22,244 nt of DNA, taken from positions 1-22,244 of IMG/VR virus record IMGVR_UViG_3300017755_000125; one strand, given 5' to 3'. Source of the DNA: a virus. Under the pieces are notes generated by a model. It searched no databases. It was not told the DNA's origin and saw only the letters and a program-made list of their open reading frames with translations. The position numbers were made by a program, and so were the translations under genes. Within the stretch, counting starts at the first letter, position 1. Every line of letters begins with the position of its first letter. Shown here in pieces: positions 1 through 22,244 of the stretch.

Positions 1-1003
1 TATTAATTTTTGTACGAGATTTGCCCCAAGATGTATCAAATGGTATTATTGGTTCATTTGTTTCATAATCAAATATTCCATATGAACTTGACACCGGTAA
101 AATATCATTTCCTATATAAAATGATGCTGTAGAATATGTACGTGTTGGAAATTCAGATCTTACACCAATTCTAAATCTTGCAATTTCAGATGTACGATAT
201 TCAGATTTAATGTTTTTAAAATACGGAATAATTAATTCATCAGATATTTCAGATAAACTACCCGTTGTATGATCATCCCATGCTACCTCTAATTTTGGAA
301 CAAATATTGTATGAGACTCTCTACCAAAGAATTTAATAGAACCAGCTAAATCACCAGAAATTTCATCCGTTTCCGAACGTTTAATAATGAAACCATTATT
401 ATCAATATCTTCATCTACCCAATGTTTAACAATATCTGTAACATTCATTCGAATATCCGGAATTTGATTTTGAAATGATTGAGATGATTCATAAGTAGAA
501 CCAGTTATCCATGCACCGCCACCAAGCTGTCGAGTTACTCCTGATGAATTTCCTTTACTATGAGCAGATCCACTATTCCAATATGTTGCTAAATCTTTTG
601 AATCTCTAAAATACCATGACGCGCCTATAGAACTTTGTGGTATATCATGTGCATATCCTTGACCATTATTCCATGATTCTGATACTGGAAATGCTTTTAA
701 TGTATATTGTTGTAACAGATCAGTTGCATCTGATGATCTTAATGTTAAAAATACCGATGCCGATGGGTATAAGTTTCCAATTGGAGGTATAGTACCATCA
801 GTAATCGCATTTTTTAATACAGTTAATTCAGAACCAAAGTCTAATAGTATTCTAGTATTAAATGTTTCTCCACGTATTATACCTTCTACACGTGAACCAG
901 ATACATTTTTTGTTAATTCTAATATCTGATCAATACCAGAATTTAATTCTGGAAATCTTTCATATAATGTTGTATCTCTTTCTGCATAAAATATTCTATA
1001 CAT
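1..1003 (-). CDS. Virion structural protein with DNRLRE-like domain, partial (3' end outside window)
   Basis: The reading frame starts at ATG 1003-1001 and stays open for 334 codons to the window edge, so the C-terminus is missing. The protein starts MYRIFYAERDTTLYERFPEL and is rich in Ser, Thr, Asn and Gly with beta-type alternation. Residues about 186-208 (MNVTDIVKHWVDEDI then NNGFIIK) fit the signature of DNRLRE-type modules, which are beta-sandwich domains of surface adhesins and cell-wall proteins. It lies 8 bases after gp6 in the late baseplate operon, where T4 has other baseplate wedge genes. I infer an exposed baseplate, fibre or decoration protein that contacts the host surface. The frame and composition are clear; the domain assignment is moderate and the precise role is unknown. 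Confidence 0.72.
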   Translation of the reverse strand, partial: MYRIFYAERDTTLYERFPELNSGIDQILELTKNVSGSRVEGIIRGETFNTRILLDFGSELTVLKNAITDGTIPPIGNLYPSASVFLTLRSSDATDLLQQYTLKAFPVSESWNNGQGYAHDIPQSSIGASWYFRDSKDLATYWNSGSAHSKGNSSGVTRQLGGGAWITGSTYESSQSFQNQIPDIRMNVTDIVKHWVDEDIDNNGFIIKRSETDEISGDLAGSIKFFGRESHTIFVPKLEVAWDDHTTGSLSEISDELIIPYFKNIKSEYRTSEIARFRIGVRSEFPTRTYSTASFYIGNDILPVSSSYGIFDYETNEPIIPFDTSWGKSRTKIN

Positions 1004-1011
1004 TTATTTCC

Positions 1012-2865
1012 TTATGGTTTTACAATTCGTGCTTTAATATCATTATCCGGATATTTAATTTCAAATATACTAGGATCTAATGACGGATATAAAATATTAT
1101 TTTTAATAGCCGCATCTACAGCGTATTTATTATTAGAATAAGTACCACCCGATTTACAATAAAACTTAAAGTTAATTATACTTTGTACACCTTCCACTAA
1201 ATCTAAAGCATTAACTAAAGATGATATATTGATAGGACCATTTATTTGCATTTTATCATTTGACATTATATCTTTTAACTTTGCAATTGCTCTTATTAAA
1301 ACTTCATTACTATTAAAATTTGGCCTAGGTATAATATCAAAATCTACTCCTAAATTAATTATAAACGCTGATTTTATGTTAATAGCATCTGTTAACATAC
1401 GATACTGAGATATATAAGTTCTTATATTCTCTTTAAGAGCTTGGTTACATTCTGTAAATTGTTCATTTTCATCATATGCTAATAAATACATGTTTAATGC
1501 GTACGGATTATCAATGGTATCGCGAGGATATACCATATCAGATGTATTAATTTGAGTATCTCCTATAATATAAGCCTTTGCAACAGATCCAAATTTTGAT
1601 GGCATGGCATATACACGAGCAATGTAATCTTCACGAGTAATTGCTCTATTCTGTGCTGCAAACGTGGCCATGGCATTTTGTCGTATACTTTCAATGTCTT
1701 GCTTAGCTCTACCTCCAAGTGCTGGTTCTGAATTTGTAACAGCTACAGATGCTTTAGAATCTGTTAAATCAACTCCTGTAACTTCGTTAAGATATGTAAC
1801 ATTTCCAACAGTAGCTATAGTATTTACTCCTACATTTTCTGTTACAGATCCACCTACAGTATATCGTATTGTTAAATCTGTATTAGAAGGAGCTAAACCA
1901 TAAGTACTAGTATATAAAAAGTTTGAAGGATCAATTGTATCTGTAGTTGTACGCCTTAAATATTCTAATCCTAAACCTACGTTTTTAGGATTCGGAATAA
2001 TTTCTTCATCAGCATCAGATGATATACCCGAACCAAATTGTATTTCTAATCGATTATCATCACGTAATCTAGTAACAAATCGTCTAGGTGTTTTACGTAA
2101 TTTTAATATATAAGGTACGGTAGATCGATATATGGAAAGTTCTGGATCATTATATGCTATATTTGCTATATCTTCAAAGACAGTATCTTGCGCTAAATAA
2201 TCAACTTCATTCCATGTATTATCTGCACTATCTTTAACACTTATTACGTTAATAATATTTGTTTCTGGTAACACTATTTTATCATATGGTTTTGGATCAT
2301 TAAATGTAAATGTTAATTCTTTTATTTCACCAGATTCTACAGTAACTTCTTTCTTAAGTAAATAACGAGCAACTTCTCCGCCACCGTCAATTTCATATAC
2401 AGAGATATCTGGATCATCATTAAATTCCACCGGTTCTAATGTTCTAAACTTGATTCCGGAGTCGCTTAACACTTCCATGTTTGATGCAATAGATAATGCA
2501 TATTCCATATCTGGAGCAGCATTTTCTCCACTACCAGAGGCAATAACTAATTGAAAAACATCTAATTTACATCGCGCTGGCGAATTTAATTTTGGTTTGA
2601 ATCCAAATAATTGTGACAATGCTAATATATTAGACGATTCATCAGCCGAATTTAATAAACTTTCACGAAATGATGTATCAGCATAATACGATAAAACATC
2701 GCCTACATATGATGCCATTTCTACAAACATCATTCCCGGAGATGATTCATTAAAATCTTGATATGTATCTGGAAAGTAATTTTTTGCAAAGTTTATTAAA
2801 TTTTGTCTAAACTGGGCAAAATCTTTGTTTAAATATTTAACATCTTTTTTAATTAAATTGCTCAT
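1012..2865 (-). CDS. 6: Baseplate wedge protein, T4 gp6-like (baseplate J family)
   Basis: A 617-residue protein, close to T4 gp6 (about 660 residues). The N-terminal part (residues about 1-100: YLNKDFAQFRQNLINFAKNY, then FNESSPGMMFVEMASYVGDV, then SYYADTSFRES) is the hallmark of gp6/baseplate-J proteins in T4-type phages. In the T4 family, gp6 dimers form the inner ring of the baseplate that joins wedges around the hub and drives the sheath-contraction switch. The gene sits directly after the gp25-like gene (13-base gap) and before the partial fibre-like gene, a conserved late order. No motif is broken and no frameshift is visible. The assignment is by family pattern and context and I consider it strong. 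Confidence 0.9.
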   Translation of the reverse strand: MSNLIKKDVKYLNKDFAQFRQNLINFAKNYFPDTYQDFNESSPGMMFVEMASYVGDVLSYYADTSFRESLLNSADESSNILALSQLFGFKPKLNSPARCKLDVFQLVIASGSGENAAPDMEYALSIASNMEVLSDSGIKFRTLEPVEFNDDPDISVYEIDGGGEVARYLLKKEVTVESGEIKELTFTFNDPKPYDKIVLPETNIINVISVKDSADNTWNEVDYLAQDTVFEDIANIAYNDPELSIYRSTVPYILKLRKTPRRFVTRLRDDNRLEIQFGSGISSDADEEIIPNPKNVGLGLEYLRRTTTDTIDPSNFLYTSTYGLAPSNTDLTIRYTVGGSVTENVGVNTIATVGNVTYLNEVTGVDLTDSKASVAVTNSEPALGGRAKQDIESIRQNAMATFAAQNRAITREDYIARVYAMPSKFGSVAKAYIIGDTQINTSDMVYPRDTIDNPYALNMYLLAYDENEQFTECNQALKENIRTYISQYRMLTDAINIKSAFIINLGVDFDIIPRPNFNSNEVLIRAIAKLKDIMSNDKMQINGPINISSLVNALDLVEGVQSIINFKFYCKSGGTYSNNKYAVDAAIKNNILYPSLDPSIFEIKYPDNDIKARIVKP

Positions 2866-2878
2866 AGCTGCCTCTTAC

Positions 2879-3418
2879 TTACAATAATCCATCTGTTGAT
2901 ATAGGTTGTAATTCTAAATCCGGTGTTGCATCACTTACCACTAATGAATTTTCGGATGCCAATACGTTAATTACTAAATTTGCACCTATACTAGTTATTG
3001 TAAAATGTATTAATATTGTAATAGTATGCATATCTTCACTTGACGTGATATCAATACCATTTATGATAATATATGGTAACCAATATTCAATATCTTCTGT
3101 TAATGTTTTCTGCAATGATGTTCTTAAATCTAATGTATTATTTTCAAATAACTTATCAAAAATATCAGTACCAAATAAAGGTTCCATTACTCGTTCACCT
3201 TTACGAGTCAATAACAAATTTTTTAAGTTTGATATAACCTGTTCTTCAGTAGAAAATGATTGACCAAATAATTGTTTTCCGGAACTACTTCCAGATGCAT
3301 AATTTAAATTTGGATCAGCTGATCGCGCATTTGCAGAATTATTAAATGGTAATAATATACCAATTGCTTTATCTGGAGTTTCATTAATAGGTTGATATCG
3401 ATAAACTGGTCTTGACAT
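2879..3418 (-). CDS. 25: Baseplate wedge protein, GPW/gp25 family
   Basis: A 179-residue protein with the gp25 core at residues about 17-125. It contains GILLPFN near residue 20, then STEEQVISNLKNLLLTRKGE, followed by RVMEPLFGTDI (residues about 56-86). The E-R-x-M-x-P-x-F-G-T pattern, with E75, R76 and P80, is the conserved EPR-type motif of gp25/TssE proteins, which nucleate sheath assembly on the baseplate inner ring. T4 gp25 is 132 residues; the extra length here is an N-terminal extension and a C-terminal tail. The ATG at 3418 shares one base with the stop of the upstream gene (TAATG), so translation is probably coupled. It precedes gp6 as in other T4-type baseplate operons. Confidence 0.88.
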   Translation of the reverse strand: MSRPVYRYQPINETPDKAIGILLPFNNSANARSADPNLNYASGSSSGKQLFGQSFSTEEQVISNLKNLLLTRKGERVMEPLFGTDIFDKLFENNTLDLRTSLQKTLTEDIEYWLPYIIINGIDITSSEDMHTITILIHFTITSIGANLVINVLASENSLVVSDATPDLELQPISTDGLL

Positions 3419-3849
3419 TATTTACCTTTCTTTTTATCAATCGCTTTCATTAGTGCTGAATAATCTTTTGTCATTGCATTAACTGTGGTAGCCACTTTTT
3501 TATTATTCATATTAACTGATTCTCCATTAATACCTGTCATGGGAACAACTGAAGGAGAAGTTTCCATTCCAAAAGCTTGTGCCATTTCTGATTTGAAATT
3601 CATTGTATTCCAATCTGTCATTTCTGCAGAGACTGGAGCGGCTGCTGTTTCATTTAATAAATCATTTAACATTGAATTTTTTGTGAATTGTTTTTTAGGA
3701 CGAGTATTTGCCATTTCATTCATTTGCAATCCATGTGATATAACTTGTTTATGATTTGTCGCGTTTTCTGTTAATACATCTCGTACAGCTGTCTGTACTT
3801 CTTCACGAATAATCTTACGTAATAATTTTGTAAATGATTTTGAACTCAT
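3418..3849 (-). CDS. Small virion-associated protein with IIREE-type N-terminal helix
   Basis: A 143-residue protein of unknown function. The N-terminus (LLRKIIREEVQTAVRDVLTE, residues about 9-28) is a charged amphipathic helix that recurs at the start of three other proteins in this window. The middle is low in complexity and rich in Asn, Met and Thr, with NSMLNDLLNETA near residue 58, and the C-terminus is lysine-rich (KKKGK). It is the first gene of a gp25-gp6 transcription unit, behind a class-2 (late-type) promoter at 3858-3874 and an AAAAAGGA ribosome-binding site. Context suggests a baseplate, tail or packaged protein. I cannot name a family, and the targeting role of the N-terminus is inference. 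Confidence 0.75.
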   Translation of the reverse strand: MSSKSFTKLLRKIIREEVQTAVRDVLTENATNHKQVISHGLQMNEMANTRPKKQFTKNSMLNDLLNETAAAPVSAEMTDWNTMNFKSEMAQAFGMETSPSVVPMTGINGESVNMNNKKVATTVNAMTKDYSALMKAIDKKKGK

Positions 3850-3857
3850 AGTATTAT

Positions 3858-3874
3858 CCTTTTTAATAAATATG
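3858..3874 (-). promoter_or_regulatory. Class-2 (late-type) promoter
   Basis: The minus strand reads CATATTTATTAAAAAGG, ending in the ribosome-binding site of the gene starting at 3849. No -33 TTTG is present upstream. It matches six other sites with consensus NATATTTATWTAAAAGR and heads the tagged protein, gp25 and gp6 unit. Confidence 0.6.
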
Positions 3875-3885
3875 GTTACACTATA

Positions 3886-5022
3886 TTATTGGCGCATATT
3901 TGCGAAGTCTTCGCGTATTGATCGAAGTTGAGATTCGATATCTAATGATTCATTTGTATTAGCTACAGTCGATCGAACATTTGATGCCACATACTGTCCA
4001 TTATTTGTCGGAGGACTAGTCTGCAAACCGGTTTCCGGAGAAATATGAGTTTCCAATGCATTTTCCTGTGCCACAGTTCCTATTTCCGCATGACCTGCTT
4101 GTATATTCAGGTTTTGTTTTATCACTTCATCTAAAAATGCTAACATCAATGTAAAAAATTCATCCATATCAGTTTGCCAAGCCGGTGTCGCAATTTTAAC
4201 ATCTTTTTTAGCAACTAATACAATTTCTTCTGTGCGCGCATTAAAAATTAAACGATTTGAACCTATAATAACTTGAGATTTATCATACGAACTAACAGGC
4301 TTTACTTCTTTTCCTACTTTTGGTTGTGCCAACGTTAGATTACTTATTTTATGTGATTTTGATAAATAAATAAATGCCGCATCCTTATCCGGATTTTCAA
4401 TAGTAAAATATCCTTCCTGTTCGGTACCATCAACGCCACATGATAATGCAACTAATGGATCGCCTGCATTTTCACTATCCCAGAATGGTTCTTGAGAATA
4501 TGGATCTAAAGTTTTATGAGTACTAGTAAACCGTAACAAAGAACCAAATCGATCTTGTATTATACTATCTCCTTGATAAGGTTGTATTGTTACTATATTT
4601 TTTTCTTCGAATGAACGTTGTTCTGGTTCTTTACTTTTGAATGGAGATGATACGGCGTATGTTCCATATCCTTTATCTTCTGGTATTGTATCATGAATGT
4701 ATGGCATTATACCATTATTCATCATGCCATGAGCATTTAACCATGGCATATAATAATATAAATCAGTTTTGGTATCTTCTGTACGACCATCTATTGCATT
4801 AAAAACAATTACTTGTTCGCCATATAATGGTATATTAAGAAAATTAGGATTTGCTGGTATTGCAGCTACTTCTTGTGCGATAGAATGACCAGTACCACGT
4901 AATCTAACAATTATTGTACCTGGTAAATAATCTATATCATTTTGATCTTTAAATTCATCAAACTGAGTTGGGTCGTCGGTCTGAACTACCTGACCCATCA
5001 ATAGGTCGATTTTGTCCGGCAT
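3886..5022 (-). CDS. 5: Baseplate hub / tail spike protein, gp5-like, without lysozyme domain
   Basis: A 378-residue protein. An N-terminal OB-like beta domain (residues about 1-115) is followed by a block with IQPYQGDSIIQDRFGSLLRF (residues about 147-166), a pattern shared by gp5-type hub proteins of marine T4-type phages. The C-terminal part (residues about 255-300: IFNARTEEIVLVAKKDVKI) resembles the beta-helix entry of spike proteins. T4 gp5 carries an internal lysozyme domain; none is visible here, so cell-wall digestion, if any, must come from another protein. The start ATG at 5022 has AAGGAA six bases upstream but lies 65 bases inside the preceding gene in another frame. The hub assignment is good; exact domain boundaries are estimates. 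Confidence 0.72.
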   Translation of the reverse strand: MPDKIDLLMGQVVQTDDPTQFDEFKDQNDIDYLPGTIIVRLRGTGHSIAQEVAAIPANPNFLNIPLYGEQVIVFNAIDGRTEDTKTDLYYYMPWLNAHGMMNNGIMPYIHDTIPEDKGYGTYAVSSPFKSKEPEQRSFEEKNIVTIQPYQGDSIIQDRFGSLLRFTSTHKTLDPYSQEPFWDSENAGDPLVALSCGVDGTEQEGYFTIENPDKDAAFIYLSKSHKISNLTLAQPKVGKEVKPVSSYDKSQVIIGSNRLIFNARTEEIVLVAKKDVKIATPAWQTDMDEFFTLMLAFLDEVIKQNLNIQAGHAEIGTVAQENALETHISPETGLQTSPPTNNGQYVASNVRSTVANTNESLDIESQLRSIREDFANMRQ

Positions 5023-5383
5023 CTATTTCCTTACTTTCAGCTTGAAGCTTATTAACTTCAGATTCAGCTTCTTCTAATAACCTACGACGTTCTTCGTCAG
5101 ATAATCCAAATTCGCCATCATCAGATTCTTTATTTGTTGCAGATATTAAACGCTGTACAATTGCTGCTAATTTAACTAAAGCATCATCATTTTTCACAGA
5201 AACTTCTAGATAATCTTTTATCATAGGAACTAGAACAGATGCATCACCTGAATTTTTTATTAACGGTTGTAACTCTTTTATAAGACCGTCAATTTGTCTA
5301 GATTTCTTTTTTTGATTATGATATATGTCACGCATCAAATCAGAAAAATTTGTTCCTTGAAATAATTCGAAATCTGTATTCAT
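4958..5383 (-). CDS. Acidic helical protein of the baseplate operon, unknown function
   Basis: A 141-residue protein with a helical N-terminal half (FSDLMRDIYHNQKKKSRQID, then LIKELQPLIKN) and an acidic coiled-coil stretch (DEERRRLLEEAESEVNKLQA, residues about 95-114), ending in a Gly/Ser/Arg/Asp tail. I do not recognise a named family. It is the first gene of the hub transcription unit, behind a class-2 promoter at 5389-5405 with AAAAGGA as ribosome-binding site. Its last 65 bases overlap the start of the gp5-like gene in a different frame, which suggests coupled expression. It could be a chaperone or connector for hub assembly, but this is only inference from position. Confidence 0.7.
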   Translation of the reverse strand: MNTDFELFQGTNFSDLMRDIYHNQKKKSRQIDGLIKELQPLIKNSGDASVLVPMIKDYLEVSVKNDDALVKLAAIVQRLISATNKESDDGEFGLSDEERRRLLEEAESEVNKLQAESKEIDAGQNRPIDGSGSSDRRPNSV

Positions 5384-5388
5384 GAAAT

Positions 5389-5405
5389 CCTTTTATATAA
5401 ATATA
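5389..5405 (-). promoter_or_regulatory. Class-2 (late-type) promoter
   Basis: The minus strand reads TATATTTATATAAAAGG, thirteen bases from the ATATTTAT core to the ATG at 5383. It separates gp55 from the structural operon. The -33 box is absent. Confidence 0.6.
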
Positions 5406-5409
5406 AGGA

Positions 5410-6195
5410 CTAATGATTTATGTTAATAATATGCCCGGATTTGCGATATACAGCATACATTTTCATATAATCACGTCGCATGACATTGAGTACTTTAGTT
5501 ATATTCTGTGTTTTAAGACCAGTACGTTCTCTTATTAAAATATATAAAGCTTTTTTATTAAAATTTTCTATGTTTTCACGTATACGAAATAATTCTAATA
5601 TTGTATCTGCTACTATAATATCTCGTTTATTGAAAAATATAGTATTTATATGATCATCATACCAATCTACCCATAAATCAGTAAAATCACGTAACGAATC
5701 TTGATGATCAGATAATGCTACTTCTGCACTAACATTTCTATTAGCATCAATTTCAGTAGTATCAGTTCGTAATTTCATTTTAGCATAATTTGCATTATTT
5801 TGTATGATAAGATAATTTTTAGCAACTATTGAAAAATAAGAAAACGCCTTTCCTTTACCTTCTTGAAATTTTCCTATTTTTTCAGTTAAAAATGCAACAA
5901 CTTCTGCTTTAATATCTTCGTATGGTACGTCAAAATATGAAAATCTAAATGTATGATATATATTTTCTACTAATTTATTGAAGGGATAATTAATATGCTC
6001 ACGAAAAACTTTATTACGTTTAGCATAACTAGACTCTTTATTATACGCAATAATTGCTTTATCAGTTATATATGTAAAATACATATTTTTAGTAGGTTTA
6101 CGACCACGACGTTTTTTAGGACCATTAGTTTCAATATCAGCTTGTTCTAACGCCAACCATTCATAAAATTTATCTACAGGACTTAATTTTTTCAT
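5410..6195 (-). CDS. 55: Late-transcription sigma factor, T4 gp55-like
   Basis: A 261-residue protein with a basic patch KKRRGRKPTK (residues 27-36) and a sigma region 2-like segment GKAFSYFSIVAKNYLI (residues 115-130), the pattern by which gp55 homologues of T4-type phages are recognised. The C-terminal half contains a helical DNA-binding-like segment (LIRERTGLKTQNITKVLNVM, residues about 220-239). gp55 replaces the host sigma factor and directs RNA polymerase to late promoters of the -10-only type. It is larger than T4 gp55 (185 residues). It shares one base (TAATG) with the upstream gene and sits directly before the late structural operon whose class-2 promoters it may recognise. Confidence in sigma identity is good but not certain. 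Confidence 0.75.
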   Translation of the reverse strand: MKKLSPVDKFYEWLALEQADIETNGPKKRRGRKPTKNMYFTYITDKAIIAYNKESSYAKRNKVFREHINYPFNKLVENIYHTFRFSYFDVPYEDIKAEVVAFLTEKIGKFQEGKGKAFSYFSIVAKNYLIIQNNANYAKMKLRTDTTEIDANRNVSAEVALSDHQDSLRDFTDLWVDWYDDHINTIFFNKRDIIVADTILELFRIRENIENFNKKALYILIRERTGLKTQNITKVLNVMRRDYMKMYAVYRKSGHIININH

Positions 6196-6476
6196 TAAAA
6201 TCCTTTATTTAATTCATCAACCATATCACGTAATTCAGTAAAAATAAATCCAGTTTCATCATCAGCTTCAAAAGAACCTAACCGATCGATTTGTTTTAAT
6301 TTGGAATTTGATTCATTCATGCGTGATTTTAAAGTTGTAAAAAATTGATAATATTCTGTATTAGAATTTTCTAACTCTTCGATATATTCTTCTAATGCTT
6401 CTTGTTTTCGCATTTGATTAAAATTAATTAAAATAGAAATAGTTAGTATTACTGATAATATTATAATTGTTGTCAT
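6195..6476 (-). CDS. Small membrane-anchored coiled-coil protein
   Basis: A 93-residue protein with one N-terminal membrane helix (TIIILSVILTISILINF, residues about 3-19), then a coiled-coil region (EEYIEELENSNTEYYQFF), and a conserved-looking acidic patch GSFEADDETGFIF (residues about 67-79) that I associate with small proteins of T4-type marine phages next to gp55. No function is known to me. It lies between the HD phosphohydrolase (3-base gap) and the sigma factor (one-base overlap), so it belongs to the same transcript. The N-in or N-out topology cannot be read from the sequence. Confidence 0.7.
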   Translation of the reverse strand: MTTIIILSVILTISILINFNQMRKQEALEEYIEELENSNTEYYQFFTTLKSRMNESNSKLKQIDRLGSFEADDETGFIFTELRDMVDELNKGF

Positions 6477-6479
6477 GTA

Positions 6480-7223
6480 TTAATCTCCAAATAACTCGTT
6501 AAACATTTTATTAGCATTAATTTGAGTTTGTGGACTAGTTATTTTCTTTTTAGGAGCATTACTAGTAATAGGTTTATTATTATTCCAACGTTCATACTCT
6601 ATTCTAGCAGCCATTGAATCGGCTTGATGCATTACATAACCCAAATTTGTTTTTAATTTTGCATCAGCTGACCTAGATATAAAATAAGGTTTATTAGAAT
6701 CGTCATATAACCCATCTGTTAATTTAATGCCTAACATTTCATTCCATGAAATTTCAATTCCATAATGTTGTAGTAACCAGATAGATAAATCATTTACTAA
6801 CGTAAACGGATTATTAGGATTAATTTTATATTCCTTACCTTGATTCTTTCTATGCCATTCAGAATCATTCCACTGATAAACTTCATTACCATCGCCAGGA
6901 AATCCCATCTTACCAATATCATGATTTAATGCGGTAAAGATAAGCTCTTCATATGTATAACCAGACATATCAGCTTCCATATCTGTCCATAATGTATATA
7001 CTTTTTTAGCACATTTTATTACACGCAAAACATGTTCAACATATCCGCCGGCAAATGCGTTATGAAAATGACTATAAGATGAAGCCGGTGCCATGGCCAT
7101 ACGATCTTCCATATCAGTATACATTGCTAATAATTTATCTTTACGAGTTCCTGTAAATTCTGTTTTAATTACGTTTAATAATTCGTCCCAATTTTCTGCT
7201 ATTTGATTTGCTGTTAATTTCAT
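6480..7223 (-). CDS. HD-domain metal-dependent phosphohydrolase
   Basis: A 247-residue protein with HD-superfamily motifs: H64 in GGYVEHVLRVI, the HD doublet H101-D102 in TALNHDIGKMGF, and downstream Asp and His candidates around HQADSMAARIEY (residues about 200-211). HD proteins bind metal and hydrolyse phosphoester bonds of nucleotides or signalling molecules. In T4-type phages they are usually thought to act on nucleotide pools or alarmones. The gene overlaps the ClpP stop by four bases (ATGA), so the two are translationally coupled. The C-terminus is lysine- and asparagine-rich. The substrate cannot be inferred. A toxin/antiphage role is not indicated because no partner domain is present. 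Confidence 0.82.
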   Translation of the reverse strand: MKLTANQIAENWDELLNVIKTEFTGTRKDKLLAMYTDMEDRMAMAPASSYSHFHNAFAGGYVEHVLRVIKCAKKVYTLWTDMEADMSGYTYEELIFTALNHDIGKMGFPGDGNEVYQWNDSEWHRKNQGKEYKINPNNPFTLVNDLSIWLLQHYGIEISWNEMLGIKLTDGLYDDSNKPYFISRSADAKLKTNLGYVMHQADSMAARIEYERWNNNKPITSNAPKKKITSPQTQINANKMFNELFGD

Positions 7224-7834
7224 ATTATTGTATCAATTACGTTATATTCTTTTAATTGCTCAGCGGTTAAATATAAATCTGATTTCATATTATCTTTCCA
7301 CCATGCTTGATCTTTATTAGTTTTTTCTGCTAATATATCATATATAGTTTTCTCTATATTTTTAACATTATCTAAGTACGCGGATATGTCACTCATCTTA
7401 CCTCCTAAAAAACTAGATGATTGATGAAACATGACAGTTGATCGTTTACTCATCATTCTGTTACCAGTACCACATGCTAGTATAATTGCCGCGGCAGAAA
7501 ATGCTCTACCTCTGCAGATTGTATTAACTTTAACATCTAATGATTCCATATAATCAATAATACCTAACATTTCATGAACATCACCGCCTGGCGAATTTAT
7601 CATTAAATTAACTGGTGCTTTTTTGTCTTCACGATTTTGTAGCAAACTTCGCATGCGTATAATAAGATCAGTTAATGTATGATCATTTATTTCATCATTA
7701 AGAAATATTATTGAATCATTATAATCGACTAAAGTTGCTAGTTGATTATGCAAGGCTTCATATAATGAGCCATTTTCTTCTTTTTCTTTTATATTCTGAT
7801 TCGTTTCTGGAACCTTTTCGTCGTATATACTCAT
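7220..7834 (-). CDS. clpP: ClpP-family serine protease
   Basis: A 204-residue protein, the usual ClpP length. It has NSPGGDVHEM (residues 80-89), the catalytic Ser113 in GRAFSAAAIILACG, His137 in STVMFHQSSS, and Asp186 in KSDLYLTAEQLKEY, so the Ser-His-Asp triad appears intact. ClpP forms a barrel that degrades proteins fed by an ATPase such as ClpX. No phage ATPase partner is seen nearby, so it may borrow host ClpX/ClpA or act alone. Substrate turnover during takeover, or virion-protein maturation, are both possible. It is the first gene of its operon, behind a class-1 promoter at 7856-7886, with AAAGGTAATAG before the ATG. The catalytic serine is preceded by Phe (AFS) rather than the usual Ala-Ser. 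Confidence 0.9.
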   Translation of the reverse strand: MSIYDEKVPETNQNIKEKEENGSLYEALHNQLATLVDYNDSIIFLNDEINDHTLTDLIIRMRSLLQNREDKKAPVNLMINSPGGDVHEMLGIIDYMESLDVKVNTICRGRAFSAAAIILACGTGNRMMSKRSTVMFHQSSSFLGGKMSDISAYLDNVKNIEKTIYDILAEKTNKDQAWWKDNMKSDLYLTAEQLKEYNVIDTII

Positions 7835-7855
7835 CTATTACCTTTATTAATTTAT

Positions 7856-7886
7856 TAAATATAAAGAATTTTTTACAACATTCAAA
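7856..7886 (-). promoter_or_regulatory. Class-1 Bacteroidota-type promoter of the clpP operon
   Basis: On the minus strand TTTG (7886-7883) is followed by 19 bases and TATATTTA (7863-7856). This fits the Bacteroidota -33/-7 pattern TTTG/TAnnTTTG. It would drive clpP, the HD gene, the small membrane gene and gp55. Confidence 0.6.
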
Positions 7887-7903
7887 GAATTATTAAATCT
7901 TTT

Positions 7904-8536
7904 TTAAATATTATAACTATTTTGTTTTATAAATGAAACAATGATATATCGTTTACCTGAATAAATAGGTCTAGCGCCATGCCTATGAGTTATTTGTCCA
8001 GGATGTATAGTACCTGTTCCAATCCGTTTAGGATTTGATAATAAATTATATTTAGGAAAGTATGTTCCACCACCTTCAAATTCATCGTTTAATTTGACAA
8101 CTAAACTTAAATGACTATGATCATGATGTAAAGATAAATGCGATTGAGCATCTGGTAGATATCTTGCAAGAAAATTTTCTGAATTTAATTTATCCCAATT
8201 CTTACCTTGTAATGTCCAAATATGAATTACCATTGGACGAATTATTTCGTTAATAACCTTATTGTAAATATCATTCATACCAATATCTTGCAATAACACA
8301 TCAGTAGTTGGATAATACTTATGTCTAGCATATGTCCAATTATTTAATTCTTCAGTCATTTCAATTATTTCATTACAAAACTTTTTTGTAAAAAGTGGAA
8401 ATTCATATACTTCATCGCCTAGGTGATCTATTATTAAATCCCATTCGCCATTTTGAATAATAGGATCTAGATATTTATTTTTCCATACAGACCAATCGGA
8501 AGTATCTAATATTTCATATTTGTTTTGTATATCCAT
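7904..8536 (-). CDS. 2-oxoglutarate/Fe(II)-dependent oxygenase (prolyl-hydroxylase-like)
   Basis: A 210-residue protein with the double-stranded beta-helix motif: the iron ligands H137-x-D139 in LSLHHDHSHLSL and H186 in THRHGARP, and the 2-oxoglutarate-binding Arg196 in YSGKRYIIVSF. EGGGTYFP (residues about 154-161) is typical of procollagen-lysine/proline hydroxylase relatives. Such enzymes hydroxylate protein side chains or nucleotides and are common in marine T4-type phages, where their targets are mostly unknown. It starts at an overlapping TAATG with the upstream gene and is the last gene of the UvdE operon, followed by a class-1 promoter. The fold is secure; the substrate is not. Confidence 0.88.
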   Translation of the reverse strand: MDIQNKYEILDTSDWSVWKNKYLDPIIQNGEWDLIIDHLGDEVYEFPLFTKKFCNEIIEMTEELNNWTYARHKYYPTTDVLLQDIGMNDIYNKVINEIIRPMVIHIWTLQGKNWDKLNSENFLARYLPDAQSHLSLHHDHSHLSLVVKLNDEFEGGGTYFPKYNLLSNPKRIGTGTIHPGQITHRHGARPIYSGKRYIIVSFIKQNSYNI

Positions 8537-9069
8537 TATCGAATCTTTTTCAATTGACGTTCTAAACGTTTTAATTGTGATTGACCCGACTTGATATCCT
8601 TTTTAAATCGAGCCTTCTTTACCTGACCTCTAACCATAGCCATTTGTTGTAATATAGACTGCTCTAAATTAGCTTTTTCGCCTTTAGATAATTTACGTTT
8701 AGATTGCTTAGGTTCTATTTTTGTAACAGGACGAGTACCTTTAAGTTTAGTTTGCTCAACACCTTTATGAAATACATTTCCATCCTTATCAACAAACTCT
8801 TTCATAAATTGCCAGCCACGCGGTCGTCCTTTAGATACATATCCTTTACGTATTTCAGGAGGTGGTACTGTTTTACATGTACAAAAAGAACATAACACAG
8901 ATGTTGTATTAGCTGTAACTCTTGTCCAACGATTACATCGTGTAGAGTCTTTTAAATGTTCCCATGCAAAATAAGATTCATCTGCAATACTATTTCTGCA
9001 GATCATTTCGTGTTGACCATCTCGTATACGAGATTTAAATTGATGTGTAACTTTTTTCTTTCTAGCCAT
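8536..9069 (-). CDS. Basic protein with putative zinc-binding cysteines
   Basis: A 177-residue lysine/arginine-rich protein. Cysteines are clustered as CRN (residue about 24), RCNRW (about 45) and CSFCTC (about 60-65), which could bind zinc. A middle block (KGRPRGWQFMKEFVDKDGNV) follows, and the C-terminal 50 residues form a basic coiled coil. I recall similar uncharacterised proteins in marine T4-type phages but know no function. Nucleic-acid binding is a reasonable guess from charge and cysteines. It sits between the four-helix membrane protein and the oxygenase, overlapping the latter by one base. Confidence 0.72.
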   Translation of the reverse strand: MARKKKVTHQFKSRIRDGQHEMICRNSIADESYFAWEHLKDSTRCNRWTRVTANTTSVLCSFCTCKTVPPPEIRKGYVSKGRPRGWQFMKEFVDKDGNVFHKGVEQTKLKGTRPVTKIEPKQSKRKLSKGEKANLEQSILQQMAMVRGQVKKARFKKDIKSGQSQLKRLERQLKKIR

Positions 9070-9085
9070 AATTATTATTTATTAT

Positions 9086-10198
9086 TTAAAACCAATATCC
9101 ACTACCGCGAGTACGAGTTGGTGGATCTTTCTTTTCTTTTTCGTTATATATATCTTTTTCTATATGTTCGATTGAACCGGTATCATAATGTAAACCATCA
9201 TTTCCATTCTGACCAATTACATCCATTCGTTTTTCATCATCGTCTGTAATTTCTAGATTTTCATCTTTCTCTAATTCTTCTTGCCAATGTTTCAATTCAT
9301 CAACATCATTAGGATCAAAATAATTGTTATCTTTAAGAGAATAATATTTACCCCATTCCGCTCCTTCTGGTAAACTTCCTTCTACTCTACGTTCTAATTC
9401 GCGATTACGATTTATAAAATAATCTTCATTTCTATTTTTAGGTTTTATTTGAGTAAATGCAAAATTTGCGGCTACCACCATAGATATAGCTAATGGATCA
9501 AATACAAAAATAATTAATAGTAAAAACCAATTAATGATTTTATCCATTTCTATGTCTAATAAATTCGATAAATATTTCAAAGGCCCTAATTCACGAGCAG
9601 TATCATTTCCTATCTGTTGTTCTAATATTTCTACATCTAATTTCGCAATAGAATCAGTTACTGCATTTAAATTAGTTTTAGCTTCTATTAATTGAGATTG
9701 CAATAATTTACGCTGGCGTGATGATGTTGTCGTAACCAATTGTCCAGATTCTTTATCTACATATTGTATCTTCGTTGGATTACTTAAAGCCTCCGTCCAC
9801 GTTATTACAGATTGTTTTAAATCATTTCGTTGTTCTTCGAATCGTGTACGTTTCTGATCTATAATAGCAACTTGTCTATCTAAATACTCCGATTCATTTG
9901 CAGTCTCTTGATATGCTCCAGATAAGTATCCATAAATACCACCTGATGTTATAACCATTAATATGAATACGGATATAGAAAGATATATTCGTAATACTTT
10001 ATTTATACTATTCCAATATTGATATAATAAAGATGCTACAACTAACTTTGCAAACTCTAAAGAACTAGCCATTATAATTACTTGTGTACTAGCTCCTGCA
10101 AACAATTTACTTAATCCATAAACTGAATAAAATGCTGCAGAGGCAGATACTGCTAAAGCAGATAATGCTATAACAATTGGAAGTAATTTACGTTTCAT
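9086..10198 (-). CDS. Multi-pass membrane protein with periplasmic or cytoplasmic coiled coil
   Basis: A 370-residue protein with three N-terminal membrane helices (residues about 6-27, 38-60 and 70-92), a charged coiled-coil segment (about 100-205: SEYLDRQVAIIDQKRTRFEE and SQLIEAKTNLNAVTDSIAK), a fourth hydrophobic segment (about 216-250, INWFLLLIIFVFDPLAISMV) and a hydrophilic acidic tail ending TRTRGSGYWF. SSLEFAKLVVASLLYQYW in helix 2 is recognisable from uncharacterised T4-type phage proteins. Function is unknown; a role in membrane remodelling, lysis timing or superinfection exclusion is possible but not shown. It begins two bases after the stop of the small upstream gene. Confidence 0.75.
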   Translation of the reverse strand: MKRKLLPIVIALSALAVSASAAFYSVYGLSKLFAGASTQVIIMASSLEFAKLVVASLLYQYWNSINKVLRIYLSISVFILMVITSGGIYGYLSGAYQETANESEYLDRQVAIIDQKRTRFEEQRNDLKQSVITWTEALSNPTKIQYVDKESGQLVTTTSSRQRKLLQSQLIEAKTNLNAVTDSIAKLDVEILEQQIGNDTARELGPLKYLSNLLDIEMDKIINWFLLLIIFVFDPLAISMVVAANFAFTQIKPKNRNEDYFINRNRELERRVEGSLPEGAEWGKYYSLKDNNYFDPNDVDELKHWQEELEKDENLEITDDDEKRMDVIGQNGNDGLHYDTGSIEHIEKDIYNEKEKKDPPTRTRGSGYWF

Positions 10199-10200
10199 AT

Positions 10201-10374
10201 TTAACTTGCGGTCACGCGGTCTGTCACAAACTGTAATTTTTGACGGATATTTCTAAAACGATTTTGTGCTTCTACTGGATCTATTTTTAATCCACGCTCA
10301 ATGCTTTGTTGCATGATCATGATCATGTTATCTGCTTCATCTAATCGTCTTAATACATTTTCTCTGTCTTTCAT
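10201..10374 (-). CDS. Small helical protein, unknown
   Basis: A 57-residue frame from ATG 10374-10372 to TAA 10203-10201. It starts MKDRENVLRRLDEADNMIMI and continues with a charged helix (VEAQNRFRNIRQKLQFV). It overlaps the UvdE stop by four bases (ATGA) and ends two bases before the next start, so it fits an operon perfectly; this is the main evidence that it is real. A short repeat ATGATCATGATCATG inside the gene encodes Met-Ile-Met-Ile-Met. No family is recognised; it is probably a coiled-coil adaptor or inhibitor-sized protein. Confidence 0.68.
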   Translation of the reverse strand: MKDRENVLRRLDEADNMIMIMQQSIERGLKIDPVEAQNRFRNIRQKLQFVTDRVTAS

Positions 10375-11417
10375 AGTAAAACCTTTTTATTATATTGATA
10401 AATATCGCGATATCGTAAAACTGCCAATTCTTTGGCTTTAGCTTCTACTACAATATCTAAATCCATATCATAAGTACGTATCTCATCTTTGATATAATTG
10501 GAATGAGCTTGCATACGTATCTTATCTATGTCATGTTTCATTTTAGCAAACGTTGGCCATTCATGCACTTCATTCAATGGAATATTCTGCTTAGCCATTT
10601 TAGCTTCGAACTTACGTTGGAACTCATGTCTACGACATTCGCTATAATGAGTGCATTGTCTAACATCATCTGGCCATGTACTGGCAGCCATCTGTAACGC
10701 TTCATATTCACTGAGGCCGGCCGGATGGAACATATGATGATGATAATCGAATGTAATAGGTATGCCAGTCTCGCGATGGAATAAGTCATACAATTGACGC
10801 ACACTATACATGGAAGGCTTATCATCATTCTCAACAACTAAACGAGCTCTACATGCTTCAGATAATCGATAATAGTTTTTGATCCATCTGGTTGCAGTAG
10901 TCTCATGGTCGCCATAAGCACCGCCAATATGAATATTAATCTTGTTCTCATGAGATGGCGCATAGCCCATAAGGTCCCATAGCTCGGAATGTCGTTCGAG
11001 ACCGATAATAGTCTTATCAACAACATGCTCATGCGGGGAGCCTAACACATGAAATGGTCCTGGATGAGTAGTTAGTCGATGACCATGCTCACGAGCATAG
11101 TTACCACATTCTAATAACTTAGCTGCTAACTCATCATACTGAGGAAGCTCATGTAATTCGAATTGATCATGCCATGGCACTAATTCAGAACCTACACGAA
11201 ATAATTTGATGTTATGGTCTTCGTTCCATTTCAGATAATGTAACAAGTCAGTAGCGTTTAGTAATGCACGTTCGCCTAACAATGACAAGTCGCGCGTCGA
11301 ATACCAGCTAGCCTTTCTAGCCGTACGAGAAGTTGTAACTCTACCACCTAACTTTTTTGGCCTCTCGGTTAACGTCATGTTAACGCAGGCATAACCTAGT
11401 CTTACGTTTTCATTCAT
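10371..11417 (-). CDS. uvdE: UV-damage endonuclease, UvdE family
   Basis: A 348-residue TIM-barrel protein. The N-terminus VRLGYACVNMTL is the UvdE signature, followed by FRVGSELVPWHD (about 74-85), THPGPFHVLGSP (about 116-127), NIHIGGAYGD (about 160-169), VVENDD (about 193-198) and TFDYHHHMFHP (about 222-232), which supply the metal-binding Glu, Asp and His residues. UvdE nicks DNA 5' of UV photoproducts and starts an alternative excision repair; the ligase encoded just upstream could finish the repair. The base composition is visibly richer in G and C than the neighbours, suggesting acquisition from a cellular donor. The class-1 -7 box (11422-11429) lies only five bases before the ATG, so the mRNA may be leaderless or nearly so. 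Confidence 0.92.
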   Translation of the reverse strand: MNENVRLGYACVNMTLTERPKKLGGRVTTSRTARKASWYSTRDLSLLGERALLNATDLLHYLKWNEDHNIKLFRVGSELVPWHDQFELHELPQYDELAAKLLECGNYAREHGHRLTTHPGPFHVLGSPHEHVVDKTIIGLERHSELWDLMGYAPSHENKINIHIGGAYGDHETTATRWIKNYYRLSEACRARLVVENDDKPSMYSVRQLYDLFHRETGIPITFDYHHHMFHPAGLSEYEALQMAASTWPDDVRQCTHYSECRRHEFQRKFEAKMAKQNIPLNEVHEWPTFAKMKHDIDKIRMQAHSNYIKDEIRTYDMDLDIVVEAKAKELAVLRYRDIYQYNKKVLL

Positions 11418-11421
11418 ATTT

Positions 11422-11453
11422 TAAATATAAGAAAAATTTTACAAATAAACAAA
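11422..11453 (-). promoter_or_regulatory. Class-1 promoter of uvdE
   Basis: On the minus strand TTTG (11453-11450), 20 bases, TATATTTA (11429-11422). The -7 box ends five bases before ATG 11417, so transcription probably starts at or next to the start codon. Confidence 0.6.
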
Positions 11454-11460
11454 TAATTGA

Positions 11461-12756
11461 TTAGCAATTTCTTCCATTTTCAAAGACATGCTTAACGGTC
11501 GGGAACCGTAATGAAAGGCCTCCTTGCTGATTCTTAGTCTCTTCAAAGTATTGAACGGTAATTGTTTTACCAATTAACTCGCTAGGATTCTTTTGGTAAC
11601 GAATTCGTTGTTCTTGGTTCCATCCAGAACCAACTGCTACTTTATAACCTTTATGCTCAATCCATACCTGAGCTAACATTGGCATTACAACTTCTTTACC
11701 TTCTCGGATAACACGGTGGTCTTCAAAATCTAAATCTATAACTTGATATTCTGCATCATGAAACTTTTTAACTTTCAATAAGTTTTGAGTTCTCTTACCT
11801 TCATAACCAACATTCTTTCTTACCATAAGACCTTCATGTCCTAACTCTTCTGCTTCTGCACTTAATTTAGCAAAATGATCATCATCATTAACTACTACCT
11901 GATTTAATACACTTAAATATATAGAATTTTCTATATATGATGCAATCTTAGCAAATCTACCTAACCTACCAGTTAACGGCATTTCACTCATCTTATCATC
12001 AAATTCTGATAAGGTTAAATAATCAAACATCACATATCGAGGATTGTCAATAGTATGATTCTTTCTTTTGATTTGTTTCATGATACCCGGAAAATCTTCA
12101 TTACCATCTTTGTCCATTAAACAAATTTCTCCATCAAATACAACACCACGAAGTCCTATTTGTTTAACGGCCTCTCGTACCACATCCAATGTTTCAAACT
12201 CATTACCTTGACGTGAATAGCATTTTACGTTACCTTGTATATCGACAATTGTAATACATCGTACACCATCTAACTTACGAGATGCTAACCATACATCGTT
12301 CCAATCAGCTCGTTTAGGATCAAACTTATTAGCTAAGGCAACATCAAAGGTTGGAATCAATCCAGGAATGACTTTGTTAATAACTGATGCAGAAGCACGA
12401 AGTTCCAAATTACGATCAATAATTGAAAAAATTAGATCTTCAAATTGCCCATCTTGTTCTTTAATAAACCCATTTACTAATCCAATTGCATCATGACCGG
12501 TATAATACCTACTATTCAAATCATCTAATATACAGAACAGATCAGCAAAGACTGGAAGTTCATATAAATCAGATCTTTTCTTGCAAGTTGCAGAAGTAAC
12601 ATAGTACTTCTTATAGGGGTCATAGGCGTATTTTAAGGCCCGTTTAATGAACTCATCGTTCTTAATAGTACCAATAATAACCTTTTTCTCATTAAGAGAA
12701 GAAGTAGCCTTCATTTGGTTAACAAAATCTAATAATCGTTTTAAATCTTTATTCAT
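11461..12756 (-). CDS. 30: ATP-dependent DNA ligase, T4 gp30-like
   Basis: A 431-residue ligase. Nucleotidyltransferase motifs are in order: motif I KLDGVR at 161-166, with Lys161 as the AMP-accepting lysine; SRQGNEF at 181-187; FDGE at 207-210; EGLMVRK at 308-314; and LLKVKK at 326-331, followed by an OB-fold. The N-terminal domain matches T4 gp30 in pattern, including RNLELRASASVINKVIPGLI (about 115-134). It seals nicks in replication and repair and pairs naturally with UvdE downstream. The protein is about 55 residues shorter than T4 gp30. It follows the small gene at 12760-13056 with a three-base gap and shares its class-1 promoter. All catalytic motifs look intact. Confidence 0.93.
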   Translation of the reverse strand: MNKDLKRLLDFVNQMKATSSLNEKKVIIGTIKNDEFIKRALKYAYDPYKKYYVTSATCKKRSDLYELPVFADLFCILDDLNSRYYTGHDAIGLVNGFIKEQDGQFEDLIFSIIDRNLELRASASVINKVIPGLIPTFDVALANKFDPKRADWNDVWLASRKLDGVRCITIVDIQGNVKCYSRQGNEFETLDVVREAVKQIGLRGVVFDGEICLMDKDGNEDFPGIMKQIKRKNHTIDNPRYVMFDYLTLSEFDDKMSEMPLTGRLGRFAKIASYIENSIYLSVLNQVVVNDDDHFAKLSAEAEELGHEGLMVRKNVGYEGKRTQNLLKVKKFHDAEYQVIDLDFEDHRVIREGKEVVMPMLAQVWIEHKGYKVAVGSGWNQEQRIRYQKNPSELIGKTITVQYFEETKNQQGGLSLRFPTVKHVFENGRNC

Positions 12757-12759
12757 ATC

Positions 12760-13056
12760 TTAGTATTTATCTATAATTCTATAACTCACTTTTCTACCAC
12801 AATCTTCATCCCAATCATCCATCCAAAGTTCCATTTTAAGAAATCTTTCTTGAAGTACTTCATGAATTTGTTCTAATTGCTCTTCGGTTAACATTCTCCA
12901 ATAACCAAATCTTAATTCTACAAATGAAACTACATTTTCATACTTTTCATTATTAAAGGTATCCAATTCTTTTGTAACATTATCGGCGCAAATTTCTACT
13001 TCGCATTCCGCAATCTCTTGAATCTTTAATAATCGGTTTAAATTTAATCTTTCCAT
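12760..13056 (-). CDS. Small acidic protein upstream of ligase, unknown
   Basis: A 98-residue acidic protein (MERLNLNRLLKIQEIAECEV at the start; LWMDDWDEDCGRKVSYRIID near the end) with no recognised domain. It is the first gene after a class-1 cassette promoter (13086-13117) and is immediately followed by DNA ligase, so both are probably expressed early. Its start codon belongs to the conserved cassette end (ATAGAGATATG), which is shared with the genes starting at 19921 and 22020. Aromatic and acidic content could suit a protein-protein adaptor, but no function can be inferred. Confidence 0.72.
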   Translation of the reverse strand: MERLNLNRLLKIQEIAECEVEICADNVTKELDTFNNEKYENVVSFVELRFGYWRMLTEEQLEQIHEVLQERFLKMELWMDDWDEDCGRKVSYRIIDKY

Positions 13057-13085
13057 ATCTCTATTTTAATTAATTATCTACTATA

Positions 13086-13117
13086 TAAAAATAAGAAATA
13101 TATCTCACGCTACCAAA
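13086..13117 (-). promoter_or_regulatory. Class-1 cassette promoter of the ligase operon
   Basis: On the minus strand TTTG (13117-13114), 20 bases, TATTTTTA (13093-13086). The surrounding sequence, from an AAAAAAAGCTG box to the start codon at 13056, is nearly the same as the copies at 19196-19227 and 19951-19982. Confidence 0.68.
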
Positions 13118-13136
13118 TCTTTTGGCAGCTTTTTTT
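13109..13136 (+). terminator. Possible plus-strand intrinsic terminator inside a promoter cassette
   Basis: On the plus strand GCTACCAAA (13109-13117), loop TCT, then TTTGGCAGC (13121-13129) form a 9-base stem with one G-T pair, followed by seven T. The arms overlap the minus-strand -33 box. It would stop transcription coming from the left on the plus strand, or be an accident of the cassette; other copies have a much weaker stem. Confidence 0.45.
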
Positions 13137-13270
13137 GAAAAAAGTTTCTTAATATAGACTTAATATTAATTTAAACTGATTATATAATATATTTGTTATA
13201 TTATAGTATATGAAAAGAAAAGTAGAAATATCGAAATTGTTATATGTAACTGTCATGGTAACAGTTTACA

Positions 13271-13462
13271 TTATGGCTCAACTATAGTCACGTCTTCTAT
13301 AATTTCGCAACAATAAAATAAACCATCCTTACGTAGAATTACATCTACTCCGAGCCAAGCGCGCATTACATCGACATTGAACTCAGGTTTCAATTGATGT
13401 TGTTTGAAAACACGTTTAACTAAAAACTTTTGATTGTTATGATCTATAAATTGATAATTCAT
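13271..13462 (-). CDS. Small unknown protein downstream of hsp20
   Basis: A 63-residue protein (MNYQFIDHNNQKFLVKRVFK at the start). The ATG at 13462 is preferred over an in-frame GTG one codon upstream. The composition suggests a small beta-rich fold (FLVKRVF, VDVILRKDGLFYCCEIIEDV). It follows hsp20 with a 19-base gap, probably on the same transcript. The sequence around its start codon is repeated in inverted orientation upstream of hsp20 at 13942-13968. No family is recognised. Confidence 0.6.
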   Translation of the reverse strand: MNYQFIDHNNQKFLVKRVFKQHQLKPEFNVDVMRAWLGVDVILRKDGLFYCCEIIEDVTIVEP

Positions 13463-13477
13463 CACTGCGGGGTTGTA
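13451..13477. repeat. Inverted repeat flanking hsp20, left arm
   Basis: The arm TGATAATTCATCACTGCGGG plus GTTGT pairs with the right arm at 13942-13968 with one or two small indels. It covers the start codon of the gene at 13462. Confidence 0.65.
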
Positions 13478-13481
13478 ATGT

Positions 13482-13904
13482 TTACTTGATTATAACTGGT
13501 TTAGGTGTTGCCTCTTTTGTAAATGGAATAAAGATAGACAACAAACCTTTATCCATTGTTGCTGAAATTTTTGTGATATCACATTTAGGCGAAATCTTCC
13601 AACCAAAGTTAAAAGCTCTTCTAGCAATGCCTCTGTGAATATAGTCAAACTCTTTAGGCGAATCGTATTGACCTTTGTCATAAATAACTTTCAACGTATT
13701 GTCTGCAGTTTCAATTTTGATATCGTTTTTATCGATACCAACGGCTGCAATTTCAATTATTAATCCTGCATCTGTTGTAGCAACGTCAACTGGATAGTCT
13801 GGCTTAGAATCCACATGTGATTGAAAGTCTGAATCTACAGCAAAAAAGTTTCTGAATAATAAATCGGTTGGAAATAACCGATTGTCTAAAAATAGGTTTC
13901 CCAT
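13482..13904 (-). CDS. hsp20: Small heat-shock protein, Hsp20 family
   Basis: A 140-residue protein with an alpha-crystallin domain over residues about 37-125: YPVDVATTDAGLIIEIAAVG (about 37-56), ANDTL-type core replaced by TADNTLKVIYDKG (about 66-78), and GLLSIFIPF (about 119-127), followed by a short tail. Hsp20 proteins hold unfolding proteins in solution, and homologues are common in T4-type phages of marine hosts, where they are thought to aid virion assembly. AAGGAG lies seven bases before the ATG, a strong ribosome-binding site. A class-2 (late-type) motif at 13965-13980 would give a leader of about 55 bases that includes one arm of the inverted repeat. Confidence 0.92.
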   Translation of the reverse strand: MGNLFLDNRLFPTDLLFRNFFAVDSDFQSHVDSKPDYPVDVATTDAGLIIEIAAVGIDKNDIKIETADNTLKVIYDKGQYDSPKEFDYIHRGIARRAFNFGWKISPKCDITKISATMDKGLLSIFIPFTKEATPKPVIIK

Positions 13905-13941
13905 AATAAATCTCCTTAGATGATTAAATGTTAATAATTAT

Positions 13942-13968
13942 ACAACCCGCAGTGATGTTAATTATCAT
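13942..13968. repeat. Inverted repeat flanking hsp20, right arm
   Basis: ACAACCCGCAGTGATG followed by TTAATTATCA is the inverted copy of 13451-13477. It lies in the leader of hsp20, between its class-2 promoter and its start codon. Confidence 0.65.
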
Positions 13969-13980
13969 ATATAAATATAC
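13965..13980 (-). promoter_or_regulatory. Class-2 (late-type) promoter of hsp20
   Basis: The minus strand contains GTATATTTATATATG between the upstream gene stop and the hsp20 leader. The site is 60 bases from the ATG, further than other class-2 sites, and the expected leader contains the right arm of the inverted repeat. Confidence 0.5.
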
Positions 13981-14388
13981 TTAATTTAAAGAAAGTGGAC
14001 TAGTATGACTGATAACTTTATACGCTCTAAAATATCGATACATATCATAACATGATTTTTTCTTGTCAATTGGTGTTATAAGTAATCCATCTGTTATTAA
14101 TTTTAATGCAAAATTTCGTATTGTTTTAAGACTATCTGAATTTAATTGTATTTCGTTATCTAAAGTAGTAACACATAATCTATGAGTTCCAGATACAAAA
14201 TCTTGCGATGATATAATCGGTAGTTCTGTTTCTTTAATATCATCTGGAAGTTTTGATATTTGTTTTAAAATAGCAGCCTCTATACCAAATTCTAATGCAT
14301 CCGAGAGAAATTCAATTTTCTCTCGTGCATTAAATGTTATGAATATATCAAACACATCTTCTTCTATTTTTAATTCACCTAACATCAT
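13981..14388 (-). CDS. Unknown 135-residue protein
   Basis: A protein of 135 residues (MMLGELKIEEDVFDIFITFN at the start), mixed alpha/beta, with LKTIRNFALKLITDGLLITP near residue 90 resembling a helical bundle. I recognise no domain. It overlaps the preceding gene by four bases and ends just before the class-2 promoter of hsp20. A second ATG directly follows the first, so the true start may be one codon later. The operon position behind a class-2 promoter (14602-14618) suggests late expression. Confidence 0.68.
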   Translation of the reverse strand: MMLGELKIEEDVFDIFITFNAREKIEFLSDALEFGIEAAILKQISKLPDDIKETELPIISSQDFVSGTHRLCVTTLDNEIQLNSDSLKTIRNFALKLITDGLLITPIDKKKSCYDMYRYFRAYKVISHTSPLSLN

Positions 14389-14594
14389 TGATTTCCAAAT
14401 AATAATCCTTTCTTAGAATTTGAATCTGATTCCTCCATTAAATCAATTTGATAAATTTTATCAAACTGATCCGCAGATAAACGTTTGATGCCCATAAAAT
14501 AAGCACGCGCTTCTGCACGCGAAGGTAATGCTATAGACATGACATAAGATCTATTTTCATTTGAATATCGTGTATATAATGCCCATTTACTCAT
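14385..14594 (-). CDS. Unknown 69-residue protein
   Basis: A small protein of 69 residues (MSKWALYTRYSNENRSYVMS at the start) with a C-terminal stretch of acidic and serine residues (EESDSNSKKGLLFGNQ). The segment SRAEARAYFMGIKRLSADQF resembles a short helix-turn region, but no family is recognised. It starts after a class-2 promoter (14602-14618) with AGAGG as ribosome-binding site and is translationally coupled (ATGA) to the following gene. Confidence 0.68.
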   Translation of the reverse strand: MSKWALYTRYSNENRSYVMSIALPSRAEARAYFMGIKRLSADQFDKIYQIDLMEESDSNSKKGLLFGNQ

Positions 14595-14601
14595 ATCTAC
14601 C

Positions 14602-14618
14602 TCTTTTAAATAAATATC
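14602..14618 (-). promoter_or_regulatory. Class-2 (late-type) promoter
   Basis: The minus strand reads GATATTTATTTAAAAGA, just before the ribosome-binding site and ATG of the gene at 14594. It matches the other class-2 sites base for base in the core. Confidence 0.58.
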
Positions 14619-14623
14619 AAATT

Positions 14624-14893
14624 TTATCTGTTCATCAATCCTAAACGATATTTTGATTCTACCGTTCGTTTAGCTTCTTGTAACGTTGCCATCATAGCAT
14701 CTAGTTCTTGATAAGTTACTTTAAACGATTTTCCTCCAATTTCTAATTCACCTACTATAGGCTTCTCTGGAACTTTTGCAAATAAATCTGCAGAAATTTT
14801 ATCATTTACATTAAAATCAATTGTATTATACAATTTTCCCATTCTTTTAGCGCGTTTTTTATCGTACGCAAATGCATTGTTTACTCTTCCCAT
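14624..14893 (-). CDS. Unknown 89-residue protein
   Basis: An 89-residue protein with a basic N-terminus (VNNAFAYDKKRAKRMGKLYN) and a C-terminal helix (TYQELDAMMATLQEAKRTVE). A central beta-like stretch reads GELEIGGKSFKVTY. No known domain. It follows the methyltransferase gene with a 14-base gap. The gap overlaps a T4-like TATAAATA on this strand (14909-14916), but that sequence is largely the end of the methyltransferase coding region, so I do not call it a promoter. Confidence 0.66.
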   Translation of the reverse strand: MGRVNNAFAYDKKRAKRMGKLYNTIDFNVNDKISADLFAKVPEKPIVGELEIGGKSFKVTYQELDAMMATLQEAKRTVESKYRLGLMNR

Positions 14894-14907
14894 AATATGG
14901 TTTTTAT

Positions 14908-15612
14908 TTATTTATAAATTACTAATACGTATTCAGTCACTGAAAATGAATGATCTAATGCGGCTGTTCCAAATAAGTCTATAGCCCAATTAAATATATT
15001 TCCAGGATTATGTGTTCTACTATCTAACATTATAATCACTCCTTTATTACAATGATCATACATTGTTTGTATAGTATCTTTAAGATATTCATCATCTGTT
15101 AATTTAATGTTTGCGTCATAACGTAAATTATTTGAATTTACATTAATAGACCAATCCATTATTATTTTTTTATCTAATGTAAACCAATCAGTACAAATTA
15201 AATTTACTTTATTTTCATATACCTGTAAACCTGCGTCAATTAATTGACGATTCATATCAATACCAATATAGTTTACATCTTGTTTATAAGTATCTGAATA
15301 AAATAATTTATAGTCACCTCTACCACAACCAAAATCTAAAATACTATCACCCTGATTAGTAAAATTTGTAACTGTTTTATATATATTCCATTGCTGTTCA
15401 CGATTATCATAACCAACTGTTTCAGTTGCATATAATAACGCATCCATATTTTCTGATACTTCTACATCATCAGATGATTTGTTTTCTGATACTTCTACAT
15501 CGTCAGATGGTTGCCAATCAGTTGGTAACGTTCCTTGCCGTTCATCTGGCCATTCTTTACCTCGATTAATTACTTTATCTGGCGTAAATATTTCTTTTAA
15601 TTTATTTAACAC
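14908..15612 (-). CDS. Class I SAM-dependent methyltransferase
   Basis: A 234-residue protein with a Rossmann-fold methyltransferase: motif I ILDFGCGRGDY at residues 91-101 and the acidic loop after strand 2, YIGIDMN at 115-121. The catalytic region is not diagnostic, as no DPPY or NPPY is visible, so it is probably not a typical adenine DNA methyltransferase. The substrate could be a small molecule, protein or RNA cap. The N-terminal 60 residues are an extension with a perfect-to-near-perfect 11-residue duplication SDDVEVSENKS/SDDVEVSENMD (36-57), encoded by a 33-base tandem repeat. The start overlaps the upstream gene by 11 bases. Confidence 0.83.
   Translation of the reverse strand: MLNKLKEIFTPDKVINRGKEWPDERQGTLPTDWQPSDDVEVSENKSSDDVEVSENMDALLYATETVGYDNREQQWNIYKTVTNFTNQGDSILDFGCGRGDYKLFYSDTYKQDVNYIGIDMNRQLIDAGLQVYENKVNLICTDWFTLDKKIIMDWSINVNSNNLRYDANIKLTDDEYLKDTIQTMYDHCNKGVIIMLDSRTHNPGNIFNWAIDLFGTAALDHSFSVTEYVLVIYK
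15449..15510. repeat. 33-base tandem duplication inside the methyltransferase gene
   Basis: TTTTCTGATACTTCTACATC occurs at 15449 and again at 15482, and similarity continues for about 30 bases with two or three differences. It keeps the frame and encodes SDDVEVSEN twice. Confidence 0.85.
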
Positions 15613-15883
15613 GTCTTCCGTTCCTTTTTCGACGATTTATTCTGTCTAATTTATTTTCAACATCGCTAAGATCCATTCGTAGTGGATGTGCTCGATTAAA
15701 ATTTTGAGTCAATCGACATGCCAATGATGCATACTCCCATGCTTTATCTTCACATTGAGTATCTGGCATATAAAACTCTTTAGCTAAATATTCATCATTA
15801 TTAATAATACGTAATCCATTTGCAGATGATTCTACATATGCATTTGGAAATTGTTTGAGTACTCGTTTTTTAAATTTATTCAT
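15602..15883 (-). CDS. Unknown small basic protein
   Basis: A 93-residue protein (MNKFKKRVLKQFPNAYVESS) with a strongly basic C-terminus (RINRRKRNGRRVK). The middle contains YMPDTQCEDKAWEYASLACR, which I do not recognise as a motif. It starts one base after the stop of the upstream gene and its end overlaps the methyltransferase start by 11 bases. The basic tail could contact nucleic acid, but nothing more can be said. Confidence 0.66.
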   Translation of the reverse strand: MNKFKKRVLKQFPNAYVESSANGLRIINNDEYLAKEFYMPDTQCEDKAWEYASLACRLTQNFNRAHPLRMDLSDVENKLDRINRRKRNGRRVK

Positions 15884-15884
15884 A

Positions 15885-16289
15885 TTAAAATGATCTAGGT
15901 CCTTGAGTTGGAAATATCAAATCGTTATGTCTTTCAAGATGTTGTACGCCGCCACCCGCTTCACCATCTAAAACTAAAATCATATCTTTAGTAAAATTTT
16001 GACGAGTATGTCCTACATTCTCTTTTGCAAATAAATTTGTTTCGGAATCACTACCAATCCAAGCCGCGGTTAACTTGGAATCAATTAGCGGATACTCGAC
16101 ACGTTTATTACGTTGCCTGGTAGTTAGATTAGCATCCACTTGTACTATAACATATCCAGAACCTTTTTCAGATCTAATATCATAGCCAGTTATTGCATTT
16201 TTGTGCCGTCTTACATTTGTTACAACAGCTACTTCATTTACGTCGTTGAATCGAAATACAACTTTGTCATTAACTTCATATTCTACCAT
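15885..16289 (-). CDS. Unknown protein with SH3/KOW-like N-terminus
   Basis: A 134-residue protein. The N-terminal 55 residues alternate like a small beta barrel (EVNDKVVFRFNDVNEVAVVT, then GYVIVQVDANLT), comparable to SH3/KOW modules that bind nucleic acid or proteins. The C-terminus has a Gly-rich turn (GEAGGGVQHLERHND). I do not recognise a family. A good ribosome-binding site AAGGGAG precedes the ATG at 16289. It follows the DUF4494-like gene with a five-base gap in the class-1 operon starting at 16536-16567. Confidence 0.66.
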   Translation of the reverse strand: MVEYEVNDKVVFRFNDVNEVAVVTNVRRHKNAITGYDIRSEKGSGYVIVQVDANLTTRQRNKRVEYPLIDSKLTAAWIGSDSETNLFAKENVGHTRQNFTKDMILVLDGEAGGGVQHLERHNDLIFPTQGPRSF

Positions 16290-16294
16290 CTCCC

Positions 16295-16507
16295 TTATAT
16301 TTTTTTAGTTGTACCAATTACTTTACATATAGGAGATGCAGATACCGACTTCACTTCGAATTGGATACCACTGTCTTTAAAATCTTCATGCACTAATTGT
16401 TCTGCATGACCTACTGATACTGCGTTAACTAAATAACGTTCGTTCAACCATTTAACACCTTTAGGCGTATCGGTTGCAATTTTTACTCGAGATACATAAT
16501 ATGCCAT
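16295..16507 (-). CDS. DUF4494-like protein
   Basis: A 70-residue protein. The pattern WLNERYLVNAVSVGHAEQLV followed by FEVKSVSASPICKVI resembles DUF4494, a short domain found in Bacteroidota and their phages (typical features: YLVDALSF, an acidic helix, then a beta strand). The function of that family is unknown. The gene is first after the class-1 promoter at 16536-16567, itself directly downstream of an intrinsic terminator. The family match is from memory of the consensus and could be wrong, but the gene is well placed. Confidence 0.65.
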   Translation of the reverse strand: MAYYVSRVKIATDTPKGVKWLNERYLVNAVSVGHAEQLVHEDFKDSGIQFEVKSVSASPICKVIGTTKKI

Positions 16508-16535
16508 CTTCTTATAACTTTTAATTAATAATACT

Positions 16536-16567
16536 TAAATATAAGTAATCTTTTTCAATCTACCAAA
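16536..16567 (-). promoter_or_regulatory. Class-1 promoter after terminator (PeSL-like)
   Basis: On the minus strand AAAAAGATTTGGTAG contains the -33 TTTG (16567-16564), then 20 bases and TATATTTA (16543-16536). The intrinsic terminator at 16587-16617 lies just upstream, so together they form a terminator-promoter unit driving the DUF4494-like operon. Confidence 0.68.
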
Positions 16568-16586
16568 TCTTTTTCTAGAAATGTTT

Positions 16587-16617
16587 AAGTAAAAGTAAGG
16601 CCTCGAAAGGCCTTACC
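16587..16617 (-). terminator. Intrinsic terminator with UUCG loop
   Basis: On the minus strand the 9-base stem GTAAGGCCT / AGGCCTTAC (16616-16608 and 16603-16595) encloses a TTCG tetraloop and is followed by TTTTACTT. It ends the transcript of the outer-membrane and two-helix membrane protein genes and is followed at once by a class-1 promoter. Confidence 0.85.
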
Positions 16618-16638
16618 AATAACTTATTAAAATAAAAA

Positions 16639-16863
16639 CTACTTCTTCGTAAAGAATGATACCAATAGTACCAATACAACTATTCCAACAAATCCACCGT
16701 TACCAACTTGGTTGATAAGACTTGTAAGGTTAGCTACGACATCGATACCAAATACGGCACCACCAGTTAATACATACCAAAGAATCGATACTGGAATAAT
16801 TGCCATAAAAATTGACATTAGTCCTGCAAAGAAACCGGTAACGTACTTAATTACTGAATCCAT
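16639..16863 (-). CDS. Small two-helix inner-membrane protein
   Basis: A 74-residue protein with two membrane helices (residues about 10-33, FFAGLMSIFMAIIPVSILWY; and about 55-71, FVGIVVLVLLVSFF) joined by a loop with GGAVFGIDVVANLTSLINQV, ending in FFTKK. I choose ATG 16863, which has AAAAGGA upstream, over an in-frame TTG at 16896 that would fall inside the leader hairpin. Two-helix proteins of this size include holins, but holin activity cannot be shown here. It lies behind the outer-membrane protein gene, from which a structured leader separates it, and is followed by a strong terminator (16587-16617). Confidence 0.72.
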   Translation of the reverse strand: MDSVIKYVTGFFAGLMSIFMAIIPVSILWYVLTGGAVFGIDVVANLTSLINQVGNGGFVGIVVLVLLVSFFTKK

Positions 16864-16891
16864 AATCTTGTCCTTTTCTTTTTTGTTTTGT

Positions 16892-16923
16892 GGCAATATT
16901 GCCGATAATTAGGAAGCTCGCTT
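16892..16923 (-). promoter_or_regulatory. Structured leader of the two-helix membrane protein gene
   Basis: The minus strand reads AAGCGAGCTTCCTAATTA (16923 onward), two bases, then the palindrome GGCAATATTGCC (16903-16892). The order and spacing match the leader of the outer-membrane gene, with the hairpin arms GCC/GGC exchanged for GGC/GCC. The downstream AAAAGGA is the ribosome-binding site. Confidence 0.45.
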
Positions 16924-16926
16924 AAA

Positions 16927-17340
16927 TTAGAATCTAAACCCGAACCCTAATCCTAGGTTCGTAGTTTGGTCTCCTGAGTTATAAACGATCTTTGGGTCTA
17001 CATATACGTTACTACGTAATGTAAACATTTTGCCGATACCTAAACGCATGTCTTCGGTATCTAAATTTAAGTTAGATTCTAGATATACAAAATACCCTTT
17101 AACAAAGTATCTTGCATTTACATCTACATTCATTGTCTCGTCGGTTACTTCTTGCGCGATAGACGCTCCTAATACTAATGCATCTGTCACTGCATATCCA
17201 ACGGTTGGGTTAACTGACCATTCAGTCCAAGCAACGTTTGCAACGTCACCAGTTCCAATGTACCAGTCACCTTTTACTTGCGATTGTGCAGTCAATACAG
17301 ATACACATGCTAATGTAATTGTTAAAATTAACTTTCTCAT
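16927..17340 (-). CDS. Phage-encoded outer-membrane beta-barrel protein (secreted)
   Basis: A 137-residue protein with a classical signal peptide (MRKLILTITLACVSVLTAQS, cleavage near residue 18-20, with the AQ end common in Bacteroidota). The mature part consists of alternating amphipathic strands: NPTVGYAVTDALVLGASIA, NVDVNARYFVKGYFVYLESN, DMRLGIGKMFTLRSNVYVDP and LGLGFGFRF. The C-terminal Phe137 is the BAM-recognition signature of outer-membrane proteins. By analogy with Lom-type barrels of other phages it could alter the surface of the infected cell, for example to exclude other phages. It has its own class-1 promoter (17438-17469) and a structured leader. The barrel is well supported; the role is inference. 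Confidence 0.83.
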   Translation of the reverse strand: MRKLILTITLACVSVLTAQSQVKGDWYIGTGDVANVAWTEWSVNPTVGYAVTDALVLGASIAQEVTDETMNVDVNARYFVKGYFVYLESNLNLDTEDMRLGIGKMFTLRSNVYVDPKIVYNSGDQTTNLGLGFGFRF

Positions 17341-17347
17341 AAAATTT

Positions 17348-17421
17348 CTCCTATAGTTTAATTATGCCAATATTGGCTTTAATTAAGGAGCCTCCTAATA
17401 AATGTGCACGTAGGTACACAT
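17348..17421 (-). promoter_or_regulatory. Structured 5' leader of the outer-membrane protein mRNA
   Basis: On the minus strand three elements follow each other: hairpin ATGTGTAC-CTAC-GTGCACAT (17421-17402), AGGAGGCTCCT (17396-17386) and the palindrome GCCAATATTGGC (17377-17366), then the ribosome-binding site AGGAG (17352-17348). CTCCT at 17390-17386 can pair either with its neighbour AGGAG or with the ribosome-binding site, and flanking TAATTA copies can extend the second pairing. This allows two mutually exclusive folds; regulation is inferred. Confidence 0.5.
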
Positions 17422-17437
17422 ATTTTTTTAATGTTTA

Positions 17438-17469
17438 TTAATATAAAAAAACTTTTTCGAATAACCTAA
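17438..17469 (-). promoter_or_regulatory. Class-1 promoter of the outer-membrane protein gene
   Basis: On the minus strand TTAG (17469-17466), 20 bases, TATATTAA (17445-17438). Both boxes deviate by one base from the class-1 pattern but the spacing is kept. It gives a leader of about 95 bases that holds the structured elements at 17348-17421. Confidence 0.52.
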
Positions 17470-17476
17470 TAAAACT

Positions 17477-17875
17477 TTAATTTTGTTTTGGGATTGGAAT
17501 CGCGCGGCGACCTCCCTGACTACGTAACTTTTCTAATTGATCTGATATTTCACTTTCAGCTTTTAATTGTTGCTGAAGTACTCCATTTGGTTCTAAAACT
17601 CCTTCAAGTGATTTAAATTTATCATATGAGTTACTACCTCCGGTTGCTGCATCTTTTGCAGTTTTTAATGCGCCTTGTAATCTGCGCACAATATCTTGTC
17701 GTAATGCGGATCTAGCCATGGTACCAAATCCAATCACGTGTACTTCTGGGTCTATAGGATCAAAATCGTTTGGATCTAATAAACCTCCATACTTATAATT
17801 TCGTTCAGCTAACAAAGCCGAAACTTCTTCTTTAACTATTGTTTTTAATTTATTTTTTAAATCTAATCTTTTCAT
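17477..17875 (-). CDS. Putative virion protein with IVKEE-type N-terminal helix
   Basis: A 132-residue protein. The N-terminus (LKNKLKTIVKEEVSALLAER, residues 6-25) is the recurring tag helix also seen at 3849, 20842 and 21839. Residues 50-56 FGTMARS occur at the same position as FGAMARS in the 331-residue protein at 20844-21839. The rest is helical and rich in Lys, Gln and Glu, with a Gly/Arg/Pro tail. No family is recognised. It is the third gene of a class-2 (late) operon with the H1-like gene, which suggests a role in the virion or DNA packaging. Confidence 0.7.
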   Translation of the reverse strand: MKRLDLKNKLKTIVKEEVSALLAERNYKYGGLLDPNDFDPIDPEVHVIGFGTMARSALRQDIVRRLQGALKTAKDAATGGSNSYDKFKSLEGVLEPNGVLQQQLKAESEISDQLEKLRSQGGRRAIPIPKQN

Positions 17876-18133
17876 TTAATTCCAAAATATTAATTTAGCA
17901 AGTACACCTATCATGGCTACCCATACAGACCATAATGCTCCACCAGCTAATTTTCTAAACTGAGTATTGCGATTAACTCTTGCGATTGCTCCTTGGTCCG
18001 GATCCAACAACGTTTTCTTAATCATTGATAGATCGGATTGCATTTTTAATTGTCCGGCCTTAACATGATCAAGATCTTGTTTCAATAATTGAATCTCATT
18101 ATGCAAATCAGCATTAGTTAATCGACTACCCAT
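17876..18133 (-). CDS. Coiled-coil protein with C-terminal membrane anchor
   Basis: An 85-residue protein from ATG 18133, which lies one base after the stop of the H1-like gene. The longer TTG start at 18157 would overlap that gene by 23 bases and is less likely. The N-terminal half is coiled coil (HNEIQLLKQDLDHVKAGQLK, then MQSDLSMIKKTLLDPDQGAI) and the C-terminal half has one membrane helix (GGALWSVWVAMIGVLAKLIF). The layout recalls small hemolysin/XhlA-like or spanin/holin-accessory proteins, but there is no sequence motif to prove it. Expressed from the same late-type promoter as the H1-like gene. Confidence 0.66.
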   Translation of the reverse strand: MGSRLTNADLHNEIQLLKQDLDHVKAGQLKMQSDLSMIKKTLLDPDQGAIARVNRNTQFRKLAGGALWSVWVAMIGVLAKLIFWN

Positions 18134-18134
18134 A

Positions 18135-18320
18135 TTATGATCTTTTTGATTCAGCAACAGAAGCTTTTCGATATTCTGTTACTAATTTTTTTAATTCACC
18201 AACTGCCTTTCTTGCTCGAGTAGCAGCTGCTTTGTTTCCTTTTTCTGTAAACTTAGAATGATTATCTGTAAATTCAGACCATAATCCTTCCATTTTTGCG
18301 AATAATTCATTCGATGCCAT
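18135..18320 (-). CDS. Histone H1-like DNA-binding protein (Hc1 family)
   Basis: A 61-residue protein. FTEKGNKAAATRARKAVGEL followed by KKLVTEYRKAS (residues about 24-54) matches the pattern of the Bacteroidota/Chlamydia H1-like Hc1 family (KF-x-x-KGNKAA-x-TR-x-RK-x3-ELKKL). These small basic proteins bind DNA and compact it. A phage copy could condense phage DNA, displace host nucleoid proteins or be packaged. It is the first gene after a class-2 promoter (18330-18346) with AAAAGGA as ribosome-binding site, followed by two genes of virion type. The match is clear for a small protein, and also supports a Bacteroidota host. Confidence 0.82.
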   Translation of the reverse strand: MASNELFAKMEGLWSEFTDNHSKFTEKGNKAAATRARKAVGELKKLVTEYRKASVAESKRS

Positions 18321-18329
18321 AACATTAAT

Positions 18330-18346
18330 CCTTTTAAATAAATATT
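18330..18346 (-). promoter_or_regulatory. Class-2 (late-type) promoter of the H1-like operon
   Basis: The minus strand reads AATATTTATTTAAAAGG, seventeen bases from core to ATG 18320. No -33 TTTG at 19-21 bases. It drives the H1-like, membrane-anchor and tagged protein genes. Confidence 0.6.
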
Positions 18347-18350
18347 AATA

Positions 18351-18572
18351 TTAATAATTAAAACTAGAAAATATATCTTTTTCTTCTTCAATCATTTTGA
18401 ACTCTAATTTTAAAGCATGTTCCAATTGATCATCATCTAGTACATCTAATGATTGAAATATTAAATCTCCATCCAAAAATACTTCTCCAATAAGAGTATC
18501 ATCGTCGACAAAAAACTCAAGTTCTTCGCCGTTAAATACTTCTCCAGTTGATATGTTTTCTAACGTAATCAT
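18351..18572 (-). CDS. Small acidic protein, unknown
   Basis: A 73-residue, strongly acidic protein (EELEFFVDDDTLIGEVFLDG, then LDVLDDDQLEHALKLEFKMI). No family is recognised; small acidic proteins of phages often act as DNA mimics or inhibitors of host enzymes, but nothing specific supports that here. The ATG at 18572 lies five bases after an ATATTTAT element (18573-18586), so its transcript would have almost no leader. The stop of the SWIM gene lies within that element. Confidence 0.66.
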   Translation of the reverse strand: MITLENISTGEVFNGEELEFFVDDDTLIGEVFLDGDLIFQSLDVLDDDQLEHALKLEFKMIEEEKDIFSSFNY

Positions 18573-18586
18573 TTAATATAAATATC
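18573..18586 (-). promoter_or_regulatory. Class-2-like promoter
   Basis: The minus strand reads GATATTTATATTAA directly before ATG 18572. It shares the ATATTTAT core but lacks the AAAAGG ribosome-binding site, so it is the weakest member of the class. Confidence 0.42.
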
Positions 18587-18759
18587 TATGCTCTAAGTTT
18601 TTCCCTTAAACGTTTTATATGTTTACAATCAGCATATGGACGAAATTGCCAGGCTGGACACGAACAACTATATGATCTATTTTGTCGTTCAATATCATAA
18701 TAATTTAACTTACCAGTCTTCTTATTACGTGAACCCATTTCTCTATATCGCGCTGTCAT
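18586..18759 (-). CDS. SWIM zinc-finger mini-protein
   Basis: A 57-residue protein from ATG 18759 to TAG 18588-18586. It has Cys32-x-Cys34 in SYSCSCPAWQF and Cys45-x-His47 in ADCKHIKRLRE, which is the CxC-x(n)-CxH pattern of SWIM zinc fingers. SWIM domains normally sit inside larger proteins such as SNF2 or MuDR-type transposases and mediate DNA or protein binding; here the finger makes up most of the protein. Its start overlaps the stop of the preceding gene (TAATG), which supports translation. It may bind DNA or a host SWIM partner. Identity of the motif is good; function unknown. Confidence 0.72.
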   Translation of the reverse strand: MTARYREMGSRNKKTGKLNYYDIERQNRSYSCSCPAWQFRPYADCKHIKRLREKLRA

Positions 18760-18899
18760 TATATATCATTATTAAATGTTGCGTATACCTTTACTCCTTT
18801 GACTGTACATATCAATTCATGTCTTTTAGTATCTACTACCGTTTCTTTTGTTGGTTTATACTTTGGATTTGTACTGTTTAATTTTCTTTTCTTTGGCAT
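18759..18899 (-). CDS. Small basic protein, unknown
   Basis: A 46-residue frame, ATG 18899 to TAA 18761-18759. It is basic at the start (MPKKRKLNSTNPKYKPTKET) and ends with a beta-like stretch (ELICTVKGVKVYATFNNDI). It is preceded by a 8-base gap from the next upstream gene, with AAAGGTTAT as a weak ribosome-binding site, and its stop overlaps the SWIM gene start by one base. This exact packing is the chief evidence. No family is recognised. Confidence 0.6.
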   Translation of the reverse strand: MPKKRKLNSTNPKYKPTKETVVDTKRHELICTVKGVKVYATFNNDI

Positions 18900-18907
18900 A
18901 ATAACCT

Positions 18908-19039
18908 TTAATTTTTATTTTTTAACATTTTTAATTTATATGTTAAATAACCTATAACAGGCGTACCTAACAATATAGTTATCAGGTTAGGATGTGACTC
19001 CCCACATAAACCTAATGCATGTTTAAGGAACTCTAACAT
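18908..19039 (-). CDS. Small membrane protein, unknown
   Basis: A 43-residue frame from ATG 19039 to TAA 18910-18908. It starts MLEFLKHALGLCGESHPN, contains one hydrophobic segment (LITILLGTPVIGYLTY, residues about 19-34) and ends in lysines (KLKMLKNKN), a positive-inside C-terminus. Its start overlaps the end of the preceding gene by 7 bases. It is one of a row of tiny genes driven by the class-1 promoter at 19196-19227. A holin- or inhibitor-like role is conceivable but not supported. Confidence 0.6.
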   Translation of the reverse strand: MLEFLKHALGLCGESHPNLITILLGTPVIGYLTYKLKMLKNKN

Positions 19040-19161
19040 TGACCGGCAATCATTGCAAAGGTCCATAATGAAGCAGTAAATAATGCTATTGTACCTATCA
19101 GGAATGTAATACCTGCTAACGCTTCTTTATCCGTTGGATGCATGTTTTTCAAAATTCTCAT
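19033..19161 (-). CDS. Small membrane protein, unknown
   Basis: A 42-residue frame from ATG 19161 to TAG 19035-19033. It starts MRILKNMHPTDKEALAGITF and has a hydrophobic helix (ITFLIGTIALFTASLWTFAM, residues about 18-37), ending AGQC. It is the first gene downstream of the class-1 cassette at 19196-19227. It overlaps the next gene by 7 bases, consistent with coupled translation. No family is recognised. Together with its neighbour it makes a pair of single-helix proteins. Confidence 0.6.
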   Translation of the reverse strand: MRILKNMHPTDKEALAGITFLIGTIALFTASLWTFAMIAGQC

Positions 19162-19195
19162 AACTCTTTGTTTTTCTTAATAATTATCTACTATA

Positions 19196-19227
19196 TAAAA
19201 ATAAGAAATCTTTTTCACGCTACCAAA
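19196..19227 (-). promoter_or_regulatory. Class-1 cassette promoter of the tiny-gene cluster
   Basis: On the minus strand TTTG (19227-19224), 20 bases, TATTTTTA (19203-19196). From GCTG to TAGATAATTA it is almost identical to the copy before the ligase operon. Upstream it merges with the last codons (EKKL stop) of the gene at 19233-19427. Confidence 0.68.
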
Positions 19228-19232
19228 TTTTT

Positions 19233-19427
19233 TTACAGCTTTTTTTCAGATTTGTTTGGATTCCATCCTTTAATTCGACGTAAAGCATAATCCCATCTTT
19301 CATTAGCTGTTTTATGTTTATGTTTATCTTGCTTTAACATTTTTGCAATTTGTTTATCAAACTTTTCCTGAAGTCCTTTATTACGAACTTCGTTGTACAT
19401 ATCCATTAAATCGTCTTCTAGACTCAT
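19233..19427 (-). CDS. Small charged protein, unknown
   Basis: A 64-residue helical, charged protein (DLMDMYNEVRNKGLQEKFDK, then IAKMLKQDKHKHKTANERWD). The ATG at 19427 follows TAAGGAGTTAAC, a strong ribosome-binding site. Its last codons (EKKL and stop) are identical to those of the 284-residue protein at 19988-20842 and form the first bases of the class-1 promoter cassette that follows. No family is recognised. Confidence 0.66.
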   Translation of the reverse strand: MSLEDDLMDMYNEVRNKGLQEKFDKQIAKMLKQDKHKHKTANERWDYALRRIKGWNPNKSEKKL

Positions 19428-19440
19428 GGTTAACTCCTTA

Positions 19441-19761
19441 TTATTTTTTTATGTTACCTTTTATGAAATTTCGTTGTTTTTTAATTGCTAAATCTAGCTC
19501 TGACTTTTTTGTAGTCTGCTTTCTGGTATCTATGCTCCTTGTTGACTTTGCGCCAGGAGTATCTGAAATAAAAGCTTCTATAAACCATACCGATTTTTTA
19601 TCTTTATGAGCCTTCCATCTTAGGTTAGGAATAATGACTCCAGTTTTTATGTTACGAGCTTTGTATGTTGTCTTATCAACTACTTCGATAATCTCGCAAA
19701 CGTAGTTCGAGCCAATAAAATTGACCCGAACAATATTTCCTAATTTTAATTTCTTACGCAT
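19441..19761 (-). CDS. Small beta-barrel-like basic protein, unknown
   Basis: A 106-residue protein. The N-terminal 55 residues form a likely SH3/KOW-like barrel (LKLGNIVRVNFIGSNYVCEI, then IEVVDKTTYKARNIKTGVII) followed by a basic C-terminal tail with KKQRNFIKGNIKK. The segment KARNIKTGVIIPNL resembles RAINLGTLISHSL in the plus-strand gene at 22020-22211, so the two may be distant paralogues. The start overlaps the upstream gene by eight bases. Nucleic-acid or ribosome binding is a guess. Confidence 0.66.
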   Translation of the reverse strand: MRKKLKLGNIVRVNFIGSNYVCEIIEVVDKTTYKARNIKTGVIIPNLRWKAHKDKKSVWFIEAFISDTPGAKSTRSIDTRKQTTKKSELDLAIKKQRNFIKGNIKK

Positions 19762-19921
19762 TTTTTAATACATATGATTCAACTTTGGTACAAATCTTCT
19801 CAAACTCTTGTATCGCATAATTTGGTGATACGGATTGAGCTTTTACTAACGATCCATCTTGCTTGATTGATACTAAACTACCTGATAACTCTACTTGGAT
19901 GTTTCCGAATGTCTTTAACAT
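19754..19921 (-). CDS. Small protein after class-1 promoter, unknown
   Basis: A 55-residue frame from ATG 19921 to TAA 19756-19754 (MLKTFGNIQVELSGSLVSIK at the start, then a helix NYAIQEFEKICTKVESYV). It directly follows the class-1 promoter at 19951-19982, and the sequence around its start codon (GATAGAGATATG) is shared with the cassette copies at 13056 and 22020. It overlaps the next gene by eight bases. The arrangement makes it a credible gene although no family is recognised. Confidence 0.66.
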   Translation of the reverse strand: MLKTFGNIQVELSGSLVSIKQDGSLVKAQSVSPNYAIQEFEKICTKVESYVLKNA

Positions 19922-19950
19922 ATCTCTATCTTTTAATTTATTAATATAAT

Positions 19951-19982
19951 TAAAGATAAGAAAAACATTTCACTCTACCAAA
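19951..19982 (-). promoter_or_regulatory. Class-1 cassette promoter
   Basis: On the minus strand TTTG (19982-19979), 20 bases, TATCTTTA (19958-19951). Its downstream part TTATCTTTAATTATATTAAT is shared with the plus-strand copy at 21962-21993. It abuts the EKKL stop of the 284-residue gene. Confidence 0.68.
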
Positions 19983-19987
19983 TCTTT

Positions 19988-20842
19988 TTACAGCTTTTTT
20001 TCTGCCAATCCAAATTTACTATATTGGTTAAGAGCATCTTCATCTGTAATTGGATGCACATCGCCAGATGATGTTATTCCAAATAACCTAGCGGTAAATG
20101 GACCAGGCATACCATCTGAACGTTTACCTGTTTTAATTTGTTTTAATGCTGCTTTAGCTCTACCTCTGTTTATCATGGATAGATCTTTTACATCAGGTAC
20201 TTGTCTTTTCTTTCTATCTAAACCTACACCTGCAAAGCCATGAGTTGCTTCTGCAAATTCAATATCTTTGATATCAATATAATCTTCAGTCCCGTCTCTA
20301 TCCATTACTGATAAATCATCTTTAAAGTCTTGGAATGCTGATGTGGCTTGATAGTATTGGCCATTAGCGAAAAACATTGTCTCTTCATCACGGGTAATCA
20401 TTTTCTTTAATTCATCTCCAGTGAACGGCCCAGATAATCTAGTATCATTACTAGCTTCATTTACTTCTTTGATATCTTTAGGAAATGGTTTTATAAGTGC
20501 TAAAACATCTGCTAAAGCAGTTGTCTTACCATTTTTAAAAGTTACAGTCCAATCAGTACCATCAGCCTTTTCACCTTTATTTAAAGTTACAGGTTTACCT
20601 GCTACTTTATACATTTCTTCTTTCAATTCTTTCAAAGGTTCAATACCAATTATCTCTAATCCAACCGGTACAACTTTTTTAAGCATTTGTTTGATTTCTG
20701 TTTTACTAATACCAGAAGGTATCTCAGCAGTATAAGTTTTATCAAGTGCTCGATCACGATAAACAACAGTGTAACCTGTATTCTCTATTAATACGTTTTT
20801 AAGTTCTTCGTGGATAATTTCTTTGAGTCTAGACTTGTCCAT
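19988..20842 (-). CDS. Putative virion protein with IIHEE-type N-terminal helix
   Basis: A 284-residue protein. The N-terminus (SRLKEIIHEELKNVLIENTG, residues 4-23) is the recurring tag helix. The remainder is mixed, with a beta-rich first domain (TVVYRDRALDKTYTAEIPSG, VTFKNGKTTALADVLALIKP) and a Lys-rich C-terminal domain (INRGRAKAALKQIKTGKRSD). It ends AEKKL, and that end is part of the promoter cassette for the next operon. It is one base behind the 331-residue tagged protein, in the same late-type operon. Function unknown; packaged internal or head protein is an inference. Confidence 0.74.
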   Translation of the reverse strand: MDKSRLKEIIHEELKNVLIENTGYTVVYRDRALDKTYTAEIPSGISKTEIKQMLKKVVPVGLEIIGIEPLKELKEEMYKVAGKPVTLNKGEKADGTDWTVTFKNGKTTALADVLALIKPFPKDIKEVNEASNDTRLSGPFTGDELKKMITRDEETMFFANGQYYQATSAFQDFKDDLSVMDRDGTEDYIDIKDIEFAEATHGFAGVGLDRKKRQVPDVKDLSMINRGRAKAALKQIKTGKRSDGMPGPFTARLFGITSSGDVHPITDEDALNQYSKFGLAEKKL

Positions 20843-20843
20843 A

Positions 20844-21839
20844 TTAATATCTTTTTATCTTACCAGTTTTAAATCCTTTAAGATAACGTTTAAGTTCCAT
20901 TGCATATTCTTTTTTCTTTTCACCGTAATAACTTTTGACCCCTCTATCTCCCCCTCTCTTTAGTTCTCCAGCTTCTTCATTCTCATACTGAATATAACGT
21001 TGATAATCTTTTATTGCATTATCCATTGATTGAGTAATATCTTTAAGCATAACTTCTTGGCCGGCTACGGTTGTCATGATATCACCATACCTGTCTTGCT
21101 TCAATACACCAGTAACTGCATCTGTTACAGCTTGATTAGCAATTTTAACTATCTCTGCTACCATACGGTCTACTTCATCTCTACCACCAACACGTGATCG
21201 TAAAATGTCTTCATAACGATCTAAATTAGCTTTCTTCCAAGCCTTATGATTTGTAAATTTATCCTTACCCATTTTCAATTGCGCTCTAGCAGATTTCAAT
21301 GCAGTGGTTCCACCTCTGTAAGATTCCAAATCAAATACATACACTTCATCGGCTATCTGTTTAAGTTTATTAACTTGCATGGTACCTCTAATAGCTTTAC
21401 CTATAGGCTCACTTCGTCTAAGCTTGCCACCAATTCTAGCACTATCACCTCTATCGTTCTGATATGCTATTTTATTGTTGATAGTAGCCGCTAATACAGC
21501 TGGACCATAAATTTTAGCATCACGTGAATAACCATATCGATCTGTACTAGCAAATGGATTCTCTACATCATCTTTAATATAATAAATAGCTAATCCTTTT
21601 TTAGTTAAAGGAGACCCTGGTGATACTTTTTGGAATGATCCTGCAGGAACTTTGTCCCAAGCAATATCAAATGATCTAGCCATGGCACCAAAGAATTTGA
21701 ACCAGTTGTTATCTAAGCTTCGGTCTTTGGCTAGCATTCGCGCGATCGGGTCTTGGAACACTTCAGTTATAAGTGTTTCTTCGCGAAGGATGTTTACAAA
21801 CTCTTCACGGATGATTTTATGTATTTGAGATTTCTTCAT
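20844..21839 (-). CDS. Putative virion protein with IIREE-type N-terminal helix
   Basis: A 331-residue protein, first gene of its operon. The N-terminus SQIHKIIREEFVNILREETL (residues 4-23) is the recurring tag helix. FGAMARS at 50-56 occurs at the same distance in the 132-residue protein at 17477-17875. The middle includes GGTTALKSARAQLKMGKDKF and a helical stretch VDRMVAEIVKIANQAVTDAV; the C-terminus is basic (RYLKGFKTGKIKRY). No enzymatic motif is seen. A class-2 promoter lies at 21858-21874, with AAAAAAGG as a distant ribosome-binding site. I infer a structural or injected protein. Confidence 0.74.
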   Translation of the reverse strand: MKKSQIHKIIREEFVNILREETLITEVFQDPIARMLAKDRSLDNNWFKFFGAMARSFDIAWDKVPAGSFQKVSPGSPLTKKGLAIYYIKDDVENPFASTDRYGYSRDAKIYGPAVLAATINNKIAYQNDRGDSARIGGKLRRSEPIGKAIRGTMQVNKLKQIADEVYVFDLESYRGGTTALKSARAQLKMGKDKFTNHKAWKKANLDRYEDILRSRVGGRDEVDRMVAEIVKIANQAVTDAVTGVLKQDRYGDIMTTVAGQEVMLKDITQSMDNAIKDYQRYIQYENEEAGELKRGGDRGVKSYYGEKKKEYAMELKRYLKGFKTGKIKRY

Positions 21840-21857
21840 TGGAGAACCTTTTTTGTT

Positions 21858-21874
21858 TCTTTTAAATAAATATG
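21858..21874 (-). promoter_or_regulatory. Class-2 (late-type) promoter
   Basis: The minus strand reads CATATTTATTTAAAAGA, upstream of the 331-residue tagged protein. It faces away from the plus-strand class-1 promoter at 21962-21993, making a divergent region. Confidence 0.58.
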
Positions 21875-21910
21875 CAGTGAGCGGAGTTAAAAGGTGGGTA
21901 TAAGGTGATA

Positions 21911-21949
21911 GAGTGCGGCCTAAAAAAAAGTTGAGTGTGGCTTAAAAAA
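21911..21949. repeat. Two imperfect 17-base direct repeats in the divergent region
   Basis: GAGTGCGGCCTAAAAAA (21911-21927) and GAGTGTGGCTTAAAAAA (21933-21949) differ at two positions and have a 22-base period, two helical turns. They lie upstream of the plus-strand class-1 promoter and could be an operator or UP-like element. Confidence 0.6.
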
Positions 21950-21961
21950 GCTTCAAAAAGA

Positions 21962-21993
21962 TTAGGACGTTTGCGAATTATTCCTTATCTTTA
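21962..21993 (+). promoter_or_regulatory. Class-1 cassette promoter on the plus strand
   Basis: On the plus strand TTAG (21962-21965), 20 bases, TATCTTTA (21986-21993), preceded by AAAAAAGCTTCAAAAAGATT, the upstream box of the cassette. It drives the gene at 22020 and shows that the cassette occurs in both orientations. Confidence 0.6.
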
Positions 21994-22019
21994 ATTATAT
22001 TAATTAATTAGAGATAGAG

Positions 22020-22211
22020 ATGCTTAAAGAAGATTTAAAAGTTAACCAATTAGTAAAATTGAAGCCAGAACACCGTACGCCAAGATGTCGGAAAGGTGGT
22101 TCGTTCGAAGTATACCGAGTGGAAAAGATTCATAGAATGAATTGCCGAGCAATCAATTTAGGTACATTGATATCACATAGTTTAAGAATAGAAAATTTAG
22201 AACAAGCATAA
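22020..22211 (+). CDS. Small basic beta-rich protein, first plus-strand gene
   Basis: A 63-residue protein (MLKEDLKVNQLVKLKPEHRT at the start, then RKGGSFEVYRVEKIH and RAINLGTLISHSLRIENLEQ). It looks like a small SH3/KOW-type barrel and may be distantly related to the gene at 19441-19761. It starts a divergent plus-strand operon directly after a class-1 promoter (21962-21993). The start region AGATAGAGATG is cassette sequence shared with minus-strand genes. No strong Shine-Dalgarno is visible, as for many Bacteroidota genes. Confidence 0.72.
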   Translation: MLKEDLKVNQLVKLKPEHRTPRCRKGGSFEVYRVEKIHRMNCRAINLGTLISHSLRIENLEQA

Positions 22212-22212
22212 T

Positions 22213-22244
22213 ATGGAACATTTATTTGGAGACCCGGTAGGGGA
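22213..22244 (+). CDS. Start of a following plus-strand gene, partial
   Basis: An ATG one base after the preceding stop (TAATATG) opens a frame MEHLFGDPVG that runs to the window edge. The tight spacing fits the operon style of this genome, but ten codons are too few to assign a product. Confidence 0.45.
   Translation, partial: MEHLFGDPVG

Follow-up and report, generated by a model that had tools for sequence, protein, structure and literature searches.

The window, by which we mean the whole 22,244-nt stretch of viral DNA analysed here (IMG/VR record IMGVR_UViG_3300017755_000125), carries on its minus strand a two-gene operon in which a gene for a predicted outer-membrane protein (OM) is followed, after 63 nt, by a gene for a small membrane protein (mem). 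The features of the locus are collected in Table 1. The OM product is predicted to fold into a signal-like helix and nine strands (mean pLDDT 73.9), and Foldseek returned weak matches to this model, headed by the OprF barrel domain (E 2.7e-3); the mem model, of low confidence (pLDDT 69), consists of two predicted long helices. Neither OM nor mem gave a convincing match to known protein families, and no close annotated phage relatives of the window were found, either by DNA or by the OM and mem proteins. The baseplate wedge protein encoded in the window is nearest to Microcystis phage Mel-JY01 (49.5%) and Flavobacterium phages immuto (about 41%). Elsewhere on the minus strand lie a small heat-shock protein gene (13482-13904; Pfam HSP20, E 1.9e-9) and a gene for a ClpP-like or head-maturation protease family protein (7220-7834; PHROG 94, E 1.4e-35). 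An Rfam search covering riboswitches, group I introns, ribosomal-protein leaders and other families gave no match at gathering score in the window, and in 14 relatives it returned only a permuted tmRNA, located away from the leader element described below. In the phage contigs L255 (3245-3587, plus strand) and L284 (3275-3616, plus strand), both of which have the operon, a permuted tmRNA lies about 1 kb downstream of mem (Rfam RF04321, 55.7 and 54.4 bits), with GEHVEMAMAA as the tag given by ARAGORN.

Table 1. Features of the OM-mem operon and its leaders, in order of transcription (positions in the window)
Feature	Position	Strand	Description
H0	17402..17421	-	Hairpin just upstream of X in the predicted fold, AUGUGUACCUACGUGCACAU; sequence varies by lineage
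X	17388..17399	-	5' strand of P1, ATTAGGAGGCTC; complementary to X' (MFE fold of the whole 585-nt stretch)
Anti-Shine-Dalgarno	17386..17390	-	CTCCT; overlaps X at its 3' end; L021/L025 and L258 show matched changes
H1	17366..17377	-	Hairpin GCCA-AUAU-UGGC; follows X and precedes the OM Shine-Dalgarno
OM Shine-Dalgarno	17348..17352	-	AGGAG
OM gene	16927..17340	-	ORF of 137 codons (137 aa); small outer-membrane beta-barrel predicted; sits in the P1 loop
X'	16908..16919	-	3' strand of P1, GAGCTTCCTAAT; complementary to X; begins 7 nt past the OM stop codon
H2	16892..16903	-	Hairpin GGCA-AUAU-UGCC; part of the mem leader, immediately following X'; conserved ACAAAAC comes next
mem Shine-Dalgarno-like	16871..16874	-	AGGA; predicted free
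mem gene	16639..16863	-	ORF from ATG at 16863; 74-aa membrane protein; downstream partner of OM; relatives found

Read on the minus strand, leader 1 (that of OM) has the order GGAG-GCTCCTTAATTA-AA-GCCAATATTGGC and leader 2 (that of mem) the order CGAG-CTTCCTAATTA-TC-GGCAATATTGCC, just as the first-pass annotation had described. Both hairpin cores have their sole exact matches in the window here: SSCAATATTGSS has two exact sites in the whole window and a next best match with two mismatches, and AATATTGSCNNNAATTA matches exactly at the same two leader sites only. The same annotation took the leaders for two independent, parallel 'twins', and this reading had to be given up, as the repeated part is one long-range helix whose strands flank OM. 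The sequences GAG-GCTCCT and GAG-CTTCCT resemble a direct repeat because the 5' strand of this helix, X, is nearly palindromic; in lineages where it is non-palindromic, X and its partner X' are reverse complements, which rules out a direct repeat. A repeat search of the window reports 16908-16919 and 17388-17399 as an inverted pair with 92% complementarity.

The helix of X and X', here called P1, comprises 12 bp in the window, or 17 with the predicted extension, in which X is prolonged by CTTAA at 17383-17387 and X' by TTAAG at 16921-16925, leaving a single base (16920) bulged. From end to end, P1 covers about 450 nt. In the window X ends 47 nt before the ATG, and the OM Shine-Dalgarno lies outside P1; in relatives X is found 20-56 nt upstream of the OM start and X' usually 7-20 nt past the OM stop. 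A hairpin at the position of H0 is visible by eye in many of these relatives.

A first inspection covered about 65 viral loci with OM relatives, including their OM-mem intergenic regions, and a second scan, with alignments of both proteins, yielded 92 unique operons with a long intergenic region, falling into 47 leader clusters. Testing cognate pairing against all other loci gave a blurred result, since related loci share X, and a cluster-level test was used instead. The summed cognate score of 12 representatives with different X was 314 vs 209 (sd 13) upon permutation (0/200,000), that of the 47 clusters was 1166 vs 834 (sd 25) with partners exchanged (z 13.4; 0/100,000 permutations), and the 20 clusters found after the hypothesis had been formed gave, alone, 490 vs 361 (sd 17.6; 0/100,000); these permutation counts express the specificity of cognate pairing rather than a number of independent events, as the clusters share ancestry. 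In thermodynamic folding of whole transcripts of ~600 nt, with no hint given, P1 had a probability >0.5 in 49 of 53 loci, and at least five leader-leader pairs formed in 45 of 47 clusters with the cognate leaders vs 21 of 47 with leader 2 exchanged.

The helix is also maintained through sequence change. Several lineages have non-palindromic P1 helices of their own (CGAAAGCATGTT/AACATGCTTTCG, TATCACTAGCA/TGCTAGTGATA, AATGAAGAGC/GCTCTTCATT and ACAAGGGTT/AACCCTTGT), and further X/X' pairs are unlike in sequence yet complementary (GAGAGCATT/AATGCTCTC and TAGCTAGCA/TGCTAGCTA). Among the 14 distinct sequences of the window's group, four P1 pairs have changed on both sides, as have one anti-Shine-Dalgarno pair, one H1 pair and one H2 pair (seven in total), and 96.9% of cells are paired vs at most 57.7% when slid; the composite sequences behind this count were cut by hand, and the anti-Shine-Dalgarno shares letters with X, so that the helices depend on one another to some extent. 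Among the double changes in P1, the clearest is that of L244/L256, which sets AGAGAGATC/GATCTCTCT against AGAGAGCTC/GAGCTCTCT. We then compared G·U and A·C, scored alike at first, among the interior mismatches of P1, i.e. those with two Watson-Crick pairs to either side: G·U occurs 11 times vs 2 for A·C (one-sided p = 0.011), or 9:2 when distinct contexts are counted (p = 0.033). An RNA helix is favoured over a DNA repeat because of this excess of G·U over A·C, a DNA inverted repeat having no reason to prefer coding-strand G·T. Some loci fit P1 poorly (L033, L038 and L069 and L080, the latter two lacking OM). On these comparisons, P1 is almost certainly a conserved long-range RNA helix that loops out the 137-codon OM gene.

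The hairpins flanking P1 are likewise far more frequent than chance predicts. AUNN-loop hairpins closed by A-U (or G-U) were detected in leader 1 of 20 of the 47 clusters (0.4 expected from shuffles) and in leader 2 of 35 of the 47 (0.3 expected). Stems of the H1/H2 type vary (GCCA/UGGC, GGUA/UACC, GACA/UGUC, GGCA/UGCC and UGCA/UGCA), and their arms covary. The GCC/GGC arm swap between the two leaders, initially read as a compensatory change, is not one within the window, where two separate hairpins simply differ; among relatives, compensatory change does take place within each hairpin. The wider proposal of a conserved RNA structure across both envelope-gene leaders is strongly supported, the hairpin arms keeping their pairing in relatives where they diverge. 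A double-stranded DNA palindrome serving as a protein or promoter site is disfavoured, as the loops of relatives are asymmetric (AUAA, AUUU, AUAG) and the stems paired. Two patterns tried on the relatives' full contigs did not turn up the same hairpin ahead of other genes, as a phage-wide regulon would have it: the pattern is all but restricted to the OM-mem operon and close to single-copy per contig.

Two variations on this arrangement were seen. In three loci the upstream protein differs (144-145 aa) and the hairpin is placed differently: leader 1 of L238 and L266 has an H2-type hairpin and ACAAAAC before X, not after X', and L104 has a similar hairpin before X instead of after X'. X:X' pairing is kept in all three. 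In the window's wider group, nine loci, all related (L021, L025, L076, L087, L243, L244, L256, L258 and L283), have both GGGUG in the loop of the upstream hairpin H0 and CACCC in the X'-H2 linker; CACCC is found at an unrelated place in one further locus, and the contact is absent from the window. The co-occurrence is suggestive only of a possible second long-range contact, GGGUG:CACCC.

Relatives without OM bear on which gene the element belongs to. The flanks of L235 and L200 are collinear (about 90% and 88% identity) save for 454 nt that hold OM and are missing from L235, where X and X' meet in a local hairpin with H2 behind it (fold z -3.2). OM-less L129, L126 and L122 have a hairpin directly before H2 (z -2.9, -3.4 and -2.0, respectively), those of L108 and L124 are weaker (z -1.5 and -0.7), and L069 and L080 have no hairpin in place of OM. 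Overall, most OM-less relatives that bear a Shine-Dalgarno form a local hairpin where OM would be and keep H2. Because hairpin and H2 persist when OM is absent, P1 and H2 together look like a mem leader element that carries OM in its loop. At the level of sequence, then, comparison of the loci establishes P1, H1 and H2, their covariation and their persistence without OM. Sister-class phages (L071, L031, L043, L047, L113 and similar) have the OM-mem pair with A-rich leaders that lack both a Shine-Dalgarno and P1, and their OM and mem are only about 25-40 nt apart; these leaders suggest a different host translation style.

How might P1 act on OM? It had been pointed out from the sequence that CTCCT could pair with the Shine-Dalgarno AGGAG and adopt two folds. 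This pairing is predicted by folding, and the two folds are supported both by folding and by matched changes in relatives: the Shine-Dalgarno and anti-Shine-Dalgarno change together from CUCCU/AGGAG to UUCCU/AGGAA in L021 and L025 and to CUCUUUU/AAAAGAG in L258. Since these loci carry a matched anti-Shine-Dalgarno, masking appears to be kept when the Shine-Dalgarno changes. In 21 members of the window's group the predicted freedom of the OM Shine-Dalgarno is 0.16 with X free vs 0.62 with X occupied, and it is 0.53 when the leaders are shuffled upstream of the Shine-Dalgarno; for 36 other clusters it is 0.63 in either state. By folding alone, masking before the 3' end exists is predicted for 17 of the 21 members at a shuffle fraction <=0.1, and predicted masking is weak in L004, L006, L009 and L256. 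In the window itself the computed gain is smaller: predicted freedom rises from 0.09 to 0.24 with 12 nt of X occupied and is about 0.46 in the full fold. Note that the OM site is not exceptional, because about a third of the window's genes carry AAAGG/AGGA-type sites; a link to the bS21/anti-Shine-Dalgarno control of Bacteroidia was dropped on the same ground.

We propose that the two leaders are halves of one cis-acting mRNA structure. X would pair with X' to form P1, OM and its own ribosome-binding site would lie in the P1 loop, and H2 would follow P1 and adjoin the mem ribosome-binding site. As long as X is free, CUCCU beside H1 would, in the window's group, pair with AGGAG and mask the OM Shine-Dalgarno; once transcribed, X' would capture X together with part of CUCCU, and the OM Shine-Dalgarno would be released. 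In this way, translation of OM would require that the 3' end of its own gene be complete, and it would be coupled to the mem leader being present. The best explanation overall, to which we give an even chance, is that P1 is a joint OM/mem leader structure which in the window's group is wired to the OM ribosome-binding site. That masking and release of the OM Shine-Dalgarno constitute a translational switch in this group, as the folding models suggest, we rate slightly short of even. Its fullest form, in which OM, nested in the loop of its neighbour's leader, stays untranslatable until its own 3' flank has been transcribed, such that only complete messages are read, is a positive 5'-3' switch that we put forward as a rather doubtful extension of the models. 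The switch cannot be the general function of P1, because in other groups P1 is kept although it makes no contact with the Shine-Dalgarno, and since X' starts so close behind the stop codon (7 nt), translating ribosomes may open P1.

The same elements could also serve as a structured operator, with H1 and H2 as sites for a phage or host RNA-binding protein and P1 joining the two for joint control. H1 and H2 have the same loop type while their stems vary, the ACAAAAC after H2 is conserved in sequence and the pattern is nearly single-copy per contig, all of which would suit a binding site; however, by the criterion used, H1 is missing in 27 of 47 clusters and H2 in 12 of 47 with P1 persisting, there is no candidate protein, nothing apart from the shared loop sequence pointed to a protein ligand, and folding alone could account for the conservation of loops of this size. 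We regard an operator as unlikely. A role in processing or stability, also of low probability, would have P1 stacked on H2 form an RNase III-type cut site or an exonuclease block that splits the OM message from the mem message and determines their ratio. P1 does abut H2 with short linkers, the local hairpin is kept when OM is absent, as expected of a stabiliser of the mem leader, and the 5'-3' pairing of icaR mRNA provides a substrate for RNase III (PMC3868564). At 8-12 bp, however, the helices are short for this enzyme, and processing leaves the Shine-Dalgarno covariation in the window's group unexplained.

Promoter choice could provide timing, as it does for T4 e, soc and I-TevI (PMC3014915, PMC2988022): the Shine-Dalgarno would be masked on long read-through transcripts only, and late transcripts starting past the 5' arm would be free. 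The masking predicted for the window's group is compatible with this, but the conserved X:X' pairing is not what promoter choice predicts, and a non-systematic look identified no late promoter between X and the Shine-Dalgarno; we hold this explanation to be very improbable. Least credible, and close to dismissible, is a DNA-level inverted repeat in which OM is a mobile or recombining cassette and gene conversion keeps the repeats alike without any RNA function: OM is cleanly present or absent inside the repeats (L200/L235) and the element also adjoins different neighbour genes, but besides the G·U excess, the repeats differ between lineages, X and X' stay or are replaced by another hairpin after OM loss, as DNA, H1 and H2 lack symmetry (loops AUAA and AUUU), and a non-systematic look found no recombinase beside the repeats.

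Returning to P1 as a joint leader structure, parallels to its parts exist in several well-studied systems. In the Staphylococcus aureus icaR mRNA the 3'UTR pairs with the Shine-Dalgarno region, represses translation and yields a substrate for RNase III (PMC3868564). As in icaR, sequence past the end of the ORF pairs with that gene's own 5' leader, the ORF is looped out and the pairing is predicted to bear on translation initiation. The two differ in that X' has its partner 20-50 nt ahead of the start codon and not in the Shine-Dalgarno itself, in that X' is predicted to free the Shine-Dalgarno (in the window's group) or to leave it untouched, whereas the icaR pairing represses, and in that the 3' strand here also belongs to the leader of the next gene. 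Metastable hairpins of AapA mRNAs mask the Shine-Dalgarno while transcription proceeds, and a long-distance interaction then locks the mRNA in an inert state (PMC6733600). Transient masking before the 3' end exists, followed by a 5'-3' helix, is what folding predicts for the window's group as well; yet the long-distance helix of the AapA/hok type locks the mRNA, while P1 is predicted to unlock it, the Shine-Dalgarno being freer in folding when X is occupied, and the OM-mem element comes without antisense RNA or toxin evidence.

In T4, leader hairpins mask the Shine-Dalgarno of e, soc, 49 and I-TevI, with relief by promoter choice (PMC3014915, PMC2988022). The likeness lies in phage late-type genes with the Shine-Dalgarno in an RNA helix, and I-TevI, too, resides inside a structured RNA, a group I intron. 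No long-range helix around the gene has been described there, however, and no Rfam intron family matches here. The single-stranded RNA phage MS2 exerts long-distance control through the Min Jou pairing, a contact inside the coding region that ribosomes break. There, as is proposed here, bases far apart pair across coding sequence and influence a start further downstream; the difference is that MS2 has an RNA genome and pairs inside the coding region, whereas X and X' are the two flanks of one gene of a dsDNA phage. The OM-mem element would use the same kind of chemistry as known 5'-3' pairings; what sets it apart is that the leader loop of the next gene holds an entire gene, and that the predicted sign is the opposite one. 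A description of such a gene-in-neighbour's-leader-loop architecture was not found in the open-access papers searched, and the structure is apparently an undescribed conserved RNA architecture of uncultured marine phages.

Long-range 5'-3' pairing is known from a handful of bacterial mRNAs, where it mostly acts as a brake. Comparing gene flanks in viral metagenomes reveals long-range mRNA structure of this kind that local RNA scans miss. Here the pairing is widespread in uncultured marine phages, with strong covariation and with natural gene-absence alleles that keep the hairpin. OM lends itself readily to testing as a gene housed in the leader loop of another. In the window's group, completion of the transcript may be what permits OM to be translated.
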